From NCBI GenBank assembly GCA_011109175.1, contig RDEW01000001.1, positions 1,867,635 through 1,931,634 of the forward strand: 64,000 bases of DNA, given 5' to 3'. This DNA comes from Dicyema japonicum (lineage: Eukaryota; Dicyemida; Rhombozoa; Dicyemidae). The number at the start of each line of letters is the position of its first letter. Position 1 is the stretch's first letter. The notes below the pieces were generated by a model that made no database searches, was not told where the DNA came from, and saw only the letters and a list, made by a program, of their open reading frames with translations. Shown here one piece after another: positions 1 through 64,000 of the stretch. A program made the translations under genes and the position numbers.

Positions 1-19
1 ATAGAAGGTTTAAGACATA

Positions 20-508
20 AATGATGACCCAATTCCCATATATGATGTCCAAGTTATATATATAAATAATACACAAGTAAATCTATATTTTAAAATTTTA
101 ATTTTTTAGATTTGTTATCAACTAATACAGATATGAGAAGTCGCAAGGTTTTTTATAAACGAAAAGTCTTCGATCAGTAAAAAGTGTTTGAATAGGTGTA
201 CAAATGTGTTACAACATTTTATTTACCCCTTATTCAACTGACTTGAACCAATTGAAAACTTTTTTTTCTTGTTTGAAATCTTGCCTAAATGTAATTAGAC
301 CAAGAGTAACTGTAAGAGAGAATTGCTAACAACTATCGGATTTGTTATGAGTGGTCTCGAAACCGAGAATTTGTCCTCATATTACAGTTTTTTGGAAAGG
401 GTAAATGGAATTAATAACAGATTATTGAATAAAATACTTTTTTCCTAAATATTATTAGTATAATATATATAACTTGGACATCTCATTTATGGGAATTGGG
501 TCAACATT
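20..508 (+). mobile_element. Tc1/mariner-type element, internally deleted, with terminal inverted repeats
   Basis: Positions 20-70 and 447-508 are inverted copies sharing TGACCCAATTCCCAT and TGTCCAAGTTATATATAT, each bordered outside by TA (18-19 and 509-510), the target duplication of the Tc1/mariner superfamily. Between them a plus-strand frame from about 202 carries the transposase C-terminal signature PYSTDLNPIENFF followed by a stop (TAG) inside the next helix. Only the last part of the transposase remains, so this is a dead 489-bp internally deleted copy. TIRs and TA are seen; superfamily assignment rests on the signature. Confidence 0.75.
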
Positions 509-544
509 TATTGGATGAGTGTATATATAAGTAAATTAAATTGG

Positions 545-890
545 CGGCTGAAATGAATCTGCGATGTAATCCGCGTGGCGCCATGTGGTGCTTCATGGCT
601 AATTGGTTGAAGTTTCTGTTGTTCGTCTGTTCCTCTTTTTCCTATTAGAGTGGCGTCATGTGATTCACCTGTCTAGGTGGCGCCCAGTGCCAGGCCGGCA
701 CGAAAAAGGATCATTTGCTCTCCCCACTCCACTGGAGGGGTTTCCACAACTGCAACTATGGACGTCTTTTACCCTTTATGTTGATTCCGGATAGACTCTG
801 TTTCTGTAGAAGTGGAAACTGGATACACTTAATTAGTTGTTTACTTTAACTTCTTTTTTGGTGTATCCGGGGTTAATAAATAAAATAAAT
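545..890 (+). repeat. SINE-like repeat ending in the LINE 3' tail module
   Basis: Contains GTGGCG(C/T)CATGTGG-type blocks (574-589, 650-663), a middle block ending CACTGGAGGGGTTTCC (about 725-748) and a 3' end TGTATCCGGGGTTAATAAAT followed by AT-rich tandem AAATA units. The same order recurs at 930-1050, 10480-10640 and 32085-32245. It has no coding capacity. The 3' end resembles the family A LINE tail, as expected of a short element mobilised by a LINE. The exact 5' end is not defined. Confidence 0.55.
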
Positions 891-929
891 TGGAGGCTTG
901 TATTACTCTGTAATGAGCTTAAACTTTAT

Positions 930-1050
930 AATTATAGCCTGCGTCATGTGGTTCTCCAATTCTGGTGGCAGTGGATGTAGTCCTAAACTATATCTAAAAA
1001 GAAACATTTGCTCCTTACCAACCAGAGGACTTCTCACTGGACGGCATTTT
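930..1050 (+). repeat. second copy of the SINE-like repeat, truncated
   Basis: Shares TGCGTCATGTGGTTCTCCAA and the TTTGCTC(C)...GGACTTCTCAC block with the copy at 545-890. It lacks the terminal tail and runs into LINE sequence after about 1050. Confidence 0.45.
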
Positions 1051-1109
1051 CTTAATGTTGGAACATTTTATAGATTGAGACTGTTGACCTCAGGAGACGT
1101 GGAATAAAA

Positions 1110-2313
1110 TCCAGGCCAAAAAAAGTTAACAATCCGAGCGTAAACATAAACGGGATCAGAGGAAAGATTGGAGAACTTTCCATATTCTTGGAGAGGAACA
1201 GAATAGATATCTGTTTCGAAAAATTCCTACTTCTCTCTCTAATAAATACAACACAATAAGATCCGACCGTCCATCTGGCCATGGATAGGGTCTACTGAAT
1301 CTTGTAGGAAAAAGAATAAAATACCTTGAGAACCCTTCTCCTTACAAGAGCCTAATGGAAGACTCGAACACGGAGCTAATTGGAAATTCTGTCATAACTT
1401 CCATTGGAAAAAATTGAAATTACGAATGTTTATGTTCTTCCTCCGGGCTCCTGCAAGAAAATTTCTGCTTTTACCTATCGACCTTGGACAAACTGGAGAA
1501 CTTGCTTTTATGTGGAGACTTGAATGCAAGGCACCCTTCTTGTTTCCGCTGATATTCCAAAATGGCCCCGCTGACTTATTTTCTTTCTAAAGATGTACCA
1601 ATATCAAATCAGAAAAAAACAAACTCATGTGGCCCAGACAAAATTCCTTTTATTCTGCTGAAACACTTGGGCCATCAATAAATGACAATTATCTACAACA
1701 CATCGCTAAATATAAATATCATACCGACTCTATGGAAAATATTAAAAATTTGTACAATATTGAAACCGAGAAGACCGAAGAACGATCCCGGCTCTTACAG
1801 ACCAGTCTCGCTTATATGTTTTGTCGAGAATCCTGGAGAAACTGGTCTTAAAACTTATTCGCTCCTCTCCCACAACCTACATTCCAACATGGCTTCAAGA
1901 AAAGATTATCAACAACCTTTTTTTTAACAACACTAATGAAGTTCATTACTGAAGGACACAAGAACAAGCCAAAACAGGAAAAATCGGTCATATATAGAAT
2001 CGACATTCAAAAAGCATTCGACTCTTTCTCAAGGAAAATCCTCATACAAAAATTATTGTTGACAAAAATTGCTGCACCACTAAAGTTATGGATAGCAAAT
2101 TTCATAAGTGGACGCCGAGGGAAATTGTGCCTCGAAAACAAGAGTTCCAGATCGAGATTGTTATCCAATGGTGTACTCCAGGGATCTCCTTTGCCACCAA
2201 TTATCTTTAATTTGATTCTTAGTGATCTCTCCGTTCTGATGAATAATAATGACATGCTACTTTCCTATGCCGATGATATAGTAGCATCTAGGGACGTTCT
2301 TCAACAGATTTAA
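1110..2313 (+). pseudogene. Family A LINE: broken endonuclease and RT, 5' copy in the window
   Basis: Frames from about 1125 read NINGIRGKIGELSIFLER, the start of an APE-type endonuclease. Near 1500 comes a CGDLNARH-like block, so the nuclease is recognisable but interrupted by stops and by a deletion near 1560-1620. RT follows: a DPGSYRPVSLICF finger block near 1785, KAFDSF near 2015, LQGSPLPP near 2180 and YADDIVAS near 2270. At least four frame changes lie between these blocks. Sequence switches at about 2313 to family B. The element is dead; only the LINE class and the A grouping (by its RT to the 20672-22907 copy) are claimed. Confidence 0.85.
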
Positions 2314-2329
2314 AAGGAAAGCAGAAGAT

Positions 2330-3070
2330 ATCAAATGATGAAAACTCTGAAGATTGTTACTAGAGACCTCTCAGTTTGCCATCTTCTCTACTCTGCCCAT
2401 CTACTGGCATTCAAAAATAGTTATGGAGGCATCCGTCCCATTGCAGTTGGCAACTATTTCCTAAGATTGGATGCAAAAATTGTTTCCAGGCTTGTCTCTT
2501 CAATGATCAGTGAAGAATTATTTCCAATCTAACTGGGTATAGGCGTACGTAACGGGTGCGAACACTATGCACGCAACGAGGAGTTTCTTCTCACAAGAAA
2601 ACCAAAATAATCCGTGTCTGGAGCTGTACTAATCTCGTCCGGGAAATCCAAAGTCACCCTACTGGACTTTCATTGGACAGAGTTGACGAAGCTTGCTTGC
2701 AGTTGAGGGAAGCAAGATTTCCAATCCCAGATGATGTATTGAATCAGAACAAATGGGACGCAATTTTCTGCAAGGCTATCGTTGTAGCCTAAAGCAAGAG
2801 TCGAACCAACACCTGCTTGCCTGTTTGCTATCTGCTGCACAACATGGAGTGGTGCATGGTTCCACACATTTCCATGCGCTTCTTTTGGAACTCTCATGGA
2901 TGACGACTGTGTGAGAATCGGAATAGTACAACGATTGGAACTTGACGTCTGCCAGAAACACAGATGCAGCTGTGGAGGAACAGTTGACACTAAAGGACTA
3001 CATCCTTTGTCTAGCAAATGGAGTGCAGGTCGCTTACATCGTTACGTCGCATTGAATTACATTAAAAATA
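2330..3070 (+). pseudogene. Family B LINE fragments: RT N-part and C-terminal Cys-His region
   Basis: 2390-2540 encodes HLLAFKNS...GIRPIAVGNYF, the hallmark RT N-terminal block of family B (compare the minus-strand copy at 15690-17740). After a deletion, 2850-3065 encodes MDDDCVRIGIVQRLELDVC then CSCGGTVDTKGLHPLSS, a Cys-His knuckle, and RYVALNYI. The catalytic YLDD part is missing between them. Several stops and frame changes make it non-functional. Confidence 0.75.
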
Positions 3071-3099
3071 AAGTAAACAAATTTTTTGTCACCTGGACA

Positions 3100-3790
3100 A
3101 AATTGATTCAGAGAAGGAAGGTCTACCAATGACGTCGTCTTTACACACAGATTGTCTTAAGGTTATGTCAAAAATACAGGAAATGTATAGAAGTTCTTGG
3201 TCTTGTTCAGTAGATTATGTTCACAGAGGCAAACTCATTAAAATTTTGACAACCTTTCTCAACGCTGATGATGTTGGAATGATCTCCATGATGGTAAAAG
3301 ATGCTTATCTAGAAGTCAAACTGGGAAACTCTACCACTAACTTTTTATGAAATTACGTGGGAGTTCCACAAGGCGACTCTGTAAGTTATTCTTATTCTTT
3401 TATTTATCTTGAAGCTGCGTTGATAGACTTCAGATCGTCAATTAAAGGAAATGGAGTGATTATGCAGATTTTGTGGATTTTATTTTTGACGACGTTAAAT
3501 GTTTTAAACACTTACACGAGTGTCTCCCATAATTAAAAAATGGTTTTTGAAGTTAAACACCACAAAATGGAGTTTAATCATTCAGCCGTGAAAAGAGGAC
3601 ATTTGACGAGACGTGGAGAAGACATAAAAAGGTCAATCTTGAGGGACCTATAAACCGCCTGAAAATCCTTTCCTCTGGTGCTTTCAAAAACCTAGTAAAA
3701 ATATAGCGATCGGGCAGAAAGCTCAGTGGAAAAGTAAAGATATACAAATACTCCATTGTACCCATCCTAATTTAAAATTGCGGGACATAG
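3100..3790 (+). pseudogene. Family C (RTE-like) LINE RT fragment
   Basis: Plus-strand frames at 3129-3350 and just beyond show RGKLIKILTTFLNADDVGM, an EVKLGNSTTNFL block and, after a TGA, VGVPQGDS and FIYLEAALIDF. These are the palm and fingers of the family C RT, also seen at 61260-61500. The active-site box is lost, and the sequence downstream to about 3790 decays. Its neighbour at 3895 belongs to a different family. Confidence 0.7.
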
Positions 3791-3894
3791 ATTGCTAAAA
3801 CACGTTATGGAGACTATTGATAGTTTTCACTGCGTCATCACCTTTGATTTCTCATTAACCTGGAGACATGGTTGAAAGTAAATAACTTTTTTCC

Positions 3895-4095
3895 AGAAAA
3901 TTCTTCTATTCTATTTTTCAACAAATCGCAGAAGCAAGACTTGGTGTTGAGATTAAACAAAATGACAGTTCCCTTGCGCCTTTGAATTCTTGGACGTCTA
4001 GTGAGTCTGATTTCTAAACGCGCCGCTGTCTATTTGAGCAGATTTCGCAATTTTGAGACGTAATATCCACGCAGTCAGAGCGGCTATCGTATGGA
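3895..4095 (+). pseudogene. Family B LINE, extreme C-terminal fragment
   Basis: Reads EARLGVEIKQNDSSLAP then AVYLSRFRNF with the nucleotide block ATATCCACGCAGTCAGAGCGG. This aligns with the family B terminus at 20480-20552 (ATAGCCACGCAGTCAGTGCA). It has stops and is only about 200 bp. Confidence 0.6.
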
Positions 4096-4099
4096 CTGG

Positions 4100-4625
4100 A
4101 TGTCCCCAAAAATCCCAACTAGATGATTCTTGGAGTGACCTTTGACAAGTGGTTCTCAATGCTGCCAGCTTAACATGACCTACAATGAAAACCTCGGCAT
4201 CAAAAGACCATTATGTGTTCCATTGAGAAGGCTTTTGACTCGATTCCGAAAAAATTGCTCACTAGGAAGATTTATGGCTCTAACATTACAAACAACTTGA
4301 AAATTTGGCTTGCAAACTTCCTCGAAGAGTAATTTCACAATCCATATTTTCTGTTACCAAATTTCTGCTAAATGTGGTCCCGCAAGGATTCTCTCACCCA
4401 TTCTCTTCAACCTCTTTATGAGATATGCTTTCTAACAGCAGGGATGATACTCTGTTCCTCGCTTATGCTAACGACATAATCATGGCAACAAAAGACTAGT
4501 GTATACACACAGCGGATATCCGTTTACAATAGTTACTGGACAACCTGAACTGTTGGCTTACGAGAAACTTATTACACACAAGTCCTGAAAAGTCGAGCCT
4601 ATGATTTTTACTTCCAATAGAAGAC
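4100..4625 (+). pseudogene. Family A LINE RT fragment with altered active-site box
   Basis: A short thumb piece resembling ILGVTFDK lies near 4125-4150. Then 4215-4620 holds IEKAFDSIPKKLL, a VPQG-like block, FNLFM and FLAYANDIIMATKD. The catalytic YADD box has become YAND, and the frame shifts several times, so it is inactive. A tandem 20-bp repeat follows immediately. Confidence 0.75.
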
Positions 4626-4678
4626 TGACAAACTAGGCACCTTTTTTACTCAAACTACAAACTAGGCACCTTTTTTAA
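4626..4678. repeat. short direct repeat
   Basis: ACAAACTAGGCACCTTTTTT occurs twice, starting near 4628 and 4656, separated by a few bases. It is probably a local duplication. Confidence 0.8.
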
Positions 4679-5010
4679 TATTACTCGACTAAAGTGAAAA
4701 ACAAATTCAAGATCATCTTTAATGAAACAAATTCAAAATCATGCTTAATTTTATATTTTGGAATTTCTATCAGTCATTTAAAAAACAAGTATTATCAATC
4801 TTTTAAATGAATCATCATAATATAAATTCAACTATTCAGTTATCTAGATTAATGTTTGTGATAAATTCTTGACAGGTTTTAACAAAGATTACCACTATCA
4901 GTGTTTTCATACATTAAATATGCCGTTTTCCTATCTATTTGACAATATTTGCTTTTTTTAAATTCACACAATGAACATCAGTCAACTACGGAATAACCAG
5001 TTAAAAGTTT
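4679..5010. other. AT-rich stretch, nothing recognised
   Basis: Very AT-rich, with no frame, repeat pair or RNA-like feature I could support. Confidence 0.6.
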
Positions 5011-5015
5011 TAAAA

Positions 5016-5972
5016 TTAAATATTAAAACTTAAGTAATATTGATCTTGTAAGTTCAACAGTAATTTTTTTCCTTCTCTTGTAATGACAATGGGAATCATG
5101 ATTATAGTAATAAATATTATAATAATACTGACGATTATCACTGTTCTATTATGTGATTTACTAATTATCATTTTTGGAGTTGAATTGGTTTTAAATTTAG
5201 TTCTAGTAATATTTGGAGTAAGCACTTTAGTTGACACATTATAATTTCAGTTCTATAATATTTGGAGTTATCATTTTAGTTGAAGTTTTAGTTTTAGTAA
5301 TGTCTGGAAAGACTGTTGTTTTAATGGTGGTATTTATGCAAGATTGTCCTAAAATATGTAAATAAAAAACCAATTTTGCTAAATTTATCAGTTCTTTCAT
5401 TAATGAATAGTGTGGTAATTAAACAAGAAATATTGAGATAAATATGGCGAGAAAACTTTTAAAAATAATTTGACAATGATAAAATAATGATTTTTAATCA
5501 ATTGTCTATCAATTGTCATCATATATTATTATTATCTAAGAATGTATAATTATAATTACAAATAGAAAGTTCTATCTTTTAAGGTAATATTGGCCATCAG
5601 GCGTTAAGCGAAATGTTATATATAAAGATAAATCAATCTCTTGCGCTGATAAAATTAGAACAATTTTGTTTTAATGAAATTCTATCTAATTTGGAATTTT
5701 CCTTATTGAACATAAACTTCATATTCTAATATTAATAAAAAATTACAAACTTTATAATCCTTCCTAAATGTTACTTTTATATTGGCAGTTAAAAGTCTTT
5801 CGTTTTGTACACTCCAAGTAATCGGTTTTATTTTTTTTGAATTTATATAAGGACATACAGATGAATAATAGTTTGAATGATGAAAGTCCAAATTAGTATA
5901 AACCATTTGATATAGAATTACAGGACTTATTAAAATAATTAATAATTCATATCCACATAGAGTTAGGTTCAT
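5016..5972 (-). CDS. possible multi-exon membrane protein with Thr-rich stalk (exon chain not resolved)
   Basis: I do not recognise this product. On the minus strand a frame opens at 5972 with MNLTLCGYELLIILISPVIL, a good signal-peptide-like start, and stays open to 5703 with a Cys-containing segment. Further along, near 5620, is the piece TFRLTPDGQYYLK. Around 5350-5200 come Thr/Lys-rich units (TKTKTSTKMITPN, STKVLTPNITRTK). Last is a hydrophobic run VIIVSIIIIFITIIMIPIVI (about 5090-5150), a short basic tail and a stop at 5016-5018. Intron-sized GT...AG segments of 22-26 nt occur at 5352-5373 and 5685-5710. The layout suggests signal peptide, ectodomain, stalk, membrane span and tail of a type I membrane protein. 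I could not join all exons in one frame, so it may be two genes or a decayed one. Confidence 0.35.
5160..5325. repeat. degenerate tandem repeat, unit about 40 bp
   Basis: The unit TAGTAATATTTGGAGT(A/T) with AC/TTTTAGTTGA recurs three times (around 5205, 5255 and 5300). On the minus strand the units encode the Thr-rich TPNI repeats of the candidate membrane protein. Confidence 0.6.
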
Positions 5973-5979
5973 TTATAGA

Positions 5980-6480
5980 TTATTATTTATTTATTTAGGT
6001 TATTTCATAATTATTAAATTATTATTAATTTAATAAAATTTATTAAAAATATCAAATGATGTATTAATATGTCAGAATTTAGAGATATTTTATTAAACCA
6101 ACTAAAAAAGTTACTATTTGACCTTTAAATCCTTTTTCCAATTGTTAATTTATCCCTCTTCCAATCTACGGGCTCTGTCCTTATACTCAAACGAAAACTC
6201 TCTAGGGTTGTTTTAAAACAGTGAATGTATAGATTCCCTGGAGTTTCTACCTTGATCTTGACCTTATTTTTCTCTAATACAGATTGCGCATTAGAGAACA
6301 AATTACTCGCATTTAGAGAAGTCTTACATAACAACGCTGCCCCTAATTTCCTCACACAACACCGTGAAGGGATTCAATTTTCTTGATAAGAACTCCAGAA
6401 ATTCTATCGCAGCTAAAAGTTTTTCAATTAGGCACACATTGAAAATACTCTTAATAAACTCAGTTTTAATCTATACTGAG
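5980..6480. other. AT-rich stretch, possibly decayed LINE upstream sequence
   Basis: 5980-6120 is nearly pure AT. 6120-6480 has short open pieces but no recognisable motif. It leads directly into family A RT and may be its decayed 5' part. Confidence 0.4.
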
Positions 6481-7222
6481 GACTTGTCTTTCTTATGCAT
6501 TCTATAGGGAATCTTCTGGGTAGGTCTGCTTGCATCTCTTGTACTGATTGAGGTTTCTTGATGTGATTACATTTTTCATCATGAAATCTAGTATCCATCG
6601 ATTACAGAAGGCCTTTGATTCTGTTCCGAGGAAACTCCAAATGCAAAAAATTTTTAATTCCAACTTACGTCCGAACATCAAGCTATGGCTAGAAAATTTT
6701 TTAACTGGTTGACACGCGGGTTCGGATTGATAAAACCACTTCAAAATTAAGACTCTCCCTAATGGGGTCCTGCAAGGCTCCCCTCTGTCTCCTCTTTTAT
6801 TTAACTTATTTCTACACGATTTACCTACTATCAATGATCAGGACACCATGTTTCTATCTTATGCGGACGACTTGATTATCGCTGCAAGGAACAAACTCCC
6901 TCCAAGGCTGTGGCGATGGTTTAATCACACCTCAACAGGTGTGTGACTTGCTGTCTGTCTCTGCATCCAAGTCTCAGTTCATGAAATTTACTACGGACAA
7001 AAGATTTAAAGGTGGACAGATATTCCTCGGAAACATTCCCATCCTTTATACACGAATCCAGAAGATCCTTGGAGTTACTTACGACTCTGATGAAAAAACG
7101 CTTCCCGAATGCAATTGGGTCATCAGAAAACCCGACGAAGAGAGTTCGGATGTTGTTGGAGGCTGGGATCACCTAATTAGTTAGTTTTGACCTATCTTTC
7201 TTGGTGGTCTTGGGGTTAAATA
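6480..7222 (+). pseudogene. Family A LINE, RT to 3' tail, internally deleted
   Basis: 6600-6900 encodes LQKAFDSVPRKLQMQKIF, VLQGSPLSP, LFNLFLHDLPTI and LSYADDLIIAAR. 6940-7095 continues to the thumb block KILGVTYDSDE. The sequence then jumps to the 3' end (GGGATCACCTAATTAGTTAG) and finishes with GGTCTTGGGGTTAAATAAAT. The C-terminal roughly 200 codons seen in the 20672-22907 copy are therefore missing. A stop interrupts the region before L-T-G near 6710. Dead, internally deleted copy with an intact tail. Confidence 0.8.
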
Positions 7223-7229
7223 AATAAAA

Positions 7230-8560
7230 TACATGAAATCTCTGTTTTCGACGGTCAGTTTACTGATGCATTGTTTCGATTAATATATATTTCACTGGGA
7301 GGGGGTTCTCATTCAGTAATTTTTTTATTTCGGAAATTTCTTTTGAGTTAAAAAATGGGTATTGAAACATTATGCTATAAGGCCACCATTGAAATATTAA
7401 GCTATCGTTTAGCAGTATCCATAACACCTGAGATCAATTAATCTTGTCATTCGATTAAATCTCAAAGATCAAAGATTGAGGAGATAGCCGATAAACTAGG
7501 ACATTTACACTAGAAGACCTCTCATGAATTTCAAGAGCATCATGTACCCATGAAGACATACCTCTCACCTCTAGTTGTTTATCATGTGGGTACTAGGTCC
7601 AACTTGGAAAATATCCGGAGTTTTGACCCTTTGACTACTGATCCTTTTTTTAACCCCTTTCAAATATCAACTTTAACACTTAGTTTTTCCTCTAGCAATC
7701 AATGTATTAACACCAATCCATTTCGTCAAGCGAACTAGCTTCAGATCTCAAGCCAGCAAATTAATAGTAGATTTTTCGATATTCCGTTCGATTTGAGTGG
7801 CTTCAAAGAAAGTATTAACCTTCATCATCGTTGAGTTTTCCTTCGAAAAAATACTTTTAGGTGGTCCATAAACAGCAGGTAGTTTGTTACATAACTATGA
7901 GATCATAGGTCGTAGTTGTTAAGAGAAAGAATATTATTTCTCTTATAATTGGTCACAGTGATCTGATTATTGATATTTTCCACGGCGACTGATTCAAAAA
8001 TTAACTGTCGTCCGAGAGAATCGTTACAACTTCATTAAAAGATCTGCTCTATTTTAATTTTCACAACAAGATATAAGTTATTTTTAAGTGATAAAAGGGA
8101 CCTTCACGCAATCCTGACCTCTTGGTTGAGAGATTTTAGTCGTTTTTATTTATAGTTTTTTGATTGTTAAAGAAAATTAAGCCTTTATTGATTAAAATTA
8201 TGTGCGATTTTTATTTACTGTGACTTATTTTGTAATTTTTTCAAACTACTAGGTATATTTTTCCGTTTTATTTTGTGCTCTGGTCGGGACTTTATGGTTT
8301 TTAAAAACGTAAACGAGTCTCTAATCAATGGATTGATCCTTCTATTCATTTCGCGTATTAGAATAGAAAAATTCCTTCATACAAAGTCTAGAAAATTATA
8401 GGTCATCGGCATTATGACAAGATTATGAAAGGGGTAGTCTTTTATTGATTATTAATTATACATGGGGTCACATATTAACCTTGTCGCCTTACTTCAAACT
8501 ATATTTACTGTCATGATTATTGGGGTCTTTCTAACATTAATTAGCGATTTGAATTACCTA
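7230..8560. other. AT-rich stretch, nothing recognised
   Basis: Scanned on both strands. There are only short open frames (longest 62 codons at 7550-7738) without recognisable motifs, and no tRNA or TIR pair. Presumably old intergenic or decayed transposon DNA. Confidence 0.5.
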
Positions 8561-8599
8561 AAAGCTCCAACAATGCTGGGAAGCAAGATTGAAAATTCG

Positions 8600-8943
8600 T
8601 ACATTAGAAAGAGAGATCATGAACAATGAAAAAGAAACAAGAAAAGTTTGGAAAAACCTCATGTCCGATTAAAAAAAAGCAGAACTCCCTTAAAATATGT
8701 AAAAAACACTTAGAAGCTTTAGTAACGCTGAAAACTCTGCCACATGTGATGAAATGGAAAACAAGATCTTCCTAAAGAAACTTATGAACTACTACTCCTC
8801 CACAAATTTTATCCCACACAAGAAAGGTCCATCCATCCTAGCCTTCAAACCTAGAAGAGACACCTCCCTGATTATTCTTGCTGTGGAGAACGTACAGAAT
8901 ATGGTCAGGGATCAGAAGTAAACAAAAAACTTGTAAAAATATG
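8600..8943 (+). pseudogene. weak LINE-like coding remnant
   Basis: Frames with EKETRKVWKNLMSD-like and FIPHKKGPSILAFKPRR-like pieces resemble the linker between endonuclease and RT of LINEs. Stops are frequent and no catalytic box is visible. Low certainty. Confidence 0.25.
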
Positions 8944-8980
8944 TTGGGGGTCCGCGACTAAAAAAGGTTGAGAACAACTG
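8944..8980 (-). mobile_element. hAT transposon terminus (single end)
   Basis: Read on the minus strand from 8980 this is CAGTTGTTCTCAACCTTTTT followed by AGTCGCGGACCCCC, the classic hAT terminal inverted repeat form CAG(T)GGTTCTCAACC. I could not find its partner upstream, so only one end is called. Confidence 0.55.
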
Positions 8981-8993
8981 ATTTAAAGCAAGC

Positions 8994-9130
8994 ATGGGTC
9001 GGAATGTTCATGTTGGAGAGTACACCATAATTTCAATTGCTCAAAAAGTGGAAATATTGCGGTATAATGAAACCAATAAATCAGCTTCATGTCAGACGAT
9101 ATGCAACAGATTTTCTTCTATTTTAAAAAA
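8994..9130 (+). pseudogene. pogo/CENP-B-like transposase N-terminal helix-turn-helix remnant
   Basis: The frame reads YTIISIAQKVEILRYNETNK then CQTICNRFSSILKK, resembling the psq-type helix-turn-helix at the start of Tigger/pogo transposases. It is only about 45 codons, with nothing of the DDE domain following. Confidence 0.4.
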
Positions 9131-9139
9131 GAATCTCAA

Positions 9140-9570
9140 GAAGGACAGTCAATGCAATATTAATGAATGCAGAATCGCTTTTATTCTCAGTTCTGGAACA
9201 GAAATCCTAAACTAAAAACTTTAAAAAATTAAAGTACCAGGAGCTTAATGAAAATCTAGTAGATTGGATAGATTCAATGGAATCAAAATGTAAACTATTT
9301 ACTCCAATATTTAAGGGGGTATATTGAACGTTTCTATAATATTACATAAGCCAACGAAATAACTTTCGTTAACTAATTTTAAAAATCTTACGGGTTTTAG
9401 GATAAACTTAAAAAAGACATGGATTTCGGAAGACATAAATTACACGGCGAAATGCACACTGAAAAACATAGGATATTGATGGCTTTTTAAAAGAATTTGA
9501 AGAAGTTTCAAATAATTACTCGGTTGAAAATATTTATTATTTGGACTAGACAGGAATATTTTATAAATCT
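9140..9570. other. AT-rich stretch, nothing recognised
   Basis: No supported feature; short frames only, leading into the family D LINE fragment. Confidence 0.4.
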
Positions 9571-9579
9571 TTCAAAGTT

Positions 9580-9905
9580 CATTTTGCAAGGCACAAATTA
9601 CCCATTGGACTTCCAAAATAACAAACATCGATGTACTCAAACGGGTAGAAGGAAGAATCGTAAAACACAAATTGGCGTTCTTTGGGCATGTTGTCCGCTC
9701 TGATTCACTAGAAAGAACCATTATGCTGAGCAATATTACTGGAAAGAGAAGACCTGGCCGACAGAGGACTCGGTGGCTATCCAAGGTGGAAGACGTCACG
9801 AATGCCTATATCAAGGCTACTCCAAATTGCAACGGATCGGAAGAGTGGAGGAAACTCGTTCATGAGATCTCCAAGGGTCGGACACGACTTAATTGGACAA
9901 CATAA
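9580..9905 (+). pseudogene. Family D LINE C-terminal fragment
   Basis: With one frame change near 9672 the plus strand encodes VKHKLAFFGHVVRSDSLE, KRRPGRQRTRWLSKVED and EEWRKLVHEISKGRTRLN. This is the widespread C-terminal block (FGHxxR...GRxRxRW...GRTRL) of RTE/jockey-like endonuclease-RT proteins. No RT is upstream, so it is a 5'-truncated copy. Confidence 0.75.
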
Positions 9906-10059
9906 CATAACATTGGAAACCAAGAAGAACTCAGTATGTGATCCATATAAGAAGTTAAATCTAGGAATACTGTAATGTTTGTAAAAATGGCATAGGAAGA
10001 TGTGAAATCCCAAACAATATCAAAATGTTCTGTATTTAACGTCAACTGACAAATGATAA

Positions 10060-10250
10060 GCATTAACTATGATAATCAATTATTGGAAAACACTTGTTAT
10101 ACTTGGAGATTTTAATATATGCCTGGTAGAAAGCCACAAATGGATTAAAAGATCATCAAAATTAAATCATTTTTTCCATGAGACTCTATGGATAAAAAAA
10201 TTTACGCAATCACGAGAAACATTTTTACGATGCTATATCCAAGTGTCCTT
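10060..10250 (+). pseudogene. possible LINE endonuclease fragment
   Basis: The frame at 10069-10290 reads TLVILGDFNICLVESHKWI then LNHFFHETLWIKKFTQSRE. It resembles the GDFN block and following helix of CR1/L2-type APE endonucleases. Single short match, low certainty. Confidence 0.35.
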
Positions 10251-10479
10251 TCTGTCAGTGTTAACTGTTTTGAATATATACAAATACTGAAAAATAGTTT
10301 TCTTATGTGATTCCTATCATTTAATAATCAACATTCATGACATAATGTTCCGCACAAGCAGATGTTATCCTTTTGGTTCCTCCCTTGGATTAATTAGTAA
10401 CTGTCTGTGGGCTTACCATTGTAAGCCTAATATTAATAACGATGACATAGTGATCGCCATAATTCGTTTTTATTCAACA

Positions 10480-10640
10480 ATAGGGTGGCATTATGTGGTT
10501 CTCCAATTAGACAAATTTTGAAGACGCCAGGGGCACCTAATGCATACCGAAAAGGACCAATAGACCTTCTCCTCCGGGGAGCACATACAATTCGTTACAT
10601 TTGAAAATCTGTTTCCATGTATTCCGATTTTAGCTGCGAT
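10480..10640 (+). repeat. SINE-like repeat, third copy
   Basis: GGTGGCATTATGTGGTTCTC, a GCCAGGGGCACC block and CTTCTCCTCCGGGGAGC match the order of blocks at 545-890. No tail is visible. Confidence 0.5.
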
Positions 10641-11339
10641 CGCAACAATAGTTTATGCTCTCCGTAGAAATAGTGATTCCGGAATCAGATTAATCAATAG
10701 AAAAAATTTTGATATACCAGACAATCTGCTATGAAAAGAAAGAGACAAAAATAAGAAAATTGACCCGACAATTACAGACAAACTCAAAAAATGTTTCCTT
10801 ACTGAAATTCCTGGTCGCAACAACAATAAAATATTCATATTTTTCATTAAAAATATAAATAACTGATCAATGTAAATACGGAAAAATCAAATAGTGGAGA
10901 ATAATCAATATTCATTGGTTACCAAAATATAAATATATTAGACATTTTGATAATAGACTTCAACGCTATTTGATGAATCCAATAATATATATAATATTTA
11001 CGCAAATGTATCACAATACAACAAAAATATACAATAAAATCAACAAACAACCAACCACAAGAACGTGGCAACTGCACGCCAAAGAAAATACAAATGTATT
11101 AAAAGGTTCGCCACTTTATAAAACAATTTTTAAAAATAAATATTAAATTAATATAAATTTATCAAAATTTGACTTTAGTAATCTAGGGAAACTGGAAATA
11201 CTAATACCCTCATCACTTGAAGACCTTATTCGACAAATTGGAAAGGGATTTGCTACCCAGTGCATCTCTTAACAATACACAGCCGCGACGTGTCTTATGA
11301 GAAGGGTATACGTACCCCTTTCCAATTCCTATTCCCGAA
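10641..11339. other. AT-rich stretch with one open plus-strand segment
   Basis: A plus-strand segment at about 10605-10860 reads PILAAIATIVYALRRNSDSG then DKLKKCFLTEIPGR, broken by one TGA and without a start codon. It could be a small membrane-protein exon or chance. The rest is AT-rich with nothing recognised. Confidence 0.3.
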
Positions 11340-11465
11340 ATCACCCGCCCACAGAGAAGTTGTGTTGGATCCCAGAAGGCGGACGAGGAATCTGATTGTG
11401 GATTTCGAGATCACTTAATTTAGTAATTAAATTACTATTGGTGTTCTTGGGTTAATAATAATACC
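11340..11465 (+). repeat. Family A LINE 3' end
   Basis: Carries GAGATCACTTAATTTAGTAA and ends GGTGTTCTTGGGTTAATAAT AATA, the same 3' module as at 7170-7222, 26575-26643 and 38945-39003. The upstream coding part is absent. Confidence 0.65.
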
Positions 11466-12000
11466 CCACAAACATAGCTATGGAGGATTACTTCGTCATA
11501 GACGCTCTGCTTTTTTGCGTTCGAACTAGGACAACCCTCCCGACCGTCCTAGATAAAGACCTAAGACCTTAAAGAAATCTAAAACCCTAATTTGTCTAAA
11601 CTGTTTAATCCCCCTTGTATTGTGATTTTGCAGTTCTTCGTCCACCAGATGCTTCTCCAGATTCAAAGGAGGAACACTGAGTTGTGGGCCATGCAGGGAA
11701 GTGTAAACTCGTTCTGGTATTTGCTGTTGGTGTTTTTAGAAAGAAATTCTAGAAGTCAGCAGTTCATTTGGTAATGGAAGAGAGTTGTTCAAATCATAAG
11801 TCAAATTAAAATATGAAATGCAAGCACATGAATTTGTGAGACTGTGTTTAGTTGATTTTCTTTCGTCAAAGCGTCAAATGGTCTATAATAATAATAACAG
11901 CCGTTTCACGAGAGCCATAATATTTATAGCTCCGCATAGGCAGGACACACTTTATTTAAGTAAAGAACAGTTAATTTTAACTAATCGTAGAACCAAGGAA
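11466..12000. other. no recognised feature
   Basis: Frames of 60 and 61 codons at 11592-11774 and 11818-12003 show no motif I know. A GT...AG pair of micro-intron size was not convincing here. Confidence 0.4.
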
Positions 12001-12002
12001 TG

Positions 12003-12215
12003 ATCTCACTTTTTTTTTCTTTTTCTTGTGTGTGGGTTCTTTCTAGACAATCCAGTTCCGCAGTGAGTATCCACTGATGACGGCGTCACTCTTCAAACTT
12101 TTTTGGCATCGTAGATGCGTGGAACCTTCCACCAGGTGAACAGCAGCGAGAATCGAACCCGTAACCTAAGTCACTTTAGCCCGACACTTAACCACTATTG
12201 TAGGCTAATGGTCTA
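12003..12215 (-). repeat. tRNA-derived SINE
   Basis: On the minus strand from 12215: an A-box-like TAGCCTACAATAGTGGTTAA and a B-box GGTTCGATTCT (about 12150-12160), spaced as in a tRNA. Next is an unrelated body containing GTGACGCCGTCATCAGTGG, and then an A-rich segment. The body block recurs at 32903-32955 (GTGACACCGTCATCAACGG). Internal pol III promoter plus non-tRNA body defines a SINE; it is not a working tRNA gene. Confidence 0.7.
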
Positions 12216-12289
12216 TATTAGGTTTTATTCAAAAAATCTAAGCTAAAGCTTTTTTTAAAAACAAATCACATTACAGAATAGCGAAACAG

Positions 12290-12470
12290 GTGGCTTAATG
12301 GTTAGGATGTCGTGTCAATAACAATGCTCCTTTGATTCTATCCCCCCACTGATTACTTGGTCAAGATTTCTTTTCTCCTCTATTGCATTAAAGGGAACTC
12401 AGATTTGAAAGCTCTAATTTTTGGTTAATTAGTTCCCTCACAAATCCAAGGTCACTAAAAGGTATTTGCA
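12290..12470 (+). repeat. tRNA-derived SINE, second family or divergent copy
   Basis: A-box GTGGCTTAATGGTTAGG (about 12292) and a weak B-box TTTGATTCTATCC (about 12333). A body follows with CCCACTGATTACTTGGTCAA and GGTTAATTAGTTCCC. The body matches the truncated copy at 24405-24600 (CCAACTGGCTACTTG). Confidence 0.6.
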
Positions 12471-12479
12471 GCACCGAAA

Positions 12480-13560
12480 CGTACTAAAACAATGAGTAGG
12501 TTCCAATGGAAAATAAACTCATAGAGCATCTTGGATTTTTATTGAGTTCCTTACATTTCAGAAGCAACCCTCTGAAAGGCGATTTAAAGTTATGCAGTCG
12601 CAACATTCATCCATTGCTTATCTTCCATAAAAACACTCAATATACTGTTATTAGGACATAATTTTGTAGAATGATTGATTCCCGCACACTCGTGAACCAT
12701 AAATGAAAGAAATTCCAGTACAGGTCTTACTTTTATTTGTTATCTCAGGGAATAATCCAAGTGTCTTAATAACTTTCATAAAGAAGAAGGTTCCTATAAG
12801 GCTTGACATCGAACTCGAAGGGTTCGAGGTAAATTCATTGACAGTAAATTAAAGGTTGGCAGGTTCCTAGATCGAAGAGGTCGATATTTTGATTTTTTAC
12901 ATAATCGTTAAATGTGATTCTGGAAATTTTTTTTTAATAATTTTTTTAACAATTAAAAAATGTCAGTTGAGGAAGCCTGCTGCGTGGATTCTGGAAATTA
13001 AATCCACGATAGGAACCACGTGGACAGGTTCGAAAATAGAAGAAATCGAAAAGTTCAATTCTCTGGAAAAATGTTAAATGAGATTTTTAAAGTTTAATTA
13101 ACGATATGAAACAAGTGGGTAGGTCTATTAATCAATGTGGTGTAAAAATGTGAACTGTCTTAAAAGTATCATCTGCATACCTAAATAAGAGATATTAGGA
13201 GGATCCACAACCCACCAACATTTAGAATTTTCTATAGTAGTGAAGTAGGTTTCCGTTATCTCGTCACAATGAGAGTTATCGATTTACATAGAACAGTATA
13301 ACTACTAGGAAACAGAAAAGCCACTCCCTGACGACTACCCACCTATTATTATTACCCCCAGATCACCGGGTGAAAAAGAAAGTTCCTAACTAAGTGACCC
13401 CACACTGATATGAACGAGAATCCTGGGTAGTTTTCAAGAAAGGCTAGGATCATCCTCATTTAGGATGAAATTTATAAAAATATAAAATATTATTAAAATA
13501 TTAATCCTAAACAAATATTATATCGTCAACTACTATTACTATGACTAACATTCGAGGTCT
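12480..13560. other. AT-rich stretch, nothing recognised
   Basis: Both strands scanned. The longest frame is 62 codons (12889-13077) without motif. No RNA gene or repeat pair identified. Confidence 0.5.
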
Positions 13561-13569
13561 CGTGGTCGG

Positions 13570-14999
13570 CTTTGATGAAAAAAGAAATGGCAAGTTTATT
13601 ATCAGAAATTAAAGAAAATACAACAAATCAGAATATTCAGAAAACGGTTGATTTTCCTATAAAATTAGCAAGAAGTCGTCGATTTCGCTATGAAAAGTGA
13701 ATTCTACTTGAAATGTCGTCAAAAGAAATTAAATAACGAATTTCTGAAAATTTAAAGCACAGCGAATTTGATGAAAAGCTCAGCTACATCAAGGAGGCCC
13801 AAAAGATCTGGCTTAGAAAATAAATAATCTGCATCAACGGTCTCTCAACTTTCCACAATCTCAAATTGGCATCAAAACGGAGTCAGACTTCCTCGGAGAT
13901 GATTTCGCCACAAAGAAGCAATAATTTTGGATTGAACAGAAATGTTACTCCAATTTTTAGTTCTGATGACTTATTGAATACTATCGCTAAGATCAGTAAC
14001 CCAAATATAAAAAAGGACCTCCTCTTTTGAGTCGAATCTCCCCGTAGTCGTCAAGCTGAGTCTCAGGTGGACTCCTTTTGAGAAACTGAAGGATCTAGTT
14101 GAAATATTTGGGGACATCAATGGACAAGACGACAAATATGGTGAAATACTAAGTCGTCAAGACATCAAAGCGGCCACTGAGATATGCGCACGTGGGTGTC
14201 CTTTGGGAATGAGAGGGTCAATTTGGAAGTTGGCATTTGGAATATATCCAGAGGACAGGACAAAGTACTTCAGTGGACTGAAGGATCACTTTCTCAAATA
14301 TGAAATGCTGGTCGACTACGTGGTGGAAGATGACGTTGAACAAACTGTGACTAACGACGATCAGTATTTTTTACTTGAGGAGTTAGTTAGCCAAATATGC
14401 AGCTCTTTCATCAGAGATTAAGAAGTTACCGAAAGGATTGGATTGTTCAACGAGAATCAGTTCTTGAGATCAAAGAATTCCGTTGGAGATACTGTCGTGT
14501 ATCCCCCAAATGGGTATGTCCCCTACCATGCTTCAGTTACCTCATTGCCCCTTTCTGTTATCTCTACACCGATATTGAAGATATCTACTTTGTTTTTCGG
14601 GCATTTTTTGAGCGTCATTTTATATATTTGACCACAATATCCTCGCATAAGGAGTCGATCCTTTCACTCTGTGTACAATTTGAGCAACTTTTGATGGAAA
14701 AAGAGACGCACGTGTGCGCTCATATGAAGAAGATTGACATATATCCCCTCAATATCGCTTTTGGTTGGATTGTTAGCGCATTTTCGTGGTATTTGGCGAA
14801 TGAGGAACTACTTTTACTATGGGATCGAATCATTGGGACCCAATCGCTGACAATTCTTCCAGTTTTGTCTGTTGCTATCATTTCCTTTCGTCGGGATAAC
14901 GTATTGTGTGCTGAGTCCTCACAAGATATCGAAGCGATATTTTCGGATATAAAAAATATAAAAATTAATATTATTTTGAAGAAATTTATTTTTGAGTAA
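13570..14999 (+). pseudogene. TBC1D19: TBC1D19 homologue, intronless and lesion-bearing (candidate retropseudogene)
   Basis: The plus strand encodes a TBC (Rab GTPase-activating) domain protein closest in block order to animal TBC1D19. Near 13780-13800 is YIKEAQKIWLRK, at 13960 PIFSSDDLL, and at 14170 ICARGCPLGMRGSIWKLAFG. Then come LLVDYVV-type DHFLKYEMLVDYVVED, TNDDQYFLLEE, VVYPPNGYVPYHA, ISSHKESILSLCVQFEQLL, FSWYLANEELLLLWDRIIG and the C-terminus ending at 14999. Lesions: TGA after FRYEK, TAA after KEIK, TAA after WLRK, a frame change after KKDLL near 14030, TAA at 14419-14421 and a one-base loss near 14530. No micro-intron interrupts 1.4 kb, whereas KDM1A and SRPK here have one roughly every 170 bp. 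That fits a reverse-transcribed copy; a gene with unusually few introns plus sequence errors is the alternative. Confidence 0.8.
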
Positions 15000-15000
15000 T

Positions 15001-15628
<628 letters not shown>

Positions 15629-15689
15629 CATATTTATTCTATATTTTCATTAAATTGAATAAATTTTCTTCACTTCTACGAGGAAAAAA

Positions 15690-17740
15690 TTTCACAATAT
15701 TTGATTCAAGAAAGAGGCTGTGATACTTCCCCCGGCACCAGACGTCTCGATTGCTACCTGTACAAAACGAAAGCAGTCTCCAATTTCGTCATATTTTTCA
15801 ATCTTGATTTTTTCGGCCAGATCGGCTGCCGATCCAGCAGACTGCGCCGACCTGAGTATCATCGAGTTCGTAAAAGAATCCACAACAGTGCAGTCCTATA
15901 CGAGCGATTTTCCTCAGTGAACGGAAAGATAATTAACCCATCCGGTCTTTTCCCATTTCAGCGGTCCAATCCCACGGGTCCAGTACTGCCGGGAAGCCTG
16001 CCGCTTCAAGAGCTCGCATGACAATGTTGTTCATAACAGCATGGCGGGGTGCTCTGCCCGCACTCCTTTTGCACGAGAGCGGATGCAGCCTTTGAATCGA
16101 CATCCCTCCACAACGACATTGGTGTTCGACGCAAACATCAACTCCTAGGCGTTGTGTGATCCTAATACAGTCATCATCCAAAAGGGTCCCCAGGGAGGAA
16201 CACGGTAGTGCATTTAGCAACGCTCCGCTCCCATAGTTGGCGGCGGACACGAGGCATGCAAGACGATGCTGGTTGGCCTCAGACTTTATCACTTCGAAAA
16301 TATTCGTGGAGTAGATTTCCTTCCAGTCACGTTGCCTCGAAGATCGTTCGGCGTATCCAAACCAGTTTCACACCATTCGCGACGAGCTTCGTCGAAGACT
16401 TTTTCCCAAAAAGTCCGGTTGGAAAACGTAAGATTTCTTGGACCAAAAGGCTTCCACTTAGAGCGATGACACATATGCTGGAAAGGCAATCTCCAGCGTC
16501 GACCTGAGACCCGTACCTCCGAGGCGTGCAGGAAGCTTGCATTGATTCCAACTCGGCACATCAAAGTGGATGTTTAGAAGCAATTCAGCTGATTTTCTCA
16601 ATGTCCTATCCAGTGACAGGAGGATGTCACGATGTTTGAAGCAGGGAGAACATCGGAGAGCATATAGGAGTTTGGGCAAGGCGATGCTATTCTTCAAGAG
16701 GAAGAACGCTGTAGAGTTTCTCCGTGACTCTAGAGAGTTCATCCTCTTTTGTTAGTAGATGGTTCCGCAGTTCCTTTTCGTCAAGTGGGCACCCAAGAAA
16801 GTATGTCCGCTCCCTGTACGACAGTAATTCCAGGTAGTAGCGAGTTGAAAGACTCGACCACGTTAATAAATTCACTATCCGAGTATGTGATGTTTACTAG
16901 CTCCGATTTCTTTATATTTATCTCAAGTCCGAGGTTTTGTAGTGCTGGCACGGGATGTGACAGAAGGTCATGAACTTTTATCCACGGCCCTCCAATCGTG
17001 ACGTCATCAAGATACCAGAGGTTTAGTTGTGTGTTGATAGAGTAAACAATTTCATCGATGGCCAGAGCGAAGAGAAATGGACCAAGTGGGTCCCCCTTTT
17101 GGACTCCAGTCTCCGAACAGATAATCTTGTCCCCGAAAACCAATGAAGAATTGGTTCCATGAGCAAGGTAGACAAGTGGAATAAGTTCCGGGGCTCGTTT
17201 GCTTGTAGTTTCGAAAATTTGATCCCTCCGCAGTGAATTGAAAGCATAGCAGATGTCCAGCTTGACCCCAATATGTGGGTTTTGTTTGTCTTTCTATTCA
17301 AAAAACACCTCGCAGCATGCAGTGCTGTCTCGCATCCGTTCATTACACCGACCCCCAGTTGGAGGAGGGAAAATTCTTCAGATATACTCGGACAGAAAAT
17401 ACTGCATGCGATTTTCTCTGTCAGTCTTCTGAAATAGTTGCCGACCGCGATGGGGCGGACCCCACTTTCGGGTTTTTTGAAGGCCAGTAGATGTGCACTG
17501 AAAAGAAGCTCCCTTGCGTGAGGAGAAATATCTCCGTTCAAAATACGCATAACCAGTTTTGTAATTGATTTGACAAGGTTGCAGCCAGCTTCTGCAGTAG
17601 CCCCCGCCGTAAGATCCTTGATGTGACCTGGCCGCAAGCAATCGAGACCTCCACTGCTACTCGCCGCATTTCGCCTTTGGTGACGGTCGTCCTTGACAAA
17701 TTTCCCGGAATTTTTTCTGAATTTAAAATTATAGAAGAAT
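15690..17740 (-). pseudogene. Family B LINE, longest copy: YLDD RT and C-terminal Cys-His/endonuclease-like region
   Basis: Minus strand, N to C: LDCLRPGHIKDL near 17640, LLFSAHLLAFKKPESGVRPI and AVGNYFRRLTEKIA (about 17520-17400), and GVQKGDPLGPFLFALAIDEI near 17090. Next are the active-site box LWYLDDVTIGG near 17010, thumb pieces to 16460, and LLDDDCIRI near 16170. C-terminal is the knuckle CRCGG...LHPLSC (CxC-x8-H-x3-C, about 16110-16070), RHAVMNNIVMRALEAAGFP, and after a gap AIETSGAGGS near 15745. At least five frame changes break it. RPIAVG and YLDD separate it from family A. The PD...DVT block preserved in other copies suggests a restriction-like nuclease. Confidence 0.85.
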
Positions 17741-17774
17741 CCTATTTTTAAATAAAAAAACTCCATACAAAATA

Positions 17775-18360
17775 ATTATGAGTCCTAGTTACGAGAAAAA
17801 GGTTGAAATTACTCGACTACTGAAAAATCATTCACACGAAACGAGAATGTGAAACGAGCATTGGCACAATAGCTCGAATAAATAACGATTATGCCGTAAA
17901 TAACCCGTGGGAACATTATTTTAAATTTTCAAACTCAAACAAAAACTGAAGATATTTTTAAAACTTTAGATAGTAAAATTCTCGACACTTTTCAACAATT
18001 ACTACTCCAAAATATTCAAGTTTCTGGCCCTTTTATTAAAAAATTGGTAATTTGCTTTTCATTACATCTTAAGGTATGAAAATTGCAAGTAAATTGAACT
18101 TCACAAGCTTTGAAGCATCGAATGGATGGCTAATGAATTTTAAATAAAAGACATGAACTCAAATTCAAAATCCTTACGGGCGAAGAAAAAACTCATGCAC
18201 TCGTGATGGAATTCAATCCTTTTTGAAAGTTTTTTATGATAAAATTGATGAAAATGGAAAAAAATAATATTTTCAATCTTGATGAAACTTGTCTTTTTAT
18301 AAAAACTATTTATGTGGAAATAGAATTGATGATTGTTTTTCAATAATGATTTTTAAGAAT
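17775..18360 (+). pseudogene. Tigger/CENP-B-like (pogo) transposase remnant
   Basis: Plus-strand pieces in order: MSPSYEKKVEITRLLKNHSH (helix-turn-helix), TEDIFKTLDSKIL, VSGPFIKKLV, NFTSFEASNGWLMNF (CENP-B type second DNA-binding block), FYDKIDENGK and FNLDETCLF. The last holds the first Asp of the DDE triad (family form NxDETGLF). Stops and frame changes are frequent, and the catalytic second and third acidic residues are not visible. Inactive. Confidence 0.75.
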
Positions 18361-18509
18361 TTCTTGCATTAATTAAATTATTAAATTTATATTGGTGTTA
18401 ATTTTTTGACAGAACCTTGGTTATGGAAACAAACTGAGGTCCGACTGTAGTACTTCATGATGTCATTGGGATTTGGATATGACTATCGATGTCCAATTAA
18501 ATGTTGAGA

Positions 18510-19345
18510 GTACATCTTGAGCCTCCTTATCGATTTTCATAATACCATGAGGGAAGTATTATTTGTAACTTTTCTGAAACGGCTCCCCAACGTTCTTTGT
18601 TGTGTCTTGTGATGTTCTGGGTGATTTCTTTGTTCAATTTTGATATCTTTTCAGTTACGTCCACTGATTGTTCTTCGAATTTCTTCAGATTATTTCTCGA
18701 TTGGATTAGAGATCTCGTTTCAGCATCAATTGGTGACGGTCGTTGAGGGCGACACATCGGAATGAATCTTCTGCGAGCTCGAATTATAATCTCGTTGAAG
18801 TTTTTGAGCTGAAGTCTTCTATCCAGAGGCTAGCTTGGTGAATTATGTGAAAGCGGGCCATATTGCCTTTGAGATGTTAACTTTGGTTCTCGGAGTGTTC
18901 ATTAACTTATGTTTATGCTGGATCCTCATAAAGATAGGGTTATGGTCATTATATAAGTCGTATATAACATCCCATGAAATGACAGCCGCAAGAGAAGGAG
19001 CGGCAAAAAAATGTCGGGTGAAGTAGGGGAGTCGCCTCCACGGAATGGGGTCCTTGTTTGTTTCCTCGGTTTATTGGGAATGATCAGGTCGTCAAAACTG
19101 TCGAATCTGAGTCCTCCCCGATGATCCGTTGTTGGTCAGCGTGAGAACTCTTTGCTTTTCGGTCACCGCCAATTAGCGTGTTTTCCAACAGGGTGAATCT
19201 CTTTAGTTCAGGCGGTAGCCGCTGGGGTATGACGGTGGAGGGCGTATGTAAATATTGACAACTGCCAACCGGAGAGAGGGTAGGCAGATTCTCAGAGTTA
19301 GTTGCTCCAGTGTGTCGTCTTGGCGGAAGGGGTCCGAGATGTCAT
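18510..19345 (-). pseudogene. Family A LINE: endonuclease C-part and linker
   Basis: Minus strand from about 19290: LAVVNIYIRPPPSYPSGYR, a GGDRKAKSS block (the GDLNAR position), DDLIIPNKPRKQTRTPF and GGDSPTSPDI. Then WDVIYDLYNDHNPIF, with N-DHNPI in place of the usual SDHNP catalytic motif. The linker IIIRARRRFIPMCRPQRPSP and a coiled segment (about 18790-18540) follow. The RT is absent downstream. Dead fragment. Confidence 0.75.
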
Positions 19346-19349
19346 CAAA

Positions 19350-20090
19350 AGTCTAGTCACTGATAAACGTTAATGTTTGTCAAAATCTTATTAACATTTT
19401 AGTAAAATTAAAAGTAAATAAAAAAATTCAAAAATATTAAAAATTAAAATCAATAAATTTTAGGCTGGCCTTATAGCGAATTGGCATCCATCGTTGTTGA
19501 TACTAACGTCGGAGACCATCGTCAGAGCTCCATCATATTTGCAGCAAAGGACGTTATCACGAGAATACATGGAAACAAACTTGTAGTACACTGAAGTGAC
19601 AGGAACTACAAAAAACATGGCCGATTGGGGGACCACCATTTCCGGCGCCTAAACATCACCTTAAGGTAAACAATCCACGTGACCCCGACGGTCATGTCCT
19701 CATTTACTGTTAGGTAGTTGAAGTTATTGTGAAACGAGTATATTTTGTTGTTTTTGACGACAGCCCAAACATCTATGTTTATGAAGCAATCTCACTAAAG
19801 TTGTCGCTTCCAGCATTGTTGGTGGAAACCTGCAACCGTCCATTAGGCCTAACCACTATCTCTAAATACTTTTCGGTGATCTTAGAAAGTATTTTGACCT
19901 TACTACTGTTTGAAAGGTGGTCCTGGCAAATATAAGTAAAATACATACAACAACCACGTTCCTTTTTTGGAAGCTAAACAAACTGGAAAAATAATCCATT
20001 ACAAACTTCAAATTTAAAGTATTTAAATTTAAAAATTATAAATAAAATTTTTTATAAAAAATAATTTTAATTTGTTGTATAAGCCGTGCC
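19350..20090. other. no recognised feature
   Basis: A 68-codon frame at 19729-19935 (MKRVYFVVFDDSPNIYVYEA...) is not recognised and lacks flanking exons I could join. The last 120 bp are AT-rich. Confidence 0.35.
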
Positions 20091-20093
20091 TGT

Positions 20094-20552
20094 TTGTTGT
20101 CGGGGGCGTCTTCCTATAGTAGTGCCTGGCTCAACGCCGTTCCCAATGGAGTTTTGGGTACCTTCATGGATAGTGAATGCGCCCGTATTGGGATCTCATT
20201 ACGACTGGAATTAAAAGTCTGTGTTCCACATTCATGTCGATGCGGATGCACCGACACGTTTGCCTCTTGCCAACCTACTCCAGAGTGCCTCTGGAGTTTG
20301 TTCTGCCCCTGAGAAGGTCGAGAAGATGAAACGGGAAAAGTACCCGGTTTTACCCGATGATTTTTTGTTTGTCCCACTCGTCGTTGAGACGTCTGGTTCT
20401 TTTGCGCTTACGACGCCGGAGTTCTTGGGTCGTCTAGAAAATCAGATCACACGATCAGGAGACCTCGTGAGCGCTGCTGGTTATTTGAGCGAATCTCCCT
20501 CGCCATCCTGAGAGGGAATAGCCACGCAGTCAGTGCAGCCGCTATATAACCA
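20094..20552 (+). pseudogene. Family B LINE C-terminal fragment, internally deleted
   Basis: 20094-20270 encodes AWLNAVPNGVLGTFMDSECA and CVPHSCRCGCTDT. After a deletion, 20315-20550 encodes KYPVLPDDFLFVPLVVETSG and, with a frame change, YLSERISLAILRGNSHAV ending in TAA. This preserves the true C-terminus of the family. Confidence 0.75.
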
Positions 20553-20658
20553 TTTACTCTCTTTTCTTTACAAAATAATAATTTAATCAAATTTGTTGTA
20601 TACGGAACATGATATTTTGTAATATATTTTATTGTAATTTTATAGCAACTAAAAGTTT

Positions 20659-20671
20659 TTTTAACTTTTAA
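20659..20671. repeat. left target-site duplication of the family A element
   Basis: TTTTAACTTTTAA is identical to 22908-22920 on the other side of the element. It is AT-rich, so some caution is due, but it sits exactly at both element ends. Confidence 0.6.
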
Positions 20672-22907
20672 TTTTACCTCTCCAGACAAAGCCATTGCAC
20701 ACTTCAACTCAGCTATCCTTTCGGCGGATAGAAAGCACGTCCCTAAAGGATTCATCCATGATTACAACTATTTTTCAACAAAGAAATATTGGATCTCATC
20801 TGTGAGAGAAGACACCTAAAACGTTCCCGAACAACCAACCAGCAACTCCAAGATGAAATTTCTTCCCTAAACAAGAAGATAACCCACCTCATTACGGAGC
20901 TCAAAAAGGAGAAGTGGTCCACTTTCGTCTCTCGATTGAATCCAAAATCAAAACCCCAAAGTTTCTGGAGATTTATCAGAGAAATACAATCAAATCAAAC
21001 CGAATCGAGCACAACCCATGGAGGTAGACTTGGAAAGGACAACCAAACGAAAGATTTCCACTGCCAGGCAAATGACTTGATGACTCACTATTGCAAAATG
21101 AGTCATATTCCCAATGAATAAAGAAAAATCGACCTCATATTACTAAACCCCCAAGGGTAACAAAGGCACGATTCGAAGTATCAATAAGTCATGTTCAAAA
21201 CCTCATTACAAACTCAAGAAACTCACCAGCCACGGGACCCGATCGGATCAGCATATTCCACCTAAAGCACCTCGGTCCAAACGGGCTCTTGGCACTTAAA
21301 GATATCTACGAATTCTCCATCAACAGGTGTTTCATCCCGATGTTATGGAAGAAGTCGAACATTATCCCAATACTCAAGAACAACAAAGCCTCCTCCTTGC
21401 CCTCTTCGTTCAGGCCAATTTCCTTAACATCTGTTGTCTCAAAAATCCTCGAAAGGATCATTCTTAACGAAATCACCCCCTACCTCGACCTCTCCGACTC
21501 ACAACATGGTTTCCGTCCTTTACACTCGACCACCACGCACTTACTGACACTAACCCAATACATCTCCAACGGTTTCAACAACTGCAAACCCCCGGAACGA
21601 ACTGTCTTGGCCTCTATTGACCTAACTAAAGCTTTCGACAGAATCTCCCGTGTGGTCCTCTGCAACAAGATCTATTCTTCAAATATTCCCTCTGTATGGA
21701 AGTCATGGCTCACAAATTTCCTCTCGGGAAGACTGGGTCATACGTGTCTATATTCAAATCTATCAAGATATCGACTCCTACCAAACGGTGTTCCCCAGGG
21801 ATCAGTCCTTTCACCCTCACTTTTCAACCTTTACGTCAAAGACATCCCAACAACCCAAAATACGTTACTATTGACATATGCCGATGATCTAGTAATCGCA
21901 TCCAGGAGTGGCGATGTTCGACTGGCCACCGAAAAAGTGCAGTACCACCTGAACTTGCTATCCGACTGGATGAACTTAAACTGGATGAGTGTTTCCACCT
22001 CGAAGTCATCAGCTACCCTGTTCACAACCGATCGAAGACAATTCAACCTAAACCCCACACTCTCGTTGGGAGACGAACCACTCCCCTTAAATAAATACCC
22101 GAAGATCCTTGGAGTTGTCTTCGATCCTTCACTCTGTTTCAACAGACAAGTGGAGGAAGTAATGACAAAAGCCAAGCGGAAACTTAACATATTACGGGCA
22201 GTAGCTGGCCACTCAAACGGTCAGCAAAAAGAAAACTTAACTCTTCTCTACAAACAGTTCATCAGGACTACACTCAACTACGCCTCACCAAGTTGGGCCC
22301 CCTCAATCTCCTGTCTTTCTCAAGAACTGCAGAAAGTGCAAAACTCGGCGCTGAGAATAATAACTGGCTGCTTAAAGTCAACCCCCACCGACCATTTACA
22401 TTGGGAGTCGAAAATCCTCCCGCTCTATGACCACCTGGAAATGCGTAATTTACAATTCCTACGGCAGTCGTTCGACCCGAATCACCCAGTTCACGCTCTG
22501 CTAAGTAACAATAACCGCAGATACATACGCAGGACCCTCTTTGACCTACAAAGAGCCTTGTCGAAGATCACCCCCCTCAAGAAGACTCAACTTGGACCCG
22601 CCGAATCCATGATTTCATCTCAACACGGGCCATTAGGACACTTCAATATAACAAAGTCTTGGAGCGCTTCCCCCTGATATCAGTCCAACGGAACAATCGC
22701 TCCCGAGGAAGATCAGAATCGGACTGGCTCGCCTACGATGTGGACACCACCCTTTTCTGGCTGGCAGAGTAGTTCGGGACCTTTTTCCCTGCCCTTGACC
22801 ACCGGATGCAAAAGTCGAGGATCTCTGGGAGCGGCCTGTCCGGACTGCACGCTCTCTGATGGTCGCCGGCTTCCCACTTGCTGGCGAAGCCGGGGTTAAT
22901 AATTTAA
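20672..22907 (+). mobile_element. Family A LINE, best-preserved copy, 5'-truncated
   Basis: It starts within the linker (KAIAHFNSAILSADRKHVPK), which is followed by a coiled linker (20789-21121) and the RT. The 3' untranslated end closes with GCCGGGGTTAATAATTTAA. The element sits between 13-bp copies of TTTTAACTTTTAA (20659-20671 and 22908-22920). The endonuclease is lost by 5' truncation. Frame changes are limited to about 20770, 21125 and 22605. It is the youngest-looking family A copy here. It lies just after a family B terminus. Confidence 0.85.
21289..22677 (+). CDS. reverse transcriptase domain of family A LINE (long open frame)
   Basis: A 462-codon open frame holding the whole RT core. 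Finger block SFRPISLTSVVSKILERII (about residue 45), palm A IDLTKAFDRISRVVL (about 110), GVPQGSVLSPSLFNLY (about 165) and YADDLVIASR (about 197, the two catalytic Asp). Then thumb KYPKILGVVFDPSLCF (about 265) and LHWESKILPLYDHLEMRN (about 375). This enzyme copies LINE RNA at the target site. The frame remains open upstream to about 21130, so the listed ATG is internal; the natural protein would start in the missing endonuclease. A frame change near 22605 shifts the last 50 codons (a readable continuation ends near 22770). Not active on its own. Confidence 0.85.
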   Translation: MALKDIYEFSINRCFIPMLWKKSNIIPILKNNKASSLPSSFRPISLTSVVSKILERIILNEITPYLDLSDSQHGFRPLHSTTTHLLTLTQYISNGFNNCKPPERTVLASIDLTKAFDRISRVVLCNKIYSSNIPSVWKSWLTNFLSGRLGHTCLYSNLSRYRLLPNGVPQGSVLSPSLFNLYVKDIPTTQNTLLLTYADDLVIASRSGDVRLATEKVQYHLNLLSDWMNLNWMSVSTSKSSATLFTTDRRQFNLNPTLSLGDEPLPLNKYPKILGVVFDPSLCFNRQVEEVMTKAKRKLNILRAVAGHSNGQQKENLTLLYKQFIRTTLNYASPSWAPSISCLSQELQKVQNSALRIITGCLKSTPTDHLHWESKILPLYDHLEMRNLQFLRQSFDPNHPVHALLSNNNRRYIRRTLFDLQRALSKITPLKKTQLGPAESMISSQHGPLGHFNITKSWSASP

Positions 22908-22919
22908 TTTTAACTTTTA

Positions 22920-23148
22920 AGTCCTTTCATGTTGTGTTCTAACTTCCGCTGGATTATGTACCAATTTCTGGCTTCTTTTCCGCATGGTTGCTCGAATTTT
23001 TCTTCAGACTTTGGTTCATTCCACAATAATTATCGCATAAACTTGGTCAGCAATTTGTTTCATTTCCGCAGTATTTACCGACACTGTAACTGATTTATCG
23101 TTGCCGGAGCCACCCTTTAGATAGAACAGGCCACCGAAAATAATGAAA
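22920..23148 (-). other. possible small host exon on minus strand
   Basis: The minus strand at about 23145-22975 reads FIIFGGLFYLKGGSGNDK and VSVNTAEMKQIADQVYAIII. Removing a 23-nt GT...AG segment (GTGGAATGAACCAAAGTCTG AAG) extends it to a stop. Composition looks coding, but the upstream exon is not found and I recognise no family. Confidence 0.25.
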
Positions 23149-23149
23149 T

Positions 23150-23300
23150 TGGCCCTGAAAATTCAGGCAGCCATCCTGTACGTTCACGCGCGGGCACGTA
23201 GGAAGAACACCGGACAAAGATGAGGTCTCTGTTAGAATGCATCGGGATTACGTGATAATTAGTTTGGTTTTACCGTGGTCTTGGGTTAAATAAAAAAAGA
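23150..23300 (+). repeat. LINE 3' end (family A module)
   Basis: GGGATTACGTGATAATTAGT then CCGTGGTCTTGGGTTAAATA, as at 7170-7222. Confidence 0.55.
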
Positions 23301-23309
23301 AAAGAAAGA

Positions 23310-23490
23310 TTATTCAAGAAATTCGTGCAATTAACCCCGACTGGGAGGAAAAATTATTCGTTTTTGAAGACAATGGCAACGCACATTGCCTAATAAATCA
23401 TTCTTCAGAATATGATTCTTTAGTGAATCAAGAAAAATCAAATTTGCCGCGTTCAGCAAAAAGACTGTTAACATAAAATATCCTGGCCAA
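23310..23490 (+). pseudogene. possible BED zinc-finger remnant of a hAT element
   Basis: The plus frame reads INPDWEEKLFVFEDNGNAHC then QEKSNLPRSAKRLLT. Spacing resembles a BED finger (C..C...SNLRRHxxxxH) with the second Cys and His residues lost. Weak; no other hAT part adjoins it. Confidence 0.3.
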
Positions 23491-23960
23491 TTTTCTTTCA
23501 ATTCAGGGGGGTATAACTTATTGTTGTACACGCAATGACAGTTTTTATTGAATCATTTATCATGGAAAAATCAAACTAAGAGGTGTTCACTAAAGCTTCC
23601 CGTTCCTATTTTCCCATCCGCACTTAACAAAGACCCAACTATGTCACATTCGAAACAACAAGCTATCAGTTTTGATAGAATGGTGGACGAGGCTTTTGAT
23701 TTTAATGAGGTTTAGTCTAATGATAAAAGTTATTCTTATAAGTGGACTCGGATTAGATGGATATTTTGTTTACTGTTGAATTTTATGTGAAATAATAGAT
23801 AAAATTTCCATAAAGTCAAAAATTCTCTTTAATGAACACTTCAATCATATTTTAATAAAATAAAATAAATTATTATTTGATTAAAAATTAGAATAATTTA
23901 AATTCATGACAAAGTTGTTACATATGTTGCTCATAATAGTGTCCGAGATGAGTTAAAGTG
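23491..23960. other. spacer, nothing recognised
   Basis: AT-rich. It could hold the missing first exon of the SAYSD1-like gene, but I could not identify one. Confidence 0.35.
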
Positions 23961-23974
23961 GTGTCGGTACAAGA

Positions 23975-24306
23975 TCCTAATTGGGAAGATAATCAAGAAA
24001 TTAGCTTCACTAAGAAAGTAAATTTTAAATTAAATTAGTTTTTACAAAATATTTCCCAAAAAATTAGTTAAACAAACATCAATAGTTTTGTGGATATTTG
24101 GATTTTACTATTCATATTATTACGAATTTCTCAGTGTTTTTGTTATCATGACATTAATTGCCCTGTGCTTTATAACCACGTGGGATCACCGTAGGACTGA
24201 CGGACTGAGTGCTTATTCCATCTTTAATCCAAACTGTGAGGCAATTCTCGGTTCGATGACGAGGGAAAGTATTGAAAGATCTACAGGTCAACGACCACTT
24301 TATTGA
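23975..24306 (+). CDS. SAYSD1: SAYSvFN-domain protein (SAYSD1-like), last two exons
   Basis: SAYSD1 is a small ER membrane protein that binds UFMylated ribosomes at the translocon and helps clear stalled nascent chains. The last exon (24039-24306) encodes a two-part hydrophobic segment (VLWIFGFYYSYYYEF, FVIMTLIALCFITTW). The signature SAYSIFNPNCEAI then GSMTRESIERSTGQRPLY to the stop matches the family C-terminus (SAYSVFNPGCEAIQG...). A 21-nt intron GTAAATTTTAAATTAAATTA G (24018-24038) joins it to an upstream exon ending KIIKKLASLRN. I could not fix the start codon; the N-terminal exon upstream of about 23975 is unresolved. The domain is intact and uncrowded by transposons, so the gene is probably functional. 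Confidence 0.75.
24018..24038 (+). other. 21-nt spliceosomal micro-intron in the SAYSD1-like gene
   Basis: GT...AG; removal keeps the downstream SAYSvFN frame open and removes an in-frame TAA at 24031. Confidence 0.65.
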
Positions 24307-24404
24307 TTATTATTAACCCAAAAACCTTTGATGAAAAAGTTTTAAATTTTAATTATATTTAATAAAAATTATTATTTAATTTCATTTGAAAAATAGAATT
24401 TGGG

Positions 24405-24600
24405 TCGATTCCCCCAACTGGCTACTTGATTGAAGGATCCTCGTTCTTAGCTCTGTTTCTTATCTTCAATGAGACTCCCAGTTCCTGGTCGTCATACAAT
24501 AAGGATTTTTCTTTACTCCATTAGGAGGTTTTCAGGATGGCCGATATGAATGGACATGAGATACTCACTCTGATCGTGATCTGAGATCTCTTAGTTGAGG
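24405..24600 (+). repeat. SINE body, truncated copy
   Basis: Begins at the B-box-like GGGTCGATTCCCCCAACTGG and continues ACTTGATTGAAGGATCC, matching the 12290-12470 SINE after its B-box. Near 24580 it has GAGATCTCTTAGTTGAGGAC, the LINE/SINE 3' module. Confidence 0.5.
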
Positions 24601-25265
24601 ACTAGGCTGAACGCAACTTTGATATCTGTCGTGGGTACAAATCCAAAAAATCGACTTTTTCAACGAAGGTCAATTCTCGTCCTAGTGTCACGACATATTT
24701 GTTGAAAGGGATCTTTCTACCTTCTCCCTGACTAAATCCACCGTTAAGATTACTATTTAACTAGGTTTACTGGGTCAGTTGTTTATGAATTTTCGTCGCC
24801 GGGGCAGAGTAGGTTCAGAAAGGGACGCTCGACCTTAGATGCTGTTTAGTTCCACAAATGGATATGTGCCGTGCATACAGGAGTGATTTTAAGATTTTGG
24901 GAGTGGACATGTCCAGTGTTTTTGACACTGTCAACAGAAAAACATTGTTGGACGTTGCTGGAAGTTTTCTTGACGAGGATAACACAAGACTTGTCCGTTT
25001 CCTATTATCACTGAATTAACTGTACGAGTTGGTAACACAACATAGAAGCCTTTCGGGACAACAGTCGGAATACCTCAGGGAGACTCTCTATCTCCGGGAT
25101 CTCCACTTTCACCAGTTCTATTCAACCTATTCTTACATGACCTACCTAATTATGGAGACAAAGATTCCCTGCTATTATCCTACGCAGACGATGTAGTCAT
25201 TGCAATACGGAACCGTTCGACGCAATCTAAGAATCAGGCAAAATTGAACATTCTCCACGATTGGA

Positions 25266-25283
25266 TTGTTGGCAATCGACTTA
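25266..25283. repeat. left target-site duplication of the family C insertion
   Basis: TTGTTGGCAATCGACTTA, identical to 25947-25964. Confidence 0.9.
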
Positions 25284-25946
25284 TTATATTATTTATTATT
25301 TAAAGCACTCCCGAGAAGTCATAAAATTAATCAAGCCTCCCTTGTGCCGTATTTCTAGCCATCCTCTCTATCAGCCTTTTCCAGGACCCTCTACTTCGTG
25401 CCAGTTCCCTTAAGGTATCTAGGTCGTCTGCGGAAGTGAGCTTCAGTCCCACAGCCGACAGGCCTCCATTCAAAATAGTTGGGAGTGTGACTCTTGGTCT
25501 TCCACGGAAACCGGCTCCCGTATGCATTAGGTAGTTTTCCATGGCGATATTCGCGGGTACTTGAGCATTTAGTCGTAAGATATGTCCAAAGAGACTCCAT
25601 CTTGATCTGAAGATCTCCTCGGATAGTATACCAGATTTGCACTTCGAGTAGAGGTCATTGTTTGAGATCTTCTTAAACCACTTGATCTTGATTACTGATT
25701 TCAATTGTGTCCTGTGGAAAGCGTCAAGACGGTCCATCTCTTGTTTAGAGATTCCCCAAGTGCCTGAATTGTAGGTCAGGACGGGGATGACAAAAGCCTT
25801 ATATATTCTGAGTTTGGTGTTTAATCCCATCCTCTTCTTATGACCCCACATATTCGATACTTTCTTTAGTGCACACATTGCGAGGATTTTCCTCCGAGAA
25901 ACATCTTCTGAGTCCCCGAGAAGCGAACCCACCTTCTTTGAACCAT
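25284..25946 (-). mobile_element. Family C (RTE-like) LINE, 5'-truncated, inserted in the chimeric LINE
   Basis: Minus strand encodes KVSNMWGHKKRMGLNTKL, IYKAFVIPVLTYNSGTWGIS (thumb), SRWSLFGHILRLNAQVPANI, GFRGRPRVTLPTIL and SWKRLIERMARNTAQGR ending at 25327. The 3' tail is AT-rich with TAA/TAAT units. Exact 18-bp duplications at 25266-25283 and 25947-25964 frame it. Removing insert plus one duplication leaves the host RT frame open, which proves the insertion. Together with the 26655-29505 copy it defines the 3' half of family C. Confidence 0.9.
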
Positions 25947-25964
25947 TTGTTGGCAATCGACTTA
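25947..25964. repeat. right target-site duplication of the family C insertion
   Basis: TTGTTGGCAATCGACTTA, identical to 25266-25283. Confidence 0.9.
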
Positions 25965-26654
25965 CGAAGTCTATTTGTACCATTTTCACTTCGGATCGTC
26001 GTTCTAAGGATGAACCAAGTATCTTTATTGGTCCTACTCGGATTCTAGTGACAAGGTCCCCCACTGTCCTTGGAATCAAGTACGACAGTCTACTCAATTT
26101 TAACTCTCACGCAAAAGACATGATTACCAGGGGCCTCCAAAAAATTAACGTTTTACGCGCCCTTGTCCAGAGGACCCCGAGGAATATGGACTTTTCTGTT
26201 TCTACCCTCTAACAACAAACAATCGCGCCCTCCGTTGCATGGAGATTCGCGCTATCGGAGACTATGGTCCACAGAGTCAAACTCAATACACCAGAAAACC
26301 ATCAGTATGCTTTGTTCACGTAATGGATCAACAGTCAACCCACTACTCATGGAAACTAAGACCCGTAGTCGTGGTTCCGGATTTCTTCGCGTCTGTGAGG
26401 GAGATGGAAACACCCTTCGTCTGATCATTTCCATGGCAAGAGAAAACCGATTGGATAGGAAATTCCCCTCCCCGATCGGATTCTTCTACAAGACCGAGAG
26501 AATTCTTCCGGAAAGTAGTGAGGACAATGGAAGATCACAGACGTCGAATGGCACAATTGATCGCGGGGACTGGGATCACCTAACTGTTTGACTCTTTTGT
26601 CTTTCTTTCTCGGTGTTCCCGGGGTTATTATTGTTATTATTATAAGCAACATGC

Positions 26655-29505
26655 GTAGAATCATAATAGTTATAATTTAACTCGTGCAGCATTCAAAACA
26701 ATCCTCCGAACCAACCTCTTCCAACCTCCTCGATCGTAGGAGAGTTTCCTTAGCTCTTCCAGGTCGTCACCACTTCTTAGACTTTTGTTCACGAGCTTTA
26801 GATCTCCGTCAAGTGTTTCAGGAAGTGTAATACGCCGGCGTCTATGAAAGCACGGTCCCTGTCTTATGAAGTAATCCTCTATTGCTATGTTGGCTGGAGC
26901 ACCCAAGTCCATTCGTAAAATATGTCCAAATAGCCTCCAACGCATATCAACAATTTCAAGACTCAGTGGACCTGTACAACATTTCTTATATAGTGAGTGA
27001 TTCCTTGTCTATTCTTGATGGCCAGTTCAGTCCTAGCAGGGATCTAAGTTGTCTTTGATGGAAAGAGTCTAGTCCAAGTTGTTCGGTTTTGGACGTTCCC
27101 CAGGTTGATGAATTGTACACTAGGATCGACTTGACAAAGGCTTCATACAGTCTCAAACGAACTGATGTGTAGGATCGTCGTTTGCCAATCCACTCTTTCT
27201 TCAACTTGTTCATCGTTACCCAAGCGAGGGCCTTTCCTTCTGGCAATATCTTGACTATCTCCAAGTAAAGAGCCAAGTTTGTTTGTTTTCGCCATATTTC
27301 ACTTGATCTGCTTTCCATTCTCCTGATTTCCATAATGTTAGTTTTTGCGATGTTCATTCCAAGGAACCATCGGTTCAGCTCAGCAGGGCCAGCCTCGAGG
27401 AGTCGAAGTAGGCCGATTTGTCTTCTGACACAAAGTCGACGTCGTCCGCATAGGCATTTTCGACGATGTTGCCATCAGAGAACTTCCGAGATCTCGTAAT
27501 GCCGCCTCCAGATATATGACAATTAGCAAGGGGAGAGGGAATCTCCCTGTGGAGTACCAACATTGCACGTAAATTCACGGGACAACGTCTTACCGACTTG
27601 CACTCTGAGATTCGTGTTAGATAGCAACACTCTGATCATACTGACAGAATCAGGGTCCAAGTAGACCACGACGGACCGTGTCAAAGGCCCTAGAGAGGTC
27701 TATTCCCAGGACTGTTGTTGCACTTTCAAATCTCTGGTTGATAGCGCAGCGCCACTTGTGGCTCTATACTACATCTGCAGTGGATCTTCTGTCCTGAATC
27801 CACTGTGACTAGGGGATAGATAGTTGTCCACTTGTTCTCTGATTCGGTTCAGAGTAACTAATGCCAGAAGTTTCCGTAAGGTGTTTAGCAGGATTATTGG
27901 ACGTAGGTTTTCAACAGGCCCTGCGTGCTTGTTAGGTTTTTGTATTGGGTATTCTTTTTTATAAACATAAGTTGAGTAGTTTTGCCAACTGTCTGTTAGT
28001 GCAGATGGCCCATATTTGACAAGTTCTGAATTGATTCCATCCGGTCCAGGGAGCGACCATTCTTAAGTTTGACCATTGCATTTGAGATTTCGCCAGGTGT
28101 GATAGCTTTATCAAGTTGGGTGGCGTATCCAGAACTATGATCAGATATTTCTCCGCGGACAGTTAATATATCCTCGAAATAGGACGCAATATATTCAGCC
28201 TGATCTTTGGGATTTGTTAAGAATTTTCCATTTCCGTCATGGAGTTTGAGTTTGTTCGTTTGTTTTTTCTGTTGAGCAGACGGATTGCAGTGAACATTTT
28301 TGATGAGTCTTTTAACTGTTTAACTTCTGCAGCTCTTAGATCAAGTAGGTTAGTGGCGTGCTTCCTATTCAAAACCTTAATAAGTTTTTGGGTGGATCTT
28401 CTTCTAACTTCAAGATTTGTTTCCTGTCTGGATCAGACGAATTTTCTAGTTGTAATCTTAGTTCTCTTTGTTCTTTAATGCGGGCGGGGACATCTGGATG
28501 TATACATTTTTTAAACACTGCTGGGGACCAGGTTCCGATACTCCCATTTGCTGCCGAAAGGATCTTTCATTGTCTCCGCCCAGGTGCCTCCTGGAGGAAA
28601 TCCGGGATCTAGGTTTCGGAGAAATTTCGTAATTGATATTTGGTAGTTGTCTCTGATCGATGTAGAGTAACACAGTTGTTCCATTTTATAGCTTCTTCTT
28701 ACATCTACGTTTGGCTCTCTTCTTATAAGGTCAGTCAAAGTCCTCATTGTGAACTTGGCAGAGACTATCTTGTGATCACTGTCGATAGCTGCACCTCCGT
28801 AAGACCTCGAGTCACGTAGGAGTTATTTTTCTTTAACTCGACAGATGACGTAGTCAATTTGGTTGAAAATGTTAATAGAGCCCTCGGTATGCCCAGTCCA
28901 TGTCGTTTTATGACGTGCGGGATGTTACATAGGAACAGATCAAATGCCTGGCAAAACTCTGCCAAGATGGTTCCGGGGAAGTTTCTGATTCCTCTTCCGT
29001 GCTGGCCAATGAAGCTTTCATTTCCTCTACGGGTTCCCACTTTCGCATTCAAGTCCCCGGCAATAAACAATAAGTATGATGAACAGAGGTCTGTTAATGT
29101 CCTTCCCAATTCCTTGTAGAACAGGTCAAGTTCTTTCGGATTTTTTAGGATACGTCCACTGTGTGGTACGTTGATAATTGAGATTAGTCTCCTCGAATTT
29201 CTGCATGATCTTGTACGTAGTTGTACGACACTGATTCTGTCATTGACTTTCCAGTAACGATATACTCTGGGAATATAGTCCTTGTGTATGGCAAAGCCTT
29301 GTCCATAATGCCTCGATTCCGAGGGAAGCAATAGTAACCTGTAATTTGCATTTTTTATTTTAGTCTCCTGCAGGCAGTATACAGAACCCCGGTATTTCTC
29401 AACATCCGAACAAAGAAGCTGCCTCTTAGCCACGTTATCCAGGCCTCTGACATTGAAGGTTAGGATAGTCAGGTCATTAAATTGTTCTGAATCCTTTGCA
29501 GACAT
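26655..29505 (-). mobile_element. Family C (RTE-like) LINE, near full length
   Basis: Minus strand, 5' to 3': APE endonuclease (29505-28765), linker with FLRNLDPGFPPGGTWAETMK (about 28620-28560), and YPIQKPNKHAGPVENLRPI near 27930. Next are SRAFDTV-like and GDSLSP-like blocks, ENAYADDVDFVS (about 27455-27420), thumb LYEAFVKSILVYNSSTWGTS (about 27150-27090), RWRLFGHILRMDLGAPANIA and GWKRLVRRIVLNAARVKL ending at 26670. Frame changes occur at several points. Its 3' end meets the 3' tail of the chimeric LINE tail to tail at about 26643-26655. Confidence 0.85.
28765..29505 (-). CDS. APE-type endonuclease domain of family C LINE (open frame)
   Basis: An open frame of 246 codons from an ATG. NVRGLDNVAKRQLL (residue 17, metal-binding Asn), CLQETKIKN (residue 45, catalytic Glu), HYGQGFAIHKDY, SIINVPHSGR and FIAGDLNAKVGTRRG (residue 150, catalytic Asp-Asn). 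This is the apurinic-endonuclease fold that nicks target DNA, and its wording is close to the RTE/'craniofacial development protein 2-like' group. The last third departs from the family (TKLTTSSVELKKNN), and the SDH histidine motif appears only in a shifted frame (DSDHKIV near 28770), so a frame change removes the terminal catalytic His. Probably inactive. Confidence 0.8.
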   Translation of the reverse strand: MSAKDSEQFNDLTILTFNVRGLDNVAKRQLLCSDVEKYRGSVYCLQETKIKNANYRLLLLPSESRHYGQGFAIHKDYIPRVYRYWKVNDRISVVQLRTRSCRNSRRLISIINVPHSGRILKNPKELDLFYKELGRTLTDLCSSYLLFIAGDLNAKVGTRRGNESFIGQHGRGIRNFPGTILAEFCQAFDLFLCNIPHVIKRHGLGIPRALLTFSTKLTTSSVELKKNNSYVTRGLTEVQLSTVITR

Positions 29506-29529
29506 AGGTGCAAGAGAAGCACGTCACCA

Positions 29530-29575
29530 CCTCAACCAAAAAGGGGTTAGTAAAATAAATAAAATAAAAATAAAT
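29530..29575 (+). repeat. GGGGTTAG(TAAAATAAA)n simple tail
   Basis: AAAAAGGGGTTAGTAAAATA followed by AAATA units looks like an isolated LINE/SINE 3' tail on the plus strand, next to the 5' end of the minus-strand family C copy. Confidence 0.4.
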
Positions 29576-29985
29576 GAAACACTTGTATGTCTTCTCGTAA
29601 GCATCGATGAAGTAATTGACTTACGTGACATTAGAAACTTGAAGTTCTAAAAAAGTGTCAATTATTTGGTTTCATGTTGGAAATGGTCAGCAATCCACGT
29701 TTATAATTGATGGAAGACTTTCTAGCGGCTCGACTTTAGTGTGGTCTTTTGATCTTCAGCAGTATCAGGTTAAGATCAGAAGGAAGGTCATAGGCAACCG
29801 ACCTACGTTTGGAGAGAAATATTTGAAGAGAAATATTTGGAGAGCAAAGGGAGATGTTGGATGATGAGTTTGATTCGTCAGACCGCAGAGCCGATCTGTG
29901 TGAAAGTCATTAAGACGATAAGGCTTTCGATCTGTGACGAGACGTGATTTCTTTTTGATCCTGTTTTTATCAACCTTTCATAAAG
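29576..29985. other. no recognised feature; short local duplication
   Basis: GAGAGAAATATTTG and AAGAGAAATATTTG lie in tandem near 29813-29842. Nothing else supported. Confidence 0.4.
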
Positions 29986-29989
29986 GACT

Positions 29990-30640
29990 CCTAGAAAAAA
30001 ATTATATTCTTCGAAAACGAGAGCCAGGAGAGGTCAGACTGGTATTTTTGGAGCAACTGGGCGGGAGTGAAGAATATATAGGTTGAAGATTGTCTCCACC
30101 ACATTGTCGATTGTTATCAGCAAATGGGCGTCAGAAGGTATAATTGAACGTGCTGTTTAGGTGGTGTCGGTAAATGGGATTCTGTCACGGATTAGTGTAA
30201 TAACCCACTTTCCCGTTCGTTCTATTTAGACTATTATGGCAATGGATGGGTATCCTTTGAATCGAGGAGTAAGTCTTGAAGAGGACAGTCATGTTTCTTG
30301 CATCAGAGCAATGTCCACATCGTAAGGGGATAAAACTCTATAGCTCGTCTCTTGTAAATGAGATCCCGTTAATATTAGTTGAGGAATTGATAAGTATTCC
30401 AATGAGTCGAGGTTAGGTTTGATATCTCCTGAAAGGGCAAAGTCTCGTGGAAGGGGCTGAACGCTTTTTTGAGGACAGCCAAAAGGATCCCACTGGAGGA
30501 CCGATTCTACGAAGAAAATTTTGGATCTTTTTATTGTTATATGGAACACAAAATCCGAATTTCGTCTCGAAGTAATGACCACGGTTAGATCCGATCTGTT
30601 CACTGCCAAGAAGGCCAGTGTGACCTTATGGTAAATCACC
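29990..30640 (-). pseudogene. LINE endonuclease fragment
   Basis: Minus strand: YDVDIALMQET near 30320-30290 is the catalytic Glu block of APE LINE nucleases (DIALLQET). LTPRFKGYPSIA, GVITLIRDRIPF-like WVITLIRDRIPFTDTT and IDNVVETIFNLYI follow in the same frame. Upstream frame (30642-30330) has no motif I can name. A family other than A or C. Confidence 0.55.
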
Positions 30641-30819
30641 AATTACATAATTAACCCAAAACCACAAATCACTAATTTTGTTGATAAATTTACACTGATT
30701 AATAATTATAATATTTATTTGGTTGGACTGAATCAACTCACAAAAATCTTGAAAAAGTAAGAGTTACCCCTCAATATCTAAAAGTCAATATTCTAAAGAC
30801 CTTTCATCTCATTCTCGGG

Positions 30820-31058
30820 TTCCCTTTCTTCTTTCCACATTTTTAGTCTTTAGTCTCAACTGAAATTACCTGAGAGAAATATTTCTCCACAAAGGAATGA
30901 AAACGTAGGGGTACACGTTGGTGTTCACCTCCGTCTGGTGTCACATGGATGGTTTCTTGTCTCACAGCACAAAGTAAAAAGAACCTCATATCTTCCCCAT
31001 CGGACCTCCTAAGGGGATTCCGATAGCGACGAACTGCCAATTCTTTAAGCTCCAAGAA
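30820..31058 (-). CDS. unrecognised short coding segment, possibly the last exons of a host gene
   Basis: Minus strand 31055-30843 reads ELKELAVRRYRNPLRRSDGE, MRFFLLCAVRQETIHVTPDG and RVPLRFHSFVEKYFSQ. A 22-nt GT...AG segment (GTAATTTCAGTTGAGACTAA AG, about 30850-30871) would, if spliced, extend the end to TKNVERRKGTRE and a stop near 30810. Codon use looks coding and micro-intron size fits the host genes. No start codon or family is assigned. Confidence 0.35.
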
Positions 31059-31172
31059 ATTCTAAGGATCTTTGGGGGAGCCCTTACTTTGAATGGAGTC
31101 TACATAAATATTTAAAAATTTAAATTATAGTTTGCTAAAAGTGCGGTTATCGTTAAAGTTTTTGTAGATTTT

Positions 31173-31928
31173 TTAAGGAAAATGTTTCTTCCAAATATCT
31201 AACTCCGATTTCCACTGATCTTCCAATTCTTTGACCTTAGACTTTGTCATGCATTTAAATTTAGCAGTAGTCTTAGTATCTTCAATGGCTGATATTAATT
31301 CTTGACCTGATGGATTCAAATAATCATCGAACGTAGGATAGGTACTTCCACGCCCCACGTCTTGATTTTTGTGAAAGTTAGTATTCATCGATAAATAAGA
31401 ATTGTCATTTTGATGAGGATCACTCCTATTATAGAAAGATGTGCTATCAAATCCAAAGTTATTCCATGAGTTGTAAGTCTGGGATTCAAAATAATTTCCA
31501 CTTCCGCTGGAATGATCTCCCCTGTGATATGAAGATGTGTTATTAAATCCAAAATTATACTCAGGACTGTAGGAAGATGATCCCAAGTAATTTACAGTTT
31601 GGCTGGGTAGAATGGGTTCTCCACCATTGAAAAATGCGTCGCCGAATCCAAAATTATTATCGAGGCTGTAAGTCGGGGATCCAAAATTTCCAGTTCCACC
31701 AGATAGATGAGAATCTCCCCCATAAAGAAAAAATGTGTTATCAAATCCGAAATTATTAGCAGAATAGGACGATGATTCCTGGTAGTTTTGATTATTATTC
31801 GCTTGGGACTGTTGAGTATCCTCAATTAGACTGAGGCCAAAGTCATAATTGTCTAAAACTATTTCACAGGTAAAACTTGTTTGGTTAGGAGAATCATTCC
31901 AAAAGTCATCATTGTCTGTGAAAGACAT
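31173..31928 (-). CDS. orphan protein with four NNFGF repeats
   Basis: I do not recognise the product. Single open frame of 251 codons, minus strand, ATG at 31928. An acidic N-terminus (MSFTDNDDFWNDSPNQ) is followed by four repeats of about 37 residues. Each centres on NFGF (ANNFGFDNTFF, DNNFGFGDAFF, EYNFGFNNTSS, WNNFGFDSTSF) with Gly/Ser/Tyr/Asn-rich linkers such as GGDSHLSGGTGNF. The tail is basic and helical (TTAKFKCMTKSKVKELEDQW then a short run to the stop). No signal peptide or membrane span. The low-complexity FG-like repeats recall FG-nucleoporins or phase-separating proteins, but this is analogy only. No frame damage in a window full of pseudogenes argues for selection. TATATATAA lies 26 bp upstream. 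Confidence 0.65.
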   Translation of the reverse strand: MSFTDNDDFWNDSPNQTSFTCEIVLDNYDFGLSLIEDTQQSQANNNQNYQESSSYSANNFGFDNTFFLYGGDSHLSGGTGNFGSPTYSLDNNFGFGDAFFNGGEPILPSQTVNYLGSSSYSPEYNFGFNNTSSYHRGDHSSGSGNYFESQTYNSWNNFGFDSTSFYNRSDPHQNDNSYLSMNTNFHKNQDVGRGSTYPTFDDYLNPSGQELISAIEDTKTTAKFKCMTKSKVKELEDQWKSELDIWKKHFP

Positions 31929-31953
31929 CTTTGTAATTACAGCAAACTACTAT

Positions 31954-31962
31954 TTATATATA
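31954..31962 (-). promoter_or_regulatory. TATA-like box upstream of the NFGF-repeat gene
   Basis: TATATATAA on the minus strand, 26 bp before the ATG at 31928. The short distance would mean a very short 5' leader or an upstream leader exon. AT-rich background makes this tentative. Confidence 0.3.
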
Positions 31963-32084
31963 ACACCGCATGATAAGCAAATTAGATAAAATGACGTATT
32001 TTGCTAGCTCCAATATATTGAAATTGAGAAATGAACAGGTATCTCGAGGTCAATATTCTCCCACACCGCTACCTATTTTATTTT

Positions 32085-32245
32085 TAAGAGGCATCATCTG
32101 TTCAGCATACCTTAGGACGCCCAGTGCATAAAATTCATAAAAAAATAACCCTTTCTTCCCTAATCAAGTGGAGGGGTTCCCATGTGGAAATTGGATATGA
32201 CCTCTTTTTGTATATCCGGGGTTATTGTAAAAATAGAGGAAATAA
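32085..32245 (+). repeat. SINE-like repeat, fourth copy with tail
   Basis: GGCATCATCTGTTC, CGCCCAGTGCATAA, AAGTGGAGGGGTTCCCATGT, GGAAATTGGATATGACC and TTTGTATATCCGGGGTTATT match the block order and tail at 545-890. Confidence 0.6.
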
Positions 32246-32860
32246 TTACTTCTTCAGTCAGTACATCCCGCAATGTCCACTTTTAGTCCTTTTGTTAAAC
32301 TGTATTTTATGTAACACGTGATTTCCTCTGAGATTGTGAGGTGGGCCCAACGCAGTTTCTTTAGTTGTGACATAATCGAGTAAGGCACGATAGACAAGAT
32401 TAATGAGTTTCAACATGAGATTCGCTATAATTATGGATATTTGCGAATGCTGGACTTTCCACGTTAATTTCTAACAACTTAAGAATAACAGCACTTTTTA
32501 ATCTCAAAATGTTTGAACTCATTATCAAAATACTATTGAATCAGGAAAGTAGGCGTTTCCATATCTAAAAATTGAAAATTGAGATTAGAATACAGGGAGT
32601 TACCGTGATTTATCAATTGGAATTACCACCAGAATATTTCCGTAATAATATTAAAATGGATAAGGTTGAAAGAGATGGTGGACTAAGATACAATATTTTA
32701 GTTCACGCGGTAATCTATTTTCTGCAAGAAGATACAGAAACTCCATGGTGGTGTTAAATCACCAAAATCTTTTTCGAGATTTTATTTGAAAAGGAGGCAT
32801 CTGGGGTTAGTTGTGTGTTAATTGGTGGTCCCCAGTTATAATATTGCGGCTGCCTATACT
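32246..32860. other. AT-rich stretch with one unrecognised frame
   Basis: The frame at 32572-32757 reads IRIQGVTVIYQLELPPEYF and RYNILVHAVIYFLQEDTE, ending PWWC; no start ATG and no family recognised. Could be an exon or transposon remnant. Confidence 0.25.
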
Positions 32861-32869
32861 GGTTGAAGT

Positions 32870-32960
32870 TTAGATGCATATACGATGTTTCCTGACTAGA
32901 CGAGTGACACCGTCATCAACGGTACCTCACTGCAGAGCCTGGTTTTCTACAAAAACTTAT
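32870..32960 (+). repeat. SINE body fragment
   Basis: GAGTGACACCGTCATCAACG, CTCACTGCAGAGCCTGG matches the body of the 12003-12215 SINE (GAGTGACGCCGTCATCAGTG ... CTCACTGCGGAACTGG) in the opposite window orientation. The tRNA head is not clear. Confidence 0.55.
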
Positions 32961-33134
32961 GCCAAATCAAAAAAGTTAAGAGCACTCTTGATGCCATGGT
33001 CTTCTGATCAATGACAAATTATCTTCGTGGTGCCATGTGCTGCTCGAATACATTTCAAAGTTATATTAGTCTTATTCAGAATTTAAAAAACTTGGGCAAT
33101 TAATTACCAAACGTTTAAATCAATACGTAACTAC

Positions 33135-33148
33135 GAATCACTCAGGAA
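33135..33148. repeat. left target-site duplication of the LINE/18S composite insertion
   Basis: GAATCACTCAGGAA, identical to 35962-35975. Confidence 0.85.
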
Positions 33149-35212
33149 CAACAACAACAACAACGATTTATTGACAAAAGAGTTAAGGAGATTTCTGGAG
33201 GGTATTACATCTGAGTCTATTATAAGGCTTGGACTCCACACCTGACCCTTCATCCTCCTTTTTTTTATTATTAATCTTTTTTCGGAACGTTTCTCCCAGC
33301 TTTTTAATCTTTATTCTCCAGCTTTATGTATGTGTCCTGGACCTTTGATCTCCTCCTGAAACCATTGATTCGATCCTCCACAATCTTGCTAATCTGTTCC
33401 AGGAGCTTGTTTTCGTCCTCGTTTAGACTGTCTTTCAGTTTCATTTTTAAGGAGAGCTTAATTGCAGCTCTTCTAGTCTTCTCTAGGAGGGATAAAATCT
33501 TCTCCCTCTTCAGAGAGAAGAACCACCCCTCGCACCCATAAAGTAGGCTAGCGAGAATAACTTTCTTGAAGATGAACAGGTAGATGTCGCGGCTAACGTG
33601 TAACTTCCGTGTACATAGGAGCGACTGAAAGGCTCTTTTTCCCATCCCCTTTATGTCGTCCATGTAATCTCCTGCGTGTCCATAGTCGACCCCCAGGTAG
33701 CGCAGACTGTGTGAATTGTTTACTTTCAGTGTGTATTCTTGTTTCAGGTGCTTTTTCAAACTGCTTATTCGGAGTGCGCAAGATTTTTCAGCAAAGAGCT
33801 TTAGCCCTCTTAAGTTGCACCAATGCTCAATCTGGTCGACATCTCGGATTCTTCCTTCGGATATAGAAGATTTTAGAGATGTGTCCACCACGATTACGTC
33901 ATCCGCATAAATAAGAAGACTAGTATTAATATTCCTCGGACGTGGAAAACTCGCCATAAATATATTAAACAAAATAGGGCTCAATACTGAACCTTGAGGT
34001 ACTCCTCTTTTGAATGATATTGCATCAGATATATATCCACACACCTTCACAAAAGATTGTCTTTCCTGAAGATAATTTCTTAGCCAAACAAATAGGTATC
34101 TTAACACATGCTGATACAAGCTGCTTTAACAACGCTTCATGGCATACACTGTCGAATGCTTTCGAGATATCAAGACATAATAAGTTTATTTGTCTCTTGG
34201 AATCCTTTGCTTTCATGATTTCAGAATTTAGTAGAAAGAAACAGTCTGCGCAGCCTCTTCCGGGACGAAAACCCCACTGCTTCGGAATCAGAAAGTCATT
34301 TTCTTCTATATGTCTGCTTAGCCTTTTGAAAATGATACGTTCAATCACTTTCGCGAAAGAACATATTAAGCTAATTGGTCTGTAGCTTGCCGGATCTCTC
34401 TTTGGCTTCCCTTGTTTTGAAATCATCCTCACAACAGCTTTCTTCCATATTAAAGGCAAGTGGCCAAGTTGCAAACACCCATCATAAAGACATCGCAGAT
34501 AGTCAAACAAAATATCCGGACCCTCTTTGATAAGTTTCATTAATATGTGGTCATATCCTGGAGCATTGACCTTGCATTCCCTGATAGCTGTCATCACTTC
34601 AAAGATGCTGACTGCCATCATCAGCAATAGGTAGTGCTATCAGCAATACGTCGTCGGAGTGTTCAAATATATCGGCAGACACCTTCTTTTTGTCATCAGG
34701 GATCAAACTCCACGGATCCACACCCTGAATTTTTTGGAGCTGATCCTTGAATATCGAAGGTGTTTCCTCCGTTATGCATACTCCCCCGTCTGGTTTATCC
34801 AGTATAATTTTTTCTGCACCCGACTTCGGACACATTATCTTCTGATAACATTTCCAAAAAGAGGGATTCTTCATATCAATTTTTGCAGCCTCAGCCCTCC
34901 ATATACGGTCAGTCTCCTCCTTCCATATATTGCTGATTGCTTCCTTCATCATCCTGATTCTGGCTGATATGAATTCCCCGTCTATTTTGTCAGCACAACG
35001 TCTTTGCTTTGCCCTTAGGCGATTCCTCTCCCGAATAAGCCTCATAATAATTGGCGACACAAAATAATGATTTTTTTGAGAAAACCCTTCGTGAATACAG
35101 ATGAAGATATGACTGCAGTAGATTTGTTAATTCTCTACTTGCAGCATTGATACCTTCTATGGTTGAAAACTCTCTCGGTAGAACACATAAATTATTGGAT
35201 ATGAAGACCCTA
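33149..35212 (-). pseudogene. Family G LINE, RT-bearing, 5'-truncated
   Basis: Minus strand, N to C: linker STIEGINAASRELTNLLQ (35170-35120), IIMRLIRERNRLRAKQRR, WKCYQKIMCPKSGAEK, KVNAPGYDHILMKLIKEG (34580), KRDPASYRPISLICSFAKVI (34400), FRPGRGCADCFFLL and LCLDISKAFDSVCHE (34175). Then RGVPQGSVLSPILFNIFMAS (34000), LLIYADDVIVVDTS (33920), RYLGVDYGHAGDYMDDIK and a basic end at 33304. About 100 bp of 3' UTR leads to TTGTTGTTGTTGTT. Only a few frame changes (about 35060, 34620, 34070). RT motifs are all intact; nuclease missing. Distinct from families A-D by sequence and tail. Confidence 0.85.
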
Positions 35213-35699
35213 TAGTGGGCCCGGAGAGGGAGCATGAGAAATGGCTGCCAGATCTATGGATTGCAGCAGGTGCGAAAATTATCCACTTTTGGCATAAAGA
35301 GATAGTGATGATAAATAACGGATCTGGGCATTTGTTCAGAGATCGTAATGCTTTAATGAAGGCAATTGGAGGGCAAGTCTGGTGCCAGCAGCTGCGGCAA
35401 TTCCAGTTCCAATAGTGTATACTAAAGTTGCTGCAGTTGAAAAGCTCGTAGTTGGATCTCGGTTTGCTTGTGTGTAATACATGCAAGTAGGCCATTGCTG
35501 TAGTTAGTCTATGGCTTTACCTTGAACAAAATAGAGTGCTTAAAGCAAGCATTCTGCTTGAATATCTCAGCATGGAATAATAGAAAAAGACTTTTCTATT
35601 GGTTAACAGTAGCAAAGTAATGATTAACAGAGACAGACGGGGGCATTCGTATTGCACCGCTAGAGGTGAAATTCGTAGACCGGTGCAGGACGAACTACA

Positions 35700-35748
<49 letters not shown>

Positions 35749-35889
35749 AGTATCGAAGTCGATTAGATCTCGTCGTAGTTCCAACTATCAACGATGCCAA
35801 CTAGTACCCCGCTAATAAGTATTTGTACATTAGCGGGTTGCTTCCGGGAAACCAAAGTCTTTGGGCTCCGGGGGAAGTATGGTTGCAAA

Positions 35890-35938
<49 letters not shown>

Positions 35939-35960
35939 GCAGCTCAATTTGACTCAACAC
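35213..35960 (+). rRNA. 18S rRNA fragment (non-functional, about 750 nt)
   Basis: Contiguous small-subunit rRNA from CCGGAGAGGGAGCATGAGAA through GGAGGGCAAGTCTGGTGCCA, AGCTCGTAGTTGGATCTCGG, TAGAGGTGAAATTCGTAGAC, GGGCTCCGGGGGAAGTATGG and GGAATTGACGGAAGGGCACC to TTTGACTCAACAC, where it stops. This is roughly the middle third of an animal-type 18S (about nt 370-1155 of a typical 1.8-kb gene). Both ends are abrupt. Some universally conserved sites are altered, for instance GCAGCTGCGGCAATTCCAGT where the 530 loop normally has CCGCGGTAATTCCAGC, so it may also be an old copy. No 5.8S/28S nearby. Confidence 0.9.
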
Positions 35961-35961
35961 A

Positions 35962-35975
35962 GAATCACTCAGGAA
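35962..35975. repeat. right target-site duplication of the LINE/18S composite insertion
   Basis: GAATCACTCAGGAA, identical to 33135-33148. Confidence 0.85.
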
Positions 35976-36640
35976 AACTACTATTTCGTTTATATTGAGA
36001 TGGAGACTTCCGGGGTGTTGGAGACACCTTTCTCTTCAATATCGAACGAAAGATCAGTTTTGACCACGTGTCGTAGTTTGGCGACCAATAAGTGAATGCC
36101 AGTTTAAATTATGTGAGGATAAATAAGAATATCAGTGCAAACGTTAAAATTTTATAAATTAACCTCACATAGCTTAGACATAAAAATTGGGTCAAATAAA
36201 AGGAATTCGCTAATAAATGATTTAAAGTTCATGAAATCCGATTCCATAAAAATTGAAATTTGTATTAATTAATACATAAGTGTCAGAGATCACTTAGTTG
36301 AGGACATTCATCACTTCATAGATTTTTCAGGAAATAAAATAAATTATTTCTTGAAAAATTAGAGTTCTGAGAAGGGGAAACTCTCAGATATTCAAATTAA
36401 TGGAAGATTTAAAGGCTAAGGTGAATCTTAAGAAGCTTATCGGACCAAGGACACACCAGATGTAAGCCAATAAAGAATAATATCTTACTAACCTTTGGTC
36501 TCCTTTGACTTCTTGGATGATGACACACTTAACATAGTCAGGATATTTTAGTGCAATCGCGATAGTTCAATAATCAAATTTGACAACCGAGATGTCTACA
36601 CCAAAGTGTTAATTACATGGTGTTACCTTTGCTCACCTAC
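35976..36640. other. AT-rich stretch, nothing recognised
   Basis: Contains GAGATCACTTAGTTGAGGAC near 36287, the LINE/SINE 3' module, without a tail. CACCAGATGTAAGCCAATAA near 36452 recurs as GACCAGGTGTAAGCCAATAA near 36886. Confidence 0.45.
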
Positions 36641-36649
36641 GATACACCC

Positions 36650-37040
36650 TCCTGCCATTTTAGTGATGAAAGGGTTTGAAAATCCTGAATAAAGTTAGAA
36701 CTACGGTATGAAAGAATTTATGACTAAACCCGAAAATCTTCAGTATCAAACTAAGGATACTATTGTATAACTCGGTTGTCGAACCTATACTTATATACAA
36801 CGCTGGGACTTGGGCTACCTCATCAAAGGAAGGGTAAAAACTGAACTCTCTAAAAAATCACTTGAAAAAAGAGGGTAGACCTGTCGACCAGGTGTAAGCC
36901 AATAAGCCTGGAGATAATAGAGCATCCTTGAAGACTATTAGGCACAATCTGAGAATGGAGTTTACATCCTCATCGAGGAAGGCCGACAAGAATGACTCTG
37001 CGGTCGTCATACAAAAGGACTTGAAAACCCTTAAAAAGAA
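36650..37040 (+). pseudogene. LINE thumb fragment (RTE-like)
   Basis: ILLYNSVVEPILIYNAGTWA near 36765-36815 matches the thumb block seen in family C (IYKAFVIPVLTYNSGTWG). FTSSSRKADKNDSAVVIQKD follows. Stops throughout. Confidence 0.5.
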
Positions 37041-39003
37041 TTGAAAACCGCGGACGACGTGAACTCATTGAGAGCCCAAGCTAATAAGAAACATTCAATT
37101 TTTGAAAAATGTCGCGTGGCTCACCTACGTGAAAAAAAGCCGCAAAATCCCTATCCCTTCTTCATTGAGACGTGGATGGTGTTGTGCATTACTACTTATT
37201 TCCGGCAATGTCCAAGACCGCCATTGATTATTGGTCAAATCAACATAAACGGAATTCGAACAAAGATTATTGAACTTACGATTTTTTCAGTCCAACTCAG
37301 TGGATATCGCTTAATTCAAGAATCAATGCTTACTCATAAAGATTCAACTCCAACGTTTCCTGGATATTACGTGCTCCGGAAAGACCGAAAATTTGTAAGA
37401 CCTGAACCATTGTCCATAATCAGATTAATGTTGTGGACCTTTCAAATTACATATCAAGCTTTATGGACAATGAAGATCCGTTAGAACAACTCACAGTGAA
37501 AATAAACACTCACTCCGAATGACTATAGCAAATGTGTATATCCCTCCAATTTCTTCATGCTATAAAGGCTATTGTCCTAACCTTGAACAGTTCACAAGAT
37601 TGGAAAGTTATAATTTGTGGAGATATGAACGCCAAGAGCCCAATTTGGTACACAAATCAACTATTGGACCAAAGAGATCTATTATATTAGACAACATTGA
37701 CGACTTGGTAATCCTTAACAACAGGAATAAACACACAAGAACTCCTTCAAGAAATGGTGACTCTCCAACCTCACCAGATCTGACTCGCCGCCCCATCAAT
37801 TGCTTCGACTATTACATGGGAGTTATCTACGATTTGCACACAGATCACAATACTATTGAAAATCCTGGGAAAACACAAGATTAAAGTAACTCGCAATACT
37901 TTCATCAACTCTGTGCGAATTGGTTTGAGTACATGATTTTTATTGAAGACTCCCTATCCTCTTTCCGAATAGAGAACTTTTCCTCGATATGGATTTATCA
38001 ATAAAATTTTGCAAGCCCGAAAAAAGTTTATTCCAATGGGGCGATTCAAGACTTTTTCAGATAAATTCGACACAGAAACGAGGGTCCTTATTGTAAGAAG
38101 AAATAGACTAAAGAAAACTATAGATAAAACAACATCCCTGAATACTGAAATTACAGATCTGAATGAGGAAATTACCAAAAGGATCAGAAATAGAAACAAA
38201 AAAATGGGAGGCTGCTTTGATGTCTGTAAACAGACACACAAAGACATCATCCTTATGGAGAACACTACGGAAACTCAAAAATTCCCATACAACATACACT
38301 AGGAATTAATCCTGACACAATTAGGAAATTTTATGTCAGTTTAAGCCACAAACCATATTTGAAACTGGATCATCAACCGAAACACAAGAAAAAATATCCA
38401 TACATCGAATATTTCAAACCACTGGAGGTATTTCATGCAATTAAATACATGAAAAATACAAAATCCAAAGGGGCGGATGACATTTCAATAACTTAATTGA
38501 AACACATAGCAATCGATGCCCTTACTGAGATTTTCAATTACTCAGTGAATAGAAACGAGATTCTTTCATTATGGAACAAATCACTTATACATCCAATACC
38601 TAAAAAGAACAAAGCCTAGACGACCCCCGGAGTTATCGTCCAATATCGATTCTTTGTGGCCTTTCAAGGACATTGGAAAAATTAATCCTCCACAAGATTA
38701 CTCATTTGCTTAATCTTGCAAGTTTCCAACATGGCTTCAGATCGGGATACTTAACTTCAACACATCTAACAAAACTCAGTTCATTTCGGATGGACTCAGC
38801 TACTCAAAACCACATAAAAGAACGGTACTTGTCGCTCTGGATATCGAGAATGCGTTTGATTCGGTACCGAGGAAAACTGACAACAAAAATTTTTGACACC
38901 GATATCCATCCGAAAATCCAGAAACAAAGGAGGACGCACTGACACCGGGATCACTTAATTTGACGATAACTTTTTCCTTTTTCCTGTGTTCCCGGGTTAT
39001 AAT
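37041..39003 (+). mobile_element. Family A LINE: endonuclease, linker, RT start and 3' tail (internally deleted)
   Basis: Plus strand: LIIGQININGIRTKIIEL (37215), YYVLRKDRKFVRP, ANVYIPPISSCYKGY (37530), CGDMNAKSP-like block near 37615, LVILNNRNKHTRTPSRNGDS and PTSPDLTRRPINCFDY, HTDHNTI (37840). Then linker RKKFIPMGRFKTFSD (38015), RPISILCGLSRTLEKLIL-like block (38640), NLASFQHGFRSGYLTSTHLT and an ALDIENAFDSV-like palm A (38840). It then jumps to GGGATCACTTAATTTGACGA and tail GTTCCCGGGTTATAATATG. The catalytic half of RT is deleted. Confidence 0.8.
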
Positions 39004-40180
39004 ATGTCGCGAGCGCGGAGCGCACATAATAATAATAAGAAAATGTGTATAAGAAGTTGTGACATTCCAAATTGTTTTTTGTTGCACACGTGGGGTTATA
39101 AGTATTATGCTTGTTGTGAAGTGGTTTAATAATAATTTTGAAGATTTCTGTTTGATAAATCCTTGATGAAAAAAGAATACGATTATATTGACAGTATTAT
39201 GATCAGGTGAAAGAGTAGATTTATTTCCAATAATTATTCCAACAAAATTTTAGTGAGCAGTGAATAAATCGAATCAGCAAAAAGTTGAATTTAAATGCTA
39301 ACTTTATTGCCGGTTTAGCAGAATAACCGAGAATGGTTTGAAATTGACTGAATAAAAACGACAAAGTGGCGGAGTCAATATCGAGGCAACTGACGAAGAA
39401 ATGCTCCGCTAAGACAGGTCGTTCCCAGGAATCCTCCACTTTCATTTCGAGACTGGTTTGTCCAAGGAAAGAAGAGATCTGGAAGTTATTTTTCATCAAA
39501 GATGGATTAATTCTTACGCCTTTTGGAGCAACGATTCTGAAACTCTGATCTCATAATCTCTGTGTCTCAATATTTTGTCGTATGCAACAGGTGTACATGA
39601 AGTCGTACAATACATCTTATAGATGGAAAGTGTCTCAATAAATTTGTCTTAAAAATAGCAGCCGTTAGCATTTAGCTGAAGGATAGTAGAGGGGAGCTAC
39701 GACCGGGGTTTGGCTCCACGTCGTTAACGGAAAGAACAAGGAGACAACGGAAAGAACAAGGAGAAAGTATTAAGCGAAATAGTCGCATAATTATTTGTCG
39801 TCAAATTTGCGCTGAACGCAACCACATCAGTGAACCACATAATGCCACATTAACCTTTATCTTTCCGAAATATGGTTTAAAGGGATGGTGGAGTGTTCTA
39901 ATCTGAAGGTAGGGCTAAAAATCCTGGTTATATAAATTTCATAAACTTAGAAATCGATAGCAGAAAATTACAATTATCGATAAACAGACCAATTAACAAT
40001 TATTAATAACCATGGACTCATACTAACTAATCCTACAGCATACTGCATTTCTCATATTAGACCATGCCATGTCACCAGGTCTACCGCTAATAAACTGTTT
40101 AATGAATAACTAACTCAATTAACAAACAAGGAAATTAGAAAATACTTAACTGATTTGGCAAAAAAACCGGGAATATAAAA
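39004..40180. other. spacer; 20-bp tandem duplication
   Basis: AACGGAAAGAACAAGGAGA is repeated directly at about 39726 and 39747. The frame at 39366-39548 (KKCSAKTGRSQESSTFISRL) weakly resembles a LINE C-terminus. Nothing else recognised. Confidence 0.4.
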
Positions 40181-40184
40181 TAAC

Positions 40185-42337
<2,153 letters not shown>

Positions 42338-42339
42338 CG

Positions 42340-43850
42340 CATGAACGTATCTAAGAAAACGATTAAATCAAATTTTTATTTAACTGGGTTCGATATTTTT
42401 AATATTTATAATTAACTTTTTTATTTATAATAAATTTTACTAATTTGTATACTTTCTCAGGACAAATGAAACAAATTGAGAATGATTTACATTTGAATCC
42501 GGGCCACCTAGTAAGCTACTTTTTCTTTCTCCAGTGATTTTCGGTTTAGAAGCAAAGTGACAATGTACAGTATAAATATCATCAATCGATGGAATTGGCT
42601 CATTAATCTTAAGTAAATTATAAAAATTGATTAAGCTTGATGTGATTATAATTTATTGAACTGCGAACCCCGTTAATTACTACGATAGTATTCTCTCATA
42701 CAACTCAGTGAAGCAAGGACATGGCGACTTATCTCATGGGCGGCTGGTCGTGAGGAATGTCTGAGAATATATCGATTCAAATAGTTACAATTAGTGTTTA
42801 TAATATCGAATTACTGTTTACAAGTTATTAGTTATGACTTTATTGAACAACTAGCATTATCTCCATATTTCAGATGTGATCTCTCGTTCTCTCAAGTGGG
42901 TTAAATAAATAGCAAACTAGAAAAGCATTGGATTGAATTCAGTATTCGATTCCAGTCAGACATAAAAGCTGAATCACTGGTGGATGTGGGCATATCCAGG
43001 ATGATTGAGCAGTAAGAGTATAAAGTATGCATTTAATGTAGTACTCACTAGAATTGTCCTAGTTATTAGAAATCACTTTTTTCTTAGAAGAGTTAACCGA
43101 TCCTTATCCCTTCAACTCATCAGACAGATTATACCTGTATAATCACAGTCCCATTAAATATTCACATGACAATTTTAAAAGTTGGTTATAATGATGAATT
43201 CCTAGTCAATGGGTATCATTAGGGGATTATTTTATTAAGAGAACATTAGAGAATTAATAAGTAATACTTTCCCTGCCTCATTCCAGATTTACTAAAGTTC
43301 CTCTAATTTGGAACAGACAGGATTGGAACTCAATTGAATTAAATTGATTAATCCAATGCATCCACATTGTAAATTTCAGATTTTTGATGTCTCCTGAGTC
43401 CACAAAGGGAGATGAGAGGTTATATCTACCTTTCAAAGATGACAACATTAAGTGTACTAGAGATATGCCATAGTGTAGCTGCTACACTGTAGCAGAACTC
43501 CCCCACCAGCTAGAATTTCAGTCCAATTATCTATCATACTAACTGGGTTACATGTTATAATTCAATAGCCTATCCTATCGATGTGCTAAAATTAAGGCAT
43601 ACAAAGACACGTGGGCTATTGAAACCTTAAACAGTAACATTTGTCAATGCACATTAATAAGATAAATTTTGATCGTTTATGGATGTCTAGGAAATTTGCT
43701 TCCTAAGATATAGACAAGGAACCAAGTTGATTGCTAGGGTCAGACTCCTGGAATGAATCGTGAAATTTTCAAAATTATTGAACGTAGATGGACACGCAGA
43801 CAGAAATCAGTCATCTATTCAGGCGATCTTAGTTTTCTACTTTTGTTAGT
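42340..43850. other. AT-rich spacer with one LINE/SINE tail
   Basis: 42870-42912 carries TGTGATCTCTCGTTCTCTCA then AGTGGGTTAAATAAATAGC, the 3' tail module. GTGTAGCTGCTACAC near 43475 is a small hairpin. No gene recognised over the rest. Confidence 0.45.
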
Positions 43851-43852
43851 TA

Positions 43853-46430
43853 AGTAACCCCGACCTCACCAACTTCTAGAGGCCAGCACTATTACATAAA
43901 ACGTAGCAGATGTTGGTCGCTCCCTTAGATCGGTAATGACATTCAAATAGGTGATTTGTTGTCAACACGTGGATGTTGCAAAAGGGACAGAGGATATTGT
44001 ATGTTGGTAGATATGGGTGGTGCCCACATCGTAGACGAGTCAGGTTTACTCGGACGTCCCTTGGAAAAGAGGATTCTGATTGGTCTATTGGAGGAGGGGG
44101 TCGGTGTAGTATTTTATTGTCTCAGAGTCTTCGGATGCTTGGCGTAGAAACAAAATCGTTTATCTGTTTGAGACAAATCTTGTCATTGGGGCTGGAAAGG
44201 ATGGATGATAGCATTCGAGACAGGTTACTGGTTGTCATAATTTTTCTTTTGTTTTGCGGTTTGATAGAGTGGCAGGAATATTCTAGGCTGTAGGCTTGGG
44301 AGAGGAACTTGAGGGCCCTCATTTCCAGATGGTCTCCAATTGAGAGGATCTTTGATTCCCAATGTAGATGATCAATAGGGATTGATCTGAGACATCCAGT
44401 AATTGTCCTGAGCGCAATGTTTTCTACTTTTTTTAGTTTGTCAATAAGGGCTTGCATAGTTAATAGTTGTTCGAATGAACTGTTTATATATGATAGTTAG
44501 AGCTTCTTTGCTTTGGTCGAAGGAATGACCTGACACAAATATGTTGATCTTGCGAGAGACCTTTGTACATTTCCTCCACATGTTTAGAGAAAGTTAGTAG
44601 TAGGTCATAAATAACTCCAAGTATTTTGGGATGTTTTGTACGGGGAGTGTTTGTCCATGAATTGTTAAAATTGGCTGAAAATTTAGTTGGCGGCGGTTGG
44701 ACGTGAATACAGTGACGGTGGATTTCGATGAAGAAGGGGATAGGTGCCACTCTTCAAGAGTGTTCAAGTGGTTCTGAACATCCTTCGTTGCTTCGTTAAC
44801 GTCCTTGTCTTTAGAGGCAATAATCAGGTCATTCGCATACGATAGAAGTGTCTTTGAATTGGTTGGAATGTCGCTTAGGTGCAAGTTGAATAAGGTAGGT
44901 GACAAAAGGAGCTATGAGGAACTCCATTTGGAAGGAGTCGGTAGTGAAATAGACAGACATAATTTCAGCCCGACAAATTCTTGTTAGCCAATTCTGAAGA
45001 CGTGGAGGAATTCGAAATGCAAAAATTTTGTTACTTAGGACTCGTCTTGATGTTCGATCAAACGCCTTGGTTAGGTCAATCGATGCAAGTATAGGAGGAT
45101 TAGGATTATAATTGTTGAAACCATCAGCGATATGTTGAGTTAGGTTGAAAATCTGGGAAAGGAAGATACTCAGATATTAGTTTGAATACAACACGTTCAA
45201 CAATTTTCGATACTAAAAATAGTAGTGAAAGTGATCTGAAAGATCCCGGATCCGAAGAATCTTTTTTGGTCTTTAGAATTGGGATTATTTTGGATTTTTT
45301 CAATAGTGCAGGAATTCGGCAGTTGATGCTGGACACATAAATTATGTTTGTTATTGTTTTGAGTCCTTGCATTCTCGGGTGCTTTAAGTACAGATTCAAT
45401 CAATCCCTTTGTCAGGAGAGTTTTTTGCGTTTTTGATGAGTTTTTCGACATCAGGCGTACTGATTACAATCGGTTTTCTTGAGGAGTTTGAACTTTTTTC
45501 AATTTGCATGGACGGGAGCATTTGTTCATATCGATGTGACTCACTTTTGCGTAATGTTCCATTATGATATCTGCCTGATAAGTGAAATCACGTGGTGATT
45601 GATTCGTGTCAATACTGGTGGCGTTTTGTTTCGACTGAATTCGACGTAAAGTACCCAAAAAATCCTTTAGTTTTGTTTGGTGGTTAACTTTGGTGATGAA
45701 ATTGTTTCATCGGTCCAATCTCCTCTTGTTGATTAACTCTGTAATTTCACTATTAATGTTGGATAGTTTGGCCGAATAAATTCTTGATTTTTTGAATCGA
45801 CGTCTTGTATGAATCTTTTCGATAATTTCCTTAAAGAAATTGGGATTATAGTCTGCAATGAGTCTTCTTGGAATGTGTTTCTTATCGGCACTGAGGATGA
45901 CCTCGTTAAAAAATTTCAATGCGACGTCAAGCGATTTGAAATTCTCAACGGAAAAGTCGGATAGAAATTTTTCTGTTTCTTCTCGGAATGAATCCCATTT
46001 TGCACAGTCATAATTCGTTATGGTTTTCCGGTCCCCAACAATAGGCGAGAGTAGTTTGATTGACAGAAGAATTGGATTATGGTCCGAGTGTGGATCATGT
46101 ACAATTCTCCAGGATATCGCCGAAGATAGTGATGGAGAACATCATGTAAAGTCAGGAGATGTATTGGAGTGTCAGGGTCTGGAAGCTGTCTGAGTTTGTA
46201 ATTTTCTGTCATTAAGGATAACTAATTGTTCTAGTTGAGAGAGGACCGATCTTTGGGAGCGAAAGCTATACGCCCGCTCAATAGCCACCATCATCCAGTC
46301 CGACTTCCCAGAGGTCATTGAAAAGGTTGACAGGGGAATAATCGTGGTTCTTTTAGTTGCCAGATTGATACTGATATCCAATTTTCTCCACGTGAAGGTG
46401 AACCACATCAAAAATTTCGTATTTTAAGAA
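43853..46430 (-). mobile_element. Family A LINE: endonuclease C-part through 3' tail
   Basis: Minus strand, 5' to 3': AIERAYSFRSQRSVLSQLEQ and LVILNDRKLQT (46310-46190), HDPHSDHNPILLSIKLL (SDHNP motif, about 46095), FFNEVILSADKKHIPRRLIA (45900), coiled linker, KIIPILKTKKDSSDPGSFR (45290) and TYADDLIIAS-position reading LLSYANDLIIASKDK (44850). Then KILGVIYDLLLTFSKHVEEM, LHWESKILSIGDHLEMRALK (44355) and 3' end GGTCGGGGTTACTTAA at 43853. Active-site box is YAND instead of YADD, and several frames shift: dead. Its region 44120-44380 is homologous to the LINE piece split by the hAT element at 51845-53267. Confidence 0.85.
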
Positions 46431-46524
46431 ATAGAAATAAACAAATTATATATTACTTTATTTTATATATTTTAATCAATTAATTTATTTAAATATTTTA
46501 ATTTACCAACTGCTGTTGTGCGTT

Positions 46525-47718
46525 ATGGATAAAATATCGTTCAACGTTAAAACCGCCCCAAGCTCCAAATTGGTTACTTCAAAATTGATCCAAAATATGC
46601 CAGAAGAAAACAATATTGAATATCTCAACGTCTACAGGTATTAATATGCGTCAATTTCAGTTCCAACACAACTCCTAAGCCTGAAAAGCCTCTTGTGATC
46701 AAACCTGATACCTCCAAATCTTTCGATAAGAAGATTCACCAAGCTGTGGAATCACGTGCTGACTTTATCGAACAATGTGCGATAGACGAACTTACCAATG
46801 GAGGAATCGTTCAGCCAAAACCATCCAACAAACGGAAAATCGTCCTGGAACAGTCGGATGATTCAGTTTACATATGTTTTAATTTTCAGGACCCTGAGGA
46901 CCCTGACTATGCAAAGGTCCCTGTTGAAGGGTTTGGACTGGCCATGATCCGCGGAATGGGATGGAAGGAAGGAAAGGGAGTTGGGAAGACTTTCAAATCT
47001 GTGTGCCCCGTTCTCGATGTGGTACAGAGACCCCATTTGATGGGACTGGGGGTGGAGGCTGCCCTCAATAGAGGGGAGTTCTTGCCTGGTGGAACCTGTG
47101 TGATCAAAAAGGGGAATCACAAGGGGCATTACGGAATAGTGGAGTCATTTATTAACGGAACGGTGAGAGTGAAGATTTCCCTCATCGGGAAAGTCGTCAA
47201 TTTGCCTCCCGCCGTCGTGAAAATGATCACGGTGGACCAGTATAACTGCAAAAACGGAAAATTGGAGGAGCAGAAAACTGAACCGAAGAAAGAAGTCGTT
47301 AAACCTGTTCAAGATCAAATGAGTTCTTGGTTGAAGGTAAACCTGCTTGTCCGGTTCATTGACAACTCTTCTCCCCACTACAGGGCTCGGGTTTGTTTAT
47401 TTTTTTATGGAAGGGCATCATAAAAGAGATCACGGGACCCGATATGTGCACTTGTGCTCTCGAGATCGGGTCTTATACTGTGCGAGGTTAGGGTTGTGGT
47501 GATTTTTAGACGTGAGAGAAGATGAGTTGGAGACTGTGTTGCCGCAAAATTCGGATGAACTGGTTTATGTGGTGAAAGGGGAATTCGTTGGAAAGGTGGG
47601 AAGAGTAGTGAAGAAGGACAGATCAAAACATACCGCCATGGTTGAATTGATGGGGAATCTTCAGACTGTGACTTTGAAATATAGTGAGATTTGTTGTACT
47701 GCGCCAAATCCTGTTTAA
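46525..47718 (+). CDS. GPKOW: GPKOW/Spp2 homologue (G-patch and KOW splicing factor), five exons
   Basis: GPKOW binds and activates the DEAH helicase DHX16 (Prp2) before the first step of splicing. Exon 1 starts at ATG 46525 (MDKISFNVKTAPSSKL). Introns: 46638-46660 (23 nt), 46866-46889 (24), 47391-47413 (23) and 47487-47509 (23), all GT...AG. The protein has an acidic link DPEDPDYAKVPVEGFG, the G-patch GLAMIRGMGWKEGKGVGKT, a first KOW (LPGGTCVIKKGNHKGHYGIV), a WLKVNLLVRFIDN block and IIKEITGPDMCTC. A second KOW (VYVVKGEFVGKVGRVVKKD) precedes the stop at 47716-47718. Order and spacing match animal GPKOW. Exon 3 stays readable through the 24-nt intron because its length is a multiple of three. 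AT-rich 5' flank, 100 bp from the end of a LINE. Intact. Confidence 0.9.
46638..46660 (+). other. 23-nt micro-intron in GPKOW
   Basis: GTATTAATATGCGTCAATTT CAG; removal joins exon 1 (codon split AG/T) to the exon starting TCCAACACAACTCC. Confidence 0.8.
47391..47413 (+). other. 23-nt micro-intron in GPKOW
   Basis: GTTTGTTTATTTTTTTATGG AAG; removal joins HYRAR to GIIKEITGPDMC, restoring the family order. Confidence 0.8.
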
Positions 47719-47719
47719 T

Positions 47720-48394
47720 TTCGATTAATAAATTTTTCATTATTTTGTAGTGGATACTTGTTGGGTGCATTTAGAAGGGGGTTAATTGTGGACAACTAAT
47801 TAGGAGTATATAGTTCTCATACTCCTCGGCAAAGACAAGTCTTTTTAAGAACTCACTTAAGTCAATTCAGGTGAAAGAAACGCACAGTTCTCTTGCGCTA
47901 TGGCGAGACGATAGAGATATGTTGTCTCGGGGTTGTATTGCAGAAGTTGCGTGTATAGGATGATAGTTAATATGATTATGCGAGTGTTGAAAAAACTTGG
48001 AGAAATGTACTAACTCATTTTCTTCTCAACATTACATAGAGTTAATCAGATGGGGAATCCCGGCAGAAAATTTATTAGATTACAAGAATTCTGACGAAAT
48101 TTAAAAGGTTTGGCATGAGTCATGACTCGATTATTCCCAACCACAATAGTTTGTTAAATACTAAAAAGGAGATTTCAGGATGCAACGTTGGTTTTTCAGA
48201 ATTTACGTAAGAAAAAAGCAGATAACAAAAAATGACAACATAGAAATCGTTTTAAGCAAAATAAAGAATTTATATTTTCGTCAAAAATCGAAACGTTTCA
48301 CTCCTGAATTCTTAGTGTGTGTGGAATTTACGATTAACTAAAGAAACAAAACTATTTACCATTATGTCACTACTTGTGCGATTCGTTCCTTGGA
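47720..48394. other. spacer, nothing recognised
   Basis: AATAAA-like AATAAATTTTTCATT follows the GPKOW stop within 10 bp (47724-47740). Beyond this, AT-rich sequence without features. Confidence 0.4.
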
Positions 48395-48715
48395 CCGCAA
48401 TCTGATGCTTTATTTTCTTCTTCCGTAGCAGCTCGTCTGAGGTGTTGTTCCCTTTCTAACATTCGTTTTGGATGTTTCAAGGTGCAAACATAAACTCTTG
48501 ATCAAAGAAGGAACCTCTCGAAGAAGAATCCTCTCATAAATGAACTTATCTACCTTAAAACTTCCCTAGCTTCGAAACAACGACATGTCCTTTCTTGAGA
48601 GCCATCTGGATTCTCGTCCACGGCGGATAGTGTTTCTACAATGTCGGTCTGAGTTCACTTAGTTGGGAACTTTCTCTTCTTCCTTTAAACTTGGGGATCC
48701 TAGGGTAATAATAAA
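48395..48715 (+). repeat. LINE 3' end remnant (family A module)
   Basis: GAGTTCACTTAGTTGGGAAC then TTGGGGATCCTAGGGTAATA ATAA resembles the 3' module and tail of family A; the upstream 250 bp are too decayed to read. Confidence 0.4.
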
Positions 48716-49660
48716 GCTTCAGCGAAAACATGGAAAACTGAGCGATCGCTTCTGTGATAGGACTAATAGTGCTTTTAAAGTTAAGGTCATACTGTAAGAC
48801 TCTTTCTTGGAGCGAGTCTAATCCCTTGCGGGTATCAATAAATAAGAACAGTTTTTATGTGCGAAACCCAATGCGAATAAATTCTTTCAAAAACTCCCAT
48901 CACACCACTTTCAGTAAAATAAATCGACTTAGGGTCTTAGGTTTTCTGTTTAGAGAGATGTTCATTTTCTTATCGTGAGCGATTTTTGTGCAATATTTTG
49001 AAATCGGAAAAATCCTTTAGGTTGTAGTCATTCTCGAGTAGGTCATTTCTTGAAATGCATTGAATCACCTACAATAGTCTGCGTTGGTCTGATTTTAGTC
49101 AAGGCAGAGATAACTTGAATTCATTTCGAACTCTGGACTTTGTGGCTTTTATTTTAATCTTCAAAACTCAGAGATTTATTTATGTGGTCAAATTTGATGT
49201 TGATAACCTTCAGAATGATTCATACATAATCAAACTCGTTGCTAAGACGACCAGTTGAGATTGCCTCGCACAACTTCACGGAGATCATCGATAGTTCAGA
49301 TATCACAGATTGAAGGGAGAGTTATGCTCCTTGTTACGATGTCAATTGTACATAAAGCAAATTTCTTTCCGAAACCAAATGAAACCACATTTGTGGAATA
49401 ACTCCATGAAATGATCTTTTTGGCTTTCTTCTGAGATGGACAGATCACCTGAAATCATGTTAATTAAAAGCACTATCGTATCTCCCATTAGTATATAAAT
49501 ACTTAGGATAGCGTTTGCCTCATATTCTCTACAATCCTTTACTTCCATGTTTGATAGAAAGACATTGTTAGAGAGGTGCTAACCACTCAACCGAGAAGAA
49601 TCTTCTAATATTTTTGTAGCCGTAACTTACAAGAACAAGAGGAGTTTTTGAATTTGGATG
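48716..49660. other. decayed sequence, LINE remnants suspected
   Basis: Minus strand near 48975-48790 reads MNISLNRKPKTLSRFI and FLKEFIRIGFRTKTV, faintly LINE-like. A 68-codon minus frame at 49342-49548 is not recognised. Confidence 0.3.
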
Positions 49661-49669
49661 CTTCTGTTG

Positions 49670-49800
49670 CAACACTACCGGCAAACTATAGCCCTGTGGA
49701 GTATGCCTCTGTTGCGTGGAGATTCGAGTTATCAGAGTCTAAGCTCCACAGACACAATTCAATATACTATAAACTATTCATATGATGATCCCTCAATCCG
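49670..49800 (+). pseudogene. Family A LINE small fragment
   Basis: GCGTGGAGATTCGAGTTATC AGAGTCTAAGCTCCACAGA matches 26235-26280 of the chimeric LINE (GCATGGAGATTCGCGCTATC...GGTCCACAGAG), in the same orientation. Confidence 0.5.
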
Positions 49801-50189
49801 AATTAATGGATAATTTTCTACTGAACTCGAAACAAGTAGTATATCCTTACAATCAATTACTAATAATTTATTAACAAAAAATTTAAATAATAAAGCTTCG
49901 CAGATAGGATTGCGTATGCGATTCCACGTAATACGGCAATCCCGATTCGTTGTCTAACCACGAACTCTTTGTGGGGTTCTTTTTTTCGCTTGCTAGTTTT
50001 CCCTTATTTCTTTCAGAAAGGACGCATTGAGGTATCCTATATCTCCCGACGTTTCTATGGCCACCGATGTGAATCGGTATCGGTCTCTAATGGCGAGTAC
50101 TTCTGGATCTTGGCCAATGATGATGCGTTGACCTCAGATCCAGGTTTCTGAGCTGATCTCAGAAGGAGCAAAGTAAAGAAACTATCCAC
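49801..50189. other. no recognised feature
   Basis: The frame at 49969-50151 (WGSFFRLLVFPYFFQKGRIE) is unassigned. Confidence 0.3.
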
Positions 50190-50690
50190 ATAGGTTACAT
50201 CTCAGATCGATGATTTTCCGTGTGAATATGGGAAAAGCGTCATTCCATCCGGCCTCTTGCTATCTTCACTATCCAGTCTAGCAGGTTCCAGTTGAGCTGA
50301 GATGCCTGCTTCTTCGAGGGTTCACAGAATAACATTATTCAATAAGGTGTGATGAGGAGCGACCTACACTCCTTTTGCAAGACAAAGAGATAGTCCTTCT
50401 ATGTCAACTGTTCCTCCACAACGGCATCTGTGTTTATGGTAGACGTCAAGCACCAATCATTGTGCTATTCCGGTTCTCACACAGTCATCATTCATAAGAG
50501 TTCGAAAGAAGCACATGGAAATGCGTGGAGCCATGCACCACTCTCATGTTGTGCAGCAGATACCAATCAGGCAAGCCGGTGTTGGTTCGACTATTGCTTA
50601 AGGCTATCAACGATAGCATTGCAGGAATTGCGTCCCATTTGTTCCGAATCGATGAATGCATTTAATAAAAAATGCAATATCTTTTCCTGA
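50190..50690 (-). pseudogene. Family B LINE C-terminal fragment
   Basis: Minus strand: SRTNTGLPDWYLLHN-type sequence near 50600, then LDVYHKHRCRCGGTVDIEGL (Cys-His knuckle, about 50440-50390), LEEAGISAQLEPARL and SKRPDGMTLFPYSHGK ending in DVTYVD (about 50240-50195). The P-D...D-V-T spacing (15 residues) fits a restriction-like endonuclease core. Broken by stops; the upstream RT is absent. Confidence 0.7.
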
Positions 50691-51690
50691 TGTGAAAAGC
50701 CTGTTATTCTACATTAATAAATTCGACAGTGGGTGCTTAAGGTAGTTGGAAGTGAATAAAAATATCCATTCAGACAATCAACTGTGTTCAAAAAACGTAC
50801 GTCGTGCGAATCCCTTTACAGATCCTACATTGCAAATAAATAATAGTAAGAAGAAACCAAAAAAGTTAAAAAGAAAGTGTTAGTTTTCGGATCAAACAGC
50901 TTTATTAGGAAACAAAATAAATGTTAAAGAGATCCACCTTTACTTCTATACATGTTGGGCGAATAAAGAAAAATATATTTCATTTTTAAATATGGTATCA
51001 CTTCAAGAAACTGAATTTGTTTTGAATTCAAAGTCCTCAAATCAATGCTATTTATTGGATTTCCAAATTCTGGAACCACAGCGTCCCCGCAAATGAAGTA
51101 GTGATGAACAATTAAAAGACAAATATAAAAATGCAACAGAACTCCGGGACTTTTCATTAAAAAGAATTGAATCATCATGAGATACATGATTAGTCCGTTC
51201 CAAAGATATCGTGGGATTTCAGGATTTAATACTGTAGTAGAAAACAATACTGAACGAGACAACGTAGGTTCATTCAGAAAAGGTTTTGTATTTAAATATG
51301 TTTTAGATGAATTCGAGTTTAATTATCCTAAAATTAAGTCCTCATATTTTAAGAAGATGAATAGGAAAATGGGAGTACATCGCTCAAAATATGATTTGGA
51401 TGTTGGATATATTGTATTTTATTTTTAGTTAGTTAAAATGCTCGCATTCAAAAGGATTATGGGACGAATCCTTCTCTTAGATTAACAAAGTTCGAACATC
51501 TGGAAATCCAGTTACTATTGTTGCAAAAGTGTCTAACAAATTTGTCAATGTGGAAAATAGTGATGGTTCGGTGATGAAAATACATTCAAAAAGACAAGTT
51601 GAATGTAGTCACTAATAACAGTTAAAAATAAAAATTATTACCTTGAAAAAAAATAAGTTAATTTGATTGACATTGACTGACATATTATCT
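50691..51690. other. AT-rich stretch with two overlapping unrecognised frames
   Basis: A 112-codon minus frame (50924-51262) has a hydrophobic run VLLHFYICLLIVHHYFICGD. An overlapping 83-codon plus frame (51177-51428) has YRGISGFNTVVENNTERDN. Downstream plus near 51490-51615 reads RTSGNPVTIVAKVSNKFVN then SVMKIHSKRQVE, like the C-terminal tail of an LTR-type integrase. The plus reading is more likely meaningful (retroelement remnant), but certainty is low. Confidence 0.3.
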
Positions 51691-51836
51691 TTGAGTCATC
51701 GGATGCCTCTCGTAGAAACAAAAGCGTGTATCTGTTTCAGACGACTCCGGTCGTTGGGAATGAAAGGGATGGATGATAGAGATAGGTTGTCATAATAATT
51801 TTTCTTTTGGGGTTTGCATAGAGAATGACAGAGATA

Positions 51837-51844
51837 GTCTAGGC
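51837..51844. repeat. 8-bp hAT target-site duplication (left)
   Basis: GTCTAGGC, identical to 53268-53275; unduplicated TTCTAGGC stands at 44281-44288 in the empty-site LINE paralogue. Confidence 0.85.
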
Positions 51845-51917
51845 CAGTGGTCTCAAACTCAAATCAATCAATGCATAAGAAAGAAATGCAGGGTCAAATA
51901 TCTCATTAATTAGACTA

Positions 51918-53156
51918 CACCATTTTCAGTTCAATTTTGACATTTTTTATATTTATTTTGACTATGCGATATTCTATTTTCACATTTTTTATATTTATTT
52001 TAACAATACACATATTTGACAATGCAATTAACAATATTAATTAACAACTTAATCATGTAATAGAATCCCAAGCGTACAATTTCCATTTATTTTTTCAATA
52101 TTCCTGTCGTATTTTCTCCCGCGTTAGATTTGTTATAGAATAGTCCAAAGCACTTTGTAGTAATTGAGCTCGAAATTCGGTCAGGGTTCTATTTCCTGCT
52201 GCAACACAACATCATTATGGGATTGTTGTGATAAATACGTCTTTATCCCAGTTTTAATAATAGAAAAACAGCCTTCGCATGAATTAAATTGAGGAGAATA
52301 TGGTGCATCAAATCTTCGTATAGTATGTTCTACTCGAATACCTTCAAAAAATTTTTTTTATGGATTGGAGCATTATCCATATAAATAATAAATTCCTCTC
52401 CAGCTAACCTGTCAGATAATGTCGTCATAAAATTGATAAATTTCGATTTTATAGATCCAATGTGTGATTTAATTCTCACAATTGTTCCGTTGTCATCATT
52501 TGCTAAAATAACGTTGAGATTCACCCCTTTGCTTGACCTTACTGGAACTATCGCACGTGATCTTATAGGGATCAGCAGAATTTTTTTAATGTAAAGAGAT
52601 TGAAAATTGTTTCGTCCAAATGCATTTTCTATTTGTATTACGTTGATAATCCAATGCAAATATTTTTCTAAATTTTCCATTCCTGGAAATTGGTTCTCTT
52701 TGTAGGTAATCAATCGGCCATCAAGTCGGTTATATATTGTCGCGATGCAAACTTTATTATTTACCAATTTTCGTATTCCTTCAATTTTATCGATGGATTA
52801 TTCTCAATTTTTTTCAATTATCAAATTCATATTATCATCAGTAAGTTTAATCGCAGCATCCTTTCAACCTCCACGTTTACAAACATCTAATTTCCACTTT
52901 TTACGATGGCTATAGCTGTTGTCCTCTTGACTCCAAGATCTCGAGCAAGCTGTATATAATCGCCATCCTATTCATCCTTATTTATAAGTGCTCTTCTCGT
53001 AGCTTCTGATATTCTTGAATTTTTTCTTGACATAAAATTGGTTCAAGAACAACAAATCAAAAATATAAAATAAATCACAAATCGTATTTGGATCAACTAT
53101 GATAAATAAAGTCAAAATGGATATAAAAAAATGTCAGAATTGAACTGAAAATGGTA
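51918..53156 (-). mobile_element. Tc1/mariner-type element with TIRs, nested in the hAT element
   Basis: TIRs of about 45 bp: left starts CACCATTTTCAGTTCAATTT, right (minus strand inward) TACCATTTTCAGTTCAATTC. Each is flanked by TA (51916-51917, 53157-53158). Length 1,239 bp, normal for the superfamily, with one transposase gene on the minus strand. Confidence 0.85.
52181..53033 (-). pseudogene. Tc1/mariner (IS630-like) transposase, decayed
   Basis: Minus strand from ATG 53033: helix-turn-helix region RISEATRRALINKDE, stop, DYIQLARDLGVKRTTAIAIV, stop, then (with frame changes) VNNKVCIATIYNRLDGRLIT. The catalytic domain has the first Asp block near 52490 (NVILANDDNGT) and the second IIYMDNAPIHKKN (about 52395-52355). 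The third, APYSPQFNSCEGCFSIIK (about 52290-52240), has Glu in the EG position. A run of A/T at 52350-52358 shifts the frame between the last two. At least two stops and two frame changes: inactive. It cuts and pastes TA-flanked DNA in living relatives. Confidence 0.85.
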
Positions 53157-53267
53157 TAGATTAAATATAATTTTGTTATGTTTCATTATTTTAAAAAGTG
53201 GGTCTTCAATTTTTTAATTGCAAAAAACCAAAAATTGGGTATTTGGTTAAAAGGTTGCCGACCCCTG

Positions 53268-53275
53268 GTCTAGGC
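53268..53275. repeat. 8-bp hAT target-site duplication (right)
   Basis: GTCTAGGC, identical to 51837-51844. Confidence 0.85.
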
Positions 53276-53439
53276 TGTAGGCTTGGGAGAAAGACTGCAG
53301 AGCTCTAATTTCCAAATGGTCTCTAATTGGAAGGATCTTTGATTCCCAGTGAAGATGATCAATATGTTTCTACTGAGAAAATTAACAATTTATAGCTTAC
53401 ACTCCAAAATTTAGTTAAAATAGAATTTAGTGTAGTATA

Positions 53440-53482
53440 AAATTCAAATATGGGTCCCCAGAAAAAAGGTTGAAAAACGCTG
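53440..53482 (-). mobile_element. second hAT-like terminus (single end)
   Basis: Read on the minus strand from 53482: CAGCGTTTTTCAACCTTTTT TCTGGGGACCC, a hAT-type terminal repeat. The opposite end is probably near 53363, where LINE homology stops, but no matching TIR is clear. Confidence 0.5.
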
Positions 53483-53499
53483 TCAGATGGTCACTCTAA

Positions 53500-53680
53500 G
53501 AATTAGATTAAGAAACCGTTTAAGGCGGCTAAACAACCTGTACTTCTCAAGCCTGAAACCTCTGCAGTCATAGCATCGTATGATTGCATTCTTAGACACG
53601 CAACGTCTGGTGTCCATAAGTGATCCCAGAGTATTGTTTCATCCGCATAAACAAGGACCTATGACAAAAATATGTTAAAA
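53500..53680 (-). pseudogene. LINE RT active-site fragment
   Basis: Minus strand reads LVYADETILWDHLWTPDVAC followed by LRMQSYDAMTAEVSGLR, resembling the YADD strand and following helix. The second catalytic Asp is Glu. Closest in style to family G (LLIYADDVIVVD). Confidence 0.45.
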
Positions 53681-53689
53681 AATGTAACC

Positions 53690-54340
53690 CAACCTGATGG
53701 TACCGTTAAATATCCTTAACAAAAAATTTTAAAAAGATTGAAGTGCCTTCTTAAAGAGGATCCTAGGTAGTAGTCCTAGGAGCATTGTTTTCGATCCTCT
53801 AAATACTTAATAACATCTTCATAGGCAATAGTCATGAAAACAACGCTCGAGACCACCGGATGGTTAGCCATTTGCGTCTCTTCGATGAGATAACATCCTA
53901 GACACACTGACTTCTCAACACTTGGACAAATCACAGAAATTTATTGTAAAAATCTCCGCAATTTCGGATTGGTCCGAGATTTTGAAACCACCCGAAAGGC
54001 ATAAAATACCCACGAACGAACCTCCCCCTTTTCCTAACAAGCTCTTCTGCTTTTAACTCAGATCTGACAGGGTGATTCTTTCGCATGCTTTCTTAAACTT
54101 GTTACTCTACAGATCCATAAACCTTTCTTAATTTATCACAAAGTCTTCATCCTCCGTTTGATGGGAGTCTGATTATTCTCAAATCCGGGCCTTCGAGTAA
54201 AGGAAACCTCCTGATCACGCAAGGCCATGTCCATTCCAGTTCCTGTCGCGAGTCCTTCAGGTCCTCTCCCTCAGAAAGACACCTCTCAATCTTTTAAAGG
54301 CCGCAATAATTTACTAGACTAAATTCAAAATAAACAAGTA
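53690..54340. other. spacer, nothing recognised
   Basis: No gene found; GGATCCTAGGTAGTAGTCCT AGG near 53759 is a short imperfect palindrome. Presumed 3' flank of KDM1A. Confidence 0.4.
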
Positions 54341-54347
54341 AATACAG

Positions 54348-56685
54348 TTATAATACATCTAAAAAATTATCAGCTAATTTTCCAGCCTCTCTAAGTCCGC
54401 TAAGCAGGGCACCATGGATGGTAGCTGGATAATCGGCAATTGTGTGCTCTCCCGCAAAAAATACACGTTTTTTAGAAATTCCGTCCGAGGTAACAACTGT
54501 CACTGGTTCTGCTACGGATACATAGTCCTCTCCTAAAATGAATATCAAACAAACCGCTCCCCTTCACTCCAATGCTAGAATATGAACCCCCAATGTTACA
54601 ATCTGATTTCCACCGACTCACAATAAAACGTTTCGGTTTAGGAATAACCACGTGGGAAAATATTTTCCTCAATGCTCCAAGACACCTTTTCACGATCACA
54701 GAATCCTCCATCTTCTCAATATATTCTGCTGCTCTCCCAGAAACGAAGGTAATTATTGTCGGCTGGTCTCCAAAATTCCAGAATTGGAAGAACTCTCCAC
54801 GTGCATTCGTAGAACTAGATAAATAGCCGATCGCGTTGGATTCGACATCCCAGAACCGCCGATCAAAAAATAAGACCACCAAAATATCTTAACCAATCAA
54901 AACTTTGTTCATAACCCCGAAGTTCAGTCTCTTTATGGAAATTCTCTTCCATTTCGGAAGAGGAGGTCGAAAAACAAGTCCAATATTCTTCAAACTATTT
55001 TTGAGGATCCCCAAAGGGACCGTACACAAGACGGCATCGCCTTTCACAGCAATTTTCTCCAGAGTGTTGTTTTCGACCGTGTATGAGACCTCAACCCCTA
55101 TAATAAAAAACCTCTTAGACCATGTTGGTCGTACAAGACCGAGTTAACCGTGGCGTTGAGGATAATTTTGTCCCTAAAGGAATCCGCCAGAGATTCAAGA
55201 ATCGTAGTCAGTCCGTTTACCACTAAAATACCAGTTTTCTAATTTACAGGTAAAATGGCGTCCTAGATATTCGTTTCCGTCATCCTGATCCCAGTAAAGT
55301 CCACTGAGTGACTCCACCGGACAAGAATTGGCGAACTCCATGTTGGCTAAATGCCAGTCAAGCAATCGCCGATTAAGAGAACTCGAATCATAAAAATCTT
55401 CTGAGGAAACAAGTTCCTCTGACTCTGAGAACTCCATCAACTTGTTTCTGTGAGAATACAATCGATTGAATTTCTGAAATATAAACACAAGCCAACAATG
55501 CAGGACTTTGATAGCTCGTATTTAAGATAATTGTGCAAAAACTCTGAATCGAATCCCCTGCTTTTCTCCACCAGGTTCATCTTGTTGTGGATTGACCGCA
55601 TAGAACTCCTCAACTCAATGAGCTACAAATGCGTAATACAGAAACTTTGATGGAAATTTTGTGGATTTTCGACTTCAGTTTCAGAGTTCTTTGGAGACTA
55701 TGTAATCTCCTTCTGAGTATACTGTGTTCATGAAGCCTGGAATAAGTCATAAAAGTCACATTAAAACAGTCTCCATGACGGTCCCCAACCCCCATTTTTT
55801 GCTTTTAAAATCATCAAAGAATTTGGAAGTAATTTTTAAAATTTGATTAAATCTTGTTTCCACCGCGACGTCATTCTCTTTTGAAACCTTGAATAGCATA
55901 ACGGAATCACCGGCTTTCCGTCAAAGTCAAAGAGAGGACACGACTCATTCAAGTATATGACTTCTTCACCACTTTGTCGAGTCAGGGTCCTCATTGGGTT
56001 GCATCCTGTGGTGATCCTCATAGAAAACCTTCCCCCAGAATAATCATACCCCCCAAGTCCACGTGACCCGTCTGTTTGTCAGAATAAGTATGAATTCGTC
56101 CTCCAATTCTCGCCTTGCAGTAATATATTTAAAGAACCTTAGCCTCCAGAAGGATCACGTCGAATCCCAGAGAAATCAGTTTCTTAGCAGAAATTAACCC
56201 GGAGATTCCAGCCCCAATAATGATGACTTTGTGTTTCGTTACTAAAATCAGATTATTTGTCAGACTTGGTGGAATACTGATTTGCTTATAAATTCCAAAG
56301 TTAATAAATCCGTGACGGTTTAAAAAGTGGTAAATCTTCTTGGAAAAGTCAAGGAAATGGTTAGAACATTTGACGTTAACTTGGGTCAGAATGTCGTTGA
56401 AAGTGACTTCCTTGGAGGGATTTTCAATCCATTTTTTGAGCTGAAATAATGAATTATTAAACAATTAAATTTCGAATAAAAAAATATGTTTTTAATTTCG
56501 GAGAGTTTTTCTTCAAATCTGAGAAGCACATTTCTTCGATATTGGTCAACACTGTACTCCTCAGTCGTGACTGATCGACAATCGGTTTGAAATTTTGTAT
56601 ATTATCTGTTTTGTTATATAATGTTCTCACTTTCGTAATTCTGGACAATATTTTCTTTGAAATCTTCCCAAGAATTGAATAGCAT
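54348..56685 (-). CDS. KDM1A: lysine-specific histone demethylase 1 (KDM1A/LSD1), about 13 micro-introns
   Basis: FAD-dependent removal of methyl groups from mono/dimethyl H3K4, normally with CoREST. Minus strand from ATG 56685: [14 protein letters not shown]; the SWIRM domain [43 protein letters not shown]; the Rossmann FAD site [11 protein letters not shown] and [35 protein letters not shown]. Then a short tower helix pair (about 55800-55490), [53 protein letters not shown] (catalytic-Lys position), [24 protein letters not shown] and [20 protein letters not shown] to the stop 54348-54350. Introns found: 25, 22, 24, 24, 21, about 35, 23, 23, 23, 25, 23, 24 and 22 nt. All are GT...AG except the 24-nt one at 54880-54903 (GT...TG). 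Tower shorter than in vertebrates. Otherwise intact. Confidence 0.9.
54880..54903 (-). other. 24-nt GT...TG intron candidate at the catalytic lysine of KDM1A
   Basis: GTTTTGATTGGTTAAGATAT TTTG lies between NFGVMNK and [10 protein letters not shown]. It contains an in-frame TAA and must be removed to restore the family sequence (NLNKVVLCFD in animals). The 3' end is TG, not AG. Confidence 0.6.
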
Positions 56686-56689
56686 GCCT

Positions 56690-57185
56690 AACCAAGAATT
56701 AAATATTTGTCTGGAAATTTATATTAATAAATATATTTTTGTTACAATTTTTTAATCATTTTACTTAATATATCATTTAATTTCACATAGTTTTGTTGGA
56801 CTCGAATCACTCTCACAATTAGTCTCTTACTACGGTTAGAAACAACAGAGTATACTTTATTTCCCTTCCTAATACGACTGTTATTTCTTATGTGCAGTGA
56901 CTCTGTTATTTATACCACATACTGTGATCCATGTTAATAATGGGCTGAGAGCTATAGAAACGACCTGAGTAGATAATTCAGTTTATAGGTTAACTGGTCG
57001 GAGATGGTAAAACCACGTGACTTTCAGGTCGAGAGGTAACAACTGTCACCGACTCTGCTACGGATTCAGTTGTTAACGTAATGGCCACGATCCTTGGATC
57101 TGGTTGGAGAAGGTCTTGAATACTTTCCATAACTACCACAATAATCAGTTCAATCTAACTCTACATCTTGTTTAATAATTTAACC
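56690..57185. other. KDM1A 5' flank with a short KDM1A-like duplicate
   Basis: 57034-57065 (GAGGTAACAACTGTCACCGA CTCTGCTACGGAT) matches 54485-54516 in KDM1A's last exon (GAGGTAACAACTGTCACTGG TTCTGCTACGGAT) with about four differences, same window orientation. The rest is AT-rich with nothing recognised. Confidence 0.5.
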
Positions 57186-57189
57186 CAAT

Positions 57190-57900
57190 AGAATTGTCTC
57201 AACACCGAGAAGTGGATGACGCTTCTCTCTGTGCTCTAATCAACATGGAACGATTAAAATTACCAACCATGGGGCCAAGAGACAAAACTCTGCTTCCGTT
57301 TTCTTGTGGAGGCCTTTTCACATTAGTCAGGAGTCAAATTTACCTCCCGTCGCTTCGAATGACAATTGTAACATCTGAAATCCATCTCTACTGTCATGTC
57401 CTTGCAGATTATCGTCCTGATCTCACCCGCTTCATTCGAATGGAACATGCTCTAATTTGCGGCAGCCTAAACACAGTCTTCTTTGCTATGCAAGCCAACA
57501 AAGGGATTTTTAAATCAAACAACATATGACTTGATTTCCTTAATGGTGAGGTATATAAACCAATCCTAACGTGGTGACTCACTTAGCTCACCAGAAATTT
57601 CCTTTACGTAGACATTTAAGTACGATAACCCAATCATCCTGAGAATTCCCCAAATGGAAGTTAAATTATACAGCAAGTACCACTGTCAACTTCCCACTAG
57701 CAGTCAGGTCTTTTTGTTGAACATCAACACCAGTGTTTCCGTACAGAGGATTTCCATTCGTTTGACGCCATCTCGAAAACAAAGCCACGGTCAGGCATTA
57801 TAATAATTTCGCACGCTCGGAAAAGATTCATTCCAATGGGCCAAACCAAACGCTCCGTTTGCCATTCCATAACATACACCTGAGAGAGATTAAAGAACTT
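57190..57900 (+). pseudogene. Family A LINE endonuclease and linker fragments
   Basis: 57300-57390 reads CGGLFTLVRSQI and RMTIVTSEIHLYC; 57430-57480 FIRMEHALICGSLNT, the GDLNA position reading CGSLN. 57800-57900 carries IIISHARKRFIPMGQTK, the family A linker (compare 18790 and 38015). Heavily broken. Confidence 0.6.
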
Positions 57901-58079
57901 CAACTGACAGTAGAATGACCTAAGATTTTATAAGTGAAAAAAGAAAACACACGTAACACCGCAAGAACGGAAGCTTATGGAAATCAATAAAAAGGCTCAA
58001 AAAGTTTTCTCCGCAACCTACGTGCAACAGGCTCAAGTTTAAATGAAGCTTATTAGGTCATAAAGACTATTCCAAAGAC

Positions 58080-58400
58080 CAGGACCATCGCATAAACTAC
58101 AGTAATGGTCAAATGTATCGAACCAACCGAAACACATTCACATGTGTTAGAAAATGTGTCATTCTAAAGATTTCTTCACTGGCAGGTGACCAAATAGAAT
58201 CTCGCATCCCTTCGTTGAACTTATATAATAACAATTCATTCTACCGAGCGTCGAATACACTTAGGTGGGAACGATCGCACCCCCTGGCTAAAGCGATACC
58301 GAAGCGACCATCCACCTCACTGTTTGAGGAATCGCTAGACATCCAATTGATCACCCGACGAACGGCAGAGAGATTTCCTTTAAAGACTTTGGCATGAAAT
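58080..58400 (+). pseudogene. unassigned coding-like remnant, possibly LINE C-terminus
   Basis: The frame 58113-58397 reads NTLRWERSHPLAKAIPKRPS and TSLFEESLDIQLITRRTAER. It sits after family A linker sequence in the same orientation and may be the family's last C-terminal part, but no motif proves it. Confidence 0.3.
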
Positions 58401-59350
58401 CAGACAATATATGGAATCCTCCACTGAGAAGAATCCAAGATTTCAGAAAAACCGAGGAAGCGAGACATGTACATCGGGATCTTTTTATCACAGAATATAT
58501 GCTTTGTTATTAGTAAATGTTTAATAAACGTTATAAATTAAAATGAGTATACTAACCTACTCAACGACAGGATAAGTCGAACAACAGATAAACAATTCAA
58601 AGATGTTTTTGTCCATAAGAACAATGTAAAGAGGGAGTGGGGAAATTTTGGAAGCCCTAGCGAGGTTGTAATCTTTCACATTCAACGTCAATGAAGGAAA
58701 ACGTTTCGAATAAAAAAATATGTCAATTCGATTATATATTTGAACATAAAATTTTATTTGGGGAGATCTCCAGAAAAATAAAAAAAACTCAAAGATAGGC
58801 GTTCTTTGGGACTCAATTTGTTTATTTTCCTGAAAAAAACTGTTTTGGTTTCAGCATTCTCTTCTTTCACTAGTTTGTCCATGCAATCTATGCTTACTTT
58901 AATCGAGGATGATTTCGGTTAATCATAGATTGATCGTGACCTCCCCGTGGGAATGTATTCCTTGAAGAGGCACTTAGTAGAACATTTCTCTTTTATATTT
59001 TTAATCCATTAGTTAAGAGATGGGGGAAGGATTACTCCTAAATTACCCTATAACTAAAAAATAGTTTTTCACTAAATTTTTGCATGAAACGAACTACACA
59101 GTCAGTAATTGAATAAATCACGAATCGAATTAGTTCTCATAGTCCCTCTCAGTTAATTTGTCTCCTCTTTGAGGAAGATCTAAACACCTTAAGGATTCGG
59201 AAATGTATAAGGCCATTTTGAAAATCTTAAATGAGTAACTCATGAAACTCACATTCCTTGTATAAGAGTTTTAAAATTTTATTATTGTTGCCACATGATC
59301 ACTGGGTTAAACAAAAAAATGTCCCAATGTGGCAGGGGGAAGTTTAGACC
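58401..59350. other. spacer with one LINE/SINE tail
   Basis: 59290-59320 reads CCACATGATCACTGGGTTAA then A-rich, a degenerate tail module. Nothing else recognised. Confidence 0.4.
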
Positions 59351-59353
59351 AAT

Positions 59354-60200
59354 GTGGGCGGGCTTTCCATAACAGATTCGTATTTTTATCATATCTTGGG
59401 TGATTCTTTGGTTGCCTTCACGAATTTTTACTGTCTTTCAAGTGGGAGTGCTTCAAAAGTCATTGACAGGGAATTAAGGGATGATTCTGTCAGCTGCTAT
59501 CTGGTTTTGGGCAATTTGTTAATTAAAGAACGGAAAATCGCCATTGACCATGTTGCATTTGCACATGTTAATGCTGGTCGGACAAATGTAGACAGTGGAG
59601 AGATATCACATTGTTTCCTAGAGCTTTTGTGACAATTTTCGAGATTTAAACACCTTCGATATTCAGGGACCAGCTCCAAAAAACGTGCTTGTGATATGGT
59701 TGTTGTGGCTGGAAATAGTTAAAAAGTAAGTTCAAAGGGATCGAAAAATGTGGCAGTAAAAGTTAGCAGTTCTCCACGAGCTACAGGAGCTTCTATTGTG
59801 AAAAGGTTTGAAGAGGAGATCAAGAGAGTTTTCAGATCTACAGAAACTGAAAAAAGTCTATTCCTCATGATCCTTCAGTTTCTGAAGATTCTAATAATGT
59901 GTTTATAAAGATCTCTGTTACATCGAATATGGGGGCCATCAAATATATAACGTGGTGTACTCGTTTGACTTGACGAGATCTATAGATTAAGTCACAAAGG
60001 CTCCGGGATCTTCCGTCTCAAATTCAGAAAGGAGGGCAAAAGGAACTTTTGTGAACATGTGAATACTACTCCACTTTTGGTCTTGGAAACCATTGCTTCA
60101 TGAAATCCGAGTAAGACCGTCTGAAATTGTGTTAAAGAACCTGCCCTTTTGAGGTGATGATAACGACCTTCATGAATTTGGTTGATGATAACGTCAAAGA
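59354..60200 (+). pseudogene. possible ORF1 region of a family C LINE
   Basis: The frame 59354-59632 (FTNFYCLSSGSASKVIDREL, VLGNLLIKERKIAIDH, SGEISHCFLELL) continues after a stop with FSRFKHLRYSGTSSKKRACD and VKRFEEEIKRVFRSTETE. It lies directly upstream of the family C endonuclease in the same orientation, so an ORF1-like role is inferred from position only. Confidence 0.35.
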
Positions 60201-60229
60201 ATTAGCCCCATCTCAGGTAATAACGATGC

Positions 60230-62125
60230 AAAGTTAGTGTGGCCTATCTACAAGAGGTGAAAGTGGATCGAGATGTATGCTACGGAAATTATCGACTAAT
60301 AATACTACCGTCCGATTGCCGTCACTATGGAATGGACTTTTCAGTTCATCTATCAATCGTGAATCGACTACTCAAAGTATGAAGAGATACTGACAGAATC
60401 GCTATCATTCAATTGGATATTGGATTACGTAAAAAGAACTCGATTATATCCGTCATTAATGTCTACGTTCCCCACATGATTAACAAATTGAATAAATGAA
60501 TTTGACTTTTATTTGAGTCTATATTCGCAATTCTGTTCGTGCAGACCAATTTTTGTCTCAGGAGACTGAATTTCAAGGAATTAGACGTAGTGGTGAAAAT
60601 TGGGCTATCGTACCTCATCTGGAAACTACCTGATAGACCTCTACAATGCCTACGATTTGTTTTTGTGCACAAGGCCTTTGATGTTATACTCAAAGCTACA
60701 TTGGTTGGCAGCCGAAAAGATAAAAAGAGGATATAAATTCTAACCTTATTGACTATATTTTAAGTAAAAAGACACTCAAAGGACAGCATACATCCACGTG
60801 GGAAAATGTTCATGGCTATAAGACTCCTCGACTCCAATTAAAACCAACTTTAAATACAAGCCGAGTGTAGTCATTTTGTCTCCGCAAAACTAATAACCGA
60901 CCATCTTAGCAAACAAATTAATCAGGATGACCTCTGCACAGTTAAAGGGGAGCCTTTGTTCATCGGATTCTAAAATTTTGGAATGTCTCAGACTCTCGAA
61001 TCATAGCAGAAGGCCTGGGTTTTACAATATTTGTGGAGAACTACTAAAAAACGAGCCTCGGCATGGATATCCTTTATTTTCAACGAAATAATCAAGACTC
61101 ACTGTCCAGTTGACATTTCATAGGGATATTACTGTCTGTAAAAAAACCCGGTAAAAGTGAAGAAAACTCAATAATATAAGGGCCATAGTTCTGTTGACGT
61201 GTCTGAGAAAACCTCTGATATCGTTTGGAGTCATCTAAATATCAAAGGCACAGAAAAATGATGTATATTCTGGGAGTTGATTTGGCGAAGACTGTCGACT
61301 ATCTTCAGAACTTAACTATTGTTTTCGAGGACATTATTGATGAAGACTGCCAAATAATTATAAGAATTTTGCTTAAGATACGGTGAAGGTGGGCAAGAGT
61401 TATTCGGAAAAGTCTACAACGAATATTGGTACTCCTCATGGTGATTCACTTTCGCCAGTTCTCTTTATAATTTATTTGGAAGCTGCTTTGAGGGATGTTC
61501 GGAAAGAATATGGTTGTCTAAATGTCTAGTTGAACTAATTATGCGGAAATATAGATTTTGTATCCGGCGACCTGTTAAAATTAACATAGAAAAACTGACA
61601 TCGATTTAATTGATGCAAACGCGAGTTGATGAAAATTTGGATTTATATTAAAAAGAAGCTTGGCTCTCTTCCGGGAGATGCTGAGGACAATGGTCGCAGA
61701 AAAATCCTGGCCTCTTTTGCAATGAAAAAGATTTAGAATATTTGGACACAGAAAGCATGTCTCTTTAAATCTACGGATAAGGCTAATTAATGAGTTAACT
61801 GCTCTTATTGTACAACTCAGTAACATGAAATCAGATCTTAGCAGACTTGACGAATACCACATAAATCAGCAAAGAAAAATAGTAGGCATCCACTGGCCTA
61901 AGAAATTAAACAACAGGAATCTACGATAAAGAGGAAATAATACAATCTCGCTGGCGATTTTTTGGACATATTCTTAGTATGGATATGGTGTAACCTCATT
62001 ATGGAAGTTTTTTTCAATGCGGACGACCTTGATGAACTAAAGAAGCGAACGAGGAGGAAAGCTGCATGGAAAATGCTGGTAGAACGGATAGCAAAGAGCA
62101 CGGCACAAGCGAAACCCTAAGTATT
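60230..62125 (+). pseudogene. Family C (RTE-like) LINE, endonuclease through RT C-terminus, heavily decayed
   Basis: YGNYRLIILPSDCRHYGMDF-like reading near 60280-60330 equals the NANYRLLLLPSESRHYG block of the 28765-29505 nuclease; IISVINVYVPHM near 60450; YNAYDLFLC near 60645. RT: ILGVDLAKTVDYLQNL (61270), DEDCQIIIRILL (61345), GTPHGDSLSPVLFIIYLEAA (61440-61495). C-terminus: ELKKRTRRKAAWKMLVERIA KSTAQAKP stop near 62120. Stops and frame changes throughout, and the YADD box is unreadable. Confidence 0.75.
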
Positions 62126-62129
62126 CATA

Positions 62130-62380
62130 CAAGATGGTTAAAGCTGGAGTGTTCTTCACTAACTAACAAGATCGATAATTTTAATATTTCAAAAATCCAT
62201 GTCATTTGGAGTTTTTTGGAAATACATTCATTCATTTAACTTTTTGAAGTAAATCTGTGGTAGGTCCATTAAATTATCTTCACGTTCTGCTCTAAGAATT
62301 AAGTAGATGTAATAGCAAAATTTCATGCACTCTCAACACAGCACAGATTTTTTGTCTAAAATAATTTATAAATTCTTACT
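62130..62380. other. AT-rich spacer
   Basis: Nothing recognised. Confidence 0.4.
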
Positions 62381-62885
62381 TTGTTTACAATAATTCAGTT
62401 GTCGCTAAATTTCAAAAAGATTGAAATATGCCTGCCTCGACGTGACCTGAAAAAAGCGCTTTCCTCTTCTGACCACCACTACATTTTGGAGCAGACTGGT
62501 CTCACCCGAGCCGATGGCAAACGCCCATACGAGATGACAACATTCCCTTTTTCGAATGGTCAGAACCTGGTTTGGGACGTTACGTATGTTGATACGTACT
62601 CTCAGAAAAATTTGGCCCGTTCAGTCTCGGACCCAAATCATGCTTCTAAGAAACCGAGTATCAAAAGAAAAGGAAGTAACGAAACATTTCGGAGGATCAC
62701 TTGTTGTCCCATTTGCTGTCGATACTTCAGGAATCCTTAGCTTACAAAGGGACGATCTAGACTGTCGGATCGGCTCAATGATCCAAAGGATAACGAAGGA
62801 TCTATGTGAGACTGGATGATTTCGAGACCGCATCTTGAAAGCTAGTGTAAGAAGAAACAACATGGCCATTCAAGCTCCCTGATCT
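62381..62885 (+). pseudogene. Family B LINE C-terminal endonuclease-like fragment
   Basis: The plus frame 62381-62740 reads LPRRDLKKALSSSDHHYILE, GLTRADGKRPYEMTTFPFSN and NLVWDVTYVDTYSQKNLARS. It then shifts to VVPFAVDTSGILSLQRDDL and FRDRILKASVRRNNMAIQA. It covers the part after the Cys-His knuckle. The first Asp of the PD motif is Tyr here (RPYEM) versus RPDGM at 50240. Terminal block parallels YLSERISLAILRGNSHAV at 20500-20545. Confidence 0.75.
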
Positions 62886-63130
62886 AAGTGCTCTTTTAAC
62901 ATTTTTTAATTAAATCTATTCTGGTTAAATTTCGATTCAGATATGCTAAGAAAAAATCCTTATTGTCATTTGCATTCTAGCCGATCTTTGTTAAGACGTC
63001 TAGCGTGCTTGGTCAGAGGAACTGGCATCAACTCTCCCGAATCGAGGACCTTTGAGATCGTCTCAGGCTTAATATTGACTCACAGTGATTATTTCGTTTA
63101 GAAAATAGAATATCTAATAATAAAACCAAA
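62886..63130. other. spacer, nothing recognised
   Basis: AT-rich, no supported feature. Confidence 0.4.
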
Positions 63131-63135
63131 GAAAA

Positions 63136-64000
63136 TCAATTGTAGTTAATTAACACTATGCAAGCTGAATTCTTCTCTTTTTGGGCATTGGCCTTTGTAT
63201 CACCCTCACTGTCCACCTCGTATACTACTTGAGAAAGCAAATCATTAGACAAGACAGCTGTTTCTTTTGGTTCCTCTTCGACGTCACCTCCGAGTTCAGA
63301 GCCTCTTGAGATAAGATGATTAGTCACTCTTGTAACATCATCATCAACTTTCAGCCCATGTCTATGCTCGATTATCATGCTCTTTAAAGTTTTTTTAATC
63401 GTCATTGATTGGATGTACACCCTTGTAGAGACATCCACGTTGAGTCTTTCCATATAGGACTTGTAGTACTTTGTTACTACTCCATCCCATGTCAAAACAA
63501 TCGGAATTATTGTCACCTTGGCCTTGTGGATTTGTGCTAGTTCTCCTGCAGAAGGTCGTATTTGTGGAGTTTTTCCACTTCAACATGTTTTAGCAAATCT
63601 TGGGAAGTGATCCCTACTTCTATTAGTATTATTTCGTTTTTGGATTTATTGTGTACGAAAATATCAGGTTTGTTATTTTTAACTTTTATATCCGTTTGTA
63701 GTGTTGTAACGACTTGTATTTCAACTTTACTGTTTGACACAATCGATTGGACTGTATGCGTCTTTACCCTCTTGGTTCATTTTATTCCAAATTGACGACA
63801 TAGTTGTATACATCTTACAACTTGTTATGTCGCCACATATACGCACTGCTAAGCATCCTGGTACATCGTCTAGCCAGGTGATCCACACTCTTTTTGGCCA
63901 TTCCACAATGACTGCAATTTGCTTTCATCTCTTCAAAGAACAGATTTCGATCCTGTATCATGCAGTACATTGCATCCGACCTTGGACTATTGTTTCCCCC
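63136..64000 (-). pseudogene. restriction-like-endonuclease LINE C-terminus, runs off the right edge
   Basis: Minus strand, entering from the window end: CSHCGMAKKSVDHLARRC (about 63935-63880), a CX2CX8HX4C knuckle of the spacing known between RT and nuclease in R2-type LINEs. RMLSSAYMWRHNKL follows. After a stop, VKNNKPDIFVHNKSKNEIIL and IEVGITSQDLLKHVEVEKLH (about 63680-63570) give a PD-x14-E nuclease core. A frame change near 63540 leads to VTIIPIVLTWDGVVTKYYKS and an acidic tail ending at 63136. Such LINEs often target fixed sites. Frame breaks suggest an inactive copy; the RT lies outside the window. Confidence 0.7.

Follow-up and report, generated by a model that had tools for sequence, protein, structure and literature searches.

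A LINE and an inverted 18S rRNA piece within one target site duplication in Dicyema japonicum: a probable case of twin priming onto ribosomal RNA

In the 64,000-nt stretch of Dicyema japonicum DNA analyzed in this study (hereafter, the window), two retrotranscribed pieces of opposite sense, a LINE and a fragment of 18S rRNA, are enclosed by a single 14-bp duplication; the tail of the LINE abuts one copy of the duplication, and the 3'-truncated end of the 18S piece abuts the other. This composite very probably arose in a single event, through twin priming in which 18S rRNA served as the second template. The preliminary description of this DNA had proposed such an origin, and we favor it because the site is empty in a paralogue, both junctions lie on the duplication, 8 of 10 bases at the target end agree with 18S, and a second composite of the same kind, L008, is present in the genome. 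The view that the composite is a natural instance of an already known reaction, met in a new setting, is well supported.

The duplication, GAATCACTCAGGAA, is present in exactly two copies in the window, at 33135-33148 (left) and 35962-35975 (right), and no third copy was found in the 64 kb on either strand with up to 2 mismatches allowed. Shuffled windows searched at the same tolerance contained 0.84 matches on average, and 18 of 100 shuffles reached two; the pair by itself is thus weak evidence, and its weight comes from where the copies sit. Next to the left copy lies the 3' tail of the LINE (33149-33164), which reads (GTT)n on the minus strand and was assigned from its sequence and from family relatives. 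The LINE body, also on the minus strand, occupies 33165-35222; comparison with the genome's own copies shows that it is 5'-truncated, with relatives such as L040 and L044 extending upstream at the point where the window switches to 18S. The Pfam profile RVT_1 is matched in two different minus-strand frames, one of which (33307-34125) carries the 3' part of the reverse transcriptase (profile positions 111-203 of 205) and the other of which (34028-34636) carries the 5' part (positions 2-93 of 205).

The 18S piece, which is antiparallel to the LINE, occupies 35221-35964 on the plus strand; it is internal and 3'-truncated, measures 744 bases, and was identified with Rfam (RF01960, plus strand, E 6e-95 and 2e-14) and with the 18S copies of the genome itself. 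Its outer boundary is visible in copies L002 and L004, which continue AAACTCACCC where the window turns into TCACTCAGGAA. Own-genome copies place a 2-bp overlap, CC (35221-35222), at the join between the LINE and 18S, and at the opposite end the alignment and the target-18S match mark three bases, GAA (35962-35964), as common to 18S and the target, the putative start of priming on 18S. An exact search of the window thus confirmed the 14-bp repeat of the preliminary description, and the two RVT_1 frames together with the genomic relatives bore out its minus-strand LINE with a tail touching the left repeat; the plus-strand 18S that it placed at 35213-35960 is real, but the bounds are corrected here to 35221-35964. 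It had also held that 18S homology continuing beyond 35960 would mean that the rRNA piece was there first. The homology does continue, by 3 bases (GAA) into the duplication, but these bases are also present in the empty paralogue; we therefore read the overlap as microhomology and not as older rDNA.

Genome searches covered 191 contigs totalling 64.7 Mb. Matches to the LINE 3' end number at least 41, that of the window included (40 of 244 candidates were scored), and many of these relatives end in the same type of tail. Neither tail nor cut site has the L1 form: the tail is (GTT)n and not poly(A), and the primed strand ends in ...CTCAGGAA and not in a TT/AAAA-type site. When compared with the PDB, the 5' reverse transcriptase frame matched R2 chains (E 2e-11) and human L1 ORF2p (E 1e-8), and the 3' frame had no match. 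A protein search with the LINE returned 64 reverse transcriptases with uninformative names, and NCBIfam gave weak matches only. Duplications around the relatives are clear in few cases, namely L031, L035, L061 and the single copy represented by both L036 and L047; for many truncated copies, no flanking duplication was found. Classical inversion, in which the element's own RNA is the second template, was seen at none of the LINE 5' ends among L009-L068, a set of 60 identifiers of which many are the same copy, mostly read with 1.5 kb of flank and in a manner that would miss segments that are shorter than 40 bases or that lie upstream of the reference; the sole opposite-strand LINE segment (in L025) lies ~800 bases beyond the 3' end. 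Separately, three LINE copies at C148:434731-445232 (L021, L026 and L032) share the same cut base at a spacing of ~5 kb, which points to tandem duplication of a larger unit.

The preliminary description had named an empty site as a check, and an uninserted paralogue, with both pieces absent, is present on the same contig. Among the 8 genome matches to the right flank is this paralogue, L077 (C1:476735-477208, 84%). When the two window flanks were joined around one 14-mer and compared with it, a single site-crossing alignment was obtained (85% identity, 7% gaps), which extends leftward of the 14-mer for 49 bases and rightward for 1 kb, and in which the nearest leftward gap is 13 bases in length and 9 bases from the site. 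L077 holds the 14-mer once, with nothing inserted, and within its 3.5 kb neither the LINE reference nor 18S has a match. The pieces between the two copies of the duplication thus arrived at a site having the 14-mer once; L077 represents the pre-insertion site lacking both pieces, as a paralogue at 85% and not as an allele, and this, together with the short left arm of the alignment and its gap, counts against our reading. The site is also borne by two short repeats, L078 and L079, for which the alignment reaches only 3-6 bases leftward; L078 deviates from the 14-mer.

At the point where the 18S homology stops, the target sequence GAATCACTCA and the 18S sequence GAAAAACTCA match at 8 of 10 bases. 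An equally good match to this 18S 10-mer is found for 153 of the 127,980 10-mers of the window (0.12%). Scanning the 18S of L002 with the target, 2 of 1323 positions match that well, the junction position among them; in the 18S of L006, the sequence of which differs at the junction, 1 of 1636 positions does so, and it is located elsewhere. By these counts, the target end is complementary to 18S where copying would start.

A second locus, L008 (C181:803347-806742, read on the minus strand), repeats the plan of the window as far as its sequence can be interpreted: a tailed retroelement points one way, 18S points the other way, and one duplication encloses them. The order is target ending in ...CTTTTGTAATG; a retroelement, X; 6 filler bases; 18S from TAGCTGGTTGATCC to ...AAAAAGACTTTT; and GTAATGTGGTG. 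X comprises ~970 bases in the minus sense, its (GTTTC)n tail lying against the target, and the 18S is in the plus sense. The X family has at least 58 matches in the genome (40 of 220 candidates were scored). Three X copies, chosen because their start coincides with that of X in L008, were compared, and upstream of this common start they are dissimilar save for two 9-base matches at E 0.5; we therefore take the start to be the natural 5' end and X to be complete there. The 18S piece begins with TAGCTGG, at the base where the spacer ends in L002, L003 and L006, a position that we take to be the mature 5' end of 18S. That both cDNAs at L008 would have reached 5' ends speaks for RNA templates.

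The duplication at L008 is the 11-bp CTTTTGTAATG, of which the first 5 bases are common to 18S. This follows from L091-L094, relatives of the target repeat (10 places were listed), because the site is unbroken in all 4 that were fetched. A 29-bp duplication was rejected, as the same four relatives show that the 29-bp units belong to an older repeat; L088-L090, the relatives obtained under the 29-bp assumption, aligned only right of the site. The target and 18S match at 8 of 10 bases at this locus as well, a level reached by 197 of 127,982 10-mers by chance. The combined chance of both matches is 2e-6, a value that assumes independent cases and uses a 10-base span chosen after the window case had been seen. 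Right of L008 another repeat begins, the one tested frame of which is unnamed by Pfam; zinc-knuckle and endonuclease frames in this region were not borne out by Pfam (one frame tested).

On the reading that we favor, the LINE ribonucleoprotein would nick the plus strand of the target after ...CTCAGGAA and copy the LINE RNA from its (GUU)n tail, producing ~2.07 kb of plus-strand cDNA, and a second nick, staggered by 14 bases, would follow. The minus-strand 3' end would then anneal to 18S rRNA and not to the LINE RNA, with GAATCACTCA lying on GAAAAACTCA (8/10), and ~740 nt of 18S would be copied toward its 5' side. Finally, joining of both cDNA ends would take place across 2 bases (CC), and repair would leave the 14-bp duplication. 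We infer the order of these steps, the use of one enzyme for both RNAs, and the identity of the window template as rRNA and not rDNA.

Break repair is able to capture filler DNA, and the 18S piece in the window lacks a natural RNA end; both points agree with a different course, in which the LINE inserted by itself and 18S was pasted in as DNA, either an rDNA fragment or free cDNA, during repair of the break. We consider this very unlikely. Priming predicts a target match such as the 8/10 agreement seen at the 3' end of the 18S piece at two loci, and the 18S of L008 opens with TAGCTGG, lacking the upstream spacer.

The genome search with 18S returned 28 matches, the window's own included. Those that we read are L001-L008, L069-L075 and L095-L097; five on C62, one on C36, C53:142314 and C123:403790 were left out. 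L073 (C124:10000-11400) contains an older 18S piece, at 80% identity, in the same sense as a LINE to which it is fused; the LINE part corresponds to ~100 bases at the 3' terminus of the window's family, is 86% identical to L040 and carries the tail, and no clear duplication was seen. This is the polarity given by template switching. The opposite orientation of 18S and LINE in the window is wrong for simple switching of that kind. A switch in which first-strand synthesis moved from the LINE RNA onto an antisense transcript of 18S could cite L073 as a fusion onto 18S with switching polarity, but it requires rRNA transcribed in antisense and would lead one to expect neither a match between target and 18S at the far end nor the 5' end of sense 18S at the L008 junction; we find it barely credible as the origin of the composite and retain twin priming onto 18S rRNA.

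Among the remaining 18S matches, L070 and L071 have no adjoining LINE of the window's family and no clear duplication in the stretch fetched. At C169:113000-117400 (L074 with L081/L082), 18S is present in two parts with the middle missing, followed closely by a same-sense fragment of reverse transcriptase (RVT_1 at E 7e-6, which is below the Pfam cut-off); this locus is either a further chimera or 18S that an element has entered. In L069 (C123:398300-400500), 18S is interrupted by ~410 bases, and 10 18S bases are present on both sides, a split that resembles an insertion with a short duplication. L095 (C125) and L096 (C175) are 18S pieces of ~80% identity that end near the same 18S base and are similar beyond it; judged by eye, they look like a duplicated or mobile 18S-derived repeat.

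The private substitutions of the two pieces count against a single event, because one event predicts equal ageing, and their inequality is only partly explained. The LINE in the window carries 38 private substitutions at 2037 sites in comparison with 34 locus identifiers (some of them the same copy), and 42 at 1803 sites in comparison with 18 copies. Set against L002, its closest copy, the 18S piece shows 4 substitutions and a deletion of 15 bp; its substitutions number 5 relative to L003 and 11 relative to L004. Its private count is 5, or 3 when two changes in the 2 bases left of the homology are dropped, and a fourth is common to a minority of copies. Such changes are denser in the LINE (38/2037 versus 4/~743, Fisher p 0.008). 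Within the LINE, they crowd in the 3' part, with 22 in 496 sites at 33220-33720 versus 20 in 1486 in the first 1500 bases, and six of those 20 are located at 34613-34636, where they flank an alignment gap. The 18 sampled relatives are 5-9% divergent in the LINE 3' third, and L040, the nearest of them, agrees with the window copy at 98-99% over the first two thirds. It is possible that an unsampled source subfamily explains the uneven LINE changes, the split into parts having been made after seeing the data. Codon positions show no third-position excess (13 of 33 private changes), and selection on an active source is thus not visible. On the sense strand at 33220-35188, 43 private LINE substitutions include 16 G to A and 9 C to T.

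The smaller number of private changes in 18S, together with the existence of other 18S scraps in the genome, would suit an origin in two events, in which the LINE was inserted next to an old fragment of rDNA or its 5' end later acquired the 18S. However, a copy of the duplication would then be expected at the LINE 5' end near 35222, and none was found; moreover, the empty paralogue is also without 18S, the 18S end coincides with the duplication, and L008 follows the same plan. To our minds, two events have only a slight chance of being the explanation, and we maintain that twin priming with 18S rRNA as the second template very probably produced the composite.

Inverted chimeras of U1, U2, U5 and U6 snRNAs have been explained by twin priming by Doucet et al. 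2015 (PMC4476161), by whose account 7 of 30 snRNA-retrotransposon copies could have arisen in this way. As described there, these chimeras resemble the composite in the window in their opposite sense, 3'-truncated RNA, 5'-truncated element, single duplication and RNA-target complementarity. They belong to mammals, to L1 or SVA and L1's own cut site, and to snRNA pieces, whereas a 744 nt 18S rRNA piece, a (GTT)n-tailed LINE and another genome are involved here. Law and Burns 2026 (PMC13174262) described antisense 5S rRNA and tRNA chimeras of human LINE-1, for which twin priming was suggested; according to that account, 7-17 bp duplications accompany 20 of 27 5S cases, and the RNA 5' end is commonly at the LINE junction with truncation at the 3' end, likewise here. 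The main text of that paper contains no occurrence of 18S, and the 28S pieces that it gives are mostly same-sense (83%). The same reaction scheme and junction microhomology are found in Kojima 2010 (PMC2912911), where, unlike here, both cDNAs come from one LINE RNA. Tailless rRNA retropseudogenes (Schmitz et al., cited in PMC2912911) are, as presented there, likewise 3'-truncated and duplication-flanked, but have no LINE joined.

The capture that the preliminary description had called rarely documented is accordingly already in print for U1/U2/U5/U6 (PMC4476161) and for 5S rRNA and tRNA (PMC13174262), as far as these accounts describe it. In the open-licence literature, we found no publication on 18S in an inverted twin-priming chimera. 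Twin priming onto another RNA is known; the novelty lies in 18S as the captured RNA, in a LINE lacking poly(A), and in a non-mammalian genome.

No own-RNA inversion was found at a 5' end in L009-L068, versus two 18S composites from the 28 matches, and these counts are behind the idea that bystander RNA, chiefly 18S rRNA, is often taken up by the second target end of this species in place of the element's own RNA; we regard this as doubtful. Were that idea true, twin priming would be a general route by which long rRNA pieces, up to the mature 5' end, enter animal genomes with non-L1-type LINEs. On our reading of the composites, a reaction described for mammalian L1 in the papers we consulted would extend to another genome, another LINE tail type and a large rRNA, with two loci that display both pre-insertion sites and target-RNA pairing. 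A caution also follows, in that 18S scraps on contigs are not necessarily rDNA or contamination. Such composites may reveal, from genomes alone, the RNAs that were near the target at second-strand priming.
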